A stretch of 64,000 nt of DNA from Paracidobacterium acidisoli. Its GTDB lineage: Bacteria; Acidobacteriota; Terriglobia; Terriglobales; Acidobacteriaceae. Of the stretch, positions 1 through 64,000 are shown in pieces (position 1 is the stretch's first letter; each line of letters begins with the position of its first letter). Made by a program: the position numbers and the translations under genes. The stretch covers positions 612,207 to 676,206 of the forward strand of contig NZ_QVQT02000003.1 in NCBI RefSeq assembly GCF_003428625.2. Direction: 5' to 3'. The notes under the pieces were generated by a model. The model saw only the letters and a program-made list of their open reading frames with translations, did no database searches and was not told where the DNA came from.

Positions 1-74
1 CCGAGTTCTTCGCCGATCCCGATCCGGAGGTCTTCGACGTGGAAGCGGTGAAGGAAGCGATGGGCCGGGGCTGA
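1..74 (+). CDS. C-terminal tail of an unidentified protein (5' truncated by window edge)
   Basis: An open frame enters at the left edge (codons in phase from base 3) and stops with TGA at 72-74. It encodes only about 23 residues, acidic and ending in EAMGRG. The frame precedes dapB by 86 bp on the same strand, so it may be part of the same transcription unit, but the tail is too short for a family call. The other two + frames of this stretch are less convincing because one stops early and one reads into the intergenic hairpin. Confidence 0.5.
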   Translation, partial: EFFADPDPEVFDVEAVKEAMGRG

Positions 75-95
75 CAGGAATTGAGATTTTACGTT

Positions 96-127
96 CCCAC
101 CCTTCGCGCAAAAAACGAAGTATGGGG
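96..127. repeat. Imperfect intergenic hairpin with GGGGCACC flank
   Basis: The arms CTTCG (102-106) and CGAAG (116-120) are extended by CCCA (96-99) against TGGGG (123-127). The element ends in GGGGCACC. A perfect hairpin with a similar trailing GGGCACC occurs at 3412-3437, which suggests a family of small dispersed palindromes. It lies between the upstream gene's stop and dapB and has no T-tract. Confidence 0.4.
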
Positions 128-160
128 CACCTAGGTTTTCGGGGATAAGGAAGCAGAGGC

Positions 161-844
161 ATGCTGATACTGGTGCTGGGACGCGGGAAGACGGGCAGTC
201 TGGTGACTCAGGTGGCGCGCGAGCATGGACACAGCGTGCGCGTGGTGGGCGAGGAAGAGAATCGCGACGCGATGGCGCTGACGGCGCCGTTTCTGGCGCA
301 GTTCGATGCAGTGATCGACTTCACGACGCCGGAGGCGGTGGTGCGGAATCTGCGCGCGTGCCTGGCCAATGGCGCGCGGGTGGTGGTCGGCACGACGGGG
401 TGGTATCAGCACCTGGACGATATGCGGCAGCTGGCGACGCGGCGCAGTGCGGCCCTGCTGTATGGAACGAACTTCTCGATCGGAGTGCAGGCGCTCTTTC
501 GCGTGGCGCGGGAGCTGGCCCTGGCGGCTCCGCACTACAGCTTTCGCATTACGGAAACTCATCACGCAGACAAGAAAGATGCGCCGTCGGGCACGGCGCT
601 GACGCTGAAGCAGGTTCTGCAGACGGCGAACCCGGCCATCGACGTGGAGATTGTCTCGAAGCGCGAGGGCGACGCGTCGGGGATTCACCTGATCGAGGCG
701 CGGTCGGAGAATGACGCGATCGAGCTGAAGCACGAGGCTTTCTCGCGGCGCGGCTTTGCCGAAGGCGCGGTACGCGCGGCGGAGTGGATTGCCGGGAAGA
801 ACGGGTGCTGGGATTTCCAGGAAGTAGTGGGGCAGCTGGGGTGA
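161..844 (+). CDS. dapB: 4-hydroxy-tetrahydrodipicolinate reductase
   Basis: This cytosolic enzyme reduces 4-hydroxy-tetrahydrodipicolinate with NAD(P)H in the lysine/diaminopimelate pathway. The N-terminal Rossmann strand carries a GRGKTG loop (residues 7-12), and the family signature ETHHADKKDAPSGTA lies near residues 132-146, with the catalytic His and Lys. At 227 residues it is shorter than the usual roughly 270, but both domains are recognisable. The ATG at 161 follows GGAAG and AGAGG at suitable distances. The stop is followed at once by a 15-bp repeat array and then dapA, and dapD lies a little further on, so this is a small dap cluster. Confidence 0.93.
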   Translation: MLILVLGRGKTGSLVTQVAREHGHSVRVVGEEENRDAMALTAPFLAQFDAVIDFTTPEAVVRNLRACLANGARVVVGTTGWYQHLDDMRQLATRRSAALLYGTNFSIGVQALFRVARELALAAPHYSFRITETHHADKKDAPSGTALTLKQVLQTANPAIDVEIVSKREGDASGIHLIEARSENDAIELKHEAFSRRGFAEGAVRAAEWIAGKNGCWDFQEVVGQLG

Positions 845-845
845 A

Positions 846-889
846 GCGGCTAAAAAGCGGTCAGCGAAGAGGCGGCCAGCGGAAAATCG
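846..889 (+). repeat. 15-bp degenerate tandem repeat, locus A, forward arm
   Basis: The region begins right after the dapB stop. Two full 15-bp units, at 858-872 and 873-887, start CGGTCAGC and CGGCCAGC, and a divergent unit precedes them. They share the pattern CGG-N-Y-AGC followed by purines, mostly A. Related units in the opposite orientation lie about 95 bp downstream (983-1052), and the same family recurs at 5354-5443. Confidence 0.6.
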
Positions 890-982
890 AATTGCATCTG
901 TCCTCAAAAATCTATTACCGAATCCATCCATCCTGCCTGCCTTCATCGAAAGCGCCGAAATTCTCAAACTTCGAAACTCCTG

Positions 983-1052
983 CTGCCCGCTTTTCAGCTA
1001 ACCGGACTTTAGCTGTCCGTTTCTTCGCTGCCCGCTTTGTGGCTGGTTTTCG
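983..1052 (-). repeat. 15-bp degenerate tandem repeat, locus A, inverted arm
   Basis: Read on the minus strand this holds consecutive 15-bp units beginning CGGGCAGC, CGGACAGC, CGGTTAGC and CGGGCAG, the same family as at 846-889 and 5354-5443. The two arms of locus A are inverted relative to each other and could fold into a large imperfect stem between dapB and dapA. Confidence 0.6.
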
Positions 1053-1067
1053 ATAGACTTGAACTCG

Positions 1068-1991
1068 ATGGAAGAGATGGGTTGCGGTACGGCACTGATT
1101 ACTCCCTTTCGCGAGGATGGGAGTGTTGACGAGCGGGCGCTCTATGCGCTGACGCAATGGCAGGTCGAGAGCGGCATCGACTGGCTGGTAGCGTGCGGAA
1201 CGACGGCGGAGACGCCGACGCTGAGCGATGACGAGTGGCTGCAGGTGACGCGCATCGTCATTGAAGCGGTTGCGGGCCGGGTTCCGGTCTGGGTGGGATG
1301 CACGCACAATGCGACACGTACGGCGGTGGCCCGGGCGCGGGCCGCGGCGCAGATACCGGGGGTGAACGCGATTCTGACCGCCAATCCCTACTACAACAAG
1401 CCGACGCAGGAAGGCCAGTTCGAACACTTCAAAGCCGTCGCACATGCAGTTGGGCTGCCGGTGGTGCTGTACAACATTCCGAGCCGCGCGGGTGTGAATC
1501 TGGAGCCGGCGACGGTGCTGCGGCTGATCGAGGCGGCTCCCAATATTGCGGGCATCAAGGAATCGAGCGGCAGCCTGCCGCAGATTGCGGAGCTGATTAC
1601 GCAGGCTCCGCGCAGCTTCAGCGTGTATGCGGGCGACGACAATATGGCGCTGGGCGCGCTGGGCGTGGGTGGAGCAGGGCTGGTGTCGGTCGCGTCGAAT
1701 GAGATTCCCGCAGAGATGGCGCAGATGGCCCGCGCCGCGCTGAACAACGACTGGACAAGAGCGCGTCAGATTCACCGTAAGTACTTCCGGCTGATGCAGG
1801 CGAACTTTCGGGAGACCAGCCCGGGGCCGGTAAAGGCGGTGCTGGCGATGATGGGAAAGATCGGGGAGTATTACCGGCTGCCCATGACGCCGGTGAGCTC
1901 CGGCACACGCGCTTATCTGGAGCGGCTGGCGGGCGAGCTGGGTCTGCTGGTCCATGCTCCGCAGGCGGAAGGCGATCTGCGCATGTTTTAG
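1068..1991 (+). CDS. dapA: 4-hydroxy-tetrahydrodipicolinate synthase
   Basis: The enzyme condenses pyruvate with aspartate semialdehyde at the entry to the diaminopimelate branch. It is a TIM barrel. Visible motifs are GTTAETPTL near the N-terminus (the family has GTTGES), NPYYNKP with Tyr at 108-109, LYNIPSRAG, and the Schiff-base lysine in GIKESSG (K164). The length of 307 residues is normal. I chose the ATG at 1068 because the longer frame begins with TTG at 1059. No strong ribosome binding site is visible, and an ATG at 1077 is also possible. The gene sits between dapB and dapD on the same strand. Confidence 0.95.
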   Translation: MEEMGCGTALITPFREDGSVDERALYALTQWQVESGIDWLVACGTTAETPTLSDDEWLQVTRIVIEAVAGRVPVWVGCTHNATRTAVARARAAAQIPGVNAILTANPYYNKPTQEGQFEHFKAVAHAVGLPVVLYNIPSRAGVNLEPATVLRLIEAAPNIAGIKESSGSLPQIAELITQAPRSFSVYAGDDNMALGALGVGGAGLVSVASNEIPAEMAQMARAALNNDWTRARQIHRKYFRLMQANFRETSPGPVKAVLAMMGKIGEYYRLPMTPVSSGTRAYLERLAGELGLLVHAPQAEGDLRMF

Positions 1992-2102
1992 TGCTGGCCG
2001 GACTGGCTGTCCAGGCAGGCGCGCTTTCGGCGCCAGCGCATTCTCTCTTCCGATTGAAAGCATCAGATGTAAACTAAGTGATGCGCGATGCAGCGAGGGA
2101 TA

Positions 2103-2333
2103 ATGCGGACGACTCTTTCCATTGACGACGATGTGCTGCTGGCGGCGAAGGAACTGGCCGGGCAACAGCGCAAAACTGTCGGTGAGGTTATTTCGGCGCT
2201 GACGCGGCAGGCGCTGCGTCCTCATGCGCAGGGCGGCGGTTCGCGCAATGGGGTGCCGCTGCTGCCGGTGCGGACGGATGGAGCTCCGGTTACGCTGGAA
2301 CTTGTAAATCAGCTGCGTGACGAGCAGTCGTGA
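2103..2333 (+). CDS. Ribbon-helix-helix antitoxin, VapB-like
   Basis: The 76-residue protein starts MRTTLSIDDDVLLAAKELA, a typical ribbon-helix-helix N-terminus: a beta strand for operator contact followed by a helix. Its C-terminal part would normally wrap the toxin. The ATG at 2103 has GAGGG just upstream; an earlier in-frame ATG at 2088 is less likely. Its TGA overlaps a GTG that opens a PIN-domain start, the normal vapB-vapC arrangement, but that toxin frame is destroyed (see next entry). The antitoxin is therefore an orphan sitting inside the dap cluster. The family is known to autorepress its operon; whether it still does so here is unknown. Confidence 0.75.
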   Translation: MRTTLSIDDDVLLAAKELAGQQRKTVGEVISALTRQALRPHAQGGGSRNGVPLLPVRTDGAPVTLELVNQLRDEQS

Positions 2334-2434
2334 CGACTTTCCTGCTCGATATCAATGTACTGATCGCGCTGAAGCCTGGTCGTCCAGGCAAGTGCGGCTT
2401 TGCCGCTGCAGCGCTTGATAGACTCGGGTTGTGA
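2330..2434 (+). pseudogene. VapC (PIN-domain toxin) remnant, N-terminus only
   Basis: From a GTG overlapping the antitoxin stop, the frame reads TTFLLDINVLIALKP, which matches the first strand and first acidic residue (Asp7) of PIN-domain RNases. After residue 16 the similarity ends exactly where a REP-like hairpin begins (2374), and the frame stops at 2432-2434. A PIN domain needs about 130 residues and three or four acidic residues, so no toxin activity is expected. The stop overlaps the GTG start of dapD. Confidence 0.7.
2374..2408. repeat. REP-like double hairpin, copy 1
   Basis: The element has GCCTGG-TCGT-CCAGGC (2374-2389) followed by GCGGC-TTT-GCCGC (2394-2406). The 15-base string GCGGCTTTGCCGCTG, preceded by GGCAA, also occurs at 8380-8394 next to another hairpin. 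This copy lies within the broken vapC frame. Confidence 0.55.
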
Positions 2435-3285
2435 CCACTGAAAATCTGAAGACGAAGATCGAAGAGTATTTCTCTGCCGGCGCCTCGGTTGTGGGCAATC
2501 GGGAGGCGATGGCCGCGTTTGAGGAGCTGCGCGAGGCTCTGGAGGCGGGCGCGGTCCGTTCGGCGGAGCCGGATGCGGCGTCTGCGACGGGCTGGCGCGT
2601 GAATGCATGGGTCAAGCAGGGGATTCTGCTTGGCTTTCGCCTGGGGCATCTGGAAGCCTGGGGCGGCAATGACGGCGGTCTGTCGTTTGTCGACAAGCAT
2701 ACCTTTCCGGCGCGGACATTTACGGCGGACGAGGGAATTCGCATCGTGGCCGGAGGGTCGTCGGTGCGGCGAGGGGCGTATCTGGCGAAGGGCGTGATCT
2801 GCGTGCCGCCGATGTACGTCAACGTAGGCGCGTATGTGGACGAGGGAACGCTGGTGGATTCGCATGCGCTGGTCGGCAGCTGCGCGCAGATCGGCAAACG
2901 GGTGCATCTGAGCGCCGCGGCGCAGGTGGGCGGCGTGCTGGAGCCGGTGAACGCCAGCCCGGTGATTCTTGAAGACGACGCGCTGGTGGGCGGCAACTGC
3001 GGTGTGTACGAGGGCACCATCGTGCGCAGACGCGCGGTGCTGGCGGCAGGGACGATTCTGACGCGCGGCACGCCGGTCTACGACGTGGTGAACGGAACGG
3101 TGCTGCGGGCCGAAGGTGAGATGCCGCTCATCATTCCCGAAGGCGCGGTGGTGGTTCCGGGATCGCGCGCGGTGAACAAAGGTAAAGCCGCCGAATGGGG
3201 CGTGAGCGTCTATACGCCGGTGATCGTGAAGTATCGCGATGAAAAGACGGAGCTGAGCGCGGCGCTCGAAGATATTCTGCGGTGA
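2431..3285 (+). CDS. dapD: 2,3,4,5-tetrahydropyridine-2,6-dicarboxylate N-succinyltransferase
   Basis: The enzyme transfers succinyl from succinyl-CoA to tetrahydrodipicolinate, the step after dapB in the succinylase branch. The N-terminal helical domain (about residues 1-110) precedes a left-handed beta helix of hexapeptide turns: [23 protein letters not shown], given here as a run of I/V/L-G-x4 units from about residue 128. The C-terminal [13 protein letters not shown] segment is also typical. The length of 284 residues is normal. The start is a GTG at 2431 overlapping the vapC-remnant stop; no good ribosome binding site is seen, so translation may depend on coupling. Confidence 0.93.
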
Positions 3286-3338
3286 GGTGGGGCGGAAGTT
3301 CCGGTTTCTGTCTGGGTCTCGCGAGCGCGAGACGGAAT

Positions 3339-3393
3339 GCAGATCCCTCCGCTGCGTGAACGCCTGAGGCGTTCACTTCGGTCGGGATGACAA
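3339..3393. repeat. GGTCGGGATGACAA element, copy 1
   Basis: It begins GCAGATCCCTCCG (3339-3351), has a variable centre with a perfect 7-bp hairpin, and ends CTTCGGTCGGGATGACAA (3376-3393). Copy 2 at 3468-3512 has the same two ends around a different centre. Confidence 0.6.
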
Positions 3394-3411
3394 AGGTTGC
3401 GAGATTGTATT

Positions 3412-3437
3412 CCCACGTCTGAAAATCCAGACGTGGG
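3412..3437. repeat. Perfect 10-bp hairpin
   Basis: CCCACGTCTG (3412-3421), loop AAAATC, then CAGACGTGGG (3428-3437), followed by CACCCTTTCATTTT. It resembles the hairpin at 96-127 in its trailing GGGCACC. It could act as a weak terminator for dapD, but its stem is longer and its tail more interrupted than usual. Confidence 0.5.
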
Positions 3438-3467
3438 CACCCTTTCATTTTCTCTGACAAAGAAAAA

Positions 3468-3512
3468 GCAAGTCCCTCCGTCCGGCGGCGGCGGCTTCGG
3501 TCGGGATGACAA
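3468..3512. repeat. GGTCGGGATGACAA element, copy 2
   Basis: It starts GCAAGTCCCTCCG (3468-3480) and ends CTTCGGTCGGGATGACAA (3495-3512), matching copy 1 at both ends but with a G+C-rich centre of different sequence. Confidence 0.6.
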
Positions 3513-3675
3513 TTCTTACTGAAATCGAATTTTACGTAGATTTTTATTCAGATCATCAGAGAAGCCGGTATGGACGATATACGTGAGGGACAGGCGCAGG
3601 GGTCCTGACCGGGAGTGGCGCCGAAGGGGAGTGTGCCCGTGCGGCAGGCACACCTGTTAGCATTGAAGTTTCCAC

Positions 3676-5337
3676 ATGGCCAACGTAAAACTACAGATTA
3701 TTCCCCTGGGCGGGTTAGGCGAGTTCGGCATGAACTGCCTCGCTATCCGCTGGCAGGACGACATTATTGTGATCGACGCTGGACTGATGTTCCCGGAGTC
3801 AGAACTGCTGGGCGTCGACATCGTCGTACCCGATATCACTTACCTGATTGAAAACAGACAGCATGTGCGCGGCATCATTCTGACGCACGGGCATGAGGAC
3901 CATATCGGCGGACTGCCGTGGATTCTCTCCGAGTTGAATGTGCCGGTGTACGGCACCGAGTTCACGCTGGCCTACGTGGAAGGCAAGCTCGAAGAGCACA
4001 AGCTGCTCGACGACACGGAGCTGATCGAGATTGCGCCGGGCGCGAAGTTTACGCTGGGGCCGTTCACGGTCGAGCCGATCCGCGTGACGCACAGCCTCGT
4101 CGACTGTGTGGCGCTGGCGATCGAGACGCCGGTGGGCGTGATTGTGCACACGGGCGACTTCAAGGTCGATCTTTCGCCGCCGGACGGTAAGGCCTTCGAC
4201 CTGCATAAGTTTGCCGAGTACGGCAAGCGCGGGGTGCTGGCGCTGCTGCAGGATTCGACCAACGTGGACCGGCCGGGCTACACGCCGAGCGAGTGGTCGG
4301 TGAAGCCGCGGCTGGACGAGATCTTCTCGCGCACGAAGAAGAAGCTGTTCTTCAGCTGCTTCTCGTCGTCGATCTATCGCATCGGCATCGCGATCGACCT
4401 GGCCTTTCAGCATGGGCGCAAGGTGGCGGTGGTGGGGCGGTCGATGGTGGAGTCGTCGGAGATTGCGCAGGACCTGGGCTATCTCGATATTCCTCCGGGC
4501 ACGCTGATTCACCCGGGGCAGATCGGTGACCACTCACCGGAGAACGTGATGGTGCTGATCAGCGGCACGCAGGGCGAGCCGATGAGCGCGCTGAGCCGCG
4601 CGGCGGTGGACAACCACAAGCATGCGCGGATTGCACCAGGCGACACTGTACTGCTGAGCTCACGCGTGATTCCGGGCAACGAGAAGAGCATCTATCGGGT
4701 GATCGATCACCTCTACCGGCGCGACGCGAACGTGATCTTCGACGATGGAGCTTCGGGGCTGATTCACGTCTCCGGGCACGCGAGCCAGGAAGAGCAGCGG
4801 CTGATGATCAATCTGCTGAAGCCGAAGTTCTTTATTCCGGTGCATGGCGACTATCGGCACCTGAAGAAGCATGCGGACCTGGCGCAGAAGATGGGCGTGG
4901 TCGATCTGGCGCTGGTGATCGAGAACGGCGACATTCTTGAACTGACCGCAGACGACGCGCGGAAGAACGGCAAGGTTACGGCGGGGCGGGTGTGCATTGA
5001 TTCGGGCTCGACGGCGGATGTGGTCGAGGACCTGGTGATTCGCGACCGCAGGCACCTGAGCGAAGACGGCTTTGTGCTGCCGATTCTGACTATCAATAAG
5101 CTGAGCGGCAAGGTGGAGCGCCAGCCGGAGCTGGTAAGCCGCGGCTTTGTAGGCGGCGATGCGGCCCTGATGGAAGGCGCACGCCAGGTGGTGGCGCAGA
5201 CGCTGGAGAATTCGAGCGCCGAAGAGAAGGCCGATTACGGCGTCATCAAGGAAAAGATCCGCATCGACCTGAAGCGGTATATCCAGAAGAACACCAGCCG
5301 CAGGCCGCTGATTATGCCGGTCATTCTGGAAATCTGA
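3676..5337 (+). CDS. rnj: Ribonuclease J
   Basis: This is a metallo-beta-lactamase/beta-CASP ribonuclease with 5' exonuclease and endonuclease activity in RNA maturation and decay. The zinc motif HGHEDH is at residues 71-76; TGDFKVD, the beta-CASP region with SSIYRIG and GRSM, and the late HVSGHAS and PVHGDYRHL motifs follow in order, then a C-terminal domain ending in MPVILEI. The length of 553 is normal for RNase J1/J2-type enzymes. The ATG at 3676 gives the usual start just before the IIPLGGLGEFGMN strand. The gene stands alone between a repeat-rich intergenic region and the 15-bp repeat array at 5354. Confidence 0.95.
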   Translation: MANVKLQIIPLGGLGEFGMNCLAIRWQDDIIVIDAGLMFPESELLGVDIVVPDITYLIENRQHVRGIILTHGHEDHIGGLPWILSELNVPVYGTEFTLAYVEGKLEEHKLLDDTELIEIAPGAKFTLGPFTVEPIRVTHSLVDCVALAIETPVGVIVHTGDFKVDLSPPDGKAFDLHKFAEYGKRGVLALLQDSTNVDRPGYTPSEWSVKPRLDEIFSRTKKKLFFSCFSSSIYRIGIAIDLAFQHGRKVAVVGRSMVESSEIAQDLGYLDIPPGTLIHPGQIGDHSPENVMVLISGTQGEPMSALSRAAVDNHKHARIAPGDTVLLSSRVIPGNEKSIYRVIDHLYRRDANVIFDDGASGLIHVSGHASQEEQRLMINLLKPKFFIPVHGDYRHLKKHADLAQKMGVVDLALVIENGDILELTADDARKNGKVTAGRVCIDSGSTADVVEDLVIRDRRHLSEDGFVLPILTINKLSGKVERQPELVSRGFVGGDAALMEGARQVVAQTLENSSAEEKADYGVIKEKIRIDLKRYIQKNTSRRPLIMPVILEI

Positions 5338-5353
5338 GAAGGCAGTTGAGGGG

Positions 5354-5443
5354 CGGCTAGCTGAGATCCGGTCAGCTAAAAGGCTGTCAGCTAAAAATCG
5401 GTTAGCGGAAGAACGGGCAGCGGAAAAACGGTCAGTGTAGCGG
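5354..5443 (+). repeat. 15-bp degenerate tandem repeat, locus B (six units)
   Basis: Six units follow in exact 15-bp phase: 5354-5368, 5369-5383, 5384-5398, 5399-5413, 5414-5428 and 5429-5443. Representative units start CGGTCAGCTAAAAGG, CGGTTAGCGGAAGAA and CGGGCAGCGGAAAAA. It is the same family as at 846-889 and 983-1052. It lies between the RNase J stop and the next gene. Confidence 0.7.
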
Positions 5444-5501
5444 TACTGAATACATGGAAAGCAATGCGGAAAGAGCTGAGGAAGCGGGTTCTTCCGGGGA
5501 A

Positions 5502-6506
5502 ATGATGACGGATTCCAGACTGCTTACTCTCGATGCTTTTCGCGCGGCGCAGGCGCGTATCCGCGGAGTCGCGGTGCATACGCCGCTGGTGCGTCTGCCT
5601 CTGCCTGATCCGGATGCGGAAGTGTATATCAAGGCCGAAGGGCTGCAGCCGATCGGGAGCTTTAAGCTGCGCGGGGCTTATAACAAAATTGCACAGCTGA
5701 CTCCCGAAGAGCGGTCCCGGGGCGTGATCACGTATTCGAGCGGCAACCATGCGCAGGGCGTGGCCTATGCAGCGCGGGTGGTGGGCGCGAAGGCGGTGAT
5801 TGTGATGCCGTCGAATGCGCCGGAGATCAAGAAGCGGGCGACGGCGGCTCTGGGAGCGGAGATCGTCGAGGTGGGCGCGGCGAGCGCGGACCGGAAGAAG
5901 AAGGCCGAGGAGCTGTCGGCGGAGTTTGGCTACGTGATGATTCCGCCTTATGACGATCTGCAGATCATTGCCGGGCAGGGAACGTGCGGGCTGGAGATTG
6001 TGGAGGATCTGCCTGATGTCGATCTGGTGCTTTCTCCGGTGAGCGGCGGCGGGCTGCTGAGCGGAACGGCGGCGGCGATCAAACACCTGAAGCCTGAAGT
6101 GCGTGTGATCGGCGTGGAGCCGGAGCTGGCCGCAGATGCGCAGGAGAGCTTTCGCGGCGGCAGGCTGGTGAGCTGGCCTGCGGAGATGACGACGCGGACG
6201 ATCTGCGACGGGCTGCGCACGCAGAGCCTGGGCGAGCTGAACTTCGAGCATATTCGCGCGTATGTCGATGACATCATCACGGTGAGCGAGGCGGAGGTGC
6301 GGGCGGCGATGCGTACGCTGCTGCATGACGCCCGGCTGACTCCGGAGCCGAGCGGCGCGGCTGCCGCGGCGGCCATTCTCTTCCATCGCACGGAGCTGCT
6401 GCCCTTTCAGCGGGTGGCGGTGATCATGAGCGGGGGCAACGTCGAGCCGGAGCTTCTGAAGGAAGTGCTGGCCGAGACGGAATCGCCTGTGAGCCGCCGG
6501 GTCTGA
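5502..6506 (+). CDS. Threonine dehydratase-like PLP enzyme (fold type II)
   Basis: This is a pyridoxal-phosphate enzyme that should deaminate threonine or serine to a 2-oxo acid; serine/threonine racemase-like activity is an alternative. The PLP lysine is in SFKLRGAYNK (K55), followed by SSGNHAQGVAYAA, the glycine-rich SGGGLLSG phosphate loop, and a C-terminal SGGNVE. No ACT domain is present, so it resembles the catabolic TdcB or serine racemase class rather than full-length feedback-regulated IlvA. I chose the ATG at 5502 because GGGGA lies just upstream and family proteins begin close to LLTLDAFRAAQ. The longer frame from 5454 adds 16 residues next to the repeat array. Confidence 0.85.
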   Translation: MMTDSRLLTLDAFRAAQARIRGVAVHTPLVRLPLPDPDAEVYIKAEGLQPIGSFKLRGAYNKIAQLTPEERSRGVITYSSGNHAQGVAYAARVVGAKAVIVMPSNAPEIKKRATAALGAEIVEVGAASADRKKKAEELSAEFGYVMIPPYDDLQIIAGQGTCGLEIVEDLPDVDLVLSPVSGGGLLSGTAAAIKHLKPEVRVIGVEPELAADAQESFRGGRLVSWPAEMTTRTICDGLRTQSLGELNFEHIRAYVDDIITVSEAEVRAAMRTLLHDARLTPEPSGAAAAAAILFHRTELLPFQRVAVIMSGGNVEPELLKEVLAETESPVSRRV

Positions 6507-6533
6507 TTTTCCGGCGCTGCGTCCTGCAGAGAT

Positions 6534-6552
6534 GGCCAGGGCGATCCTGGCC
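6534..6552 (+). repeat. Small perfect hairpin
   Basis: GGCCAGG (6534-6540), loop GCGAT, CCTGGCC (6546-6552). It sits just upstream of the terminator at 6561 and has no T-tract of its own. Confidence 0.4.
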
Positions 6553-6560
6553 TGTTGCTG

Positions 6561-6602
6561 AAACCGGGCAGACGAAATAACCCTCTGCCCGGTTTATTGT
6601 TT
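6561..6602 (+). terminator. Rho-independent terminator of the dehydratase gene
   Basis: A 12-bp perfect stem, AAACCGGGCAGA (6561-6572) with TCTGCCCGGTTT (6584-6595), is followed by ATTGTTT. It is placed 54 bp after the stop at 6506. Confidence 0.85.
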
Positions 6603-6784
6603 CAGCCTCATACCTTTGAAATTTGCTGTGGCATTCGTGATTTTGTGGTTTATAGTGATGGCCACCCCCAACCTTATTGACGACCGCCGGCTGTTCCTCC
6701 GGGGGCAAGCGAAGATCGTTTGTTTGAAGCAGTATCTGACTCTGTATGAGCTGAGCTCATATACCGGGGATTGTGCGGACACAC

Positions 6785-7183
6785 ATGAAGATAACGCGTG
6801 GCTTCGCAGTGCTTGCTTTCGCAATGACCATTCTGACATTTGCAGGATGCAACGACAGCACCGAGTATGAAACCCCAACTCCATCCCGTTTCCAAAAGAC
6901 GGTGATTGGAAAATGGGAGTCAAAGGATGGCACCACGGTCTGGTTCGGCAGCGATGGGAGGCTCAAGCTGAGCACTCTTCTGAATATTTGCTCGATCTGG
7001 GCGAACTACAACGTTTCCGATTTCTCCGACGGGACATACGTGGTGGAAAACATTACGCACATAGTCGGAAGCTGTAATGAGAAAGCGCAAACCGGGCGTG
7101 GCAGGGAAAAGCTGGACGTTCTGGATTCCAATCATCTTTTGTTTGGTCCGCTCGAACTCACCAGGTCGCAGGATTCGCAATAA
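6785..7183 (+). CDS. Small predicted lipoprotein, function unknown
   Basis: The 132-residue product starts MKITRGFAVLAFAMTILTF and has the lipobox LTFAGC, so it should be exported and lipid-anchored at Cys near residue 22. The mature part contains KWESKDGTTVWFGSDGRL, a pattern seen in small lipocalin-like or META-like stress lipoproteins that describe W-x-x-x-D-G-x strands, but no family can be assigned. I chose ATG 6785 over a GTG at 6773 because it gives a normal signal peptide. It lies between two terminator-like structures and seems to be transcribed alone. Local base composition is more A+T rich than its neighbours. Confidence 0.7.
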   Translation: MKITRGFAVLAFAMTILTFAGCNDSTEYETPTPSRFQKTVIGKWESKDGTTVWFGSDGRLKLSTLLNICSIWANYNVSDFSDGTYVVENITHIVGSCNEKAQTGRGREKLDVLDSNHLLFGPLELTRSQDSQ

Positions 7184-7204
7184 CGCTGATGGGGCCATCC
7201 CGTT

Positions 7205-7336
7205 CCCTATAAGCCGGGGTTGCTTGTGACTGCAGGGAGAGCAGTGCCCTCAGCCTGAGAGGGTGCCTCCCGGAAACGGCATTTCTGCGGCCGGGAAATG
7301 CGGCGTATGCTGGCGGTGAGACGTTTTGGCGTCTCA
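7205..7336 (+). promoter_or_regulatory. Structured leader upstream of the SH3/TPR-like gene
   Basis: Between the lipoprotein stop and the ATG at 7345 several complementary segments occur: CCCTC with GAGGG; CCCGG with CCGGG; GCATTTC with GAAATGC (the last two pairs overlap and may be alternatives); and a perfect TGAGACG-TTTTGG-CGTCTCA hairpin at 7317-7336 followed by TCTTTG. The last hairpin ends 8 bases before the start codon, so it could be a terminator/attenuator or block ribosome access. I do not recognise a known riboswitch class. Confidence 0.35.
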
Positions 7337-7344
7337 TCTTTGTC

Positions 7345-8349
7345 ATGCGAAACGGACTGCTTCTCTGCTCTTTGCTGTCGCTGTCTGCGATGGCTGTGTC
7401 TGCCCAGAAGATGCCGCAGATGACCGCGCCGAAAAATGGGACGCGGGCGACGCTGGTGCGGCTGGCGAATCTTTACGTTCAGCCCGATGAGTCGGCGGAC
7501 CGGATGGCGGAGGTGACGCCGGGCCGGGAGCTGGTGATTGTGGAGCGCAACGGCAAATGGCTGCGCGTCTTCGCCAACACAGATACCCAGGACACGCGGC
7601 GGTCGGACCAGCCGGAGTTTGGAGGAGATGCGGAGACGGCGGCTCCGATCTCGGGGTGGCTGCTCGATAAGGGCATTGTGGACGTAAACACGCCGCATGG
7701 CGATCAGATCCTCTTTGGCGAGGCCGATATTGCCGAGCAGGCGGCGAGCGAGCCGAATCCTCCGCCGCGTGTGGCGCAGGAGGCACGGCTGCTGTACCGG
7801 AGGCTGGTGGAGATGTTTCCGCAGTCGCCGTGGATCGCGGAGGCGATGTACCGCGCGGCCGATATTCGCTGGCAGACGCAGAAGGCGGATGCTATGACGC
7901 TGCCCTCGGCGCACGAAAAGGAGTCGTACCTGCGCGAGCAGATGGATGAGGACGAGATGAAGAAGGTGGAGAAGTACTTTCCTCATACGAAATGGGCCGC
8001 GCTGGCTGCCTTCGATCTGATCGACAACAAGCTGTGCGGCGACTGGCAGGGATCGGAGAAGTGTCCGGAAAAAGAGGCCGATTACTATCTGAAATTCGCG
8101 GATGATTATCCGGACGCGGAGGTAACGCCGAGCGCGCTGTATAAGGCAGCGTGGCGCGAGGCCTCGGCGGGCGATATGTGGGCCTCGGACGGCGACCAGA
8201 AGCGGGCGGATGAGGATCGCGGCCGGGCGAAGGCGATTGTGCAGAGGATGACGGACAAGTATCCGCAGTCGGCATATACCGTGCGCGGAACCACTCTGGT
8301 GTACAAAGTGGAACAGGGCATCCCCGTCTACGGCAGCGAGCGGGAGTAG
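7345..8349 (+). CDS. Exported protein with SH3-like and TPR-like regions
   Basis: The 334-residue protein begins with a signal peptide (MRNGLLLCSLLSLSAMAVSA). Residues about 33-100 read like a bacterial SH3 domain (RATLVRLANLYVQPDESAD ... GKWLRVFANT). The rest is helical, with segments such as LYRRLVEMFPQSPWIAEAMY and YYLKFADDYPDAEVTPSALY that look like degenerate TPR units of the BamD/YbgF kind. A periplasmic or envelope scaffold role is the most that can be inferred. It is followed by a REP-like hairpin and then uppP on the same strand. Confidence 0.7.
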   Translation: MRNGLLLCSLLSLSAMAVSAQKMPQMTAPKNGTRATLVRLANLYVQPDESADRMAEVTPGRELVIVERNGKWLRVFANTDTQDTRRSDQPEFGGDAETAAPISGWLLDKGIVDVNTPHGDQILFGEADIAEQAASEPNPPPRVAQEARLLYRRLVEMFPQSPWIAEAMYRAADIRWQTQKADAMTLPSAHEKESYLREQMDEDEMKKVEKYFPHTKWAALAAFDLIDNKLCGDWQGSEKCPEKEADYYLKFADDYPDAEVTPSALYKAAWREASAGDMWASDGDQKRADEDRGRAKAIVQRMTDKYPQSAYTVRGTTLVYKVEQGIPVYGSERE

Positions 8350-8394
8350 GCCTGGCCGGTGCCGGCCGCTCGGGCAACGGCGGCTTTGCCGCTG
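8350..8394. repeat. REP-like double hairpin, copy 2
   Basis: GGCCGG-TG-CCGGCC (8354-8367) followed by GGGCAAC and GCGGC-TTT-GCCGC (8380-8392). The last 15 bases are identical to 2394-2408. It directly follows the stop of the preceding gene. Confidence 0.55.
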
Positions 8395-8518
8395 TTCCAG
8401 AGGAGGAGTCTCCAGGGTCTGCCACGGGCAGGCGGATGCGGAGCACCAGATTTGTGTTTCTGCCGGGTGATTTACAGTAGTCGTGACGCTGGATGGTGCT
8501 GCGCGGGCCGGAGGATCA

Positions 8519-9421
8519 TTGAACGACTACATCATTTCTGTGCTGCTGGGAATTGTTGAAGGACTGACGGAGTTTCTGCCGGTGAGCTCGACGGCGCACC
8601 TGCGCATCAGCGAGGCGCTGCTGCATATCAATCTCACCGATCCTTACTGGAAGATGTACACCATCGTGATCCAGCTGGGCGCGATTCTGGCGCTGCTGCT
8701 GTTGTTTGCGGGCCGGATCATCGAATTTTTCCGCACCTTTCCGAAGGGCGAGGATGGGGAGCACACCTTCTGGAATCATCCGCTGACGCTGACGATTGTC
8801 GCGTTTCTCTTTACCGCCGTTCCTTCGCTGCTGCTGACGAAGACGATCGGAAAGCATCTTGAAAGCCTGCGGGTGATGGCCTGGGCGCTGGTGATTGGCG
8901 GCATTGTGATGTGGGTGGTGGATGCATGGAGCATTCGGCGCGATCCGCAGACGAAGGACGTGGAGGAGATGTCGCTGATGCAGGCGATCTGGGTCGGCAT
9001 CTGCCAGGTGACGTCGGCGGTTTTTCCGGGAACCTCCCGGTCGATGTCCACGATTGCGGCGGGGCAGATGGTCGGGATGACGCGGCCGGCGGCGCTGGAG
9101 TTCAGCTTTCTGGTCTCCATTCCGACGATGATTGCGGCGACCGGCTACGACCTGGTGAAGACGCTGCATCCGGGGCATCATGCGACGGCGGCACCTTATG
9201 GACCGGAGGCGGCGAGCACTTCCATTGCGCCGCTGGTGATGACGGGGCACGAGTGGATCGTTCTGGGCATCGGCTTCGTGGTCTCGTTCGTTGTAGCGCT
9301 GGGTGTGGTGGAGTGGTTTCTGCAGTGGGTCAGGAAGCATGGCTTCGTGATCTTCGCGGTGTACCGGCTGATTATCGGCGCGCTGCTGCTGGCCTTCGGA
9401 GCGAAGCTGGCAGGGATGTAA
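8519..9421 (+). CDS. uppP: Undecaprenyl-diphosphate phosphatase
   Basis: This integral membrane enzyme recycles the C55 lipid carrier for peptidoglycan and O-antigen synthesis; the older name is BacA. The catalytic signature GIVEGLTEFLPVSSTAHL is at the N-terminus and the second conserved region, FPGTSRSMSTI, lies near residue 170. About eight hydrophobic segments are visible, and the 300-residue length fits. The start is a TTG at 8519 preceded by GGAGG (8510-8514) at good spacing; the longer ATG/GTG frame from 8483 would add a non-conserved GA-rich stretch. The next gene, ftsK, starts 157 bp downstream. Confidence 0.94.
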   Translation: MNDYIISVLLGIVEGLTEFLPVSSTAHLRISEALLHINLTDPYWKMYTIVIQLGAILALLLLFAGRIIEFFRTFPKGEDGEHTFWNHPLTLTIVAFLFTAVPSLLLTKTIGKHLESLRVMAWALVIGGIVMWVVDAWSIRRDPQTKDVEEMSLMQAIWVGICQVTSAVFPGTSRSMSTIAAGQMVGMTRPAALEFSFLVSIPTMIAATGYDLVKTLHPGHHATAAPYGPEAASTSIAPLVMTGHEWIVLGIGFVVSFVVALGVVEWFLQWVRKHGFVIFAVYRLIIGALLLAFGAKLAGM

Positions 9422-9578
9422 GGGCCGGGGATTCAGATCTTTCCGGCTCTGTTCTCTGTCTCGATTCCTCCCCTGTGTTTTTCCCCGGGTTCCGGCTCGC
9501 CTTCTGGGATAATGGAGTTGCTCTGGGGGTTCGGAACGTGCAGGCTGCATCTGGCGGCAGGCACGGCGGTGTGTCCTG

Positions 9579-12095
9579 ATGAAACCCCTTAAACTTGTGC
9601 TGACTCCTACACGTAATCGCCGCCTGAATGAGCTGATCGGGTTCCTGCTGCTCGTTGCCGCGTGCCTCCTGTTCCTCGCACTGGTCTCTTATCATCCGAC
9701 CGATCCCTCGTTCGACACGGTGGGCGGTTATGCCGCGGGCCGTCCGTCGCATAACTGGATTGGGATGACGGGGGCGTGGATTGCGGACCTTCTGCTGCAG
9801 GCCGAGGGGCTTTCCGCATTTACTCTGCCGCTGCTGATGGGCGGGCTGGGATGGCTGTGGATGCGCTCACGTCCGGCGGGGTCGCCCGGATCGAAGCTGA
9901 TCGGCGCGGTGCTTTGCCTGCTGTTCGGGCCGGCGCTGTTCGGGCTGCTGCCAGGGCACCTGCATGTGCTGCACGGGATTCCGGTGGAAGGGCTGACCGG
10001 CCGGCTGATGGCCGACGCGCTGGTGCATTACCTGAACTTTCCCGGCGCGTGCATTGTGACCATCACGATGGTGGCGGCGGCGATTTACCTTTCCACCACC
10101 TTCAGCCTGAATACGGCGCGCGAATGGGCGGCGGTTCGCTTTGCCTTTGTGGTGGCGTGGCGCGACCGGTGGAGGAACTGGAAGCAGGCGCGCGGCCGCA
10201 GGCAGGAGCTGAAGCAGGCGGAGCGGCTGGACAAGCTGCAGGAAAAAGAGCTGAAACAGGCGCGGAAGGCGGCGGAGAAGGCTGCCAAAGCAGGCAAAGC
10301 TGTGCCGGCGGCTGTGGCCGAAGCGGACGAGGACAACGTTCCCGGGCACCGGCAGGGAGCGTTTGCCGAGATGTTCGGAGAGGCTCCGGCGCAGCAGAGC
10401 GTGTGGGAGCAGATACCGCGCGCGAAGATTCCCGATCCTGAACCGCAGGCAGAGCCGGTTGCGGCGCAGCCCGCGCTGAAGCCGCAGCTGGTGAAGCGTG
10501 AAGAGGCGCCGGCGCCCCCGAAGAAGGAGCCGCAGAGCGCGCCTCAGAGTACGTCGCAGGGCATCTCGATCGGCGAGCGCGCCGATACGGAGACGCGCTC
10601 GGTGACGGTGACACCGAAGTCGGTGAGCGGCTTCCGGCTGCCGCCGAGCACGCTGCTGCACCGCAGCGATGATCCGCAGGTAGTGCGCGAGGATGTGCTG
10701 CGCACCGAGGCGCAGGTTCTGGTGGAGAAGTGCGCCGAATTCGACGTGCTGGGCCAGGTGGTGCAGATCAATCCCGGTCCGGTGGTCACGACCTTTGAAT
10801 TCCGCCCCGAGGCGGGCGTGAAGTACAGCCGTGTGACGGGGCTGGCCGACGATCTGTGCCTGGCGATGCGCGCCGAGAGCATTCTCATCGAGCGCATGGC
10901 AGGCAAGAGCACGGTCGGCATTCAGGTACCGAACCATAACCGCGAGACGATCTGGCTGCGCGATGTGGTCGAGTCGGAGAACTTCTCGACGACGAAGAAC
11001 AAGCTGACGCTGGCGCTGGGCAAGGACATCAACGGCCGCATCGTCACGACCGATCTGGCGACGATGCCGCATGTGCTGATCGCGGGATCGACGGGCAGCG
11101 GCAAATCGGTGGCGATCAACGCGATGATCATGTCGGTGCTGTACAAGGCGACGCCGGAGCAGGTGCGCATGATTCTTGTCGATCCGAAGCGCGTGGAGCT
11201 GGGGATGTACGAGGGCATTCCGCATCTGTTTACGCCGATCATTACTGAGCCAAAATTGGCGGCGAATGCGCTGCGCAATGCGGTACGCGAGATGGAGCGG
11301 CGGCTGAAGCTGCTGGCTTCGCGCAGCGTGCGCAATATCGACCAGTACAACAAACTGTTTGAGGGCACGCCGAGTCTGTTCGAGGACGCGGAGGTGGAAG
11401 AGAAGCCGCTGCCGTATATCGTCATCATCATCGACGAGCTGGCCGATCTGATGATGCTGGACAAGGCCAACGTGGAAGAGGCGATTACGCGCCTTGCGCA
11501 GATGGCGCGCGCTGTGGGCATTCATCTGGTGCTGGCGACGCAGCGGCCATCGGTTGATGTGATTACCGGCCTCATCAAGGCCAATGTGCCGACGCGCATC
11601 TCGTTCCGGCTGGCGACGAAGGTGGATTCGCGAACGATTCTCGATTCGAATGGCGCGGAGGCGCTGCTGGGGCGCGGCGATATGCTGTTCCTGCCGCCAG
11701 GAACATCGCGGCTGCAGCGTGTGCATGCGCCCTTCGTCACGGAGAAAGAAATCGCCGCAGTTACAGATTTCTGGAAGAAGCAGGGCGAAGCGGAGTATGT
11801 GCAGGGCTTCCTCGAGTCGCCGAAGGATGAGAGAGGCCGTGATCTCGATGCCGGCGGCGCGGGCCAGGATGAGAACGACGAGCTGTTCGAGGATGCGGTG
11901 CGGCTGGTGCTGGAGTTCGGCAAGGCGTCGACTTCGCTGCTGCAGCGCCGGCTGCGGATTGGCTATGGGCGGGCTGCGCATCTGATCGATCTGATGGAAC
12001 GGGACGGAATTGTGGGACCGGCGGAGGGATCGAAGCCACGCGAGATTCTGAAGCCGCCGGACTGGCTGAACGAAGTGGAGTCGGCGATTCGGTAA
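9579..12095 (+). CDS. ftsK: DNA translocase FtsK
   Basis: This septal DNA pump coordinates chromosome segregation with division. The N-terminal 170 residues contain four hydrophobic segments. A linker rich in K/E/A and P follows (about 180-360), then the beta domain and the RecA-like motor with Walker A GSTGSGKS (near residue 505) and Walker B IVIIIDELADLMM (near 618). The C-terminal winged-helix gamma domain (about 765-825) contains TSLLQRRLRIGYGRAAHLID, which in relatives reads KOPS sites. The length of 838 residues is typical. The gene converges on the DUF2339 gene with only 34 bp between the stops. Confidence 0.96.
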   Translation: MKPLKLVLTPTRNRRLNELIGFLLLVAACLLFLALVSYHPTDPSFDTVGGYAAGRPSHNWIGMTGAWIADLLLQAEGLSAFTLPLLMGGLGWLWMRSRPAGSPGSKLIGAVLCLLFGPALFGLLPGHLHVLHGIPVEGLTGRLMADALVHYLNFPGACIVTITMVAAAIYLSTTFSLNTAREWAAVRFAFVVAWRDRWRNWKQARGRRQELKQAERLDKLQEKELKQARKAAEKAAKAGKAVPAAVAEADEDNVPGHRQGAFAEMFGEAPAQQSVWEQIPRAKIPDPEPQAEPVAAQPALKPQLVKREEAPAPPKKEPQSAPQSTSQGISIGERADTETRSVTVTPKSVSGFRLPPSTLLHRSDDPQVVREDVLRTEAQVLVEKCAEFDVLGQVVQINPGPVVTTFEFRPEAGVKYSRVTGLADDLCLAMRAESILIERMAGKSTVGIQVPNHNRETIWLRDVVESENFSTTKNKLTLALGKDINGRIVTTDLATMPHVLIAGSTGSGKSVAINAMIMSVLYKATPEQVRMILVDPKRVELGMYEGIPHLFTPIITEPKLAANALRNAVREMERRLKLLASRSVRNIDQYNKLFEGTPSLFEDAEVEEKPLPYIVIIIDELADLMMLDKANVEEAITRLAQMARAVGIHLVLATQRPSVDVITGLIKANVPTRISFRLATKVDSRTILDSNGAEALLGRGDMLFLPPGTSRLQRVHAPFVTEKEIAAVTDFWKKQGEAEYVQGFLESPKDERGRDLDAGGAGQDENDELFEDAVRLVLEFGKASTSLLQRRLRIGYGRAAHLIDLMERDGIVGPAEGSKPREILKPPDWLNEVESAIR

Positions 12096-12129
12096 GGGCA
12101 GGGAAGAGGGACTGGAAAACGCGGATTCC

Positions 12130-13611
12130 TTATGGCCTGTTGCCAGGGGTCTGCAGATGGCGGCGCAATCCGAGCCAGTCCCGCTGATAGACAAAGCTGA
12201 CGGCCAGCAGCAGTACGCCGAGGCCGAGGAAGCTGAAGATGCGATAGCCCTGGCTGAGCATTCGCATATCCACAAGAAATACCTTCGCGATACTGATGCA
12301 TAGCAGCACCAGCGCCTGCCAGCGCAGCGGCGCCGACCGGAATCGAAAACCGGCGGCAAGAAGGACCGCGCCGAAGAGCAAAAACCATGTTGAATCGCTG
12401 AACTGCGCATCCATCATGCGCTGCGCCGGAGACATTGCAGCCGCGTGCCAGTAGTTATGGATCGCGACGGTAACGGCGGTCAGCAGAAATGTATTTGCCG
12501 TCAGCAGATGCAGCGCAACAAGAGAAGAAGCAGATGGAATACGCGACAGGATGAAGTAAAGCGCAGCGAGCGCCAGAGCAGCCCAGGGCCATCCGCTTCG
12601 ATGAAACAGCAAAAAGATTCCTGCCCATCCAAACGCGGCATTCACAGATGCCACGAACAGAGCGACTTCCCGATGATGGTGACCAGGAGCCTCCTTCACG
12701 CACCAGGGAACGGAGGCGAAGACCAGCAGAAAGACAACGGAAAATACCAGCGTCTCCGCAAACTGCGCATCGCTGTAGAAGACGGCGTACCAGCCGGCAG
12801 CATACGCAATCGTGCCGAGAAGTGCGCACACGGCCATTCGCGGCCATGGACGCAGAGCCGCGAGCAGAAGCGCGGCGGCATTCAGTATCAGAAGCCAGCT
12901 GAAGAGCGAGGCTTCGTGATTGCGGCCGTTGGAGAGCAGCAGCGGCGTCATATAGCCGCCTACCGCTGCGTAAAACGCAAGGACTTCGGAGTTTCGCAGC
13001 CATGACAGAAAGCCGTTGGATGCTGTTACCAGGAGCATAGCCAGAGCAACCGCCGGCAATGGAAGCAGATGAAAGAGCGAGTAGGCGGCCCACAGCGACA
13101 GATACAGGATGCCGCTGCCGACGGCATTGAGCGAGTAGGAAAATGCCCGGTAGCCCTTGCTGCGGAAGCGCTCCGACCAGGCGATGAGGCCGGCTCCGGC
13201 GATGAGGCCGATGATGACGCGGCCGGCGGGGCCGATCCAGTGGTTGTCGATGGCCAGCTTGAGAAACCATGCCATGCCGATGAGCACTGCAAGGATGCCG
13301 ATGCGATTGAAGAGCTGCGAGCCGATGCGGGCTTCGAGAGAGCGGTCGTCCTTTGGCGCAGGCTCGACGGACTGGAAGGCAGACGGGGTGGCTGCGGGCG
13401 AGGTAGCGGATTGTGTCTGGATGGATTGGGGTGCGACTTCCGACAGCGAAGGAGCAGCTTCTGCTGCGTCAGATGCCGATGGCGGCTGCAGGGACGGAGA
13501 CGGCGCTTCGAGTACGATGCCGCGTGCCTGCAGCGCACGTTCGAGGCGCTGCACGCGGGCGCGAAGCTCGGCGATCTGTGGTTCGAAGGCGTCCTTCGAC
13601 TCAGAGTTCAT
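12130..13611 (-). CDS. DUF2339-family polytopic membrane protein
   Basis: The 493-residue protein has a short N-terminal coiled coil (EPQIAELRARVQRLERALQ, residues 10-28), a low-complexity A/P/S linker, and then about a dozen hydrophobic segments up to the C-terminus. The arrangement (coiled coil, linker, IGSQLFNRIGILAVLIGMAWF start of the membrane part) matches DUF2339 proteins as I know them; their function is unknown. It lies downstream of the TonB-dependent receptor on the same strand, but a terminator (13667-13686) separates them. Confidence 0.8.
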   Translation of the reverse strand: MNSESKDAFEPQIAELRARVQRLERALQARGIVLEAPSPSLQPPSASDAAEAAPSLSEVAPQSIQTQSATSPAATPSAFQSVEPAPKDDRSLEARIGSQLFNRIGILAVLIGMAWFLKLAIDNHWIGPAGRVIIGLIAGAGLIAWSERFRSKGYRAFSYSLNAVGSGILYLSLWAAYSLFHLLPLPAVALAMLLVTASNGFLSWLRNSEVLAFYAAVGGYMTPLLLSNGRNHEASLFSWLLILNAAALLLAALRPWPRMAVCALLGTIAYAAGWYAVFYSDAQFAETLVFSVVFLLVFASVPWCVKEAPGHHHREVALFVASVNAAFGWAGIFLLFHRSGWPWAALALAALYFILSRIPSASSLVALHLLTANTFLLTAVTVAIHNYWHAAAMSPAQRMMDAQFSDSTWFLLFGAVLLAAGFRFRSAPLRWQALVLLCISIAKVFLVDMRMLSQGYRIFSFLGLGVLLLAVSFVYQRDWLGLRRHLQTPGNRP

Positions 13612-13654
13612 TCCAGATCAATGTACAGTCCGCGAATCGCCCGGGAATAGTCAG

Positions 13655-13686
13655 AGCAAAGAAAATGGGAGCCGGAAACGGCTCCC
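13655..13686 (-). terminator. Rho-independent terminator of the TonB-dependent receptor gene
   Basis: On the minus strand GGGAGCCG, loop TTTC, CGGCTCCC is followed by ATTTTCTTTG. The stem occupies 13667-13686, 29 bp past the receptor's stop codon at 13715. Confidence 0.85.
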
Positions 13687-13714
13687 AAAATGAGCAAAGC
13701 GAAGGCAGAGTGAA

Positions 13715-16700
13715 TCAGTAAAGAATCTTCAGACCGAACTGGAAGATGCGGGGCTCGAAGGTGCTGCTGACGACGCCACCGGAGCTGGCCGGAGCCGCGG
13801 CGGTGGTGCTCTGCGTGCCACTGATGGTGGTCGACGGCAGATTGAAGTTGGTGTGGTTGAAGGCGTTGTACATTTCGGCGCGGAACTCGACCTTCAGATT
13901 ATCGAGCGGCGTATCGAATTTCTTGTTGAAGGCGAAATCGGTGTCGTAATAGGACGGCGTGCGCATCGGGTTTCTGCCGAGGCTGCCGAAGGGGCTCAGC
14001 GGCGCGGCCTGGGTTCCGGTTGCCGGAAGCTCGAGCGCGCCCTTTACGTTGACGTACTGCACGGTGTTGGCACCGGCTGCCTTGGACTTAGAGAGGATCA
14101 GCTTCTGACCGGGGACGCGATTCGGGCGGTACTCGTTCGCACCGCGATAGGTAGCGCTGATGAGGGGCGAGACCTGCGCGTAGGACGGCGGGTTATAGAC
14201 CAGATTGAAGGGGATGCCGGCCTGCATCTGATTGATGGCGCTGACCTGCCATCCGCCGAGAGCCGCATTCAGAAATCCGCCCTGATTCATATAGGAGCGG
14301 CCTTTTCCGAAGGGGAGCTCATAGACGAGGCTGGTGGTGTTGACGATGGGCTGGTTGTAGTCCGACTGCGCGTATTCGGCGCGCAGGTTGTTCGCATCCT
14401 GCGGCGAAGGCGTATTGCTTTCGAGCGATGCGCTGTCGTTGTCGAGGGAGTGTCCCCAGGTAAAGGAGTTGAGCAGGGTCAGGCCGTGCGAGTAGCGCTG
14501 CTCGTAGCGGACCTGAAGCGCGTTATAGGTGGAGTAGCCCTCGTTGAGCGCCTCGGTGATGTCTCCCCAGGAGGGAATGGGGCGGGCGAAGCCATTGGAG
14601 GGATTCTTCTGGTTGAAGTTGAGGAAGTCCTGCAGCTTGAGACCGCGGTTGCCCACGTAGGCGATATCGAGCAGGGTGTTCTTCGCCAGGGCCTGCTGGA
14701 CCGAGAGGTAGTAGCTCTGCACGTAGCTGTCGCGCGTATTGGCCGGGACGTAGGTGATGTTGTCGGTAAGCTGCGTGGCCGCCGTGAAGGGCTGTGACAG
14801 CGTGCCGGAAAATCCCTGATCGACGCGCTTGTAACCGGCGGAGCCGGGAGTCTGGTTGACGGAGTAGAAGAGAGCCTGCGGAGCGTTGATGGCGAGGATG
14901 TCTCCCGAGCCGGCGCGGGTGTAGTGCACATAGCTGGAGCCGAAGCCGCCACGCACCGAGGTGTGCGGCGATGCGGCCCAGGCGAAGCCGACACGAGGCG
15001 CGAAGTCGTTGAGGTCGGGATGCACGAGGGAGCGGTCATAAATGCCGCCGCTCTTTGCCTGAATGAGCGTCGCGGTGGAGGGATCGAAGTTTGACTGGAG
15101 GTTGTGCTGCTCCCAGTAGGGCGAGCCGTACTCCCAGCGCAGGCCGAGGTTGAGGGTCAGCGTGGGGCTGATCTTCCAGTCGTCCTGTGCGTAGGCGTTG
15201 TCCATCTCCTGGCGGAGATGAGCGACGAAGTAGGTGGCGATGGCGTACTGGCTGGTGGAGCCGAAGAGGAAGTCGGCCCAGTAGTTGTCGGCCGCGGTGC
15301 TGGTGCCGGTCTTCGAGAAGCCGCCGGAGTAGGTGAAGCTGCCGTAGAGCGGGTTCGCGTCCTGGACGGCCATCCAGATGTGCTCGTACTCGTAGCCGAA
15401 CTTCAGAGAGTGCTTGCCGATGACCCAGGAGTAGTTGACTTTGGGGTCGAGCAGAGCGGGGTTCTGCCACTGCGGATTGGTGCTCTGACGTCCGAGAGCG
15501 GAGAAGCCGCCGGAGATAGACGTGGAGGGCAGACCGCCGGCCACGGTGGGATCGGTGGGAAGGCCGGGGATGCTGAATACGTTGTCGCCGATGGAGAGTG
15601 TGTATTTACCGGCTTTGGTGCGCGAGAGGCCAAGCCGCGCATCGAGCAGCTTATTCGAGGAGATCTGCCGGGTATAGCCGAGGGCGATCTGCTGATCGAG
15701 AATGCGCTGCGTGCCGTTTGTGCCGCCATCGAGCGGCAGGGGCAGCGTGGGCTGGTTGACGGCGGTCTCTTTGCGGTCGCTGACGCGCAGGAAGAAGGCG
15801 TCCTTCGGATCGAGCTGATAGTCGAGGCGAAGGTCCCCTTTATCCGAGTTGTCGGTGAAGGGCGCCTGCGTCTGATAGTCGTTGACGATGCTGCCGGAGG
15901 GAGAGAGCGCGGGGTTGGCGGGAACGAGCGTGTTGAGGTAATTCAGGACCTTTGCCGAAGTCGGAGAGATATCGGAGGAGCCGAGGATCGATGTTCCGGC
16001 GGGGTAGAGCTGTCCGGTGTAGGGGTCCTGCACGGCGACGCTCAGGATGCCGTTGCGCTCATTCGCATTGGGCAGGCTGAGGAAGGTGACGGGGCTGAGC
16101 ACCTGGCGGAAGCCTTCGTAATCGAGGAAGAAGAAGAGCTTGTCCTTCAGAATGGGACCGCCGAAGTTGATGCCGAACTGATTGCGGTTGAACTTGGGCT
16201 TCAGAATGTCGCTGGTCGTGCCCGGCGCGAGCGGAGGAAAGTAGCCGATGGCGTTGAGGTCGGTGTTGCGGAGGAACTCGTATGCCATGGCGTGAAACTG
16301 ATTGGTGCCGCTGGCGGAAGAGACGTTGATGGTCGCGGCGGAGGAACGGCCATACTCGGCGCTCTCGTTGTTGGTGACGACGCTGAACTGCGCGACGGAG
16401 TCGGGAGGCACGGCGATGATCTGGTTGTCGAAGCCCTGGTTGCTTTCGCCGTAGGCGTTGTTGTCGATGCCGTCGAGCAGGAAGTTATTGAACATGCTGC
16501 GCTGCCCGTTGATGTTGAACGAGCCGTAGCGGATGAGGCTGCTGACGCTGGTGTTGAGCACGCCGTTGCCGGTTGCGCGCGAGCCGGTGACGAGGCCGAG
16601 CAGATCGGTGTAGTTGCGCGTGACGAGCGGAAAGGCCTGGCTCTGATACTGTGTGATGGTCTGGTCGCGCTGGCTGGAGTCGGTTTCGATCTGGAGGGCG

Positions 16701-17086
16701 ACGTCGCTGACCTCGACGGTGGTCTGGGCCTCACCGGGGTTCAGCGAGAGATCGATGCGCTGACGGCCGCCGACGGTGATGGAGATGTTCTGCGCGACGG
16801 CGACGGCGAATCCCTGCATGGTCGCGGAGATGTTATATGTGCCGATGCGGAGCGACGGGAAGACATAATCGCCGGTGCCGTTGCTGGTCGTTTTGGTGGC
16901 GATGCCGGTGGCGGTGTCGGTTGCGGTGACGGTGGCTCCGGAGATGGCGGCTCCCGTGGTGTCGTGAATCGTGCCTACACAGCTGCCGTTGTCATACTGG
17001 GCGTACGCGGTACCGGTAAAACAGAAAAACAGAAAAAGGCCTGCCAGAAAAAATGGTCCGAGGACCGGAACTGTTCGTTTTTTCAT
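13715..17086 (-). CDS. TonB-dependent receptor, Oar-like, with carboxypeptidase-like regulatory domain
   Basis: This is an outer membrane receptor, probably for large or glycan-derived ligands. It has a signal peptide, then a carboxypeptidase regulatory-like (beta-sandwich) domain at about residues 30-120 (GTIHDTTGAAISGATV), a plug domain with NFLLDGIDNNAYGE, and a long beta-barrel region. It ends in FQFGLKILY, whose alternating hydrophobics and terminal aromatic residue suit BAM-dependent insertion. The 1123 residues match the Oar-like receptors that are greatly expanded in Acidobacteriota. It is divergent from the response regulator gene at 17212 and ends in its own terminator. No obvious substrate enzyme is adjacent. 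Confidence 0.92.
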   Translation of the reverse strand: MKKRTVPVLGPFFLAGLFLFFCFTGTAYAQYDNGSCVGTIHDTTGAAISGATVTATDTATGIATKTTSNGTGDYVFPSLRIGTYNISATMQGFAVAVAQNISITVGGRQRIDLSLNPGEAQTTVEVSDVALQIETDSSQRDQTITQYQSQAFPLVTRNYTDLLGLVTGSRATGNGVLNTSVSSLIRYGSFNINGQRSMFNNFLLDGIDNNAYGESNQGFDNQIIAVPPDSVAQFSVVTNNESAEYGRSSAATINVSSASGTNQFHAMAYEFLRNTDLNAIGYFPPLAPGTTSDILKPKFNRNQFGINFGGPILKDKLFFFLDYEGFRQVLSPVTFLSLPNANERNGILSVAVQDPYTGQLYPAGTSILGSSDISPTSAKVLNYLNTLVPANPALSPSGSIVNDYQTQAPFTDNSDKGDLRLDYQLDPKDAFFLRVSDRKETAVNQPTLPLPLDGGTNGTQRILDQQIALGYTRQISSNKLLDARLGLSRTKAGKYTLSIGDNVFSIPGLPTDPTVAGGLPSTSISGGFSALGRQSTNPQWQNPALLDPKVNYSWVIGKHSLKFGYEYEHIWMAVQDANPLYGSFTYSGGFSKTGTSTAADNYWADFLFGSTSQYAIATYFVAHLRQEMDNAYAQDDWKISPTLTLNLGLRWEYGSPYWEQHNLQSNFDPSTATLIQAKSGGIYDRSLVHPDLNDFAPRVGFAWAASPHTSVRGGFGSSYVHYTRAGSGDILAINAPQALFYSVNQTPGSAGYKRVDQGFSGTLSQPFTAATQLTDNITYVPANTRDSYVQSYYLSVQQALAKNTLLDIAYVGNRGLKLQDFLNFNQKNPSNGFARPIPSWGDITEALNEGYSTYNALQVRYEQRYSHGLTLLNSFTWGHSLDNDSASLESNTPSPQDANNLRAEYAQSDYNQPIVNTTSLVYELPFGKGRSYMNQGGFLNAALGGWQVSAINQMQAGIPFNLVYNPPSYAQVSPLISATYRGANEYRPNRVPGQKLILSKSKAAGANTVQYVNVKGALELPATGTQAAPLSPFGSLGRNPMRTPSYYDTDFAFNKKFDTPLDNLKVEFRAEMYNAFNHTNFNLPSTTISGTQSTTAAAPASSGGVVSSTFEPRIFQFGLKILY

Positions 17087-17129
17087 GAATCTGACGTTAC
17101 AAAGATCAGGCGAAACCTTGTTTAAACGA

Positions 17130-17157
17130 TTGCGAACAGGGGATGAATGTCTACAAT
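17130..17157 (+). promoter_or_regulatory. Sigma-70-like promoter of the response regulator pair
   Basis: TTGCGA (17130-17135), a 16-bp spacer, and TACAAT (17152-17157). Transcription would begin near 17164, downstream of the ATG at 17143, which supports the ATG at 17212 as the true start. Confidence 0.6.
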
Positions 17158-17211
17158 GATTCTGAACAGCGCATTACGGTCAGTACAACCTTATGCCGGG
17201 GGCTTTACTCG

Positions 17212-17943
17212 ATGAATGTACCGGAAGCTTCCAGGGTCTACCGCATTCTGACCGTGGACGATGATCCGATCAGCCTGGCAGTCACGGTGCTTCTTCTGGA
17301 GGCAGAGGGGCATCAGGTGCTTCAGGCAGAGAGCGGAGAGCGCGCGATCGAGATTCTGGGCGAGTGTCCTGTGGACTGCAGGCCGGATGTGATTCTGGCC
17401 GATCTGCAGATGCCGGGGATCAGCGGGCCGGCGCTGGCGGGATGGCTGCGGCCATCGGCGCCGGGAGCAAGGCTGATCGCGATGAGCGCGACTCCTCCGG
17501 CTGCTGTGGACGGTTACGATGCCGTTCTCAGAAAACCGCTGTCGGAAGGCTGGCTGCAGCATCTGGGATCAAGGCGAGCGCCGGCGGATGCCGCGGGCTG
17601 CGGCAAGTCGCCGGGCGTCGATACGAGAGTGTTCTCGGCGCTGCAGCGGTCGATGCCGCCGGCGGCGCTGAGAGAAGTGTGCGAGGCTTTTTTCGAGGAT
17701 TCGCGGAAACGGGTCACAGAGCTGCGGACGATGGCGGAGGCCGGCGACTTTGCCGCGGTTCGCCGTCTGGCTCATACGCTGAAGGGGAGCGCGTCGATGA
17801 TCGGGGCTTCCGGAATGGCCGGCATTGCATCCGTTATAGAGACAGGCGAGCAAAGAACAGTGGACGATCTTCTGCAAATGATAGAAGATTTGACGGTTCA
17901 ATCTGAGACAGTGGAGAGTATGCTGTTAGCAACAATCAACTAA
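17212..17943 (+). CDS. Response regulator receiver-Hpt two-domain protein
   Basis: The receiver domain (about residues 8-120) has the acidic DDD triplet near 18-20, phospho-acceptor D64 in ILADLQMPG, and a K in LRKPL. The C-terminal Hpt domain (about 150-240) has the phospho-histidine H188 in HTLKGSAS. Together these make an intermediate of a multistep phosphorelay, passing phosphate between a hybrid kinase and a final regulator. There is no kinase or output domain in the protein. The ATG at 17212 is chosen because GGGGG lies upstream and the promoter excludes the earlier ATG. The next regulator gene starts 4 bp after its stop. Confidence 0.88.
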   Translation: MNVPEASRVYRILTVDDDPISLAVTVLLLEAEGHQVLQAESGERAIEILGECPVDCRPDVILADLQMPGISGPALAGWLRPSAPGARLIAMSATPPAAVDGYDAVLRKPLSEGWLQHLGSRRAPADAAGCGKSPGVDTRVFSALQRSMPPAALREVCEAFFEDSRKRVTELRTMAEAGDFAAVRRLAHTLKGSASMIGASGMAGIASVIETGEQRTVDDLLQMIEDLTVQSETVESMLLATIN

Positions 17944-17947
17944 AGCC

Positions 17948-18667
17948 ATGACTCAACAAGCCAAATCCCCCAGGGCGAGTTCTCCCCGATACCGGTCACC
18001 AGCGGCGCCGCCGATCCGCATTCTGATGGCCGACGATCATCCGGTTGTGCGCATTGGCGTGCGCAACATGCTGCAGGCAGACGAGAACCTGGATGTGGTG
18101 GGCGAGGCCGGCGACGGCGACGAGGCCATCACGCAGACGCTCGAGCTGCTTCCTGATGTGCTGCTGCTGGACCTGCATATGCCCCGGCTGCCGGGTCTGG
18201 AAGCGACGCGCTCGATCATGAGCGGATCGCCGACAGTGAAGATTATTCTGCTGACCAGCACGATCAGCACGCAGCAGATTATCGAGGCGCTGCAGATCGG
18301 CGCACGCGGCATTGTGCTGAAGGATGCGCTGACCGAGCATCTGACGTCGGCGATTCGCGCAGTGGCCTCGGGCGATTACTGGATCGGCGGACGGCGCGTG
18401 GTGAACCTGGTGGGCGCGCTGCACGAGCTGATGCAGCAGGCCGCGGTTCCGGAGCGGAAGACCTTCGGTCTGACGCCGCGAGAGATGGAAGTGGTGGGCT
18501 GCATCGTCGAAGGCTGCAGCAATCGCGATATTGCGCGCCAGTTCAGTCTGAGCGAGGAGACGGTGAAGCGGCACCTGTCGAATATCTTCGACAAGACGGG
18601 CGTATCGACGCGTCTGGAGCTGGCCATGTTTGCCATCGCGCATCAATTGGTTGCCCTGCAGAACTGA
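17948..18667 (+). CDS. LuxR/NarL-family response regulator
   Basis: A DNA-binding response regulator. The receiver domain has ADDHP near residues 27-31, phospho-acceptor D75 in LLDLHMP, and K in VLKDAL. The C-terminal LuxR helix-turn-helix (about residues 170-230) reads LTPREMEVVGCIVEGCSNRD and SEETVKRHLSNIFDKTGV. It is 4 bp downstream of the receiver-Hpt gene and almost certainly cotranscribed with it. The pair plausibly forms the last two steps of one relay, but no sensor kinase is adjacent. The first 25 residues are basic and disordered. Confidence 0.92.
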   Translation: MTQQAKSPRASSPRYRSPAAPPIRILMADDHPVVRIGVRNMLQADENLDVVGEAGDGDEAITQTLELLPDVLLLDLHMPRLPGLEATRSIMSGSPTVKIILLTSTISTQQIIEALQIGARGIVLKDALTEHLTSAIRAVASGDYWIGGRRVVNLVGALHELMQQAAVPERKTFGLTPREMEVVGCIVEGCSNRDIARQFSLSEETVKRHLSNIFDKTGVSTRLELAMFAIAHQLVALQN

Positions 18668-18861
18668 TATTTTCGCGCTGTTTCGATCTCTTCTTTAACC
18701 TTTGCGGCCTCGCTGGCGTGAGCGGGGCCACCCTTCCTGAACGTAAACGCATCCACCCTGGCATTGGCAGAAATGATCTGTCTGCCGGGCGTGGATATCT
18801 GCATTTGTTTTTGGCACCCAGGCATGCCCGGAGAGGAATGGCCTCAGGAGAACAAGAACAT

Positions 18862-20517
18862 ATGCAGAAGAAAGTGTTCATTTTATTTTTTGCCTGCGCG
18901 GCATGGTGTGCGGCCGGCGCACAGGAGCCGAATCCAACCTCGACGCACCAGTGGCCGCAGTCGGAGCAGCGGCAGCTGCCTCAGGCGCAGGTGGAGAACG
19001 GGGTTCCGGTATACAAGGTCACGGTGGTCGGGCGGGATATTCCCGCGGTCAATTATTTTCATCGCAGCGGCTCCACCAAAATCGCCTTTGAAGGCACGAG
19101 TCTGCTGCCGCAGGCGCGGGGTGAGGCATCGGTCGAGAGCTTCAAGGGCAGAATGTCCATTCACGTGAAGCTGCGCGATCTGATCCCGGCGAACAACTTC
19201 GGAATCGAATACCTGACCTATGTGCTGTGGGCGATCACGCCGGAGGGGCGCCCGGTGAATCTGGGCGAGATTCTTCCGGATGGATCGAAGTGCGATATCA
19301 CGGTGACGACGGACCTGCAGTCGTTTGGACTGATCGTGACGGCTGAGCCTTACTTCGCAGTCACCATGCCGAGCGATGTAGTGGTGATCCAGAACGAGAT
19401 TATTCACGACAAGACGACGGGCATTCTGGAGACGGTGAATGCGCACTACTCACTGCTGCCGCGCGGCGCCTATACGCAGATTGCGGGACGGCATGCGGTG
19501 CTGCATCCGATTACGAGGAACGACCGCTCTCCGCTGGAGCTGTATGAGGCCATCAACGCGGTGCAGATCGCCGAGGCTGACGGCGCGGCGCAGTATGCGC
19601 GCGATACGCTGGCCACGGCGCAGCAGGACCTGCAGAACGCGCAGGCGATGGATACGCACAAGGGAAACAGCAAGGAAGAGATCACATACGCCCGCGAGGC
19701 CGTGCAGACGGCCGAGGATGCGCGCATAGAGACGATCCGCAAGAAGAGGGAAGAGGACGAAGCGCGGCACAAACAACAGGCGGAAGAGGCGCAGCAGCAG
19801 GCCCAGCAATCTGCACTGCAGGCGCAGGAGGCTGCAGCGCAGCGAGCGAAGGCGGAGGCCGATGCGGCTACAGCGCAGGCCGAGGCAGAACGGGCGCGCG
19901 CGCAGCGTGAAGCGGCCGAGGCCCAGGCGCGAGAGGCATCGCAGCAGGCGCAGCAGGCAAGCCAGCAGACGGAGCAGATGCGTGAGCGTCTGCGTCAGCA
20001 GCTCAATCAGGTGCTGGCTACGCAGGAGACGGCGCGCGGCCTGATCGTGAACATGTCGGATGTGCTCTTCGACTTCAACAAATACACGCTGAAGCAGGAT
20101 GCACAGGTGAGGCTGGCGCGTGTGGCGGGCATTCTGCTCACTTATCCCGATCTGAAGCTGCAGGTGGAAGGCTACACGGACAATATCGGCTCGGACGCAT
20201 ATAACCAGAAGCTCTCTCAGCAGCGGGCGGACGCGGTGCGTGATTTCCTGGTGGCGCAGGGCGTGCAGCTGGCGAATATCACGTCGACGGGCTATGGCAT
20301 GGCTCAGCCGGTGGCGGATAATGCGACTTCCGCAGGACGGGCAAAGAACCGCCGCGTGCAGCTTGTGGTTTCGGGCCATGCGATCGGCGTGCAGGAACAG
20401 GCACCGACGCAGCAGAACAGCCAGCCGCTGGCTGCTCCTCCGCCGGCGCAGCCGCAATCGCAGGCTCCTGCTCCTCCGCAGAGTAACTCGGGCGTATCGA
20501 ATGTACCTCCGTCGTAG
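18862..20517 (+). CDS. OmpA-family protein with central coiled coil
   Basis: The 551-residue protein has a signal peptide (MQKKVFILFFACAAWCAAGA). A conserved N-terminal domain (about residues 35-210) follows. A long helical stretch rich in A, Q, E and R (about 225-385) should form a coiled coil. The C-terminal OmpA domain (about 400-510) has LFDFNKYTLK, GYTDNIGSDAYN and the peptidoglycan-binding R in AKNRRVQLV. It probably links the outer membrane or periplasmic partners to peptidoglycan. The ATG at 18862 lies 11 bases past AGGAG. The longer frame from 18718 lacks a signal at its start. A strong terminator follows at 20540. Confidence 0.87.
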   Translation: MQKKVFILFFACAAWCAAGAQEPNPTSTHQWPQSEQRQLPQAQVENGVPVYKVTVVGRDIPAVNYFHRSGSTKIAFEGTSLLPQARGEASVESFKGRMSIHVKLRDLIPANNFGIEYLTYVLWAITPEGRPVNLGEILPDGSKCDITVTTDLQSFGLIVTAEPYFAVTMPSDVVVIQNEIIHDKTTGILETVNAHYSLLPRGAYTQIAGRHAVLHPITRNDRSPLELYEAINAVQIAEADGAAQYARDTLATAQQDLQNAQAMDTHKGNSKEEITYAREAVQTAEDARIETIRKKREEDEARHKQQAEEAQQQAQQSALQAQEAAAQRAKAEADAATAQAEAERARAQREAAEAQAREASQQAQQASQQTEQMRERLRQQLNQVLATQETARGLIVNMSDVLFDFNKYTLKQDAQVRLARVAGILLTYPDLKLQVEGYTDNIGSDAYNQKLSQQRADAVRDFLVAQGVQLANITSTGYGMAQPVADNATSAGRAKNRRVQLVVSGHAIGVQEQAPTQQNSQPLAAPPPAQPQSQAPAPPQSNSGVSNVPPS

Positions 20518-20539
20518 TGCGTGACGGGTCTTCGTTTGC

Positions 20540-20572
20540 AGAGGCCGCTCCAAAGCAGCGGCCTCTTTTTTT
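20540..20572 (+). terminator. Rho-independent terminator of the OmpA-family gene
   Basis: Stem AGAGGCCGCT with AGCGGCCTCT (20540-20549 and 20557-20566) is followed by a run of seven T (20566-20572), 23 bp past the stop. Confidence 0.92.
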
Positions 20573-20646
20573 GCCGCGTGCCCTATGCTGGATGCATCCA
20601 GTTTCGCTGAGGACGGCTGATTTCAGGCAGGTTCTCCGGAGTCATC

Positions 20647-21528
20647 ATGCGTATTGCATTTCTTGGTCTGGGAAAGATGGGCGAGCCGATTGTGCGTCTG
20701 CTCTTAAAGCACGGCAATCCGGTAACGGTGTGGAATCGCACGGCCGCGCGCGCCGAGGCGCTGGAGAAAGAGGGCGCGACGGTCGCGCGAAGCGCGGAAG
20801 AGGCAGCGGTCGATGCCGATATCGTCTTCACGATGGTGATGGACGATGCCTCTCTCGAAGAGGTGCTGTACCAGGGCGGCGTGCTGAAGGCGATGTGCGA
20901 GGGCGCGATCCATGTATCGCTCAGCACGATCAGCGTTGCACTCTCGAAAAAATTAACCGAAGAGCACGCGTGGCGCGGACAGCATTTTGTCGGCGCTCCG
21001 GTCTTCGGACGGCCGAATGTAGCGCAGGAGGGGCGGCTGTGGATTGCCGTCGGCGGCAAGCCGGAGCCGGTCGCAAAGATACGGCCAGTACTGGAGCAGT
21101 TCAGCCGCGGCGTCTCTGTCGTTTCAGAGCAGCCGTGGAGCGCGCACGCGATGAAGCTGGGCGGCAACTTTCTGATCACGGCCATGATTGCATCGCTGAC
21201 CGAAGGGATGGTGTACGCGGAGGCGATGGGCATCGATCCGGCGGTCTTTGTGGAGACGGTGAACAGCGCGCTGTTTCAGTCGCCGTTTTATCGTGCTTAT
21301 GGAGAGATCATGCTGCATCCGCCGGAGCAGGCGGGCGGCACCATTGCCGTCGGCGAGAAAGACGCGCGGCTCTTCTGCGATTCCGCGAAGAGCGCGGAGA
21401 TTGCCACACCACTGGCGGATATCTTTACGGCCAATCTTCAGAAAGCGATCGAGCTGGGGATGAAGGACGCCGACTGGGCCGGAGGATATTACAGGCTGGC
21501 GGGAGAAGCGATGCGAAAGCCGCGATAA
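20647..21528 (+). CDS. NAD(P)-dependent beta-hydroxyacid dehydrogenase-like protein
   Basis: This is a member of the 6-phosphogluconate/3-hydroxyisobutyrate dehydrogenase superfamily, which oxidises or reduces beta-hydroxyacids or related aldehydes. The N-terminal Rossmann motif is FLGLGKMGEPIV, and NRT after the second strand suggests NADP preference. The catalytic lysine is K170 in HAMKLGGNFL, with DADWAGGYY near the C-terminus. The length of 293 residues is normal. The substrate cannot be told from sequence: the GAPVFGRP stretch is also found in GLYR-like enzymes. It is a single-gene unit after a terminator. Confidence 0.82.
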   Translation: MRIAFLGLGKMGEPIVRLLLKHGNPVTVWNRTAARAEALEKEGATVARSAEEAAVDADIVFTMVMDDASLEEVLYQGGVLKAMCEGAIHVSLSTISVALSKKLTEEHAWRGQHFVGAPVFGRPNVAQEGRLWIAVGGKPEPVAKIRPVLEQFSRGVSVVSEQPWSAHAMKLGGNFLITAMIASLTEGMVYAEAMGIDPAVFVETVNSALFQSPFYRAYGEIMLHPPEQAGGTIAVGEKDARLFCDSAKSAEIATPLADIFTANLQKAIELGMKDADWAGGYYRLAGEAMRKPR

Positions 21529-21591
21529 CGCAGCGGCACCGCACACGAAACCGCTGCCGTTCCGCCATGGTGGCAGCAGCGGCAAAGAGAA

Positions 21592-21834
21592 CTACTCCAG
21601 AGCGCTGAGCCGTGCCTCGATGTCGGCAAGGGCCGCTTCGAGGGCGGCGCGGCGATGCGGGCTGGAGGTACGCTGATCGAGAATCCGTTCCTTCTGCAGC
21701 TCCAGGCTCTGACGCTCCCGCTGGCGGTTGGCCTTTTCGGCAGCCTCCCTTGCCATTCTGGCCGCATTACCGGGCACTGGCTGAGTTTCAGCCTGTTGTT
21801 CTTCCACTGATTTACTTTCCCATCCTCTTGCCAT
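21592..21834 (-). CDS. Small conserved hypothetical protein, coiled-coil
   Basis: The 80-residue protein starts MARGWESKSVEEQQAE and is almost entirely charged helix (REAAEKANRQRERQSLELQK ... ALADIEARLSALE). It has no signal peptide, membrane segment or cysteine. I recall similar small proteins beginning M-A-x-G-W-E-S-K in related Acidobacteriota, so it is probably real, but its function is unknown. The ATG is at 21834. It stands alone between two + strand genes. Confidence 0.65.
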   Translation of the reverse strand: MARGWESKSVEEQQAETQPVPGNAARMAREAAEKANRQRERQSLELQKERILDQRTSSPHRRAALEAALADIEARLSALE

Positions 21835-22312
21835 ACCTTATGGTACCGCCTTGCTGCTCCATGCACCCGAAACACCAGTATTTACGGCTGAAACTTTGGT
21901 GATGGGAATGAAAACCCGGGCATATTCCCTTCTTCGGCCTGAAAAAGCCCGAACGCTACAGGCCGGACGAACGAAGCGATGAATATTGCGCCAATTCTCC
22001 ATAGCGACTTCGCCTGCAGGGAATGGATGCGGGCGGCGCGAAGATTGCGAAGAGGAATCGGAGAAATTCTTCAGACAGGATGAACCTGTTGCGGATGAGG
22101 TATTTGGGTGAGCGCGGACGCATGGGCTGCTGCGCCGTGGGCCATCCGCAGTCTTTTTCAGCAGGAAGGCCATACAACTTTTGGCCGGAATGCGGCTGAA
22201 ACGAGACCGCAACCTTTCCCACCATAGTGCATCTGAGCAAGTGCGCGGATACCAGGTGCGTGCTCGGGTGAGCCGCGACTGCGGTATGGAAAGAGTGAGG
22301 GGACTTACACCC
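21835..22312. other. 478-bp intergenic region
   Basis: I see no convincing gene. There is a 7-bp dyad CGGCCTG/CAGGCCG near 21935-21966. GAGGGG at 22297-22302 serves as the ribosome binding site of the next gene. Reading frames through it have no protein-like pattern. Confidence 0.4.
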
Positions 22313-22609
22313 ATGAATGTGATACGCGAGGTGTTGGGTTTCATCTTTGAGATTTTCTTTGGCTGCCGCCATGATCATCTGAGCCGTCCGTTTACGCTGC
22401 AGCAGCAGAGCTATAAAGTCTGTCTGGACTGCGGGAAGCAGCTTTGGTACTCGCCGGATACGATGCGCCTGCTGTCGGCGCGGCAGGTGCGCCGGATGCA
22501 GGCAATCGATGCGGGCGAGGTGAAGGTGATTCCTGCGGCAGCGATGCCGGCCGCGAATGGCCCGCAGCTTGTTCCTGTGAGCAGCCGGAGACCGGACTCC
22601 GCCGCCTGA
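22313..22609 (+). CDS. Small conserved hypothetical protein with Cys pairs
   Basis: The 98-residue protein begins MNVIREVLGFIFEIFFGCRH, an amphipathic helix followed by C-R-H, then YKVCLDCGKQLWYS with a CxxC knuckle. The Cys/His set (C, H, H, then CxxC) could bind one zinc. The second half has RQVRRMQA and then a proline-poor tail. The ATG at 22313 is preceded by GAGGGG. The same general design (short, Cys-rich, zinc-knuckle-like) appears in the protein at 34562-34804. No function can be assigned. Confidence 0.65.
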   Translation: MNVIREVLGFIFEIFFGCRHDHLSRPFTLQQQSYKVCLDCGKQLWYSPDTMRLLSARQVRRMQAIDAGEVKVIPAAAMPAANGPQLVPVSSRRPDSAA

Positions 22610-22807
22610 CGGGAGTTTGTGCATCCAGTCCCGGAGACGGTCTGCCTTCCGGGCTGTGACAGAATTGGATTACTGAAGTAATTCTTCTGCGATTACCAGT
22701 TTTTCTCCGGAAATCAATTCATCGAAGCGTAAATCATTGGCCAGACAGGCGTGCAGGCGTCTACAGTACGATAGAGCTGTACCCTCCCCTCGGGCATTTT
22801 TCCGCAT

Positions 22808-25057
22808 ATGCTGGTTTTCGCAAAAGCCCGTCTGCTTGCGGCGCCGCTCGTTCTTGCGATGGCGGGGTGCGGCACTATGAGCTTCGCTCCGCAGGCGAAT
22901 GACGGAGCCTTTTCGATCAGCGCTTCCGCGACTTCGGTCAATACAAACGGACAGATAGCCTTCCACGCGACACTGCCGTCGGGTGAGCCGGCCGCAGTGA
23001 AGTGGGCGGTCACGGGCGGACAGAATTCAGCGGTACTGGGCGAGGGAAAGATTGACGCCAGCGGCATCTACACGCCGCCCAATGCGCTTTCACTCGATGA
23101 GGCTGCGGTGCAGGTCCGCGCGGTTCTTGCCGGCAATCCGGCGAGCAGCGCGGTAGAGACCGTGATGGTCCATCCGGGGTTTGTGCAGCCGCTTCTGCCG
23201 CAGAATGCGGCGCTGACGCCGGGATCGGCACTGGAAGTGACGGGGCAGATTGCCGAAGTGAGCGGAGGCAGGGTGGAGTGGTCGCTCTCGACTTCGGGCG
23301 CGGGCGGCGGCGAGGAGAATCCGCTGCTGGGCACGCTGAGCGGGGAGACATGCCAGCGCAATGCGCAGCGCTATACGACCTGCAGGGTCACGTATCTGGC
23401 TCCGGTTGCGGTTCAGGCGGGGGCGGTGTATCTGATCGCCTCGGTCAACGGGAGCCCGGCGACGGCTCCGCTGAAGATTCTGCTCGATGACAAGGGCGTG
23501 AACAGCAGCCCGTCGGCAAACCAGGCGATCCAGACGGGCGCGATTGCGCTGGGCAGCTCGGGAAGCAACGACAACGACTACGACACGTGGCAGGATCGCA
23601 ACGGCGATCCGTATATCGCGGACTGCTGCGGAGGGACTCTGGGCGCGCTGGTCGCGGATGCGCAGGGAAATCAGTACATCCTGAGCAACAATCATGTGCT
23701 GGCGGAGTCGGATCAGGCGAAGGCGGGCGATCCGATCGATCAGCCGGGGCTGATCGATGGAGCATGCGTGCCGCTGAGCGCGGCGGGTGCGACGGTGCAT
23801 CCGGTGGGCACGCTGAAGTTCTATGTGCCGCTGGCTTCGACGCAGACGAATGTGGACGCGGCGGTGGCCTCGGTGGCTCCGGGAGCGGTGGACCCGGCGG
23901 GAAGCATTCTGCAGCTGGGAGGACCGGGGGCGGACGAAGCGCTGACGGCTGCGCCTCCGATGGCGGGGCATGGCGAAGCGCTGACGGCGGCGAACCTGAA
24001 CACTCTGCAGGTGGCGAAGAGCGGACGGACGACAGGGCTGACGTGCTCGACGGTGGACAGCGTAGACCTGACGGTGAAGGTCGATTACTACAGAGACTGC
24101 GCGGAGACCGAGCCCTATTACACGAAGACGTACGTGAACCAGATCGGGATCGCCGGAGATCACTTTACCGACAGCGGCGATTCGGGCGCGCTGGTGCTCG
24201 ATGCCGCGAACGCGCAGCCGGTGGGGCTGTACTTTGCCGGAGGATCGGACGGAAAGGGCAACGGGATCAGCATTGCGAATCCGATCGGCGATGTTCTGGA
24301 TGAGCTGAGCAGCCGGGGCGGCAGCGCGTTCAGCGTTGTGGGCACAACGGCGGCTCATGAGGTTGCCTGCCTGAAGTACGACACGGCGGCGGGAGAGACG
24401 GCGGGCCCGGAGGTTTCCGACGGCGCGCGGGAGCGGGCGCAATTTGTGGCGGAGACGCTGGCGGCGCCGCTGGTGAATAACGAAAAGGGAATTCTGGCGA
24501 CGGCCACGGGCAAAAGCCTCGATGCGCCGGGCGAGGGCGCGGTGATTGTGTATGTGGACGCGGCGAAGCTGAAGACCGCGGAGCCGCAGACGGCGATTCC
24601 GGAGACGGTCGGCGGCATACGGACGCAGGTGATTGCGACCGATGCTCTTTCCCTGGCGCGCGGCGTGGAGCCGGCGGCGCCGGCGGTCGAGGCCGGGATT
24701 CATCTGACGGCGGCTGCGCTGACGCATGCGGGTGTGGTGGAGCGGCAGTACGCTTCGGCGCTGATGAGCGATCCGGCGATCTTCGGGGTGGGCGTGACGC
24801 AGAGCGAGGATGACGCGTCACAGGCGGCGCTGCTGGTGCTGGCGGATGTGAATCAGAGCCCGAGGGTGATGCCGGCGACCCTGGGCGGGCTCAGAGTGCG
24901 GTACATGCGACTGCACCGCTTTCATGTGACGCGGTCGAAGTATGCGGAACCGAATGCGGTTTCGAGCTGCGCGCTGAAGGGGCTGGAGGCGACGCGGCAG
25001 AGCCGGGCGGAGCGGAGCGCGTCAGAGTGGCGTGTTCCCGCTGAGCTCGGCCACTGA
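22808..25057 (+). CDS. Lipoprotein with Ig-like region and chymotrypsin-like serine protease domain
   Basis: The signal peptide ends in lipobox LAMAGC, so the 749-residue protein should be lipid-anchored. Residues about 35-210 look like Ig-like strands with conserved KWAV and DASGIYTPP motifs known from bacterial surface proteins. The centre (about 270-500) fits a chymotrypsin fold with a full triad: H296 in LSNNHVLAE, D350 in TNVDAAVA, and S459 in DSGDSGALV. SGRTTGLT precedes the serine and resembles Nal1-type proteases. The C-terminal 230 residues include two repeated regions (IVYVDAAKL ... and LLVLADVN ...) that may be inhibitory or binding domains. Its last 36 bp overlap the histidine kinase gene on the opposite strand. 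Confidence 0.8.
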   Translation: MLVFAKARLLAAPLVLAMAGCGTMSFAPQANDGAFSISASATSVNTNGQIAFHATLPSGEPAAVKWAVTGGQNSAVLGEGKIDASGIYTPPNALSLDEAAVQVRAVLAGNPASSAVETVMVHPGFVQPLLPQNAALTPGSALEVTGQIAEVSGGRVEWSLSTSGAGGGEENPLLGTLSGETCQRNAQRYTTCRVTYLAPVAVQAGAVYLIASVNGSPATAPLKILLDDKGVNSSPSANQAIQTGAIALGSSGSNDNDYDTWQDRNGDPYIADCCGGTLGALVADAQGNQYILSNNHVLAESDQAKAGDPIDQPGLIDGACVPLSAAGATVHPVGTLKFYVPLASTQTNVDAAVASVAPGAVDPAGSILQLGGPGADEALTAAPPMAGHGEALTAANLNTLQVAKSGRTTGLTCSTVDSVDLTVKVDYYRDCAETEPYYTKTYVNQIGIAGDHFTDSGDSGALVLDAANAQPVGLYFAGGSDGKGNGISIANPIGDVLDELSSRGGSAFSVVGTTAAHEVACLKYDTAAGETAGPEVSDGARERAQFVAETLAAPLVNNEKGILATATGKSLDAPGEGAVIVYVDAAKLKTAEPQTAIPETVGGIRTQVIATDALSLARGVEPAAPAVEAGIHLTAAALTHAGVVERQYASALMSDPAIFGVGVTQSEDDASQAALLVLADVNQSPRVMPATLGGLRVRYMRLHRFHVTRSKYAEPNAVSSCALKGLEATRQSRAERSASEWRVPAELGH

Positions 25058-26950
25058 GCCGGGCTCGGAGCTGATCTCCGCTTCCTGATCGGGCCTCTCT
25101 TCTTCCGGATTCGAGGGGAAAAAGACGGAAAAGACCGTTCCCTGGCTGATGCCGGGCTGGATTCTGTCGGCCTGCTCGCGGGTGCGGCTGCGCAGGGTGA
25201 CGATGGCCTGATGCTTGCGGATAATCTCGGCGCTGACCCAGAGGCCGAGTCCGGTACCGGTAACATCTTTGGTGGTGTAGAAGGGCTCGAAGATGCGGCG
25301 GCGCGCCTCGGGCGGGATGCCGCAGCCGGTATCGCCCACGGAGATGCGGACACCGGTGAGGCCGCCGTCCTTTGGCGAGTGGGTCCTGCGGACGCGCAGG
25401 CGCAGCGTGCCTCCGGAGGGGCTCATGGCATCGAGCGCGTTCCCGATGAGGTTGGCCAGGAGCTGGCGCATCTCTCCGGCGAAGCAGAAGAGATGGACGT
25501 CCTTGTCATACTCGCGCTCGACGCGCACGTGCAGCGTATTGACGCGGCCCTGATGGAGCCAGAGAACGGAATCGAGCAGCTCGCAGAGGTTGGCCATGGT
25601 GGGCAGAGTGGACTGGCGGTAAAACCGCAGCGTCTGCTGGGTGATCTCGGAGACGCGGGCGACTTCATGCTGGGCGAGATCGGCGAAGCGCGAGGTTTCG
25701 GCATCGAGGGGGCTCTGGCGGATGAGGAAGAGCAGATTGGTCACGGCCTCAAGCGGATTATTGATTTCGTGAGCGATGGAGGCGGCGAGCCGGCCGGCGG
25801 CGGCGAGCTTCTCGGTTTTGCGCAGCGCGTCTTCGGCGCGGCGGCGCTCGGTGGTGTCGACGATGATGGCGCCTACCCAGCGGACGGTCTGAGCGTCGGT
25901 GCGCACCGGATAGACATTGACCAGCCAGTTGCGGGTGAGGCCGGGCTGCGAGGGCAGCTCGCCGTTGAGCTCGAGATCCTGAACCGGCTCGCCGGTGCGG
26001 AAGACCTCTTCGATGGCACGCTCGAGGCGAAGGGCCGCGGGACGGGTAAAGACCTCGTGGACGGTGCGGCCGAGGTGGCGCGCAACGGGCACATCGTTCA
26101 TGCGTGCGAGAAACTGGTTGACGCGCACGAAGCGGCATTTGCGATCGAAGAAGGCAAAGCCGGTGGGCGCGTTGGCGAGCATGGAGTCGAGCAGGGCGAG
26201 AGTTTCGGTGAGGCCGGCGCGCTGCTCCTGCATGGAGGCGACCATCAGGTTGAAGGCCACGGTCAGATCCGCCGATTCCGTTGCCGAGGTGACGGGAAGC
26301 GGAAAGGACGAGATATCTTCGGGATCGCGGATGAGCTGACGGGTGGCCTTCATCAGCACGCCGAGCGGGCGGGCGATGGTTCGCGCCATGACGCTGGCGA
26401 GAATGGTGCAGCCGAGCAGGCCGACGAGGGCGGAGATGAGGGTCACCTTCATCAGCGAGCGGAGCTGGACGCGGTCGTTGGCATCGTCGGGGTAAATCCA
26501 GACGAAGCCCTTCAGCTCCCCGTGAATGCGCACCGGGGCAACGGCCTCATGCGTGCCGGGAGCGGACCAGAAGACGACCGGACCGTGCAGGTCGCGCAGG
26601 TAGCTCATCTCCTGCCCGGTGAGGTTGAGCTTGTTTTCCATGCCTGGCTCGCTGCTCAGCAGGGTCACGCCGAAGGCGTTGGTGATCTGAACGGAGCGGA
26701 TGCTGGGCGCGTCCTGCATGGCGTGGAGGACGGGGACGAGCAGATCGAAGTGACCGGCCTCAAAGTCGGTGCCGGCCTGCACGGCGAGGATGGAGGCCTG
26801 GTATTCGAGGCGATGGTCCATGCGCTCCTGCACGATCTGGCGTTCCTCGCGCACCATGAGCACGCCGAAGACCAGAAGGGCCAGCAGCTCGAAAAAGATC
26901 AGGCCGGCCATCAACTGGCCGCGAATCGTGCGTGGTCTCAGCACTGCCAT
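25022..26950 (-). CDS. Membrane sensor histidine kinase with HAMP and PAS domains
   Basis: The 642-residue kinase has a TM segment at about residues 12-32, an extracytoplasmic sensor region to about 170, a second TM, and HAMP (ARTIARPLGVLMKAT). A PAS domain follows (NAPTGFAFFDRKCRFVRVNQ), then a DHp domain with H394 in IAHEINNPLEA and an HATPase domain with NLIGNALDAMSP and DTGCGIP (GTGLGLW). I chose ATG 26950; the longer frame starts with TTG at 27019 inside the upstream gene. It lies 50 bp downstream of ypdA and probably shares its transcript. No response regulator is adjacent. Its 3' end overlaps the protease gene tail to tail. Confidence 0.9.
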   Translation of the reverse strand: MAVLRPRTIRGQLMAGLIFFELLALLVFGVLMVREERQIVQERMDHRLEYQASILAVQAGTDFEAGHFDLLVPVLHAMQDAPSIRSVQITNAFGVTLLSSEPGMENKLNLTGQEMSYLRDLHGPVVFWSAPGTHEAVAPVRIHGELKGFVWIYPDDANDRVQLRSLMKVTLISALVGLLGCTILASVMARTIARPLGVLMKATRQLIRDPEDISSFPLPVTSATESADLTVAFNLMVASMQEQRAGLTETLALLDSMLANAPTGFAFFDRKCRFVRVNQFLARMNDVPVARHLGRTVHEVFTRPAALRLERAIEEVFRTGEPVQDLELNGELPSQPGLTRNWLVNVYPVRTDAQTVRWVGAIIVDTTERRRAEDALRKTEKLAAAGRLAASIAHEINNPLEAVTNLLFLIRQSPLDAETSRFADLAQHEVARVSEITQQTLRFYRQSTLPTMANLCELLDSVLWLHQGRVNTLHVRVEREYDKDVHLFCFAGEMRQLLANLIGNALDAMSPSGGTLRLRVRRTHSPKDGGLTGVRISVGDTGCGIPPEARRRIFEPFYTTKDVTGTGLGLWVSAEIIRKHQAIVTLRSRTREQADRIQPGISQGTVFSVFFPSNPEEERPDQEAEISSEPGSVAELSGNTPL

Positions 26951-26999
26951 AGCATCAGCGGAAGAAATGATTCCTTCCGAGGGTTCGGAACAGTTCGTT

Positions 27000-28040
27000 T
27001 CAGTCCGCAGAGGACTCAAGCATGGCCGGGGCCGGAAGCTTCTGCTTCAGGTCGTCGGCGATCTGACGGCCATGGAAACGGCCGTTCTCTATAAAAATCT
27101 CGTGGGTGCGAAAGCCGGCGATGATGACGCCAGCCAGATAGATTCCGGGGACATTGCTTTCCAGAGTCTGCCGGTCGCAGGCCGGGCAGTGATCCTGGCC
27201 CTCGATGCGCACGCCGAGAGACTCAAGAAAATCAAAATCCGGATGATATCCGGTCATGGCAAAGACAGCATCGTTCGGGATTCGCTGCTCTCCCCGAGGT
27301 GTGGAAATTGTAACCGCGTCGGGATCGATCCGCGTAACGCGGCTTTCGAAGTGAGCGGTGATTTCGCCGTTTTTGATCCGGTTTTCGATATCGGGAAGTA
27401 TCCAGTATTTGACGTGGCGGTGCATGGAAGCGCCGCGATGCACGATGGTGACGCGGGCGCCGTGGCGCCAGAGCTCGAGCGCGGCGATGGCGGCGGAGTT
27501 CTTGCCGCCGATGATGACGACGTCGAGGTCGAAATACGGATGCGGATCGTTGTAGTAGTGCAGCACCTTGGGCAGATCTTCGCCGGGGATGTCCAGATAG
27601 TTGGGCAGATCGTAGTAGCCGGTGGCGACGATGAGCTTGCGGGTGCGCCAGGTGTGCTCGCGCTCGAAGCGGTCGCGGGTAAAGACATGGAAGCCGCCGT
27701 CGCTGCCGCTGACTCTTTCAACATTCTGATACTGACGAATGTCGAGGGCATAATGCTCCGCCACTTTGCGGTAATACTCCAGCGCCTCGTTGCGGTTCGG
27801 CTTCTGGTTGGGGCTGGGAAAGGGAATGTCGCCGATCTCGAGCAGCTCCGGCGTGGTGAAGAAGGTCATGTGCGACGGGTAGTGAAAAAGTGAGTTGCAG
27901 AGGCAGCCCTTGTCGACGAGCGCGACCCGGAAGCCGGCGCGCTGCGCTTCGATGGCACAGGCCATGCCGGTCGGTCCGGCGCCGACGACGAGCACGTCGA
28001 AAGTTTCGGAGGCCGCGCCCCCGTTTCGCTCAGCGTCCAT
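27000..28040 (-). CDS. ypdA: YpdA-family bacillithiol disulfide reductase-like flavoprotein
   Basis: An FAD/NAD(P)-binding oxidoreductase of the thioredoxin reductase-like fold. The FAD site is VLVVGAGPTGMACAIEA (near residues 16-32), followed by the YpdA hallmark GCLCNSLFHYPSHMTFFTT. A second Rossmann motif, VIIGGKNSAAIAA, lies near 175. YpdA reduces bacillithiol disulfide with NADPH in Firmicutes; bacillithiol is also reported in Acidobacteriota. There is no CxxC redox pair of thioredoxin reductase type. The gene is on the minus strand upstream of the sensor kinase, which suggests a link to thiol or redox stress signalling, but this is only inference. Confidence 0.87.
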   Translation of the reverse strand: MDAERNGGAASETFDVLVVGAGPTGMACAIEAQRAGFRVALVDKGCLCNSLFHYPSHMTFFTTPELLEIGDIPFPSPNQKPNRNEALEYYRKVAEHYALDIRQYQNVERVSGSDGGFHVFTRDRFEREHTWRTRKLIVATGYYDLPNYLDIPGEDLPKVLHYYNDPHPYFDLDVVIIGGKNSAAIAALELWRHGARVTIVHRGASMHRHVKYWILPDIENRIKNGEITAHFESRVTRIDPDAVTISTPRGEQRIPNDAVFAMTGYHPDFDFLESLGVRIEGQDHCPACDRQTLESNVPGIYLAGVIIAGFRTHEIFIENGRFHGRQIADDLKQKLPAPAMLESSAD

Positions 28041-28197
28041 GCTTCCAGCTTAGACGATATGCGAAACAGAGCACAGGGCTCAGGACGCAATGCTCAGAAT
28101 GCAGGGCGGCTCAGGGGCGGCCGGCTTTCTGCAGAACATGCTGTTTCTCCGGCTTCTGATGTGGACTTTCAGGGAGGTGAACTGTACCTTATCGAGG

Positions 28198-29091
28198 ATG
28201 AAGCGCCACCGGTTCCAGGGGCGGGCGAAACCCGGACGCAGGGCCGGTCTGCTGGTGCTTCTCAGCCTTGCCCTGTTCGCGGCGCTGGTTTCGATGCCAA
28301 ACGCCGGTTTGTCGCAGGAGAGCCGCGGATCACCTGCGCCTGTGCCGGCCGCGAGGCCGGCGAACACCGGAATATCGTCTGCCTCCTCTCAGGCCGCTCC
28401 GCTGCAGACGGCGCCGAACGCGACTCGCATCTCCTACACCCGGCTCATCGCCGTACTTTGCTCCGGCCTGCTCATCAGCGCAGCCCGCCTGGCGCGCAAA
28501 TTTCGCCTCTACCGTGGCCTGGGCGTATTCACGAACCCCTATGCGATTCTCTTCCTGATCTTCGGCATCGGTCTGTGCGGCATCCCTGTTACGTCGGAGG
28601 GCACCCTGAAGGCGCTGCCCTTCCTGGGATCATTGGGCCCGTGGATCGCCGACCTTTCCGGGATCGCCGTCGCGCTGGTTCTCCCGGCGATTCGCTTTAA
28701 GCCGAGGACGCAGCCTGCGGGGGACAACCAGATGCGCGATCTTGCGGGCGGATCGAGCTCCAACCCGATCCTCGCCGTGATTGAAGACGCCATCAGCGAG
28801 TGCATTCTCCGGCGCATGCAGAAGGAAGTTGTGGAGGCGTGCCGCCGCTACGACTGGGGCGCGATCCGGCTGGCGGCGGGACGCGCCCTCGAAGAGGAGA
28901 TGACCATCCGGCCGCTGCCGGATGAAAAGTACAACGCGGTGCGCCAGTCGATCGAGAACTTTCAGCCCGACCCCGATCCGCACGCCGACTCCGAGAAGAA
29001 GTACAAAGCTCTTTTCGGCCTTTTGCGCTGGTGCTCCTTTCATCGGCTCCGCAGCAGCCTGGATGCGGCGGCGAGAGAGATCGAGCGATGA
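28198..29091 (+). CDS. Membrane protein of unknown function, translationally coupled to TPR protein
   Basis: From the ATG at 28198 the 297-residue protein has an N-terminal basic stretch and hydrophobic helix (GLLVLLSLALFAALVSM) and a low-complexity A/P linker. Two or three further hydrophobic segments follow (LIAVLCSGLLIS, ILFLIFGIGLCGI, LSGIAVALVLP). The cytosolic C-terminal half is charged, with IEDAISECILRRMQKEVVEA. No known family is recognised. The TGA overlaps the ATG of the TPR gene (ATGA at 29088-29091), so the two are translated together and may form one complex. Upstream alternative starts at 28090 or 28159 are possible; GGGAGGTGA at 28172-28180 lies too far from 28198 to be decisive. 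Confidence 0.65.
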   Translation: MKRHRFQGRAKPGRRAGLLVLLSLALFAALVSMPNAGLSQESRGSPAPVPAARPANTGISSASSQAAPLQTAPNATRISYTRLIAVLCSGLLISAARLARKFRLYRGLGVFTNPYAILFLIFGIGLCGIPVTSEGTLKALPFLGSLGPWIADLSGIAVALVLPAIRFKPRTQPAGDNQMRDLAGGSSSNPILAVIEDAISECILRRMQKEVVEACRRYDWGAIRLAAGRALEEEMTIRPLPDEKYNAVRQSIENFQPDPDPHADSEKKYKALFGLLRWCSFHRLRSSLDAAAREIER

Positions 29092-31370
29092 AGCTCTCGC
29101 AGGTGTTCGGTATCAGCCCGGAGTCTGCGGCGCGGCTTGACTACGCGCAGGTGCGCACGGTTCAGGATCTTGCCGAGGCCGCCGATCTGAAAGAGCTGAG
29201 CGAGCGCAGCAATCTTTCGCTCGACCTGCTGGAACAATGGCAGGGGACGGCGCGAACCAAAGTGGCTGCTGCCCGCCGGCGGCGCAGGCCGCTGGCCATT
29301 CTCGTCGCGGTCACCGCCATTCTGGTCGTCACAATTGCCGTCCGGTCTTACAGGACCCACAGGCTTAACAAGGCGGTCGTCCACTATAACCGCGGAAACG
29401 AGCGATTCGAGAAAAAAGACTACGCCGACGCCATTACCGAATACCGGAAGGCTCTGGCTCTGTATCCCGATTTCGCCAACGCCCACTATAGCCTCGCCGC
29501 AGCCCTGAACAACAAAGGCAACTACGACGGCGCTGTCGCTGAGTACCGGAAGACGCTGGCCATGAAGCCCGGTTACTCCGAGGTGCCGGAGCTGTTTCCC
29601 GGTTATGGGGAGGTTCAGGCTCACTTCAGTCTCGCCAACGCTCTGAACAACAAAGGCGACTACGACGGCGCTGTCGCTGAGTACCGGAAGGCGCTGGCGC
29701 GAGATTCCGATTACGCAGACGCCCACTTCGGCCTCGGCAATGCCCTGAACAATAAAGGCGACTATGACGGCGCTATCGCCGAGTACAGGAAGGCGTTGCT
29801 CCTGGATTCCGGCGACAAGAGTGAAATCCACCTCAACCTCGGCAACGCGATGTACAACAAAAACGACTACGACGGAGCTATCGCAGAGTACCGGAAGGTT
29901 CTGGCGCTGAAGCCAAAGGATGCCGATGCGCACAGCAACATCTGCAATACCCTGAACCAGAAAGGCGACTACGACGCCGCCATCGTCGAGTGCAGAAAAG
30001 CGCTGCTCCTTAACCCCGATCACGCTTATGCCCACAGGAATCTGGGCATCGCCCTGGGTAACAAAAGCGACCACAAAGGGGCTATTTCCGAGTACCGGAA
30101 GGCGCTGGAGCTGAATCCCGACGACGCCTACGCACACAACAGCCTTGGCTATGCCCTGTATCAGAAAGGCGACCTTGACGGCGCCATTGCCGAGTATCGA
30201 AAGGCGCTGGCTCTGAAGCCCGACTTTGTCATCGCTTATGACAATCTCAGCATCGCTCTGGACGATAAAGGCGACTACGACGGAGGCATTGCCGAGTACA
30301 GGAAAGCGCTGAGGCTGAAGCCTGACGACGCCTACGTGCACAACAGCCTCGGCTACGCCCTGTATAAGAAAGGCGATCTCGATGGCGCTGTCGCCGAGTA
30401 CCGGAAGGCTCTGGCTCTGAAGCCCGACTTCGCCCTGGCTCATGACAATCTCGGCATCGCCCTGAGCGAGAAAAGCGACTACGCCGCCGCCATCGCCGAA
30501 TACCGGAAGGCTCTGGCTCTCAAACCCGATTACGCCGCCGCCCACAATAACCTCGGCTACGTCCTGTACAGCAGAGACGACGATGACGAGGCTATCGCTG
30601 AGTACCGGAAGGCGCTGGCCCTGGATTCCGGCGAGGCTCTTTACCATATCAACCTCGGCGATGCCCTGGGCGACAAAGGCCGCTATGACGAAGCCATTGC
30701 CGAATACCGGAAAGTGCTGGCTTTGAAGCCGGACGCCGCCGACGCGCACACCAGTCTCGGCGATGCCCTGGACGGCAAAGGCGATCACGACGGCGCCATG
30801 GCCGAGTATCGAAAGGCTCTGGCTCTGAAGCCCGACGACGCCTACGCCCACAAAAACATCGGCTACGTTCTGAATGAGAAAGGCGACCACGACGGCGCTG
30901 TCGCCGAATACCGGAAGGCGCTGGCTTTGAAGCCGGACGAGGCCGATGCCTGTATCAACCTTGGCGACGCTCTGTACGACAAAGGCGACCACGAGGGTGC
31001 TGTCGCCGAGTACCGGAAGGCGCTGGCCCTGAAGTCAGACGAGCCTGTTTACCACATCAGCCTCGGCGATGCCCTGGACGGCAATGGCGATCACGACGGA
31101 GCCATCGCCGAATACCGGAAGGCGCTGACTCTGAAGCCCCGCAAGGCCATCTATCACCTCATTCTCGGCCGGATACTGGGCGATAAGGGCGATTACCGGG
31201 AAGCCATCGCCGAGTACCGTAAGGCGCTGGCTCTGGAGTACGGCCTTGACCTGCCCCACTACGGCATCGGTCTGGCGCTGGCAGGCATGGGCAGAAGGCA
31301 GGAAGCTGCGCGGGAATTTCAGAAGGCGAACCGCCTCGATCCCGGTTTGAAGCCGCAGCCGCCGAAATAA
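29088..31370 (+). CDS. Membrane-anchored TPR protein with N-terminal helix-hairpin-helix-like domain
   Basis: The 760-residue protein begins with about 60 residues resembling a DUF4332-type helix-hairpin-helix domain (QVFGISPESAARLDYAQV, TVQDLAEAADLKELSERSNL). A basic RRRR stretch and one TM segment near 67-86 follow, then a long array of 34-residue TPR units (about 107-745). I count 19 units with the core G-D-Y-D-G-A-I-A-E-Y-R-K-A-L-A-L-K-P-D, many almost identical. The near identity extends to the DNA (102-bp period), pointing to recent expansion by recombination. It overlaps the upstream membrane protein gene by ATGA. A protein-binding scaffold on the outer face of the inner membrane is the likely role. 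Confidence 0.85.
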   Translation: MKLSQVFGISPESAARLDYAQVRTVQDLAEAADLKELSERSNLSLDLLEQWQGTARTKVAAARRRRRPLAILVAVTAILVVTIAVRSYRTHRLNKAVVHYNRGNERFEKKDYADAITEYRKALALYPDFANAHYSLAAALNNKGNYDGAVAEYRKTLAMKPGYSEVPELFPGYGEVQAHFSLANALNNKGDYDGAVAEYRKALARDSDYADAHFGLGNALNNKGDYDGAIAEYRKALLLDSGDKSEIHLNLGNAMYNKNDYDGAIAEYRKVLALKPKDADAHSNICNTLNQKGDYDAAIVECRKALLLNPDHAYAHRNLGIALGNKSDHKGAISEYRKALELNPDDAYAHNSLGYALYQKGDLDGAIAEYRKALALKPDFVIAYDNLSIALDDKGDYDGGIAEYRKALRLKPDDAYVHNSLGYALYKKGDLDGAVAEYRKALALKPDFALAHDNLGIALSEKSDYAAAIAEYRKALALKPDYAAAHNNLGYVLYSRDDDDEAIAEYRKALALDSGEALYHINLGDALGDKGRYDEAIAEYRKVLALKPDAADAHTSLGDALDGKGDHDGAMAEYRKALALKPDDAYAHKNIGYVLNEKGDHDGAVAEYRKALALKPDEADACINLGDALYDKGDHEGAVAEYRKALALKSDEPVYHISLGDALDGNGDHDGAIAEYRKALTLKPRKAIYHLILGRILGDKGDYREAIAEYRKALALEYGLDLPHYGIGLALAGMGRRQEAAREFQKANRLDPGLKPQPPK

Positions 31371-31490
31371 AACAGATGCAGAAGGGCTCTGCCCGCTCAG
31401 GCTGTCATTCGGGGACCGGTTCTTCCGCGTCAGGCGGGTTTGGTCGCTCAGAAGCCGGCTTGTATTTACTATGGAGCAGAGAGACGATTC

Positions 31491-33014
31491 ATGGCGACGA
31501 TTCGGCAGGAAGACCTTATTCAGAGCGTGGCGGACGCTCTGCAGTACATCAGCTACTACCATCCGGTGGATTACATTACCAGCCTGGCGAAGGCGTATGA
31601 GCGCGAAGAGTCGCCTGCGGCGAAGGATGCGATCGCGCAGATTCTGATCAACTCGCGCATGTGCGCGGAAGGGCACAGGCCGATCTGCCAGGATACGGGG
31701 ATCGTGTCGGTATTTCTGAAGATCGGCATGGACGTGCGCTGGGACGCGGAGATGACGGTCGAGGAGATGGTGAACGAGGGCGTGCGGCGGGCCTATCTCG
31801 ACCCGGACAACAAGCTGCGGGCATCGGTGCTGGCCGATCCGGCGGGGGCGCGGAAGAACACAAAGGACAATACGCCGGCGGTGGTGAGCATCGAGCTGGT
31901 GCGCGGCGGCGAGGTTGAGGTCACGGTCGCGGCGAAGGGCGGCGGGTCGGAGGCGAAGTCGAAGTTCGTCATGCTGAATCCGTCGGACTCGATCGTGGAG
32001 TGGGTGCTGAAGACGGTGCCGACGATGGGCGCGGGATGGTGCCCGCCCGGGATGCTGGGCATCGGTATTGGCGGCACGGCCGAGAAGGCGATGCTGCTGG
32101 CCAAAGAGTCTTTAATGGACCCGATCGATATCCAGGATCTGATGGCGCGCGGGCCGCAGAACAGGGCGGAAGAGCTGCGCCTCGAGCTGTATCAGAAGGT
32201 GAATGAGCTGGGCATTGGCGCGCAGGGGCTGGGCGGTCTGACGACGGTGCTGGACGTGAAGGTGCGCGATTATCCGACGCATGCGGCGAATCTGCCGGTG
32301 GCGATGATTCCCAACTGCGCGGCGACGCGGCATGCGCACTTTGTGCTGGACGGATCGGGCGTGGCGGAGCTCGAGCCACCGTCGCTCGAAGACTGGCCGA
32401 AGCTGACCTATGACGTTTCGACGGCGCGGAGAGTGGATCTGGACACGGTGACGCGCGAGGACGTAGCGAGCTGGAAGCCGGGCGAGGTGCTGCTGCTGAA
32501 CGGCAAACTGCTGACCGGGCGCGATGCGGCGCATAAGCGGATGACCGACATGCTCAGCCGCGGCGAAAAACTTCCCGTGGATTTCACGAATCGCTTTATC
32601 TACTACGTCGGGCCGGTCGATCCGGTGCGCGAAGAGGTAGTGGGCCCGGCGGGTCCGACGACGGCGACGCGCATGGACAAGTTCACGCGGCAGATGCTGG
32701 AGCAGACGGGCCTGCTGGGAATGGTCGGCAAGGCGGAGCGCGGTCCGGCGGCGATCGAGGCGATTCGCGACAACAGGGCCGTGTATCTGATGGCGGTGGG
32801 CGGCGCGGCGTATCTGGTGTCGAAGGCGATTCGCGGCTCGAAGGTGCTGGCGTTTGAAGACCTGGGCATGGAAGCGATCTACGAGTTCGAGGTGAAGGAC
32901 ATGCCGGTGACGGTCGCGGTGGATGCGAACGGCACGTCGGTTCACCAGACCGGTCCGAAGGAGTGGCAGGCGAAGATTCAGAGCCGCATTGCGGGCGTGC
33001 CGATTCTGGCCTGA
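31491..33014 (+). CDS. fumA: Fumarate hydratase, class I (Fe-S)
   Basis: Interconverts fumarate and malate in the TCA cycle using a [4Fe-4S] cluster. The alpha part has RPICQDTGIVSVFLKIG (near residues 63-79) with one cluster cysteine, and MGAGWCPPGMLGIGIGGTAE and PNCAATRHAHF hold the others. The C-terminal beta part has GLLGMVGKAERG and TVAVDANGTSVHQTGP. Alpha and beta are fused in one 507-residue chain, as in FumA/FumB. The ATG at 31491 is chosen because family members begin close to TIRQEDLIQSVADALQYISY; the frame extends upstream to 31440 without support. Stand-alone gene. Confidence 0.94.
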   Translation: MATIRQEDLIQSVADALQYISYYHPVDYITSLAKAYEREESPAAKDAIAQILINSRMCAEGHRPICQDTGIVSVFLKIGMDVRWDAEMTVEEMVNEGVRRAYLDPDNKLRASVLADPAGARKNTKDNTPAVVSIELVRGGEVEVTVAAKGGGSEAKSKFVMLNPSDSIVEWVLKTVPTMGAGWCPPGMLGIGIGGTAEKAMLLAKESLMDPIDIQDLMARGPQNRAEELRLELYQKVNELGIGAQGLGGLTTVLDVKVRDYPTHAANLPVAMIPNCAATRHAHFVLDGSGVAELEPPSLEDWPKLTYDVSTARRVDLDTVTREDVASWKPGEVLLLNGKLLTGRDAAHKRMTDMLSRGEKLPVDFTNRFIYYVGPVDPVREEVVGPAGPTTATRMDKFTRQMLEQTGLLGMVGKAERGPAAIEAIRDNRAVYLMAVGGAAYLVSKAIRGSKVLAFEDLGMEAIYEFEVKDMPVTVAVDANGTSVHQTGPKEWQAKIQSRIAGVPILA

Positions 33015-33026
33015 AGGCGGGAAGGC

Positions 33027-33040
33027 CGCCCGCGGCCTGT
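33027..33040. repeat. GC-rich hairpin between convergent genes
   Basis: Perfect GGCCGC-CC-GCGGCC lies 13 bp after the fumarase stop and 14 bp before the DUF4242 stop on the other strand. It has no T-tract. It may help end transcription in both directions. Confidence 0.35.
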
Positions 33041-33053
33041 TCGCCGGCCCGAC

Positions 33054-33326
33054 CTATTCGCTGGTTGTGGGATCGATGACGGTGCGAATGCGCGAGATAC
33101 GATTGGCGGGAAAGCCGCCTCGCTGCGCGTGTTCGCGGATGGCGTCTTCGCCGGGCGCGATGTAGATGCAGTAGACCTTGTCGCCGGTCACGTAGCTCTG
33201 CACCCACTGAATCTGCGGGCCCATCTCCCGCAGCACGCCGCAGGACTTCTGCGATATGGCCTGCAGCTGTTCCGGCAGCAGATCTCCGGCTCCGGGAATC
33301 TCACGCTCGATGATGAATTTCGGCAT
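33054..33326 (-). CDS. DUF4242 family protein (predicted nickel-binding)
   Basis: The 90-residue protein MPKFIIEREIPGAGDLLPEQ ... YCIYIAPGEDAIREHAQRGG matches the DUF4242 family, small ferredoxin-like-fold proteins, one of which (SCO4226) binds nickel. H in REHAQRGGFPA is the conserved ligand-type residue. The ATG is at 33326. Its ribosome binding site AGGGGG is part of an 11-bp stem (see the regulatory feature at 33332-33357). It lies 80 bp downstream of the secreted protein gene at 33407 on the same strand. The gene converges on fumA. Confidence 0.85.
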   Translation of the reverse strand: MPKFIIEREIPGAGDLLPEQLQAISQKSCGVLREMGPQIQWVQSYVTGDKVYCIYIAPGEDAIREHAQRGGFPANRISRIRTVIDPTTSE

Positions 33327-33331
33327 GCTTT

Positions 33332-33357
33332 CACCCCCTGCTTTTCAGCAGGAGGTG
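33332..33357 (-). promoter_or_regulatory. Hairpin enclosing the Shine-Dalgarno of the DUF4242 gene
   Basis: On the minus strand CACCTCCTGCT, loop GAAA, AGCAGGGGGTG forms an 11-bp stem with one G-U pair. The 3' arm holds the AGGGGG ribosome binding site, which ends 5-6 bases before the ATG at 33326. The tetraloop is of the stable GNRA class. With the stem formed, the site would be inaccessible. It lacks a T-tract, so it is not an ordinary terminator. Confidence 0.6.
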
Positions 33358-33406
33358 ATGATGCTACCGATGCTGCCGTAAATCAACTGCGATCTGCCGG
33401 AGCGGC

Positions 33407-34420
33407 TCAGTGAGAGCTGTGCAGATGATGGCGCTCATCGCTGTGCGCCGAAGCGGTTTCGGCGGCCGGCTGGGGTGAGTCGGTCTTTTTGCCGAGCTCG
33501 CGGGCCACGGTCCCGTTCTTCAGCATCTCCGCCGCCTGCCGGAGCGAAAGAGAAGAGGGCGTGCGCACATAGTCGCTGGTCTCTTCGTCTTCCTGATCGC
33601 CAATGCTCTTGAAGATCAGCGCATGACCCTGGATGTGGACGTGGGTCTGGGTGATCTGCCACTGGCCGGGCTGGACCTCCTGCCGGAGGATGTGGAAGGT
33701 GCCGCCTTTATCCAGCTTGCCGAGCAGCCCCCATCCGAATTCGACGGGCTGCGTCAGCGTTCCTTTCAGCTCCTTCAGGCGCATCTGCTTTTCGTCGACG
33801 ACCAGGGTTCCGGACATGGTGGCGAGGACACGGGAGTTCATGCTGGGCGGGCTGAAGTCGGGATTGGGCGTGTAGCTGAGGCGAATCTCGCCGTCGCTGC
33901 GGCCGGTCTCTTTCCAGAGGAAGGCCTTGGGCAGCATCTCCATCATGGAGCGGGCCTGCTGATCGTCGTGCTGGGCGTTTTTTTGCTGCTTCTGCCGCAG
34001 ATCGGGGTCTTTGACCATCTGATCGATCTTCTGAAGATCCTGCTGCTTCTCATCGGGACTGAGGTCGTGGCCGTCTGCTTTGATCGTCTCCGAGAGATTG
34101 CCGGCGGGGGTTTCGACGACCAGCCTCACGGTGGATTTGCCGGGAACCTGTTTGGCGTCGCGATACATCCAGGAGATGTGGTTGTTGGAATCGGCGGTCA
34201 GCTCGTTATTCACGACCTCCTGCACGATCTGTACCGGAGGCATCTGGCAGAAGGCGGGGCGCGCCGCGGCGGCGATCAGGGCGAGTACGGGAAAAGCCAG
34301 GAAGAGCCGGAAGGCGGCGGGCCGAACAGGTTTCGAGTACCGGGTATTGCCCGCAGAAATTATGGATCGAGAGAGCCCTTGCAGGACAATCATCAACGGG
34401 ATCGTACCTCTAGACTGCAT
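33407..34420 (-). CDS. Exported protein of unknown function
   Basis: From ATG 34420 the product has a long basic N-terminal region followed by a signal-like helix (FRLFLAFPVLALIAAAARP) cut near AFC-QMPP. The mature part starts PPVQIVQEVVNNELTADSNN and contains an E/K/Q-rich central segment, LSETIKADGHDLSPDEKQQD, then beta-rich sequence (MSGTLVVDEKQMRLKELKG). It ends in a His/Ser-rich tail. The layout resembles secreted acidobacterial proteins of unknown function that I have seen with the same NNELTADSN start. The start is uncertain: TTG 34429 and ATG 34393 are alternatives. Confidence 0.6.
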   Translation of the reverse strand: MQSRGTIPLMIVLQGLSRSIISAGNTRYSKPVRPAAFRLFLAFPVLALIAAAARPAFCQMPPVQIVQEVVNNELTADSNNHISWMYRDAKQVPGKSTVRLVVETPAGNLSETIKADGHDLSPDEKQQDLQKIDQMVKDPDLRQKQQKNAQHDDQQARSMMEMLPKAFLWKETGRSDGEIRLSYTPNPDFSPPSMNSRVLATMSGTLVVDEKQMRLKELKGTLTQPVEFGWGLLGKLDKGGTFHILRQEVQPGQWQITQTHVHIQGHALIFKSIGDQEDEETSDYVRTPSSLSLRQAAEMLKNGTVARELGKKTDSPQPAAETASAHSDERHHLHSSH

Positions 34421-34561
34421 CTTACCCAACCCTGGAGAGCTGGTGGTGCAGGGAACAATAAATCAGATGCCGGACGGGATGAAAGCCGTTTCCGCAGACA
34501 GAAGCGGTTTTCTCCCCGTCTGTACGACAAAGACCGCGGATCGAAGAATGCGCGCAATCAC

Positions 34562-34804
34562 TCATGCCGTGAACGCAAGGTCCACGACAGGCTCTTCTTC
34601 GCTCAGCGGCATGGCTCTCGGCAGAATTTCCACTTCACCTCCGGGCAGGAAGTGAAAGTCATAGCGCAGAAAGCACTCTCCACAGAGCCAGAAGTGTTCG
34701 ATCTGCAGAACGCTGTGCGCCTGGCGGGTCACTCTGACCACTCTGCCATTGCGCAGATAGAGCAGTTTCTGGCGGCAAGCCGGATTTATGCATTCGGAAA
34801 CCAC
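34562..34804 (-). CDS. Small four-cysteine (zinc-ribbon-like) protein
   Basis: The 80-residue product from a GTG at 34804 has CINPAC near the N-terminus (Cys5, Cys10) and CGEC at residues 41-44, consistent with one zinc site. LYLRNGRVVRV and IEHFWLC follow a compact beta pattern. GGAGGGG lies 3-9 bases upstream of the GTG, which decides the start; the longer frame from 35083 has no such site. I recall similar short proteins beginning V-S-E-C-x-N-P-x-C in acidobacterial genomes. Function unknown. Confidence 0.7.
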   Translation of the reverse strand: MVSECINPACRQKLLYLRNGRVVRVTRQAHSVLQIEHFWLCGECFLRYDFHFLPGGEVEILPRAMPLSEEEPVVDLAFTA

Positions 34805-35043
34805 GTTCCCCTCCAGCGAATAGGAGGGGAAAAGCAGGGCGATGGTTGCCCTCAAAGACGCAGGAGTGTGCAGTAAGGCAATTGCAATTGTGCAATTCGG
34901 CGCACGGAGGAAAACGTGTCTGCAGCGAGCAGAAAATGTGCGGGATGGAAAAGACGGAGGTGACAGGACGGCCGGGAGTATGAAATAGAATGCGTTTACA
35001 GTTTCGAGCGTTTTGTTCCCGCGCCGAAGTCGGGCGAAACCCC

Positions 35044-37311
35044 ATGATCCGGAGTAAATGCTTGTATTGCCGCAACCGCGCACCCGCTGTTTTTGTCTTC
35101 GCTGCCGCTTTTCTTCTGCCGTTATCTCATGCTCAGGGGACGCATCCCTGGACGGTGCAGGAGATTTACGGACATGAAGGAAGCCTGACGGGCGATCCTC
35201 CGGAGGGGATCAGCTGGTCGCCGGATGGCAGGGTCGCCACGTATCTGGCCGACAGCGGAGACGTGATGGAGGTGTTTCCGGGAGACGGCAAGCCGAAAAA
35301 GATGATTCCCTACGAAAAGATCAGCGGGCTGCTGTCGGCCAATGTGAGCGAGCGGGACCGCGATCACCGGAACCGCTACGACGAGCCGGATTACATCTGG
35401 GCGCCGGATTCCCAGCATCTGCTGTTCGATACCGATGGGGAGCTGTGGGTCTACGAGCTGAAGAGCGGAACCGGCGTGCAGGTGGGCAACAGCGGGATGC
35501 AGAGCGGGGACGATCCGAAGTTTTCTCCGAACGGGAAGTACATTTCCTTTTTGCGTAATCACAATCTGTATCTGCAGCGGCCGGACGGCTCGGCGCCGGC
35601 GACGGCGCTGACCAAAACCGACGATCCGACGCTGCTGAACGGCGAAGTCGACTGGGTGTATCTGGAAGAGCTGGACGTGCGGAGCAACTACTTCTGGTCG
35701 CCCGATTCGAAGCATATCGCCTACCTGCAGATGAATGAGAAGCAGGTTCCGCAGTATCCGATCGAGGACTGGCTGAACGTGCACTCGGCGGTCGATGAGC
35801 AGCGGTATCCGCAGCCGGGCGATCCCAACCCCGGGGTGAAGGTGGGGGTGGTGGATGAGAATGGCGGAGCGACGCACTGGCTGAAGATTCCGGAAGATTA
35901 CGGCAACGACTACATTCCGCGCTTCGGCTGGGTCGATCCGCGGGTGGTGTGGGTGGAGACGCTGAGCCGCGATCACAAGCACCTCAATGTGTGGTTCGCG
36001 GACACGAAGACGGGAGAGGTAAAGCTGGTTCTGGCGCAGACCGAGCCGGAGTACTTTACCGAAACCTACGATCTGCACTTTCTGGACAACGATCAGTTCC
36101 TGATCGTGAGCTGGCGCGATGGCTACCGGCATATCTACCGGTACGCCTATAACCCGTCGAATCCGCTGGATGCCGAGGCCAGGCCGCTGAATCAGGTGGA
36201 GAGCGGCGATTATGAAGTGACGGATATCAAGGCGATCGACCTGGGAACGAGCACGGTGTACTACCTGGCGGAGGGCGGCAATCCGCTGGATGTGCAGATC
36301 TGGGCGGTGCATCTGGACGGCAGCGGAAAGCGGCAGGTCTCCCGGACGCCGGGCGTGCACGATCCGGATTTTCCGGAGAACGGGAAGGCCTATATCGACA
36401 CGTACTCCGACCGCATGACGCCGCCCACGGTCGCTTCGTGCGCGCCGGACGGCACCTGTCAGCCGTTCTGGCAATCGACACCGGTCAGGGGGCACACGCT
36501 GCGCGCTCCGGTGGACCTGACGCTGACGGCGGCGGATGGAAAGACGGAACTTTACGGGGCGATCCTGCTGCCGGACAGCCGGACGGCAGTGAAGAGCGTG
36601 CCGCTGCTTGTGAATCCTTATGGCGGGCCGGGCGTGGGCGAGATGACGAACCGGTGGCGCGGCAAGGGATTTTTCTTTGACCAGCTGCTGGCCGAGCACG
36701 GGTTTGCGGTGCTGCATGTGGACAACCGCGGCATGGCGGGGCGCGGGCGCGCGTTCGAACAGGCGTGTTATCACAATTTCGGACCACCGCAGCTTGCCGA
36801 TCAGTTATCCGCAATAGATCAGGTGCTGGCGAAGTATCCGCAGCTTGACCCCGAGCGGATGGGGTGGTGGGGCTGGAGCTGGGGCGGCAGCTTTACGCTG
36901 TACGCGATGTCGCATTCGGACCGCTTTCAGGCCGGGGTCTCGGGCGCTCCGGTGACGGACTTCCGCAACTACGACTCGATTTATACGGAGCGGTATCTGG
37001 GGCTGCCGGCGGAAGACAAGGAGAACTACGACCGCGATTCGGACCTGAACAGCGCGGACGATCTGAAGGGGCATCTGCTGATTCTGCACGGCACGGGCGA
37101 CGACAACGTGCATCTGGAAAATACGGTGCAATATATCGAGAGGCTGATTCAGGCCGGGATTCCGTACGACTACAACATCTTTCCGCGCAAGACGCACTCT
37201 GTTGCCGGGGCGAAGGATCAGACGGAGCTGTTCAGCAAAATTCTGGAGCATTTCGAGCGCTATTTCGCGCAGGCTCCGGCAAACAGGGGAACAGGAGCGC
37301 AGGGGCAGTGA
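35044..37311 (+). CDS. Dipeptidyl peptidase IV-type S9 serine peptidase
   Basis: The 755-residue exported enzyme should remove N-terminal X-Pro dipeptides from peptides in the periplasm. It has a signal peptide (APAVFVFAAAFLLPLSHA), an N-terminal eight-bladed beta-propeller (about residues 50-510) with YIWAPDSQHLLF-type blades and the substrate-binding EELDV motif, and an alpha/beta hydrolase domain. The triad is S612 in GWSWGGSF, D in GTGDDNVHLE, and H in RKTHSV. The ATG at 35044 gives the normal signal; the frame upstream to 34990 is not needed. The stop overlaps the GTG of the metallo-hydrolase gene (GTGA). Confidence 0.94.
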   Translation: MIRSKCLYCRNRAPAVFVFAAAFLLPLSHAQGTHPWTVQEIYGHEGSLTGDPPEGISWSPDGRVATYLADSGDVMEVFPGDGKPKKMIPYEKISGLLSANVSERDRDHRNRYDEPDYIWAPDSQHLLFDTDGELWVYELKSGTGVQVGNSGMQSGDDPKFSPNGKYISFLRNHNLYLQRPDGSAPATALTKTDDPTLLNGEVDWVYLEELDVRSNYFWSPDSKHIAYLQMNEKQVPQYPIEDWLNVHSAVDEQRYPQPGDPNPGVKVGVVDENGGATHWLKIPEDYGNDYIPRFGWVDPRVVWVETLSRDHKHLNVWFADTKTGEVKLVLAQTEPEYFTETYDLHFLDNDQFLIVSWRDGYRHIYRYAYNPSNPLDAEARPLNQVESGDYEVTDIKAIDLGTSTVYYLAEGGNPLDVQIWAVHLDGSGKRQVSRTPGVHDPDFPENGKAYIDTYSDRMTPPTVASCAPDGTCQPFWQSTPVRGHTLRAPVDLTLTAADGKTELYGAILLPDSRTAVKSVPLLVNPYGGPGVGEMTNRWRGKGFFFDQLLAEHGFAVLHVDNRGMAGRGRAFEQACYHNFGPPQLADQLSAIDQVLAKYPQLDPERMGWWGWSWGGSFTLYAMSHSDRFQAGVSGAPVTDFRNYDSIYTERYLGLPAEDKENYDRDSDLNSADDLKGHLLILHGTGDDNVHLENTVQYIERLIQAGIPYDYNIFPRKTHSVAGAKDQTELFSKILEHFERYFAQAPANRGTGAQGQ

Positions 37312-38204
37312 GTCATCCGGCAGAGAGAGCGGATACGGGCGAGCTGGTGCGGGGACGCACGACGCTGGGTGAGTTTGAGCTGACGGTTCTGAGCGACGGC
37401 AGCTATTTTCTCGACGGCGGAGCGATGTTCGGCGTGGTGCCGAAGCCGATGTGGGAAAAGCGCGCCCCCGCGGATGCGCTGAACCGGATTCTGCTGGGGC
37501 TGAATACGGTGGTGGTGCGGACGGGAAAGCACACGGTAGCGATCGAGACCGGTATCGGCAACAAGCTGAGCGAAAAGCTGCGCGCCATTCACGAAGCGAA
37601 GGAGCAGCTGCCGCAGGCATTTGCCGCTGCGGGGATTCGGCCGGAGGAGGTGGATGTGGTGATCAACTCGCATCTGCACTTCGACCACTGCGGATGGAAC
37701 ACGACGAAGCTGCCGGACGGGAGAGTGATTCCGACGTTTCCGAATGCGCGGTACTTTGCACATCGCGGCGAGGTGGAACACGGGCATCTGCAGATGGAGC
37801 GGGACGCGGTGAGCTACATCAGCGACAACTACGATCCGCTGATAAAGAGCGGGCAGATGACGCTGCTGGACACGAAGCCGGGCGAGGTGACGGAGATCGT
37901 GCCGGGGATTTCGGTCGAGGGGTATCCGGGGCATACATCGCAGCTGCTGGCGGTGCATCTCGATTCAGGCGGGAAGCGGGCGTGCTACATCTCGGATCTG
38001 ATTCCGACGAGCGCACATCTCGATATCACATGGGTGATGGGGTATGACCTCGATCCGCTGACCTGCATTGAGCAGCGTAAACGCTTTTACCGGCGAGCGA
38101 TTCCGGAGGAGTGGCTGGTGCTGTTTACACACGATCACCGCACACCATTCGGCTATGTTGAGATGAACGAAAAAGGCAAGCCGGTGATGAAGCGGCAGGT
38201 CTGA
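37308..38204 (+). CDS. Metallo-beta-lactamase-fold hydrolase
   Basis: A 298-residue MBL-fold enzyme. The zinc motif HLHFDHCGW is at residues 122-130, with further ligands in YPGHTSQ and YISDL, and a C-terminal HDH. The arrangement (HxHxDH followed by a cap region with AHRGEVEHG) resembles quorum-quenching lactonases and related phosphorylcholine/ester hydrolases; I cannot choose the substrate. The start is a GTG at 37308 whose bases overlap the stop of the peptidase gene, so the two are translationally coupled. An esterase gene follows after 33 bp on the same strand. Confidence 0.85.
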   Translation: MSHPAERADTGELVRGRTTLGEFELTVLSDGSYFLDGGAMFGVVPKPMWEKRAPADALNRILLGLNTVVVRTGKHTVAIETGIGNKLSEKLRAIHEAKEQLPQAFAAAGIRPEEVDVVINSHLHFDHCGWNTTKLPDGRVIPTFPNARYFAHRGEVEHGHLQMERDAVSYISDNYDPLIKSGQMTLLDTKPGEVTEIVPGISVEGYPGHTSQLLAVHLDSGGKRACYISDLIPTSAHLDITWVMGYDLDPLTCIEQRKRFYRRAIPEEWLVLFTHDHRTPFGYVEMNEKGKPVMKRQV

Positions 38205-38237
38205 ACGTTTGTCGCTCTACAAACTCTCTGAGGTTCC

Positions 38238-39176
38238 ATGCCACTCGATGCAAAGGTGAGATCGATTCTCGATGCGCAGGCCGCAAAGCATGCGCGGCCA
38301 TTAACCCGGATCACTCCAGAGGAGGCACGCGGCAGAGTGGAGGAGATTGTCGCCGCGGTGCGGCTGACGGATCTGCCGCAGGTGCGTGTCGCGGATATCA
38401 ACATTCCGGGGCCGGGCGGAGCCATTCCGGCGCGTGTGTACCGGCCTGAGAAGCAGGGCGTTTTCCCGGCGGTGGTGCACTTTCACGGCGGCGGATGGGT
38501 GATGGGGACGCTCGATTCTCACGATCCCTTTTGCCGTTATCTCTGCGGAGCTGCCGATGCTGTAGTGGTGTCGGTCGATTATCGGCTGGCGCCGGAGCAC
38601 AGATTTCCCGCGGCCGTGGAGGACAGCGAAGCGGCGGTGCTTTATGTACTGGATCATGCAGCGGAGTTTTCCGCAGACCCGCATGCGGTGCTGGTGAGCG
38701 GCGACAGCGCCGGAGGCAATCTGGCGGCGGTGGTGGCGCTGCGTCTGCGGGGCAGGAAGAAGCTGCGCGGGCAGATTCTGCTGTTTCCGATCACCGATCA
38801 TTACAGCTCCGCATACCCGTCATACGAGGAGAATGCGAAGGGGTACGGGCTGGAGCGGGATGGCATGATCTGGTTCTGGAATCATTACCTGCCGCATCCG
38901 CAGGAGATCCATCATCCGGATGCGTCGCCGCTGCGTGCGGCCGATCTGAGCGGGCTGCCTCCGGCGCTGGTGGTGACCGGCGAGTACGATGTGCTGCGCG
39001 ATGAGGGCGTGAAGTACGCAGAGCGGCTGAAGGAAGCAGGCGTGCCGGTCACGCATCTTCACTACGACGACATGCATCACAACTTCTGCGTCTGGCCGCT
39101 GACGGTGGGCGCGCTGAAGCAGTCGCGGGAGGCCATTGCCGCGATGGCTGAATGGATTCAGGCAGCGGCGCGATAA
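38238..39176 (+). CDS. HSL-family alpha/beta hydrolase (esterase/lipase)
   Basis: The 312-residue cytosolic enzyme hydrolyses carboxylic esters, probably of short acyl chains. The oxyanion motif is HFHGGGWVMG, the nucleophile is S157 in SGDSAGGNL, the aspartate is in GEYDVLRDEG, and the histidine is in MHHNF, all in the order of the hormone-sensitive lipase class (family IV). The length is standard and there is no signal peptide. It is the third gene of a likely peptidase/MBL/esterase transcript. It converges on lepA with 30 bp between. Confidence 0.9.
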   Translation: MPLDAKVRSILDAQAAKHARPLTRITPEEARGRVEEIVAAVRLTDLPQVRVADINIPGPGGAIPARVYRPEKQGVFPAVVHFHGGGWVMGTLDSHDPFCRYLCGAADAVVVSVDYRLAPEHRFPAAVEDSEAAVLYVLDHAAEFSADPHAVLVSGDSAGGNLAAVVALRLRGRKKLRGQILLFPITDHYSSAYPSYEENAKGYGLERDGMIWFWNHYLPHPQEIHHPDASPLRAADLSGLPPALVVTGEYDVLRDEGVKYAERLKEAGVPVTHLHYDDMHHNFCVWPLTVGALKQSREAIAAMAEWIQAAAR

Positions 39177-39206
39177 CCGGTTGAACGGCAGCGTGACGGA
39201 AGAGGA

Positions 39207-41021
<1,815 letters not shown>

Positions 41022-41194
41022 GAAAAGAGTGCCGGTTCCCGGCGGGTTTCATTGGGAGGATTTCTTTTGAAGCGGGTATCGGCTTTGGGTATACCCGGCG
41101 GAGGAAACTCTCCTGAGGCCTCAGTTTATCATCGGCATTGTCGGCATCGCGCCGACCGCAGTCATACAATAAGGCAGGTAATCCTCGCTGGCGC

Positions 41195-43033
41195 ATGGCA
41201 GTACATAAGGCTTTTTCCGCCGCAGCTTTTGCGGCTTTGCTGATCCTTCCGGGATACGCTTCGGGACGCGATTCCCATCCCTCGACATCCGGCGCCGCAC
41301 GGAGCGCACGGGCGTCTGCGCAGCAGACCGCTCCCGCGCAGTCCGCATCCGCATCGCCAGGCATGAGCCGGCAAAAGGCGGAGCAGGACCAGCAGCTCAT
41401 CGATACGGTCGAGAAGGCGTGGCAGACCGGCATGCAGAACTATCAGCAGGGGCATGCGGCGGCGGCCAAAGCGAACTTCGATTACGCCGTCGACCTGATG
41501 CTGACCAGTGGTCTGGATATCCGGAACGATCCGGCGCTGAGCGCGGAGTTCGACCGCATTGTGGATGCGGAGAACACGCAGGAGCTGGATGCGCTGCGGC
41601 AGAAGACGAACGCGGCGTCGCAGGCAGCCGAGCCGGCTCCGGTGGATATTGCGAACGACGTCACCTTCCCGGTGGACCCGAACGTCAAGGCGCAGGCGGA
41701 GGCGGAGCTGAAGGTCACGCAGTCCGATCTGCCGCTGGTGATGAACGATCCCGTCGCGAGCTTCATCAACTTCTTCACGCACACGACTCTGGGGCACAAC
41801 ACCATCGTCGGCTCGCTGACCCGCGCCGGGCGCTACAAGGAGATGATCCAGCGAGTACTAAAGGAAGAGGGTGTTCCGCAGGACCTGTTCTATCTGGCGG
41901 TGGCCGAGTCGGGCTTCCGGCCTCAGGCGGTCAATCCCAGATCGGATGCGGCCGGGATGTGGCAGTTCATGCCATACGGAACATACGGTCTGCGGCGGAC
42001 GGCCTGGTATGACGAGCGGTTCGATCCGGAGAAGTCGACGCGCGCCTATGCCCGCGAGATCAAGGCCAACTACGAACAGCTCGGCGACTGGTATCTGGCG
42101 ATGGCGGCCTACGACTGGGGCGCGGGCAATGTGCAGCGCGCGGTGCAGCGCACCGGCTATGCGGACTTCTGGGAGCTGTACCGGCGGAACAATCTGCCGG
42201 CAGAGACGAAGAACTACGTGCCGATTATTATCGCGGTCACGATCATGGCCAAGAATCCGAAGCAGTATGGCCTGGATGATCTGGCTCCCGATCCGCCGCT
42301 GCTGGACGATACGGTGACCACCGATTATGCGGTGGATCTGCGGCTGGTGTCAGACATTACGGGCGCGCCGCTGCAGGAGATCGAGGCGCTGAATCCGAGC
42401 CTGCTGCGCATGTCCACGCCGCCGGATGAGCCGTTCGATCTGCACCTGCCCGCAGGGGCGAAGGCCGGTTTCGAGCAGACCATTGCCGAGATTCCGGAAG
42501 ACAAGCGGCGCTACTGGCGGTATCACGTGCTGCAGCCGAGCGATACGATCAGCGACATTGCGCGCACCTATCATGTCTCCACTTCAGAGATCGCCTTCGT
42601 GAATCAGCTCAGCTCGACGGAGGACCTCTCCGGCGTGGATGCGCTGGTGATTCCGGTAGCGCCTTCGTCGGCTCCTTCTTCGCTGCGGACGGCGCGTTAC
42701 AAGGTACGGCACGGCGATACGGTGGTGACGGTGGCCGACCGCTTCGGAGTCACGGTGGAGCAGCTGCGCCGCTGGAATCATCTGAAGGGCTCGGAGCTGG
42801 CGGTGGGGCGGAGTCTGTATGTCTCCGAGCCGGCGCGGATCACGGGCTCTTCCCGCGGGCGGCATGGGCGCGGCACACGCAGGCATGCTTCCGCGAAGGA
42901 AACTGCATCTCACTCGACGGCCGCTTCAGAGCGCGGGCAGAAGCGAAGCGGAGGCCACCCGGCGCGCCGTGTGGACGAGAGCAGGGCACATGCCGTGGCA
43001 GGTTCCTCCGCAAAAAAGAAGAAGCATATCTGA
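41195..43033 (+). CDS. MltD-like lytic transglycosylase with two LysM domains
   Basis: This 612-residue exported enzyme cleaves peptidoglycan glycan strands with 1,6-anhydro product. A signal peptide (MAVHKAFSAAAFAALLILPG) is followed by a Q/A-rich region, then an SLT domain with catalytic E238 in AESGFRPQA, and MWQFMPYGTYGL. Two C-terminal LysM modules lie near residues 443-488 (YHVLQPSDTISDIARTYHV) and 502-545 (YKVRHGDTVVTVADRFGV). The tail is rich in H, S and R. I chose the ATG at 41195 for the signal peptide. It lies upstream of the histone-like gene, but that has its own promoter. Confidence 0.92.
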   Translation: MAVHKAFSAAAFAALLILPGYASGRDSHPSTSGAARSARASAQQTAPAQSASASPGMSRQKAEQDQQLIDTVEKAWQTGMQNYQQGHAAAAKANFDYAVDLMLTSGLDIRNDPALSAEFDRIVDAENTQELDALRQKTNAASQAAEPAPVDIANDVTFPVDPNVKAQAEAELKVTQSDLPLVMNDPVASFINFFTHTTLGHNTIVGSLTRAGRYKEMIQRVLKEEGVPQDLFYLAVAESGFRPQAVNPRSDAAGMWQFMPYGTYGLRRTAWYDERFDPEKSTRAYAREIKANYEQLGDWYLAMAAYDWGAGNVQRAVQRTGYADFWELYRRNNLPAETKNYVPIIIAVTIMAKNPKQYGLDDLAPDPPLLDDTVTTDYAVDLRLVSDITGAPLQEIEALNPSLLRMSTPPDEPFDLHLPAGAKAGFEQTIAEIPEDKRRYWRYHVLQPSDTISDIARTYHVSTSEIAFVNQLSSTEDLSGVDALVIPVAPSSAPSSLRTARYKVRHGDTVVTVADRFGVTVEQLRRWNHLKGSELAVGRSLYVSEPARITGSSRGRHGRGTRRHASAKETASHSTAASERGQKRSGGHPARRVDESRAHAVAGSSAKKKKHI

Positions 43034-43070
43034 AAAGAGCCCGCTAGAATCAGTTGAGGGCTTGCATCCG

Positions 43071-43101
43071 TTGACGAGCCGTTGCATGCTGTTGCTATAA
43101 T
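43071..43101 (+). promoter_or_regulatory. Sigma-70-like promoter of the histone-like gene
   Basis: TTGACG (43071-43076), a 19-bp spacer, and a consensus TATAAT (43096-43101). Transcription would start near 43108, leaving about 75 bases of leader before the ATG at 43184. The ATG at 43082 lies inside the promoter, so it cannot be the start on this transcript. Confidence 0.7.
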
Positions 43102-43183
43102 CCGCGCCGCAGGGCTTGTATGTATCTTTGCTGCGCTGAATCGCAGAGGGGCCACGGTAACGGAAGTCCGGAGGGATGAATCC

Positions 43184-43825
43184 ATGCAGGACGATCGCAG
43201 ACTTTTCGCAAGCAGTGACGATGAATTCGAGCCGGAATCTTTCGACGATTCCGAAGAGCTGGATAGCGGCTTTGATGAGGACGAGGAAGAAGAGGAAGTC
43301 TCTATCTCGGTTTCGTCCGATGATGACGATATAGAAGATGAAGAGACGGAAGGCGTCGTCGTTGCCATCATCGAAGAGCCGATCGAGGACACCGTGGCGG
43401 TGCCCGCGGTGAGCAAAGCACCGGCAGGGAAGAAAGCCGCGAAGAAGGCAGCCAAAAAAGCGCCGGCCAAAAAAGCTGCAAAGAAAGCAGTGGAGAAGGC
43501 TCCCGCGAAGAAGGCCGCGAAAAAGGTTTCAGCCAAAAAAGCCGCGAAGAAAGCTCCGGCTAAAAAGGCCGTAAAGAAATCCGCTGCGAAGAAAAGCAGT
43601 GGCGCTCGAAGTGGCGGACGGGCTGCAAAGAAATCTGCAGCCGGTAAAAAGAGCGTCGTCAGTAAAAACCCAACCAAGAGAGGTCTTACTTTGGCAGTGA
43701 AGAAAGCAGCAAAGAAGGCAGCAGTGAAGAAAGCAGTGAAGAAGGCTCCCGCGAAGAAGGCAGCCAAGAAGGCCCCGGCCAAGAAAGCGGCCAAGAAGGC
43801 AGCAAAGAAGGCAACGAAGAAGTAG
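43184..43825 (+). CDS. Histone H1-like protein with acidic N-terminal half
   Basis: The 213-residue protein is bipolar. Residues 1-85 are extremely acidic ([20 protein letters not shown]), and residues about 90-213 are lysine/alanine repeats of the type [12 protein letters not shown] that recall H1-like and HU-tail nucleoid proteins and bind DNA or RNA. A short non-repeat segment ([11 protein letters not shown], near 160) splits the basic half. The ATG at 43184 has GGAGG 9 bases upstream and matches the promoter at 43071. The acidic half could shield the tail or recruit partners. A strong terminator follows. The closest alternative is a low-complexity linker of a larger gene, but the frame is self-contained. 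Confidence 0.82.
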
Positions 43826-43853
43826 TTCACCGTAGTCTTAAGGCAAGCAAAAG

Positions 43854-43879
43854 AGCCCGGCACAACGCCGGGCTTTTTT
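43854..43879 (+). terminator. Rho-independent terminator of the histone-like gene
   Basis: Stem AGCCCGGC (43854-43861), loop ACAAC, GCCGGGCT (43867-43874), then six T (43874-43879). The stop codon is 29 bp upstream. Confidence 0.93.
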
Positions 43880-43922
43880 GCGCCTGCAGAAGCTTCTCAC
43901 TTGCCTGATTTTGCCGCAGATA

Positions 43923-43958
43923 ACATCGCCTCTTCCCCTGACGAGGAAGAGGCGATGT
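43923..43958. repeat. 14-bp perfect hairpin between convergent genes
   Basis: ACATCGCCTCTTCC (43923-43936), loop CCTGACGA, GGAAGAGGCGATGT (43945-43958). It sits 16 bp beyond the stop of the DinB gene on the minus strand. No T-tract follows on either strand, but the stem is long enough to slow or stop polymerase. Confidence 0.6.
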
Positions 43959-43974
43959 GCGAAATGGGAACCGG

Positions 43975-44421
43975 CTACGAGGCCTGAATCTGGCGGAGAT
44001 GGTGCTGCTGATGCGCGATGTAGTCCGTGATGAGGAAGCGGAGGGTTACGGGAGCATCATCGCCAACGCGGCATTCGGCTTCGAGCTTCGCGACAGGAAT
44101 GCGGTTCACCACGGCGATGAGAAGGTCGTGGTAAGCCTTCCACCAGCCGAGGAGCGTCTCCCAGGAGGCCTCCGCATAGCCGTGCGCATCGACCCATGCC
44201 TGCTGGCCGTAATCCGGCCCGGTATATGCACCATCGAGGGAGGCGCGCACAAACCGCTGATGATTGTTGGCCGCGGAGTCGATCATGTGGCCGAGGATCT
44301 GTTTGCGCGTCCAGCCACCCTCGCGCCAGGGAGTGTCAGCAAGCGAGTGCGGAGCAGCCTTCAGCGCAGCGTGCAGAGCATTGCACCCCGCGCTGAATTC
44401 TTCTCTGACGGAGTTCGACAA
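43975..44421 (-). CDS. DinB/YfiT-family metal-dependent protein
   Basis: The 148-residue protein is a four-helix DinB superfamily member. His45 in GHMIDSAANNHQR and the late His cluster in HQQHHLRQ are the expected divalent-metal ligands. Family members serve as thiol S-transferases, including bacillithiol-dependent ones, or as hydrolases. In this genome, with a YpdA homologue, a bacillithiol-linked role is a reasonable guess but not shown. It starts 7 bp after the peroxiredoxin stop on the same strand, so the two should be cotranscribed and may share a role in oxidative or thiol stress. Confidence 0.85.
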   Translation of the reverse strand: MSNSVREEFSAGCNALHAALKAAPHSLADTPWREGGWTRKQILGHMIDSAANNHQRFVRASLDGAYTGPDYGQQAWVDAHGYAEASWETLLGWWKAYHDLLIAVVNRIPVAKLEAECRVGDDAPVTLRFLITDYIAHQQHHLRQIQAS

Positions 44422-44428
44422 GAGCGGA

Positions 44429-44980
44429 TTAGCCCTTCTTCTGGAAGTCCGCCAGCGCCGTCAGAACCTCTTCGCTGTGCACGGAGGGGTTCACCTTCGT
44501 CCAGACCTTCACGATTTTGCCATGCGGGTTAATCAGGAAGGTGTTGCGGTTTGCCATGCCGTACACGCCGTTGAGCGATCCGTACTCCGCGACGACCTTT
44601 TTGGTGGAGTCGCTGAGCAGGGTGAAGCCGAGGCCGTCCTTGGCGCAGAACTCTTTGTGGCTGTCGACGCTGTCGACGCTGACACCGAGGACGATGGCGT
44701 TGTCGGCATGATACTTGTCCATATCGCGCTGGAAGTTGTGCGCCTCGATGGTGCAGCCCTGGGTCATATCCTTGGGATAGAAGTAGAGCACCACCCATTT
44801 TCCGCGGTAGGTGTGCAGCGAGACGGGCGTGTTTTCTTCGGAGGGAAGAGTAAAGTTCGGCGCGTTCTGACCGATCTGAGGCATCGAAGCGTCATCGGCG
44901 GCGAAGCTGCGCAGGGTAGCGAAACCGAGAACGGCTGCAACGACCACGGCGGCGAGCGTAAGCACTGAGGTTCTGGACAT
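44429..44980 (-). CDS. Exported BCP-type peroxiredoxin
   Basis: Reduces hydroperoxides with a peroxidatic cysteine C76 in DMTQGCTIEA; C112 in KEFCAKDG is a possible resolving cysteine. An N-terminal helix (VLTLAAVVVAAVLGFATL) and AADDA look like a signal peptide or membrane anchor, so it should act in the periplasm, unlike E. coli BCP. The AhpC/TSA fold continues to the C-terminus (VNPSVHSEEVLTALADFQ). The length of 183 residues fits a BCP plus signal. It is the first gene of a two-gene operon with the DinB-family gene. Confidence 0.9.
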   Translation of the reverse strand: MSRTSVLTLAAVVVAAVLGFATLRSFAADDASMPQIGQNAPNFTLPSEENTPVSLHTYRGKWVVLYFYPKDMTQGCTIEAHNFQRDMDKYHADNAIVLGVSVDSVDSHKEFCAKDGLGFTLLSDSTKKVVAEYGSLNGVYGMANRNTFLINPHGKIVKVWTKVNPSVHSEEVLTALADFQKKG

Positions 44981-45067
44981 CGTATTTCTCCTTGCTGAAT
45001 AAGACCTTCAGGGGTGGACAGGGATACTGCGGAAGACAAACATCCGGGCACAGACTCTTGCAGATTA

Positions 45068-45940
45068 TTATCTGTGTTCCATGGCGAACACCGCAATTCC
45101 GGCGGCGTCGGCGCGCGAACGAATTGTATCGCTATCAAAAATAAGGGTGCGGCCGGCTTCGATGGCGAGGCAGGTGGCTCCGGCGCGCTGCATGGTCTCG
45201 ATGGTGCCTATGCCGATGACGGGAACGTCGAAGCGCATGTCCTGCTTCGGACGGGCTACCTTGACCACGGTGAGGCTGCGGGCGAGCGTGGAGGCCTCGC
45301 CTTCTTCGGCGAGGGAGCGCATGAGCGCGCCGGCCCGTTCGATGGCGGCGTCGGTGCCTTCCATGGCTTCGACGGCGACGCAGGCCTGGCCGGCGATGAC
45401 GACGGTCTGCCCGATATCGTATCCGGCGATGGCGAGGGCGACATTGCGCCCATAGGCGATGTCGAGCTGCTCCTGCTCACCGGGAGCGCGGGCGGTGAGG
45501 ACGCCGGGCTTTGCCAGCAGCGGCTCAAGGTAGGAGGTAGAGGAGATGAGCTCGATGCCTTCGTCGCCGAGGACTTTGGCGACGGCCCCGAGCAGCATGT
45601 CGGTATTGCGAGTGCGCAGCGAGAGCAGCAGCTTGGCGAGGCGCCAGTCGGGGCGAATGCTCGAAAAGATCTGTTTGTGGCGGACCTGGCCGGCCATCAC
45701 GGCCTGCATGACGCCTTCTTTATGAAAGGTCTCGATGAGCCGGGAGAGCTCTCCGAGCGAAAGCCAGTGTACGCGGATGGCGGGATCGGCCTCGGCGCGC
45801 TGATCGATCTCAGGATCGGTCTCTTCTTTGATGGCGGCAACGACGACCGTCATGCCGTGGGCGCGCGCGGCGTCGAGCAGCAGGAAAGGGAAGCGCCCGT
45901 TACCGGCGATCAGGCCAAGTTTGCCGGATGCTGTGCTCAT
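45068..45940 (-). CDS. lpxI: UDP-2,3-diacylglucosamine diphosphatase LpxI
   Basis: Converts UDP-2,3-diacylglucosamine to lipid X in lipid A biosynthesis; LpxI (formerly DUF1009) replaces LpxH in many non-gammaproteobacteria. Recognisable features are the N-terminal LGLIAGNGRFPFLLLDAA, VMAGQVRHK, GTDAAIERAGAL and the C-terminal TIETMQRAGATCLAIEAGRT. The length of 290 is close to the family's 270-280. It is the last gene of the fabZ-lpxA-lpxI operon, 8 bp after the lpxA stop. Its product follows LpxA and LpxC/LpxD in the pathway, so the cluster is metabolically coherent although lpxC and lpxD lie elsewhere. Confidence 0.93.
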   Translation of the reverse strand: MSTASGKLGLIAGNGRFPFLLLDAARAHGMTVVVAAIKEETDPEIDQRAEADPAIRVHWLSLGELSRLIETFHKEGVMQAVMAGQVRHKQIFSSIRPDWRLAKLLLSLRTRNTDMLLGAVAKVLGDEGIELISSTSYLEPLLAKPGVLTARAPGEQEQLDIAYGRNVALAIAGYDIGQTVVIAGQACVAVEAMEGTDAAIERAGALMRSLAEEGEASTLARSLTVVKVARPKQDMRFDVPVIGIGTIETMQRAGATCLAIEAGRTLIFDSDTIRSRADAAGIAVFAMEHR

Positions 45941-45948
45941 GATGGCGG

Positions 45949-46725
45949 TTATTTGAGCACTCCGCGCTCCGACTTCTCGATGAAGTCGACCAGATACGCG
46001 ACATCTTCAGAGGCGATGCTCTCTTCCTTCAGCTTTTCGAGCGCCTGTGAGGTATTGAGCTTCGACGCGAGCAGCAGGCGGTAGGCTTTCTGGATGGGAC
46101 GCATGCGCGCGGCATCGAAGCCGCGGCGCTCCATGCCGACCTTGTTCAGGCCGTAGGCGTGGGTCTCGCGCTTTGCGGAGGTCAGGGAAAAGGGAAGAAC
46201 GTCCTGAGTGACGGTGGTGCCGCCGCCGGTATAGGCGAATCGGCCGATGCGGCAGAACTGATGCACCTGATTGAGCGCGCCGACGGTGGCGTAATCCTCG
46301 ACCAGAACGTGGCCGGCGAGGGTTGCGGCGTTGGCCAGGATGCAGTGGCTGCCGATGACGCTGTCATGGCCGATGTGGGCATAGGCCATGATGAGACATT
46401 GGCTGCCGATGTGCGTGGTGCCGCCGCCTCCGGCTGTGCCGCGGGAGATGGTGACACACTCGCGGATCACGTTGCCATCGCCCATCGCGACGCCGGTGGG
46501 CTCGCCTTTGTACTTCAGATCCTGCGGCGAGACGCCGACGCAGGCGAAGGAATAGAAGCGGTTGCGCGCGCCCGCGTGCAGATGGCCATCGAGAACGACG
46601 TGCGAGACCAGCTCGCAGTCTTCGCCGAGAACCACGTCGGGGCCAATGGTGCTGTAGGGTCCGACGGAACAGGAGGACGGAACGACTGCCGTGGGGGCGA
46701 CAATCGCGGTCGGATGGATGCTCAC
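45949..46725 (-). CDS. lpxA: Acyl-ACP--UDP-N-acetylglucosamine O-acyltransferase
   Basis: Catalyses the first lipid A step, transferring a 3-hydroxyacyl chain to the 3-OH of UDP-GlcNAc. It has a left-handed beta helix of hexapeptide repeats from residue 3 to about 190, with the catalytic base H120 in AYAHIGHDSVIG and H117 beside it, and VHQFCRIGRFAYTGGGT. A C-terminal helical domain follows with NKVGMERRGF. The 258 residues match E. coli LpxA. It starts 7 bp after the fabZ stop, and lpxI follows by 8 bp. Confidence 0.95.
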   Translation of the reverse strand: MSIHPTAIVAPTAVVPSSCSVGPYSTIGPDVVLGEDCELVSHVVLDGHLHAGARNRFYSFACVGVSPQDLKYKGEPTGVAMGDGNVIRECVTISRGTAGGGGTTHIGSQCLIMAYAHIGHDSVIGSHCILANAATLAGHVLVEDYATVGALNQVHQFCRIGRFAYTGGGTTVTQDVLPFSLTSAKRETHAYGLNKVGMERRGFDAARMRPIQKAYRLLLASKLNTSQALEKLKEESIASEDVAYLVDFIEKSERGVLK

Positions 46726-46732
46726 TCGCTCT

Positions 46733-47266
46733 TCACTCCGGGGTTACCGTTTCCAGAGCCGGTTCTTCGGCAGCGGCGCTTTCGGCGGCGGCCTCTTTTC
46801 TGCGCGGCACGAGCTGGCACATCACAATGGCCTCGCAGGCCAGTTTGCCGTCGACCATGACCCGGCCCTGCATGCGCACGGCGCGGGGCTTCCAGTTGAG
46901 CACCTCGACCTCGATGCGAAGCTGGTCGCCGGGAACCACGGGGCGGCGGAATTTGGCCCGCTCGATGCCGGTAAAGACCATCAGCCTGGTGTCGCGGTCG
47001 GGAACTTCCGTAAGCAGGAGCGCGCCGCCGGCCTGGGCGATGGATTCAACGATGAGCACGCCGGGCATGATGGGGAAATCGGGGAAATGGCCCTGAAAGA
47101 AGGGCTCATTGATGGTCACGTTTTTGATGGCGACGATGCGCTTTTTGCGCTCGATCTCCTGCAGGCGGTCGATGAGCAGGAAGGGATAACGATGCGGCAG
47201 GATCGCCATAATGTCCCGAATCTCGAGCACATCGCGTCCATCCAGAATGGGGTTGGGATTCTCCAT
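46733..47266 (-). CDS. fabZ: 3-hydroxyacyl-ACP dehydratase FabZ
   Basis: Dehydrates 3-hydroxyacyl-ACP in fatty acid elongation, competing with LpxA for the same substrate. The hotdog fold has catalytic H60 in GHFPDFPIMPG and E74 in LIVESIAQAGG. The core is about 155 residues, and the C-terminal 20 residues are an A/E-rich extension (EAAAESAAAEEPALE) that is not part of the fold. It heads the fabZ-lpxA-lpxI operon. The preceding transporter gene on the same strand ends 80 bp upstream. Confidence 0.94.
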   Translation of the reverse strand: MENPNPILDGRDVLEIRDIMAILPHRYPFLLIDRLQEIERKKRIVAIKNVTINEPFFQGHFPDFPIMPGVLIVESIAQAGGALLLTEVPDRDTRLMVFTGIERAKFRRPVVPGDQLRIEVEVLNWKPRAVRMQGRVMVDGKLACEAIVMCQLVPRRKEAAAESAAAEEPALETVTPE

Positions 47267-47346
47267 AGTTCGCAGGGGAGATTATAAAACACGGCCCATA
47301 AGGCATGACCGGAGGCCCAGGGCGGTCCGCGACAGGGAAGCCCGTT

Positions 47347-48597
47347 TCAGCGCAGCGCCAGCAGGGTCAGGAGGAGCGAGACGGGCATGACCAGAGCGCC
47401 GGTCTTCAGGAACTCCCAGGCGGTGATCTCGGCATTGTCGCGGCGCAGGGCGATCAGCCAGAGGATGGTCGCAAGCGAGCCGGTGACGGAGAGGTTGGGC
47501 CCAAGATCGACGCCGATGAGCACGGCATGGGTGAGCAGCGCCGGGTTGTGCATCTGCGCCAGCGCGGTGCCGCCGGCGAGGCCCACAGGCAGGTTGTTCA
47601 TGCCGTTTGAGAGCAGAGCGACGGTAAAGGCGCCGATGAGCTTTCCATAGCCGCCGGGCAGCGCGGCCAGCCAGTGCAGGCCGGCCAGGGTGGCGCGCAG
47701 CATACCGGCGAGGTTGAGGGCCTCGACGATCATGAAGAGACCAGCGACCAGAGGAATGATGCTCCAGGAGACATGACGCAGGGCGGCGCGCGGGGCGCTG
47801 CGATCCCTGAGCGCGACCAGGGCGAGAGCCACGATGCCCGCAATACAGGTAGGAAGGCCCAGCGGGAGCTCGAAGGCCGACGATGCGAGCAGCGTGGCGG
47901 CGGCGAGGAGGATTCCGGCGAGGGCGAGCTTTCCTGCGGGAGTCAGACGGACGGCGTCTTCCACGGCGCTGACCGTGCCGCGGAGGGTCCGGCGCGAAAG
48001 CCAGCGGAGGCAAAGATACGTTGCGGCGATGGAGACGATGGAGGGCAGCAGCAGGGAGCGCATCCAGGAGCCGAGCGGCGGCAGATGCGAGCCGAAGATG
48101 ACCAGATTGGCCGGGTTGGAGATGGGCAGCAGAAAGCTGGCTGCGTTGGCGATGAGCGCGCAGGCCAGAAGGTAAGGGCGAGGCTCGACGCGGGCGCGGC
48201 GCACGGCCGCCAGCACGGCGGGAGTGAGCACGACGGCGGTGGCATCGTTTGAGAGCAGCGCCGTGACGACGACCCCGGCGCCGTAGATCCAGAGAAAGAG
48301 CCGCGCCGCCGAGCCTTTTGCGTGATGCACGGCGAGGTCTGCGACCCAGTCGAAGACGCCTTCATGACGGGCCAGCTCCGCCAGCAGCATCATGCCGATG
48401 AGGAAGAGGCAGACATCGAGCGCTTCGTGAAGAGCATGGACGGCGCGGGGAAGAGGCAGCAGGCGCGCGATCACGAGCAGAACCGCACCGGCTCCGATCC
48501 AGATGTATTCCGGAATGCCTTTGGGACGAAGGAGCATCAGCAGAAGGCTGGCCAGGGCGATCGTCCAGATCAGAAGCATGTGCAGAGAGGCATTCAC
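47347..48597 (-). CDS. ArsB/SLC13-like anion transporter
   Basis: The 416-residue integral membrane protein has 10-12 hydrophobic segments and the ion transporter superfamily signatures LLSNDATAVVLTPAV and LLSNGMNNLPVGLAGGTAL in the two repeat halves, with ISNPANLVIFG and GVDLGPNLSVTGSLATILW. ArsB (arsenite efflux) and CitM/dicarboxylate-type carriers share this fold. The position, 50 bp behind the acid sugar dehydrogenase gene on the same strand, argues that it imports a four-carbon hydroxyacid, but arsenite or another anion cannot be excluded. It is the last gene of the block that starts at denD. Confidence 0.82.
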   Translation of the reverse strand: MNASLHMLLIWTIALASLLLMLLRPKGIPEYIWIGAGAVLLVIARLLPLPRAVHALHEALDVCLFLIGMMLLAELARHEGVFDWVADLAVHHAKGSAARLFLWIYGAGVVVTALLSNDATAVVLTPAVLAAVRRARVEPRPYLLACALIANAASFLLPISNPANLVIFGSHLPPLGSWMRSLLLPSIVSIAATYLCLRWLSRRTLRGTVSAVEDAVRLTPAGKLALAGILLAAATLLASSAFELPLGLPTCIAGIVALALVALRDRSAPRAALRHVSWSIIPLVAGLFMIVEALNLAGMLRATLAGLHWLAALPGGYGKLIGAFTVALLSNGMNNLPVGLAGGTALAQMHNPALLTHAVLIGVDLGPNLSVTGSLATILWLIALRRDNAEITAWEFLKTGALVMPVSLLLTLLALR

Positions 48598-48647
48598 TGA
48601 AGATAAAGATGCAGGGTCAGGCGGTCATCGATCGTGGAATCCGGATA

Positions 48648-49706
48648 TCAGAGAGCGTTTACGATGGCATCGGCCAGGCTGCGCGTGGTGCCTTTGCCGC
48701 CCATGTCGGGAGTCAGCAGATTGCGATCGCCGGCCACGACGCGCTCGATGGCCGACATGATGGCGGCGGCAGCCTCGGCCTGGCCGAGGTGTTCGAGCAT
48801 CATGGCGGCGGACCAGATCTGCCCGATGGGATTGGCGATGCCTTTGCCGGCGATGTCGGGAGCCGAGCCGTGTACGGGCTCGAACATGGAGGGGTACACA
48901 CGCTCGGGATTGATATTGCCGGAGGGGGCGATGCCTATGGTGCCGGTGACGCCAGGGCCGAGGTCGGAGAGGATATCGCCGAAGAGATTGCTGCCCACCA
49001 CGACGCTGAAGCGCTGTGGAGACATCACGAAGCGCGCGGCGAGGATATCGATGTGGTACTGATCGGCCTGCACGTCGGGATATTCAGCGGCCATCGCGGC
49101 GAAGCGCTCATCCCAGAAGGGCATGGAGTAAAAGAGGCCGTTGGATTTGGTGGCCGAGGTGACATGTTTGCGCTCCAGCCTGCCGGCAAATTCAAAGGCG
49201 TAACGCAGAATGCGGTCGGTGCCGCGGCGGGTGAAGACCGATTCCTGCACGACGACCTCATCGGCGGTGCCGGCGAAGAGGCGTCCGCCGATCTGCGAAT
49301 ACTCGCCTTCGGAGTTTTCGCGCACCACCCAGAAGTCGATCTCACCGGCCTCGGCGCGCACGGGTGCGACGACGCCGGGGAAGAGGCGCACAGGGCGAAG
49401 GTTGACGTACTGGTCGAGCTCGCGGCGAATGGGGATGAGCAGACCCCACAGAGAAATGTGATCGGGCACACCGGGAAAACCGACGGCGCCGAAGAAGATG
49501 GCGTCGTGATCGCGAAGACGGGCGATGCCGTCTTCGGGCATCATGCGGCCGGAGTTTTTGTACAGCTCGCAGCTCCAGTCAAAGTGCTGAAAGCGGAAGG
49601 TGAAGCCGAAGATCGAACCGATGCGTTCGAGAACACGAAGGCCTTCGGGTACGACTTCGTTGCCGATGCCGTCACCGGGAATGACTGCGATGGTGAACTG
49701 CTGCAT
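48648..49706 (-). CDS. Tartrate/D-malate dehydrogenase-like (isopropylmalate dehydrogenase family)
   Basis: A 352-residue NAD-dependent beta-decarboxylating dehydrogenase. IAVIPGDGIGNEVVPEG is the N-terminal signature, WVVRENSEGEYSQIGG the substrate region, GDILSDLG the metal site, and EPVHGSAPDIAGKG the NAD site. The tartrate dehydrogenase/D-malate dehydrogenase subgroup fits best because of ELDQYVNLRPVRLFPG. It lies in a gene block for four-carbon acid sugars, 36 bp behind otnI, so a tartrate- or malate-like substrate makes sense. True 3-isopropylmalate dehydrogenase is unlikely as no leucine genes are near. Confidence 0.85.
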   Translation of the reverse strand: MQQFTIAVIPGDGIGNEVVPEGLRVLERIGSIFGFTFRFQHFDWSCELYKNSGRMMPEDGIARLRDHDAIFFGAVGFPGVPDHISLWGLLIPIRRELDQYVNLRPVRLFPGVVAPVRAEAGEIDFWVVRENSEGEYSQIGGRLFAGTADEVVVQESVFTRRGTDRILRYAFEFAGRLERKHVTSATKSNGLFYSMPFWDERFAAMAAEYPDVQADQYHIDILAARFVMSPQRFSVVVGSNLFGDILSDLGPGVTGTIGIAPSGNINPERVYPSMFEPVHGSAPDIAGKGIANPIGQIWSAAMMLEHLGQAEAAAAIMSAIERVVAGDRNLLTPDMGGKGTTRSLADAIVNAL

Positions 49707-49742
49707 GACGTTCCATTCTCCTGCGCGCTTTTGCCCGGGGGC

Positions 49743-50534
49743 TCAGGCGCGATAACGCCGGAACCAGCCGAGTCCTTCACTGGTGCCTGCGCTGGGTTTG
49801 TATTCACAGCCGATCCAGCCCGGATATCCGAGCTGTTCGAGGGTCTGGAAGATGTTCTCGTAATGGACTTCGCCTTCGTCCGGCTCACGGCGGGCGGGCA
49901 CGCCGGCGATTTGAATGTGGCCGACGGGGCTCTCTTCTTCGCCAAGATATCTGCGCAGGCGCATGATCAGGTCGCCTTCCATGATCTGGCAGTGGTAGAG
50001 GTCCATCTGCACTTTCAGGCGGCGGTTGCCGATCTCACGAACCAGTCGATGCGCCTCTTCCTGGCGACTGAAGAGATAGCCAGGTATATCGCGGGAGTTG
50101 ATCGGCTCGGTCAGGAGATCGATCGCTGTGCCGGAGCTGGCTTCGAGCGCCCAGACAAGGTTGGTGCGGAAGAGATCCACCGCGTGGGCGTGTTCGATCT
50201 CTGCGGGAGGCACGCCGGCCATGACGTGAATGCGCGGGCAGCGGAGGATACCGGCATAGTGCAGAGCGCGCAGAAAGCCCTCGCGGAACTCCTCTTCGCG
50301 GCCGGGAAGGGAAGCGATGCCGCGCTCGCCAGCGGACCAGTCTCCGGGCGGGGCATTGAAGAGGACCTGTTCGAGCCGATGGCGGCGCAGCTCTTCCGCG
50401 ATGGCTTCGGGAGGATGCTCATACGGGAAGAGAAATTCCACTCCGTGAAAACCGTCGTGTGCGGCGTGAGCGAAGCGCTCCATGAACGGATATTCCGTGT
50501 ACATGGTCGTGAGATTGGCGGCGAAACGCAGCAT
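49743..50534 (-). CDS. otnI: 2-oxo-tetronate isomerase / hydroxypyruvate isomerase family
   Basis: A 263-residue TIM-barrel sugar isomerase (AP endonuclease 2 superfamily). Seen are RFAANLTTMYTEYPFMERF at the N-terminus, VLFNAPPGDWSAGERG, the metal-binding E in LLTEPINSRDIPG, and QMDLYHCQIMEGD. In the erythronate pathway as described for OtnI, it turns 2-oxo-tetronate into 3-oxo-tetronate. Hydroxypyruvate isomerase (Hyi) is the close alternative and cannot be separated by sequence alone, but the neighbours denD, otnK and otnC favour OtnI. I chose ATG 50534, 7 bp behind the otnC stop; the longer frame to 50672 overlaps otnC. Confidence 0.85.
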   Translation of the reverse strand: MLRFAANLTTMYTEYPFMERFAHAAHDGFHGVEFLFPYEHPPEAIAEELRRHRLEQVLFNAPPGDWSAGERGIASLPGREEEFREGFLRALHYAGILRCPRIHVMAGVPPAEIEHAHAVDLFRTNLVWALEASSGTAIDLLTEPINSRDIPGYLFSRQEEAHRLVREIGNRRLKVQMDLYHCQIMEGDLIMRLRRYLGEEESPVGHIQIAGVPARREPDEGEVHYENIFQTLEQLGYPGWIGCEYKPSAGTSEGLGWFRRYRA

Positions 50535-50541
50535 CAGATGG

Positions 50542-51198
50542 TCACCAGGAAGCGTTGAAGGTTTTGCGAAGCTCATCGATGGCGGACTCGTCGAGCGGAG
50601 CGGGTTTGGGATGCACGGTTCTCCAGAGATGGGCTGTCTCTTCCAGCTCTTCGAGCGTGGCCATGGCTTCACCGGGAGAACGATGCCACACGACGGGGCC
50701 GAGGCGGTCGAGCATCACGCCGCGAATCGGCGTCGCGTGCTCGCGCATGCGATGGATCGCCGCGGTGACCAGTCCTGCGACGGCGGGATCGCCGGGGCGG
50801 TGATAGGGAATAAGCGGAACGTGGCCCACCTTCATGACGAAGTAGGGCGTGATGGGCGGAACGATATCTTCACTGGTCCAGACTCCGGACAGGGTCAGCG
50901 CAACCAGAGCGGTGGAGTGGGTGTGGAGCACGCAGGCGGCGTCAGGGTCAGCCTCATAAATACTGCGATGCAGCGCCAGGGTTTTGCTGGCGCGGTCTCC
51001 ACTGATCTGCACGCCGTCGGCGCCGACCCAGGCGAGTTTTTCGGGCCGCAGAAAGCCCAGGCATGCGTCGGAGGGCGTGATCAGGAAGCCTTCTGTGAGG
51101 CGGACACTGATGTTGCCGGCGGTGGCATGCACGTACCGCCGCTCAAAGAGCGAGCGGCCGATGCGGCAGATCTCTTCACGCAGCTCCGGATCATTCAT
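50542..51198 (-). CDS. otnC: 3-oxo-tetronate 4-phosphate decarboxylase (class II aldolase/adducin family)
   Basis: A 218-residue zinc enzyme of the class II aldolase fold. GNISVRLTEGFLITPSDAC is the phosphate-binding region, and VLHTHSTALVAL holds the metal histidines. In the OtnC branch it converts 3-oxo-tetronate 4-phosphate to dihydroxyacetone phosphate and CO2. The ATG at 51198 overlaps the otnK stop by 8 bp and has GGGAG upstream; the frame to 51228 would extend further into otnK. Ribulose-phosphate epimerase or fuculose aldolase relatives are possible alternatives. Confidence 0.86.
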   Translation of the reverse strand: MNDPELREEICRIGRSLFERRYVHATAGNISVRLTEGFLITPSDACLGFLRPEKLAWVGADGVQISGDRASKTLALHRSIYEADPDAACVLHTHSTALVALTLSGVWTSEDIVPPITPYFVMKVGHVPLIPYHRPGDPAVAGLVTAAIHRMREHATPIRGVMLDRLGPVVWHRSPGEAMATLEELEETAHLWRTVHPKPAPLDESAIDELRKTFNASW

Positions 51199-52504
51199 GG
51201 CGAGTCTCCCGCGCTGAGGTGTTTTCAAGAAGGGTAAAGGCCTTCGTAAAGAAGTCTACCGCTCCGAAGTTGCCGGATTTAAGCGTGAGGTGCAGACCTG
51301 AGTCTCGCGCGATGCTGCGCGGAGCATAACACCATGGAACGCCGGGATCGATCTGAGGGCCGATCTGCAGCTGGCGAATGCCGAGGGCCTGCACGCAGAC
51401 GCCGGCGGTTTCGCCTCCTGCAACGATGAGCCGGCCCACGCCCTGCCGCACCAGCTCGGCGGCGAGCGCGGCAAAAGCCTGCTCGATCATCGACTCAACT
51501 GGAGCGTTCTGTTGATGTAAGCGGCGCTCAGCCGAACAGGTGGAGTAGACGAGAGGCGATTCTGCAGGGTGGCTCTGCCACTGCTGCTGCACCCACTCGA
51601 CGGCGCGGCGAATGGTGCCGGAGCGATCGGCGAGAAGAGCAGAGGCATCGAGATAAAAGCCCGCGCCGCCGGTGGAGAGCAGATGCTGCACCTGTCCCTG
51701 GGTGGCCTCGGAGCAACTGCCGGAGAGGATCACGCTTCGTCCCGCAGCCGGTGGAAGAGAGCTCGATTCGGCCGAGGGCTGGAAGCCCCACTGCCGCGGC
51801 AGACACAGTCCCAGGCCGGAGCTGCCGGTGATGAGAGCGGCGTCCTGCAGCGCTTCGGCGAGCCGGGTGAGATCGTCCATGGTCTCGGTGTCGGCGATGG
51901 CAAAGGCGCAATGCTGCTCCTGCAGCTGCTTTATCCGCGTTCGGATCGCTTCGGCAGAGCGAGAGACAGAAGCCTCTTCGATGAGGCCGACGGCGGAGTG
52001 CGGGAAGTGGCGAAGCTGCGCTGCGAGGAGGAGCAGCAGATCACTCTCGGTCATAGGGGTGAGAGGGTGGGTCCGCATACTGCTTTCCGAGAGTGGAACC
52101 CCGTTGACGAAGAGATGCCCCCGGCGCACGACGCGGCCGGTTTCAGGAAAGGCGGGCGCGACCACGCTGAAGCCGGTTTGCAGCTCTGCCGTGAGCGCTT
52201 CGAGCACGGGCCCGATATTTCCTTCCGATGTGGAGTCGAAGGTGGAGCAGATTTTGAAATAGATGGTCCGGACGCCGCGCTGTTTGAGAAGGCGGCATGC
52301 CTCGATGCTGAGAGCCACGGCGCGGGCAGGCGGTGCGGTTCGCGTTTTGAGCGCAATGACGATGGCATCAGCGTCGAGTGACTCTTCCGCCGAAGGGATT
52401 CCGGCAGTAAGAAGGACGCGCATGCCTGAGCGGCTCAGATTGTTGGCAAGATCGGAGGCTCCGGTAAAGTCGTCGGCGATGCAGCCGAGCAGCGGCTGCC
52501 TCAT
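51191..52504 (-). CDS. otnK: 3-oxo-tetronate kinase (four-carbon acid sugar kinase, DUF1537)
   Basis: This 437-residue kinase phosphorylates 3-oxo-tetronate at the 4-position with ATP. The N-terminal substrate domain begins LLGCIADDFTGASDLANNL, the family's D-D-x-T-G-A motif, and the C-terminal nucleotide domain has RLIVAGGETAGVCVQALGI, the glycine-rich loop. These two ends define the OtnK/DtnK family shown to act on C4 acid sugars. The length is normal. The gene overlaps denD (ATGA, 52501-52504) and otnC (8 bp), so all three are translated from one message. Confidence 0.92.
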   Translation of the reverse strand: MRQPLLGCIADDFTGASDLANNLSRSGMRVLLTAGIPSAEESLDADAIVIALKTRTAPPARAVALSIEACRLLKQRGVRTIYFKICSTFDSTSEGNIGPVLEALTAELQTGFSVVAPAFPETGRVVRRGHLFVNGVPLSESSMRTHPLTPMTESDLLLLLAAQLRHFPHSAVGLIEEASVSRSAEAIRTRIKQLQEQHCAFAIADTETMDDLTRLAEALQDAALITGSSGLGLCLPRQWGFQPSAESSSLPPAAGRSVILSGSCSEATQGQVQHLLSTGGAGFYLDASALLADRSGTIRRAVEWVQQQWQSHPAESPLVYSTCSAERRLHQQNAPVESMIEQAFAALAAELVRQGVGRLIVAGGETAGVCVQALGIRQLQIGPQIDPGVPWCYAPRSIARDSGLHLTLKSGNFGAVDFFTKAFTLLENTSARETRHE

Positions 52505-53493
52505 CGAGCACCCACATCTTCACTGAGAAACTGCCGGATGACGGAATCAAAGTCGGGATCGGGTGTGAGGCCAAGGCGGCGTCCCCGCTCACTGTCAATG
52601 ACGGAAGGCCAGCTGCCGACGATGCGGCCGATCCGCGGGTCGCTGCGAAGCTCCACTCTGGAGCGGGCTTCCGCGCCCACCACGCGCTCCAGCGCGTCGA
52701 GCATTTCACCGACGGTGACGGAAAGCGCAGGCATATTGATGGCGGTTCGTCCGCCGAGCGACTCGCGATCGGCTTCCGCTATGGCGAGCAGAGCCTCCAT
52801 CGTGCGCCCTGGTGAGGCGAGCGCGACGGGTGTTTCGAGGGCGACGGGGCATATTGCGGGCTGGCCGTGCAGCGGCTCGCGAATGATGCCGGAGAGAAAG
52901 CCGGAAGCTGCCGCGTTCGGTTTGCCGGGACGAATCGCAACGGTCATCAGGCGCAGGATGCGGCCATCGATGAAGCCACGGCGCGTGTAATCGGCCACGA
53001 GCTGCTCGCACATGAACTTCTGGATGCCGTAGGAGGACTGCGGAAGCGGCAACGTGTCGTCGTGCACGACGGCAGGGAGGGGAAGCGCGGCGTCAGCGCC
53101 GAAGACGGCTACGGAGCTGGCAAAGACAAGACGGGGAGAGGCTCCGGATGCGCGGAGGAACTCGAGCAGCGCGCGCGTGGTATCGAAATTTGAACGCATG
53201 CCCAGGTCGAAGTGGTCTTCACACTCTCCTGAAACGGCCGCAGCCAGATGGAAGACGAGATCGAACCGGTCTCCTTTCCATGCACGGCATTGTTCGAGCA
53301 GATCGCCTGAGACGGCATGCACGCGCGGGTCGGCCTGCAATGCGAGAGGCGGCTCGTGGATATCGGCGAGCCACAGCTCGCGGATGGGCGCTTTGGCGAT
53401 GACGCCTCTTTGCAGCAGGATGCCGGCCAGCCGGGCACCGAGAAATCCGGCGCCGCCGGTGATCAGGATTCGCACAGGGGCTTGCTCCGTCAT
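52501..53493 (-). CDS. denD: D-erythronate dehydrogenase-like (NAD-dependent epimerase/dehydratase family)
   Basis: A 330-residue extended SDR enzyme. The NAD motif is ILITGGAGFLGARLAGIL, the catalytic serine region is FASSVAVFG, and the active-site pair lies in YGIQKFMCEQL (YxxxK). DenD oxidises D-erythronate to 2-oxo-tetronate, the first step of the pathway encoded here. The ATG at 53493 is preceded by GAGGAG and gives the usual start just before the Rossmann strand; the frame upstream to 53634 has no such site. It heads the block denD-otnK-otnC-otnI. UDP-sugar epimerase is an alternative for the family but not for the context. Confidence 0.87.
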   Translation of the reverse strand: MTEQAPVRILITGGAGFLGARLAGILLQRGVIAKAPIRELWLADIHEPPLALQADPRVHAVSGDLLEQCRAWKGDRFDLVFHLAAAVSGECEDHFDLGMRSNFDTTRALLEFLRASGASPRLVFASSVAVFGADAALPLPAVVHDDTLPLPQSSYGIQKFMCEQLVADYTRRGFIDGRILRLMTVAIRPGKPNAAASGFLSGIIREPLHGQPAICPVALETPVALASPGRTMEALLAIAEADRESLGGRTAINMPALSVTVGEMLDALERVVGAEARSRVELRSDPRIGRIVGSWPSVIDSERGRRLGLTPDPDFDSVIRQFLSEDVGAR

Positions 53494-53741
53494 AGTCTCC
53501 TCAATGAAAGGGTACTCAATGAGGTTATGTATGACACAGACAGACCGATGCACAGAGAGATGAAAGAAGAGGCGGTTCCGGTCATGCAGGATCTTTGGTG
53601 AATCCCACATACTTGCCAGATGTATGAGGCGCACAATTTACAGTGCAATGCCGATCAATCAGCAGTATTTGCGCAGAAGGCAGCTGTTCAATTCGACGAA
53701 TGGATATGTCGTTGCCGTAACCGTCAAACTGATTTGTTTGT

Positions 53742-53829
53742 TGGTGCCGGGAGGGGGGGTCGAACCCCCACGACCGCAAGGGTCGGCGGATTTTGAGTCC
53801 GCTGCGTCTGCCAGTTCCGCCATCCCGGC
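53742..53829 (-). tRNA. tRNA-Leu(CAA)
   Basis: On the minus strand the sequence folds as a class II tRNA. The acceptor is GCCGGGA/TCCCGGC, the D-arm is GGCGGAACTGGCAGACGC, the anticodon loop is CTCAAAA (anticodon CAA, reading UUG), there is a long variable arm, and the T-arm has GTTCGAC. The CCA end is encoded (53742-53744). It lies between denD and the GH-A-like gene. Confidence 0.95.
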
Positions 53830-54379
53830 TTAAGGAAAAGACTCATACAGGGTATCGCACTTTTCCTGTGAAGTTGAGTGATACTTTCCAGATGCCGGGG
53901 CATGCCCTCCGGGGCCTGCGTCATGTGTTGCAGATAAATGAGCGATGTTTCGCGGTAGCGATTCATGGTACTTCTTCCTGCTCATACCGGTTTTTAGTCT
54001 GTTCCAGCGGTTTGCAGGACCTTGCACTCAGCTTGCAAGACAGCGCACAGCTATATTCACTGCAATTGCTTAAGGGAGAAGCCTGGCTTTGCATGCTAGA
54101 CGAGTTCGCATCTATGAGCACGAAAAACAGCCATCAACAGCCGTCGCTGGCGACTCCGGTGTATCTTCTGCGTGGTCTCGTCTGATTGGTTATGAAGCCG
54201 GCAGTCAGTCAGAGGCTATTTGAGAACTGCTTGTTTGCAGGCGATCGTTGCTGAACGTTTTATTGCCGCTAAGCCGGAGATCTCGAAGATATTCCGGATC
54301 GCAACAACAAGTTCACGTCTGTCGTGTTTCATCGACCGTGCAAAGGTTTTCATTCGCGCAACACATCTGAGAGAGAGCC
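53830..54379. other. 550-bp intergenic region, comparatively A+T rich
   Basis: Between tRNA-Leu and the GH-A-like gene I see no convincing gene. It is less G+C rich than its surroundings. GAGAGAG at about 54370-54376 is the likely ribosome binding site of the next gene. No promoter of good quality could be picked. Confidence 0.4.
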
Positions 54380-55480
54380 ATGACATTCCATCGATTGCCG
54401 GTCATTCTGTTTTCTTTTGTCCTCACGGCCGGTATGGCATGGCAGACGGGTCTCGCTCAGGAGCCCGGATGCGCGGTCGGCGTCAACGTCAATAGCTTTC
54501 AGAATTTCAGCGCCGCAGAGCAGCAAACGATCGTCGAGCAGTTGAGACACTCCGGAGTTCGCTTTGTGCGCACCTCTTTGCGGCCTGATGACAAGAATAT
54601 GACCCTGGCGAAGAATCTTCAGGATGCTGGTATTGGACTGGTTTTGGTGTCTGGTCCCGAGTTCGTTCCCAACATACTGCCGCGTCCCGCCGATGCCAGA
54701 AGTCACATGCGGAGCGCCATGCCGCTGTCCGCTGCCGATCCGGAGCGTTCCCGGACGTATTATCAAGCCATCTTCGACAAGCTGGACGAAAAAGGCGTGG
54801 TGCTGGCGGGAGTGGAGCTGGGTAATGAGCTCAACTGGGCGGATTTCAACGGAGATTTTCCGGTGCCCGGCCAGGGAAAATCCTTCAATCTTCAGGACCT
54901 CTCCCAGGACCCGGAAGCGAGGAAGGTCGCTCAGGGATTTCTCCAGTATCTGAAGGTCCTCGCTGTTTTGAAGGACGTGCGAGATCACTCCAGACTGAAC
55001 AGGCATACGCCCATCATCTCTGCAGGGCTGGCCGGCGCAACGGGCGGGCAGTGGCAGAAGAATTTAAAGATTGACGGTGTTTCGATCCCGGCCACCTATG
55101 CATTTCTTCGCGCCCACGGACTCGACAATCTGGTGGATGGCTATGGCGTCCACGACTATCCGCCGGTTGTAAAGGCAGGAGACAGGGCCGCGCTCGCCAA
55201 CCGCAATGCCCAGCTGGATCAACAGATCTTTCCAGCGGGAAATACGAAGCCTTACTACCTGACCGAATGGGGATTTTCCAGTAAGGCTGCAACCTCTGCC
55301 CAGGACCAGGACCGGGCACGCTCCGTCGCAGAGATGCGCGCTTATCTGCTCAGGCTTTACCGGCAGGGACGCCTCGGAGGAATCTTCTGGTACGTATGGA
55401 ATGAACCGGACCCGGATTCCATCTATCGCGGAGGGAACCTCATGGAGGCCGGCAGGCAGGCCATCGCCCCCATGAAGTAA
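54380..55480 (+). CDS. Exported GH-A-clan glycoside hydrolase-like protein
   Basis: The 366-residue protein has a signal peptide (FHRLPVILFSFVLTAGMA, cut near GLAQ) and then a TIM-barrel pattern. E150 in GVELGNELNW is positioned as acid/base, and E296 in PYYLTEWGFSS as nucleophile, each after a beta strand as in clan GH-A (GH5, GH39 and others). YGVHDYPP lies between them, and WYVWNEPD comes late. It is probably a periplasmic or extracellular glycosidase with unknown substrate. The GH family number cannot be given from sequence by eye. It lies just upstream of the DUF1800 gene on the same strand. Confidence 0.8.
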   Translation: MTFHRLPVILFSFVLTAGMAWQTGLAQEPGCAVGVNVNSFQNFSAAEQQTIVEQLRHSGVRFVRTSLRPDDKNMTLAKNLQDAGIGLVLVSGPEFVPNILPRPADARSHMRSAMPLSAADPERSRTYYQAIFDKLDEKGVVLAGVELGNELNWADFNGDFPVPGQGKSFNLQDLSQDPEARKVAQGFLQYLKVLAVLKDVRDHSRLNRHTPIISAGLAGATGGQWQKNLKIDGVSIPATYAFLRAHGLDNLVDGYGVHDYPPVVKAGDRAALANRNAQLDQQIFPAGNTKPYYLTEWGFSSKAATSAQDQDRARSVAEMRAYLLRLYRQGRLGGIFWYVWNEPDPDSIYRGGNLMEAGRQAIAPMK

Positions 55481-55646
55481 GCCGCATATCATGCCAGGGA
55501 ACGTGCCCTCATCCCTTTGGTCAAAGACAGGATTACCTTTCCGCTCTTGCCGGTTCCTGTGGCCGGCGATGCCGCGACTTTGATTGTTTTCCCGGGTCCG
55601 TACGCAGAGGGAATGATCCGTTTACAACCCGGGTGCGAGGTTCACT

Positions 55647-57698
55647 ATGTCGTCTGTCGGGCGCCGTTTTTCCGCTGCTCTGGTCGTTACAGCCGCGCTT
55701 GCAACCGGAACAGGCGCACGAGCGGCTATGGCCGGTCACTCACAAAAGCATCGGACCGTTTCCGCGCAGTCGGCTCTTACGCCGGATCAGCGGGTGCTGC
55801 ATGTGCTCAACCGGCTCAGCTTTGGGCCGCGGCCGGGCGATGTGAACAAGGCGAAGGCAATGGGCATCGATGCGTGGATCGATCAACAGCTTCGTCCCGG
55901 GTCGATCGATGACTCGGCGCTCGAAGCGCGGCTCTCCGCTTATCCGGCGATGCAGCTTGATCTTCATGAGCTGATCGAGCGCTTTCCTTCACCGGCTATG
56001 ATTCGCGGCGCAGAAAATGGACGCCTGCCTGTTCCGGCCGATCCCGTCGAACATGCGATTTATACCGATCAGATTGCGGCTCTTGAAATGCGCCAGCAGA
56101 ACAAAAAGGGACAGGCAGAGCAAGCTGCCGGTGGAATGCACGGCGATGCTTCTTCGGCGGCGCGTCAGGAGGAGCAGTTATATGTCGATCTGGATGCGGC
56201 AAAGATAGTGAGCATGCCTCCCGAACAGCGTGTAAATGCGCTGATTGCGATGCCACCGCAGCAGTTTCAGGATTTTATCCGGCAACTGCGCCGTCCCGAT
56301 CGCATTGCATTGTTTGCCGGACTGACTCCGCAGCAGCGCGAAACGGTTTTTGCGCTGATGAACCCGCAGCTGGTGGTGGGGAGTGAGGTGGTGGCGACGC
56401 GCATGCTTCGGGACATCTACAGCGAGCGCCAGCTTGAGGCAGTGATGACCGACTTCTGGCTGAACCACTTCAATGTCTATCTGCGCAAGGGCCCGTTCGC
56501 TCCCTGGTATCTGGCCGAGTATCAGGATAGGGTGATTCGTCCGCACGCGCTGGGAAGGTTTGAAGATCTGCTGGTTGCGACGGCGCAGAGTCCCGCGATG
56601 CTGTTTTATCTCGATAACACGGAGAGCGTGGGGCCGCACTCGGTGGCGGCGATGCGTGCCGCTGCTGTGCCGGCGGTAGGCAACGATACGAAGCAGCTCG
56701 CGCTCGGGCTGAATGAAAACTATGCGCGTGAGCTGATGGAGCTGCATACGCTGGGCGTGAACGGCGGCTACACGCAGAACGATGTGATCGAGGTAGCGAA
56801 GGTTTTCAGCGGATGGACGATCGACCGGCCGAATCAGGGCGGTGGCTTTACCTTCAATGAGCGCCGCCACGAGCCCGGCTCAAAGTATGTTCTGCGCCAT
56901 GTTATCCAGGAAGACGGGGAGCAGGAGGGGCTGGAGGTTCTTCATTTGCTGGCGACCAGTCCCGCCACTGCGCATTTTATTTCCGAAGAGCTGGCGGAGC
57001 GGTTTGTCGGCGACGATCCGCCGGCTGCGCTGGTGAATCGCATGGCCGCGACCTGGATGAAGACGGGCGGGGAGATTCGTGAGGTGCTGCGCACGATGCT
57101 GACCTCGCCTGAGTTCTGGTCGAAGGATGCGTATCGCGCGAAAATCAAAACGCCGGAAGAGTATGTGATCTCGGCGGTGCGCGCGTCGGGTGGGGAAGTG
57201 CAGCATCCGGTTGCGCTGGTGGAGGCGCTGGCGCAACTGGGCATGCCGTTTTACGGCTGCCAGACACCAAATGGATATCCGTGGAAGGCCGATGCCTGGC
57301 TCAGCAGCGGGGACCTTCTGGATCGAATGAACTTCGGGCTGGCCCTGGCCGGTAACGATGCAGGCACCGTGATGCACTTCGACAGGCTGATGGATGAAGC
57401 GGGGGATGCGCCATCGACTCCGGATGGCAAGGCTGTTCGTCTTGCATCGGCTTTGATGCATGGCGAGGTTTCGCCTCACACACGCAGGGCGGCTCTGGAT
57501 GAGCTGAGCGCGCAGCAGCAGGCAGCGGCGACGGATGCATCGCCACAGCCGCAGAAAGTGAAACCTGTCCCTTTTATTCGCGGACGTGAATTCGGGCTGA
57601 TGCTGGCGGCGTCTCAGCCTATCTCTCCACCGCGCGATCACGATGCTTCAATTCTTGCCGCTCTGCTGCTGGGCTCTCCGGATTTTCAGCGCCGTTAA
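55647..57698 (+). CDS. DUF1800 domain-containing exported protein
   Basis: The 683-residue protein has a probable signal peptide (MSSVGRRFSAALVVTAALAT, ending near ARAAMA). The DUF1800 core begins VLHVLNRLSFGPRPGDV near residue 50, with the conserved RMLRDIYSERQLEAVMTDFWLNHFNVY, ENYARELMELHTLGVNGGYTQ and VFSGWTI motifs. DUF1800 proteins are usually encoded next to a DUF1501 partner and are thought to act in export or degradation, but the function is unproven. Here no DUF1501 gene follows: the next gene is on the other strand. Confidence 0.9.
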   Translation: MSSVGRRFSAALVVTAALATGTGARAAMAGHSQKHRTVSAQSALTPDQRVLHVLNRLSFGPRPGDVNKAKAMGIDAWIDQQLRPGSIDDSALEARLSAYPAMQLDLHELIERFPSPAMIRGAENGRLPVPADPVEHAIYTDQIAALEMRQQNKKGQAEQAAGGMHGDASSAARQEEQLYVDLDAAKIVSMPPEQRVNALIAMPPQQFQDFIRQLRRPDRIALFAGLTPQQRETVFALMNPQLVVGSEVVATRMLRDIYSERQLEAVMTDFWLNHFNVYLRKGPFAPWYLAEYQDRVIRPHALGRFEDLLVATAQSPAMLFYLDNTESVGPHSVAAMRAAAVPAVGNDTKQLALGLNENYARELMELHTLGVNGGYTQNDVIEVAKVFSGWTIDRPNQGGGFTFNERRHEPGSKYVLRHVIQEDGEQEGLEVLHLLATSPATAHFISEELAERFVGDDPPAALVNRMAATWMKTGGEIREVLRTMLTSPEFWSKDAYRAKIKTPEEYVISAVRASGGEVQHPVALVEALAQLGMPFYGCQTPNGYPWKADAWLSSGDLLDRMNFGLALAGNDAGTVMHFDRLMDEAGDAPSTPDGKAVRLASALMHGEVSPHTRRAALDELSAQQQAAATDASPQPQKVKPVPFIRGREFGLMLAASQPISPPRDHDASILAALLLGSPDFQRR

Positions 57699-57750
57699 TT
57701 TGTATCAGTCAATGATGCAAATTGCGCAGCCAGCTTAAAGTATTTCGGCG

Positions 57751-57785
57751 CAAAAAGAAAAGGAGGGGCGAATATGCCCCTCCTT
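57751..57785 (-). terminator. Rho-independent terminator of the RND operon
   Basis: On the minus strand AAGGAGGGGC, loop ATATTC, GCCCCTCCTT is followed by TTCTTTTTG. The stem occupies 57760-57785, 17 bp beyond the stop of the permease. It also separates the operon from the convergent DUF1800 gene. Confidence 0.88.
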
Positions 57786-57802
57786 ATGAGTTTTGATACG
57801 GA

Positions 57803-60800
57803 TTACGACTGCAGCTGGGCTACCGGTTCCTCGCTCTTCTTCGGGTGCTTGCGGTGCAGCGGCGCAAGCATGGTCTGCAGGATGACATACAGCGCCGGAA
57901 TGAAGAAGAGGTTCAGCACGGTCGAGACGAGCATGCCGCCGACGATCGTGGTGCCGACGGAACGCCGTCCCAGAGCTCCTGCGCCCGTGGCAAAGTAGAG
58001 CGGCAGCACGCCGAGAATGAATGCAAACGAGGTCATCAGGATGGGTCGCAGCCGCAGCTCTGCAGCTTCGATGGCGGCATCGATGATGGACTTGCCCTGC
58101 TCGCGAATCTGCTCGGCAAACTCGACGATCAGAATTGCGTTCTTGGCCGACAGGCCGATGAGCATGACAAGGCCGATCTGACAGTAGACGTCGTCAGCGA
58201 AGCCTCGCATGGCAACCGCGCCCAGCGCGCCGAGCACGGCCATTGGCACGGACAACAGAATGATGAATGGCAGTGCAAAGCTTTCGTACTGGGCAGACAG
58301 CGTCAGATAGACGACCAGAATGCCGAGGCCGAAGATGATGATGGCTTTGCCCTGCGATTCGATCTCTTCGAGCGATAACCCGGTCCACTCGTAGCTCATT
58401 CCCGGCATCATGTATTTCTTCGCCAGGTTTTCCATGGCTGCCAGCGCCTGGCCGGAGCTGACACCGGGGGCCGGCTGTCCGTCGATCTCAGCCGACCGGA
58501 AGAGGTCATAGTGGCTGATGACCTGCGGACCGGAGGCCTGCTCGATGGAGACCAGATTGTCCAGCGAGACCATCTGGCCGGTGCCGGTTCGCACGTAGAA
58601 GCGGCGCAGGTCGCTCGCTTTCATGCGATCCTGCTGATCGGCCTGCACGTAGACGCGATAGGAGCGGTTATTAAAGTCGAAATCGTTCACATACTCCGAC
58701 CCCATGAAGACGCTCAGCGTGGAACTGATCTGATCGAGCGACACGTTCATCGCCTTCGCCTTTTCACGGTCAATCGTCACCAGCAGCTGAGGATCGTTCG
58801 ATGTGTAGCTGGTGTAAAGATTGCTGACGTCCTTCGACTGAGCGCTGGCTCCGATCATGGTATGCGCCACGCGATCCAGATCGCCGAGCGTGTTGCGGCC
58901 GCGGTCCTGGAGCTCGAATGCGAACCCGCCGTAGCTGCCCAGACCCTGAATCGCAGGAGGCTCGCGCAGCACCACGAGACCGCCTGGAACGGTGAAGAGC
59001 TTTGGCCCAAGCGCTGCCTGAATATCCGCAGCGGTGTGTCCAGGGCCTTCCTTTTTACGAAGATCCTGCGACTTCAGCGGAACGAAGATGAGTCCGAAGT
59101 TCGACGAACTGCCACCGTCGAGGCTGAAACCCATGACGGCAAAGGTGCCGTAGACATCCTTATCCTGACGGATAAGCTTCGTCGCGCGATCGGCCACATC
59201 GCTGGTGTAAGCCAGTGAAGCGCCCTGCGGAGCCTGGACAATGCAAATGAGGTAATTCTGATCTTCAGAAGGCACAAAGGCAGTCGGCACTTTCCGGTAG
59301 AGATAGACGGTTGCCGCGAGGCCCGCGAAGAACAGCACAAGCATCAGATAGCGCGCACGCAGAACCCGATGGGTGACAGAGGCATAGAGATTGTTTAACG
59401 AGTGGATGCCGCTGTCGATCCAGCGGAAGAGGCCATGCTTGGGCTTTTCGCCGCGAAGGATGAGCGCTGACAGCGCCGGTGACAGCGTGAGAGCGTTGAA
59501 GGCCGAGATAGCGATGGCGAAGGCGATGGTCAGTGCGAACTGGCGGTACAGAATGCCGGTTGTTCCGGGGAAGAACGATACCGGCACGAAGACGGAGATC
59601 AGCACCAGAGAGGTAGCGACGACGGCGCTCGTCACCTCAGACATGGCGACGGAGGTCGCGTGATGCGGCTCGCGATCGCCCTGCGAGATGTGCCGCTGCA
59701 CGTTCTCAATGACGACGATGGCGTCGTCGACGACCAGACCTGTGGCCAGCGTAATGCCGAACATGGTGAGCGAGTTGATCGAGAAGCCGAAGACCTTGAT
59801 GAACGCGAAGGTGCCGATGAGCGAGACCGGGATGGTGATCGCCGGAATGATCGTCGCGCGCCAGTCGAGCAGGAAGAGGAAGATGACCGCGATGACGATG
59901 ACGATCGCTTCTGCGAGTGTCACCACCACTTCACTGATCGAGTCGCCGACGACCGTCGTCGTGTCGAACGGGATGACGTAGGTCAGCCCCGGAGGGAAGG
60001 ACTTCGCAAGCTGATCGAGCGCCGCTTTGGCCTCGCGATCCACTTCGAGCGCGTTGGCGTTGCTCAGCTGCTGCACGCCGACGCCGATGGCGTTTCCGCC
60101 GTTATATCGCAGATCGGTTGAATAGGTTTCAGCGCCGAGATCGGCGTGTCCTACGTCTTTGAGCTGCACGATACCGGCAGGAGTGTTTTTCAGGATGATG
60201 TTGTCGAACTGAACGGGATCGGAAAGACGGCCGACCACTCGGACCGTGATCTGATAATTCTGCTTCTGGTCGGAGGGGGGCTGCCCGACCTGTCCTGCCG
60301 GAATCTCGACGTTCTGCTCGGAGAGAGCCGTCGTCACGTCGGAGGCAGTGAGGCCGCGTGCCGCAAGGCGATCCGGATCGAGCCAGATGCGCATGGCGTA
60401 TTTGCGCTCACCGAAGATCACCACATCACCGACGCCGGGGATGCGCTTCAGCGCGTCCTTCACGTAAACGTCGACATAGTTGCTGATGAAGAGATTGGAG
60501 TAGCGATTGCCGGGCGAAATAAATGCGGCAGCGAAGACGAAGTTCGAGTTCGCCTTGGTGATGGTTACGCCTGTATTCTTTACCTCCTGCGGCAGTCTGC
60601 CCTGCGCCGCAGAGACGCGGTTCTGCACGTCGACAGCCGCGATATTCAGGTCGTAGTTGGTGCGGAAGGTTGTGGTGATGGTGCTGGTTCCGTCATTGGC
60701 GCTGCTCGACGAAATATAACGCATTCCCTCGACGCCGTTGATCTGTTCTTCAAGAGGAATCGTGACCGCGGATTCGACCACCTGCGCGCTGGCGCCCACG

Positions 60801-60946
60801 TAGTTACTGGTTACCGTAACCTGGGGCGGAGCCAGCGTCGGATACAGAGAGATCGGCAAAGTAGGGATGCAAACCGCGCCTGCAAGGATGATCAGCAGTG
60901 CACAAACGGTTGCAAACACCGGCCGGTGAATAAAAAAATCAACCAC
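57803..60946 (-). CDS. RND efflux permease, HAE1 (AcrB-like) family
   Basis: A proton-driven inner membrane pump of 1047 residues with the standard 12-TM, two large periplasmic loop layout. It begins MVDFFIHRPVFATVCALLII, and the TM4 proton-relay aspartates are in GLVVDDAIVVIENV (residues near 405). The second half shows NLYASVTHRVL and GLSAKNAILIVEFAEQ. The start is GTG 60946 with GAGG 5 bases upstream. It is 62 bp behind the adaptor on the same strand. HAE1 pumps export drugs, dyes, detergents or lipids; the substrate here is unknown. No outer membrane channel gene follows. Confidence 0.94.
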   Translation of the reverse strand: MVDFFIHRPVFATVCALLIILAGAVCIPTLPISLYPTLAPPQVTVTSNYVGASAQVVESAVTIPLEEQINGVEGMRYISSSSANDGTSTITTTFRTNYDLNIAAVDVQNRVSAAQGRLPQEVKNTGVTITKANSNFVFAAAFISPGNRYSNLFISNYVDVYVKDALKRIPGVGDVVIFGERKYAMRIWLDPDRLAARGLTASDVTTALSEQNVEIPAGQVGQPPSDQKQNYQITVRVVGRLSDPVQFDNIILKNTPAGIVQLKDVGHADLGAETYSTDLRYNGGNAIGVGVQQLSNANALEVDREAKAALDQLAKSFPPGLTYVIPFDTTTVVGDSISEVVVTLAEAIVIVIAVIFLFLLDWRATIIPAITIPVSLIGTFAFIKVFGFSINSLTMFGITLATGLVVDDAIVVIENVQRHISQGDREPHHATSVAMSEVTSAVVATSLVLISVFVPVSFFPGTTGILYRQFALTIAFAIAISAFNALTLSPALSALILRGEKPKHGLFRWIDSGIHSLNNLYASVTHRVLRARYLMLVLFFAGLAATVYLYRKVPTAFVPSEDQNYLICIVQAPQGASLAYTSDVADRATKLIRQDKDVYGTFAVMGFSLDGGSSSNFGLIFVPLKSQDLRKKEGPGHTAADIQAALGPKLFTVPGGLVVLREPPAIQGLGSYGGFAFELQDRGRNTLGDLDRVAHTMIGASAQSKDVSNLYTSYTSNDPQLLVTIDREKAKAMNVSLDQISSTLSVFMGSEYVNDFDFNNRSYRVYVQADQQDRMKASDLRRFYVRTGTGQMVSLDNLVSIEQASGPQVISHYDLFRSAEIDGQPAPGVSSGQALAAMENLAKKYMMPGMSYEWTGLSLEEIESQGKAIIIFGLGILVVYLTLSAQYESFALPFIILLSVPMAVLGALGAVAMRGFADDVYCQIGLVMLIGLSAKNAILIVEFAEQIREQGKSIIDAAIEAAELRLRPILMTSFAFILGVLPLYFATGAGALGRRSVGTTIVGGMLVSTVLNLFFIPALYVILQTMLAPLHRKHPKKSEEPVAQLQS

Positions 60947-61008
60947 AGGAGCCTCGCAATTCGGTTCTTATGCAAATAAATAAGGTGCGCTGGCTTTGCA
61001 GCGGCAGC

Positions 61009-62130
61009 TCAGTTTCCGGCGCCGCTCGGCGCGGCTCCGGGAGCGCCGCCGATCGGCATGATCGGCATGCCGTCGATCAGAAACTGCGTTCCGGAGACGA
61101 TGACCTTCTCGCCGTTCTGCAGACCGCCAAGCACGGCATAGTCATTTCCGACCGTGTCGCCAACGGTTACAGGCTGCTGCTTCGCAAAGTACTTGCCGCC
61201 CTTATCGTCCACTGTGTACACAAAGGTCTGTCCGCCCTGACGCGTTACAGCCAATACGGGAACAACCGGTTTCGGCGACGTGGACCAGATCACGCGCGCC
61301 TTAACGAGCTGCTCGTTGCGCAGAGCGCTCGAACGCACCGGCGCCTTGACCAGAATGCCCTGGAGTCCATCGTCCACCTGCGGAGAGACGAAGTCGATTG
61401 CCGTGTGCTCGATTGAATTTCCGCTGTTGTCGACGATTTCAACGTTCAGCCCCCTGCGCACTTCAGCGGCACGTTCGGTGGGGATATAGATGTAGGCCTC
61501 GAGATCGCGATTTTCATCGACGGTTGTCAGCAGCGTCGTCGGAGAAACGTAGTCGCCGAGGTGGACCGGGATATCTCCCACCACACCGTCAAACGGAGCG
61601 TTGATGTGGTAATAACCCAGCTCTTTTTCCTGCATCTGACGGGTCGCGATGGAGGACTCGTAATCGGCCTTTGAGTTGCTGAATGCCTGCTCGGCCTGGT
61701 CGAGCGCGTCGCGGCTGATGATTCCGTCGGCGAAGAGCTTGCGCTGGCGATCTATCTGCAGCTGGTTGTACTTGTACAGCGCCAGCTTCTGCTGCTCGGT
61801 CGCCTGCTGTGCGATCACCGTGGCCTGCTGCTTCGACGGATCGATCTCCATCAGCTCCTGGCCGGCTTTGACAAACTCTCCCGAGTGCACAAGGATGCGG
61901 GTCAGATTGCCGTCCACCTGCGGATTCATGGTGGCAGAGCGGCGGGACTTGATGGTCGATACGTATTCATCTGATTGCGGCACCGGAGCGGAGGAAACCG
62001 TCATCGTCTGCACAGGCAGCGCCTGGCTTTGGGGCGGGCCGGCCTGCGGTGCAGCTTTGCTGCAGGCGGTGAGGCCCGAAACGAGAGCCAGTGTCAGAGG
62101 AGCGAACCAGAAAAACTGCTGCGTCTTCAA
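61009..62130 (-). CDS. RND efflux periplasmic adaptor (membrane fusion protein)
   Basis: A 373-residue lipoprotein adaptor that links the permease to an outer membrane channel. The signal ends in lipobox LTAC. The barrel-sandwich (VDGNLTRILVHSGEFVKAGQ) encloses an alpha-hairpin, followed by the second half-motif APFDGVVGDIPVHLGDYV, beta-barrel and membrane-proximal domains. The start is a TTG at 62130 preceded by AGGAG (62140-62144) with 9 bases between; the longer frame to 62217 also opens with TTG and has no signal sequence. It is the first gene of the operon with the permease. Confidence 0.9.
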   Translation of the reverse strand: MKTQQFFWFAPLTLALVSGLTACSKAAPQAGPPQSQALPVQTMTVSSAPVPQSDEYVSTIKSRRSATMNPQVDGNLTRILVHSGEFVKAGQELMEIDPSKQQATVIAQQATEQQKLALYKYNQLQIDRQRKLFADGIISRDALDQAEQAFSNSKADYESSIATRQMQEKELGYYHINAPFDGVVGDIPVHLGDYVSPTTLLTTVDENRDLEAYIYIPTERAAEVRRGLNVEIVDNSGNSIEHTAIDFVSPQVDDGLQGILVKAPVRSSALRNEQLVKARVIWSTSPKPVVPVLAVTRQGGQTFVYTVDDKGGKYFAKQQPVTVGDTVGNDYAVLGGLQNGEKVIVSGTQFLIDGMPIMPIGGAPGAAPSGAGN

Positions 62131-62320
62131 AATATTGGTCTCCTGAATCAGTGGGACAGGGTGCGCCGCGGGCTGAGGGCGGTGAGGTCCGGATACAGTC
62201 TCTTCGGTCTGAATCAAGCCAACCTGGATCAGCGTACGGTTGTCATTTGGATTCGCGTCGTGAGCGAAGGCTTCACGAAATCACGCAACTATGCTCATCC
62301 GCTGTTACGGGAGCTGTTTA

Positions 62321-62336
62321 TGTCCGAATGTGGACA
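62321..62336. promoter_or_regulatory. Dyad TGTCC-N6-GGACA upstream of RND operon
   Basis: Perfect five-base arms TGTCC and GGACA with a GAATGT spacer. A related string, ATGTCCGGATAT, is at 62586-62597. These are candidate operator sites for a regulator of the efflux operon. Confidence 0.35.
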
Positions 62337-62492
62337 AAAACACACTAAAAAACAGACCGTAAACCGTGACGTAAACAGAATACGCGGCGCAGAGAAAACT
62401 GCTCCCCGAATAGACGGGCTGTCTGCCTGCTGCGGCCATCTTCAGCGGCAGGCGTGCGCCGGGCATCCATAACAAATAAAACCATTAAGCAG

Positions 62493-62510
62493 ACGGATGA
62501 TGTCATCCGT
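62493..62510. promoter_or_regulatory. 18-bp perfect dyad upstream of RND operon
   Basis: ACGGATGA-TG-TCATCCGT: eight-base perfect arms separated by two bases, the size and spacing of a dimeric repressor site of TetR-like type. No regulator gene is adjacent. Confidence 0.4.
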
Positions 62511-62721
62511 TTCCCTGCAGGACAGCAGCATGCCAATGCTGCGCGTCCATTTTATCTGTTTATCCTTATATAGCTCTCCGGTATATGTCCGGATATGTGA
62601 TCTGCATCCCGCAGCATGTGACGAGCGGGGTCGGTTGTGATGGCCGAAGGGGCGTTTCGTGCGATGGCTTTACCGGCCGCTCCGGGCTTTGTCGACCGCT
62701 CGAAGCGATGATGTGAGCTTT

Positions 62722-62750
62722 TTGACGCGAGCCATGCCGCCTGATATTCT
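62722..62750 (+). promoter_or_regulatory. Sigma-70-like promoter of tRNA-Glu
   Basis: TTGACG (62722-62727), a 17-bp spacer, TATTCT (62745-62750), 30 bp ahead of the tRNA's first base. This is the best-spaced promoter in the window. Confidence 0.75.
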
Positions 62751-62780
62751 CAGTGTGGCAATTCCTGCCATTTCCTGCTC

Positions 62781-62858
62781 GTCCCCGTCGTCTAGCCCGG
62801 CCCAGGACACCGCCCTTTCACGGCGATAACACGGGTTCAAATCCCGTCGGGGACGCCA
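62781..62858 (+). tRNA. tRNA-Glu(TTC)
   Basis: The acceptor stem is GTCCCCG/CGGGGAC, the D-arm is TCTAGCCCGGCCCAGGA, the anticodon loop is CTTTCAC (anticodon TTC), the T-arm is CGGGTTCAAATCCCG, and CCA is encoded (62856-62858). One anticodon-stem pair is a C-A mismatch at the outer end. Its 3' end lies 88 bp from the stop of the integrase, the common attachment-site arrangement. Confidence 0.95.
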
Positions 62859-62898
62859 AACAAAGCAAAGCACTTATACTCCAAACCGCCAAAATCTA

Positions 62899-62932
62899 AA
62901 ATTGCTCGGTAGCAAATTGGTAGCAATTGCCC
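62899..62932. repeat. GGTAGCAA direct repeats beside tRNA-Glu
   Basis: GGTAGCAA occurs twice, in CTCGGTAGCAAATTGGTAGCAATTGC, between the tRNA 3' end and the integrase stop. Such short direct repeats next to an integrase may be arm-type binding sites for the recombinase. Confidence 0.35.
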
Positions 62933-62946
62933 CATGCAAAACCGGG

Positions 62947-64000
62947 CTATTTCTCGCTGTCGGGCGCTGGTGTTTCGTCGGTCGGTGGGACCGTGGGTGC
63001 CAACGTAAGCACGCCATTCAGCCGGGCTGCGGCGGCGCTTAGGTGCGCCTGCGACAAATGCGCATACCTAATGGTCATTCGCAGGTCGCTGTGCCCCAGC
63101 AGTTCCTTAAGATCGTGCAGGTCTGCCCCGGCCATGCGGAGATGGCTGGCGTAGCAGTGGCGCAGATCGTGGAGGCTAAAGTCCTCGATACCGGCGTCGC
63201 GGCAGGCACGGATAAAGCGCATGGACAATTGTTCGGGCGTAAAACCGGAGAACAGTGGGCCTCGGTCGCGCTTCTTCTTCCGTTCGGGCACCTGCATAGA
63301 CATAAGCACCTGCATGGCCAGATCGTTAATAAAGGCCGGACGGGCTTTCCCGTTTTTCGTTTGCCGCAACATTACGGTGCGCGAATCGAGGTTTACGTCC
63401 GGCAGGGTAGTGTGGAGCAGTTCGCCACGGCGAGCGCCGAGCGAGAGGGCAAGGCCCGCCGCTTGCTGTAGCCATTGCTCTTGCTCGTTCCCGTCTCCGT
63501 CGGGCGGAATGTAGCACTCTTTGAAAACCTTATGCAGTTCGTTGTTGGTAAGCCAGCGGACGCGGCCTTCCGGCGCTTTGGGCAGCGGAGCCTTGTGCGC
63601 CGGGTTGGCCCCGATCTTGTCCAGCTCGATGGCGACATTAAACAGACGCTTGAGTGTGTTGCATTCCTTGATGACGGTACCGTCGCCTACCTCGCCCATA
63701 CGGCTGTGGATGTACCGAATAACGTCGGCGCGGCGGATGGCAGCCAGTTTCATATCGCCGAAGAATGGTGTAAGGTGCCGTTCCACGATTCCGGCCTGCC
63801 GATTGTACTCCGTTCGGCTGATCTTGCCTTTTACGACCACAGGCGAGATGCGACGTTCCTGGTAATTTAAGAACTCCGTAGCGAATTGGGCGAAACTATC
63901 CTCGGTGGGGAGAGGCTTGCCGAACCGGATGGCCTCTTCGACCTTGTGCTTTTCCGCCGCCAGCGCGGCCTGCGCCTGCTGCAACGTGTAGACGTTGAAC
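62947..64000 (-). CDS. Tyrosine-type site-specific integrase (5' truncated by window edge)
   Basis: A tyrosine recombinase of at least 350 residues whose start lies beyond base 64000. The frame is open to the edge (FNVYTLQQAQAAL), so the TTG at 63984 is only internal. The N-terminal SAM-like core-binding domain (FLNYQERRISP ... PFFGDMKLAAIR) precedes the catalytic domain, with Arg in LGARRGELLH, HDLRHCYASHL (HxxR), and LGHSDLRMTIRYAHLS with the nucleophile Tyr. The gene points toward tRNA-Glu with its 3' end 88 bp from it, the usual layout of an island or prophage integrase at its attachment site. The element itself would extend beyond the window. Confidence 0.92.
   Translation of the reverse strand, partial: FNVYTLQQAQAALAAEKHKVEEAIRFGKPLPTEDSFAQFATEFLNYQERRISPVVVKGKISRTEYNRQAGIVERHLTPFFGDMKLAAIRRADVIRYIHSRMGEVGDGTVIKECNTLKRLFNVAIELDKIGANPAHKAPLPKAPEGRVRWLTNNELHKVFKECYIPPDGDGNEQEQWLQQAAGLALSLGARRGELLHTTLPDVNLDSRTVMLRQTKNGKARPAFINDLAMQVLMSMQVPERKKKRDRGPLFSGFTPEQLSMRFIRACRDAGIEDFSLHDLRHCYASHLRMAGADLHDLKELLGHSDLRMTIRYAHLSQAHLSAAAARLNGVLTLAPTVPPTDETPAPDSEK

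What the first reader, a model, noticed from the sequence alone, without database searches (positions are those of the whole stretch)
846..5443. A 15-bp-periodic degenerate tandem repeat family at two intergenic loci
Directly seen: units of exactly 15 bp with the pattern CGG-N-Y-AGC-purines occur six in a row at 5354-5443, and as two inverted arms (846-889 and 983-1052) around the dapB-dapA gap. Units differ from each other by several bases, yet the period is kept. They stop sharply at gene ends and have no protein-like pattern that requires them. Inference: a lineage-specific dispersed repeat that copies or recombines in whole units, or a multi-site protein-binding array. Inverted placement at one locus and direct at the other suggests mobility.
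Basis: partly seen in the sequence, partly recalled or inferred. Interest (0 to 1): 0.6.

Follow-up and report, generated by a model that had tools for sequence, protein, structure and literature searches.

The report
Convergent repeat arms around S23 genes
Short 15-letter repeats, lined up in facing arms right after genes, are scattered through a group of soil bacteria and may be gene-less copies of a little-understood element that, in its full form, carries the gene for an S23 protein of unknown function.

Summary
The 15-bp units match 123 times in the window's genome against 7 for a reversed control, at 26 listed loci, and 11 of 12 species of a related genus carry them. Neighbouring arms on opposite strands always converge (26 of 26); outer ends lie a median 8-12 bp behind same-strand stop codons; lengths change by whole units between species. 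New lead: 3 of 26 two-armed elements enclose a PF05635 (S23, 23S rRNA intervening sequence) gene, and 79 of 99 fetched PF05635 loci from several phyla lie between inverted flanks, often tandem heptamers, against 35 of 792 mismatched pairs. A distant GGGAATC-repeat genome shows the same pairing. At pheS-pheT the genes overlap in 13 of 18 relatives, but an S23 element splits them here. Best reading: the window arrays are gene-less members of an S23-element type, hairpin-capable and tolerated at gene junctions. Against it: no arm co-evolution, no general target duplication, and array-rich genomes without a matching S23 gene.

The parts
845..887 (+). plus arm of the dapB-dapA element: one partial and two good 15-bp units directly behind the dapB stop codon
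888..974 (.). core between the two arms; no called gene, no PF05635 remnant found
975..1049 (-). minus arm of the dapB-dapA element: three good and two degenerate 15-bp units, facing the plus arm
5339..5443 (+). one-armed array behind the RNase J stop codon: six 15-bp units (5354-5443) and a degenerate one before them
161..844 (+). dapB, gene left of the two-armed element
   Evidence: PF05173, PF01113
1068..1991 (+). dapA, gene right of the two-armed element
   Evidence: PF00701
3676..5337 (+). RNase J, gene left of the one-armed array
   Evidence: PF22505, PF17770
5454..6506 (+). PLP-dependent enzyme (threonine dehydratase-like by eye), gene right of the one-armed array
   Evidence: PF00291

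Best explanation
The 15-bp arrays are the arms of a dispersed intergenic element with two convergent arms of degenerate tandem units. They are the ORF-less form of an element type whose full form carries a PF05635 (S23, 23S rRNA intervening sequence) gene between such arms. Shown: dispersal, convergence, position at gene ends, length change by about whole units, PF05635 genes between the same arms in several genomes, and a strong general association of PF05635 genes with inverted flanks of short repeats. Inferred: transcripts across both arms fold into a long hairpin, as in the intervening sequences of 23S rRNA that RNase III cuts out. Also inferred: the S23 protein, given in trans, once spread the ORF-less copies to tolerated sites at gene junctions, and units then turn over by slippage or unequal exchange. 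One-armed loci would be halves that lost or never gained the partner arm.
For: Genome-wide family, 123 matches against 7 in the control. 26 of 26 opposite-strand arm pairs converge. 42 of 42 arms in 20 stretches of this genome and 95 of 99 in 65 named Acidobacteriaceae loci are intergenic, while arms in the 44 loci of other taxa are mostly inside genes (21 of 26). The outer end lies a median 12 bp (n 27) or 8 bp (n 56) behind a same-strand stop codon. 3 of 26 two-armed elements in these loci hold a PF05635 gene. Six of 30 fetched PF05635 loci have 15-bp arms on both sides by profile; further ones are L084, L284 and L288. Inverted flanks at 79 of 99 fetched PF05635 loci against 35 of 792 sampled mismatched pairs and 8 of 300 random places. 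Random genes: 4 of 250, two of them PF05635 genes; short genes 1 of 150. In G691 a PF05635 gene with GGGAATC units on both sides lies between accB and accC (named by eye), and two other loci there are convergent GGGAATC arrays without such a gene. PF05635 genes with 15-bp arms cluster in a tree (3 changes, 7.2 when shuffled, 1 of 500 shuffles as low). At pheS-pheT the genes overlap by 4 bp in 13 of 18 relatives but are split by a PF05635 element in this genome (507 bp), G071 and G096. At dapB-dapA about 38-64 bp separate the last dapB codon from dapA in 5 relatives, 226 bp here (window coordinates).
Against: Only 1 of 26 array loci listed for this genome holds a PF05635 gene. Array-rich genomes G140, G166 and G174 show one PF05635 gene each, none with 15-bp arms by profile. 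Arms of one locus are no more alike or complementary than arms of different loci (0.397 against 0.421; duplex -1.089 against -1.091 per nt). No direct repeats flank 26 two-armed elements. Array-only cores hold no PF05635 remnant at E 0.001. The dapB-dapA element folds only weakly better than shuffled (z -1.77), the one-armed array not (z -0.62). One gene without Pfam match also lies between 15-bp arms (L130). 20 of 99 PF05635 loci show no inverted flanks. G128, counted as empty at dapB-dapA, has by eye two 14-bp repeats resembling the unit there. No mobility event was observed.
Confidence: 0.5

Rival explanations
1. The arrays are primary and independent. They arise and spread as simple intergenic repeats, and S23 genes are passengers that settle in the loop of existing inverted arrays, as they settle in helix loops of 23S rRNA.
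For: Most arrays lack a PF05635 gene; array-rich G140, G166 and G174 lack one with 15-bp arms; one other gene (L130) also lies between 15-bp arms.
Against: Different PF05635 genes of one genome have arms of different units, e.g. L188 and L211 in this genome or L193 and L207 in G128 (by eye), so they do not simply enter one dispersed family. At pheS-pheT no array without gene was seen in 18 relatives, apart from what look by eye like leftover 8-bp arms in G166.
Confidence: 0.22
2. The arrays are selected as mRNA 3' ends: hairpins or purine-rich tracts behind stop codons that stop transcription or protect mRNA, and they grow by slippage. The S23 link is secondary.
For: Outer ends sit a median 8-12 bp behind same-strand stop codons. 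Between genes in tandem, one-armed loci of the named genomes are in gene sense 34 times and antisense 10 times. The RNase J 3' side carries units in this genome and, by eye, in G158 and G188.
Against: The orientation of gene pairs with arms is close to that without (own 17/8/2 against 59/18/18, named loci 48/14/9 against 224/46/45 tandem/convergent/divergent), and some arms lie upstream of starts. In this genome one-armed tandem loci are 5 sense and 5 antisense. The direct array folds no better than shuffled.
Confidence: 0.15
3. The units are a multi-site binding array for a DNA- or RNA-binding protein, for instance a nucleoid protein.
For: Conserved core CGG-N-YAGC in 187 units and a nearly constant 15-bp period.
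Against: 15 bp is not a whole number of helical turns (general knowledge); the rule of convergence and the enclosed S23 genes are not explained. Binding was not testable here.
Confidence: 0.08
4. The repeats are the low-complexity tail of a translated protein.
For: Some frames stay open through the units (inspection).
Against: 137 of 141 arms in this genome's stretches and the named Acidobacteriaceae loci lie between called genes; both window arrays begin behind stop codons.
Confidence: 0.01

Closest known systems
GGGAATC heptamer repeats of Xanthomonas (PMC4692102, passages read)
   Same: Mostly intergenic tandem arrays; many convergent pairs (70 and 75 in two species, as the paper states); array length differs between species while the pair type is usually kept.
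   Different: Unit of 7 bp that can form G-quadruplexes, here 15 bp. The terms S23, 23S rRNA and four helix do not occur in that paper; some searches found an S23-family gene inside such arms in one GGGAATC-bearing genome whose name is not told.
Intervening sequences (IVS) of 23S rRNA with S23 gene, e.g. Coxiella (PMC4990558, passages read)
   Same: S23 gene in the element, inverted repeats, two or three tandem heptamers before the gene with copy number varying between strains; called selfish, mobile origin discussed.
   Different: IVS lie inside 23S rRNA and are cut out by RNase III. The elements here lie between protein genes, and most lack the gene.
TAACTGA intergenic heptamers of Beggiatoaceae (PMC4679880, passages read)
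   Same: Dispersed short tandem units in intergenic regions.
   Different: Mostly ahead of start codons, nearly all direct, one inverted repeat reported.
Foldback elements of eukaryotes (recalled, not from a call)
   Same: Inverted arms built of short tandem subrepeats around varying cores.
   Different: Eukaryotic; no homology tested.

Membership tests
23S rRNA intervening sequence (IVS) | lies inside a 23S rRNA gene | tested here: not met
   window loci lie between dapB and dapA and behind RNase J; Rfam at the gathering score finds only two tRNAs in the window
23S rRNA intervening sequence (IVS) | inverted ends around the core | tested here: met
   convergent arms at 845-887 and 975-1049; 26 of 26 opposite-strand pairs converge; the locus at 5339-5443 has one arm only
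23S rRNA intervening sequence (IVS) | S23 (PF05635) gene in the core, in the ORF-bearing type | tested here: not met
   absent in both window loci; present at one array locus of the same genome, L046:10738-11100
23S rRNA intervening sequence (IVS) | cut out of the transcript by RNase III | not testable with these tools
   no RNA data
GGGAATC-type convergent heptamer repeats | 7-bp G-rich unit | tested here: not met
   unit is 15 bp, about CGG-N-YAGC-purine-rich
GGGAATC-type convergent heptamer repeats | intergenic convergent pairs | tested here: met
MITE | target-site duplication at the ends | tested here: not met
   flank direct repeats same 5.19 against different 5.22 over 26 elements; the element ends are fuzzy, so short duplications could be missed
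MITE | fixed terminal inverted repeats of a transposase family | tested here: not met
   arms vary in unit number (2 to 13) and sequence
REP/BIME | 20-40 bp palindromic unit | tested here: not met
   unit is a 15-bp direct repeat
REP/BIME | RAYT transposase in the genome | not tested
   no search made
CRISPR | repeats separated by unique spacers | tested here: not met
   units abut without spacers

The most novel reading that the evidence does not exclude
S23 (PF05635) genes with their inverted arms of short tandem repeats form a widespread class of mobile elements in several bacterial phyla. They insert at gene junctions, sometimes exactly between an overlapping stop and start codon, and the S23 protein, of unknown function, is their mobility or arm-binding factor. 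Dispersed convergent repeat families such as the 15-bp arrays here and the GGGAATC heptamers of Xanthomonas are their gene-less offspring, and the IVS of 23S rRNA is one special landing site.
Probability: 0.35. Interest if true: 0.85.

Novelty: new variant of a known kind. Interest (0 to 1): 0.68.

Why it matters
S23 proteins have no known function (as PMC4990558 states) yet PF05635 genes occur in 46 of 99 sampled Acidobacteriota genomes, and families of convergent intergenic repeats have been described without a cause. The association found here ties the two together in several phyla and makes both testable: does the S23 protein act on its arms? If so, IVS elements, heptamer families and these 15-bp arrays would be one phenomenon.

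Tried and rejected
Coding tail: rejected, arms are intergenic. Rfam family: none at the gathering score except two tRNAs. Divergent arms: none among neighbouring arms within 600 bp. Shared core sequence: 21 cores share nothing substantial except the three that hold PF05635 genes and two short fragments of 15 and 19 bp. Arm co-evolution: tested and not found. Target-site duplication: tested over 26 elements and not found. At pheS-pheT the right side in this genome reads CAATACGCATGA where empty junctions read CAGTTCGCATGA or close to it, which hints at a duplicated target in this single case (by eye; G071 and G096 do not show it). PF05635 remnants in array-only cores: none; of four PF05635-like places in 85 loci three lie between arms and one (L110) has no arm near. 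Preference for convergent gene pairs: weak or none.

Literature: searches, seen as capped listings with titles and starts of abstracts (for instance 15 of 3,167), showed no paper that links S23 genes to dispersed short-repeat arms. Passages of PMC4990558, PMC4679880 and PMC4692102 were read, no whole paper.

Limits and dropped rows: gene calls for searches come from my own codon-based script, not from a published gene finder. One search listed only part of its 123 matches, and listed two-mismatch single matches at C1:591924, C1:723280, C1:756723 and C8:761444 were taken as chance and not fetched. The 99 PF05635 loci are the best-scoring ones returned as loci, not every match. In one search L251 and nine low-scoring or partial loci and the S. 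bohemicum locus L246 were not tested; L251 was left out for short flanks. In one search L324 (RNase J) and L341 (pheS) were not given to the script and L344 gave no junction; the automatic scan missed the units behind RNase J in G158 and G188, which are read by eye. The first dapA table used a wrong frame and was redone; G180 and G128 were mis-oriented and their rows are not used; L222 was placed wrongly and was corrected. In the tree, L200 was read on the wrong strand and L205 is very divergent; two of the eight rows labelled 15-bp (L194, L197) were labelled by eye.
Full report
What is there. The window carries two loci of 15-bp units. A two-armed one fills most of the dapB-dapA gap (plus arm 845-887, minus arm 975-1049), and a one-armed one lies behind the RNase J gene (5339-5443). 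Gene names are from Pfam. Both loci start directly behind a stop codon.

It is a genome-wide family. A dimer pattern with up to two mismatches matches 123 times in the 5.0-Mb genome against 7 for the reversed control. In 20 fetched stretches I listed 26 array loci, with 187 units in the final profile, core CGG-N-YAGC followed by purine-rich bases. Among 200 genomes of the family (this one included), 49 had at least one match with up to one mismatch. Twelve had 20 or more, in four genera; most of the others had one or two, close to the control. In one of those genera 11 of 12 species have matches, 16 to 146 each. Exact trimers in named genomes fell in 109 stretches: by title 65 of Acidobacteriaceae, Silvibacterium bohemicum among them, and 44 of scattered other taxa. 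Arms in the latter are mostly inside genes, 21 of 26, so I read those as chance.

Architecture. Neighbouring arms of opposite strand within 600 bp always face each other: 15 of 15 in this genome and 11 of 11 in the named loci, with 1 and 4 same-strand neighbours and no divergent pair. Arms are intergenic by my gene calls (42 of 42; 95 of 99). Their outer ends lie a median of 12 bp (n 27) or 8 bp (n 56) behind a same-strand stop codon, or 30 bp (n 15) or 48 bp (n 25) from an opposite-strand gene. Cores differ from locus to locus. Arms of one locus are no more alike than arms of different loci, so units seem homogenised genome-wide and not within a locus.

Turnover. At orthologous sites of related species the arrays differ in length by about whole units or are missing (alignments A to E). 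From the last dapB codon to dapA there are about 38, 57, 60, 64 and 45 bp in G180, G128, G118, G010 and G066, against 226 bp here by the same measure. Of the 18 loci in that call six more had 358-1216 bp between, six showed no dapA in the stretch, and G140 had 153 bp. G128 has by eye two 14-bp repeats like the unit at that site, and in G158 dapB is followed by a four-unit minus array. Behind RNase J, units are seen by eye in G158 and G188; the other 17 of 19 loci showed none in the stretch printed.

The S23 link. One core of this genome, between pheS and pheT (L046; the two named by eye), holds a gene of PF05635, the 23S rRNA intervening sequence protein, whose nearest solved relative by sequence is 2gsc (E 5.5e-25). 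In the own and named loci together, 3 of 26 two-armed elements hold such a gene (L046, L075, L084). A search of 20 genomes for PF05635 gave 30 loci, of which six have 15-bp arms on both sides by profile. By eye most of the others lie between inverted arms of other short units, often heptamers. I tested this with a local alignment of the upstream flank against the reverse complement of the downstream flank, with a cut-off set at the 95% point of mismatched pairs. Above it are 24 of 30 in Acidobacteriaceae, 27 of 28 in other Acidobacteriota, 12 of 19 in other phyla and 16 of 22 in a further set, together 79 of 99, against 35 of 792 sampled mismatched pairs and 8 of 300 random places (earlier runs). 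Of 250 random genes four exceed it, and of 150 short genes one: two of the four are PF05635 genes, one (L130, also the short one) is an unrelated gene that itself lies between 15-bp arms, and the last (L144) was not identified. Clear tandem repetition in a flank is found at 39 of 99 loci, 19 of them with period 7, against 8 of 300 random places, five of which have period 15. PF05635 genes were found in 46 of 99 genomes of the phylum and in 8 of 30 genomes, mostly of other phyla.

A distant parallel. Passages of PMC4692102 report GGGAATC heptamers in Xanthomonas with 70 and 75 convergent pairs. I searched 369 genomes of the class of a Steroidobacteraceae record; one, G691, holds four exact GGGAATC units in a row. 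Its single PF05635 match, frameshifted by eye, lies between accB and accC (named by eye) with GGGAATC units on both sides, and the two other loci looked at are convergent arrays without such a gene. The Coxiella IVS paper reports two to three tandem heptamers before the S23 gene, differing between strains (PMC4990558, passages).

Insertion at a junction. pheS and pheT overlap by 4 bp in 13 of 18 relatives. In this genome, G071 and G096 a PF05635 element lies between them (507, 574 and 443 bp). G166 has 165 bp with what looks by eye like leftover 8-bp arms, G066 has 125 bp and G116 619 bp without such arms. In the weakly supported tree the protein of this genome pairs with one from G194, and those of G071 and G096 are unresolved. 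Either several insertions at one junction or precise losses are needed; both speak for an element that comes or goes cleanly.

Interpretation. The window arrays work most likely as gene-less hairpin-capable arms of S23-type elements, tolerated at gene junctions. What is shown is architecture, distribution and association; folding in the cell, processing by RNase III and mobilisation by S23 are inferred. The main doubts are the many arrays without S23 genes, array-rich genomes without a matching S23 gene, the lack of arm co-evolution and the lack of a general target duplication.

Noticed in passing
window 3340-3520: Another dispersed palindrome-like repeat (CAGATCCCTCCGCTGC...GGTCGGGATGACAA, and ...CCCACGTCTG...CAGACGTGGGCACC); similar text lies in the cores of L041 and L051.
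   Followed up: no
window 2088-2410: Small ORF (2088-2333) that looks like an antitoxin, followed by what looks like a truncated PIN-type toxin start; by eye, no Pfam match for the first.
   Followed up: partly
window 29622-31237: Long run of 102-bp (34-codon) repeats, TPR-like by eye.
   Followed up: no
window 43429-43822: Repeats with 12- and 27-bp periods, lysine/alanine-rich and histone H1-like by eye.
   Followed up: no
L130:6048-6530: A 160-codon ORF without Pfam match lies between 15-bp arms in place of an S23 gene; its end has a Cys-rich stretch.
   Followed up: partly
L211 (G000:C15:42927-43241): A second PF05635 gene of this genome with arms of 7-bp CAGGGTG-like units by eye; a third match, G000:C8:284790-285092, has an inner stop codon.
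   Followed up: partly
L325 (G116 pheS-pheT): The end of pheS (CAGTTCGC.TGA) stands twice within 30 bases before further sequence between pheS and pheT.
   Followed up: no
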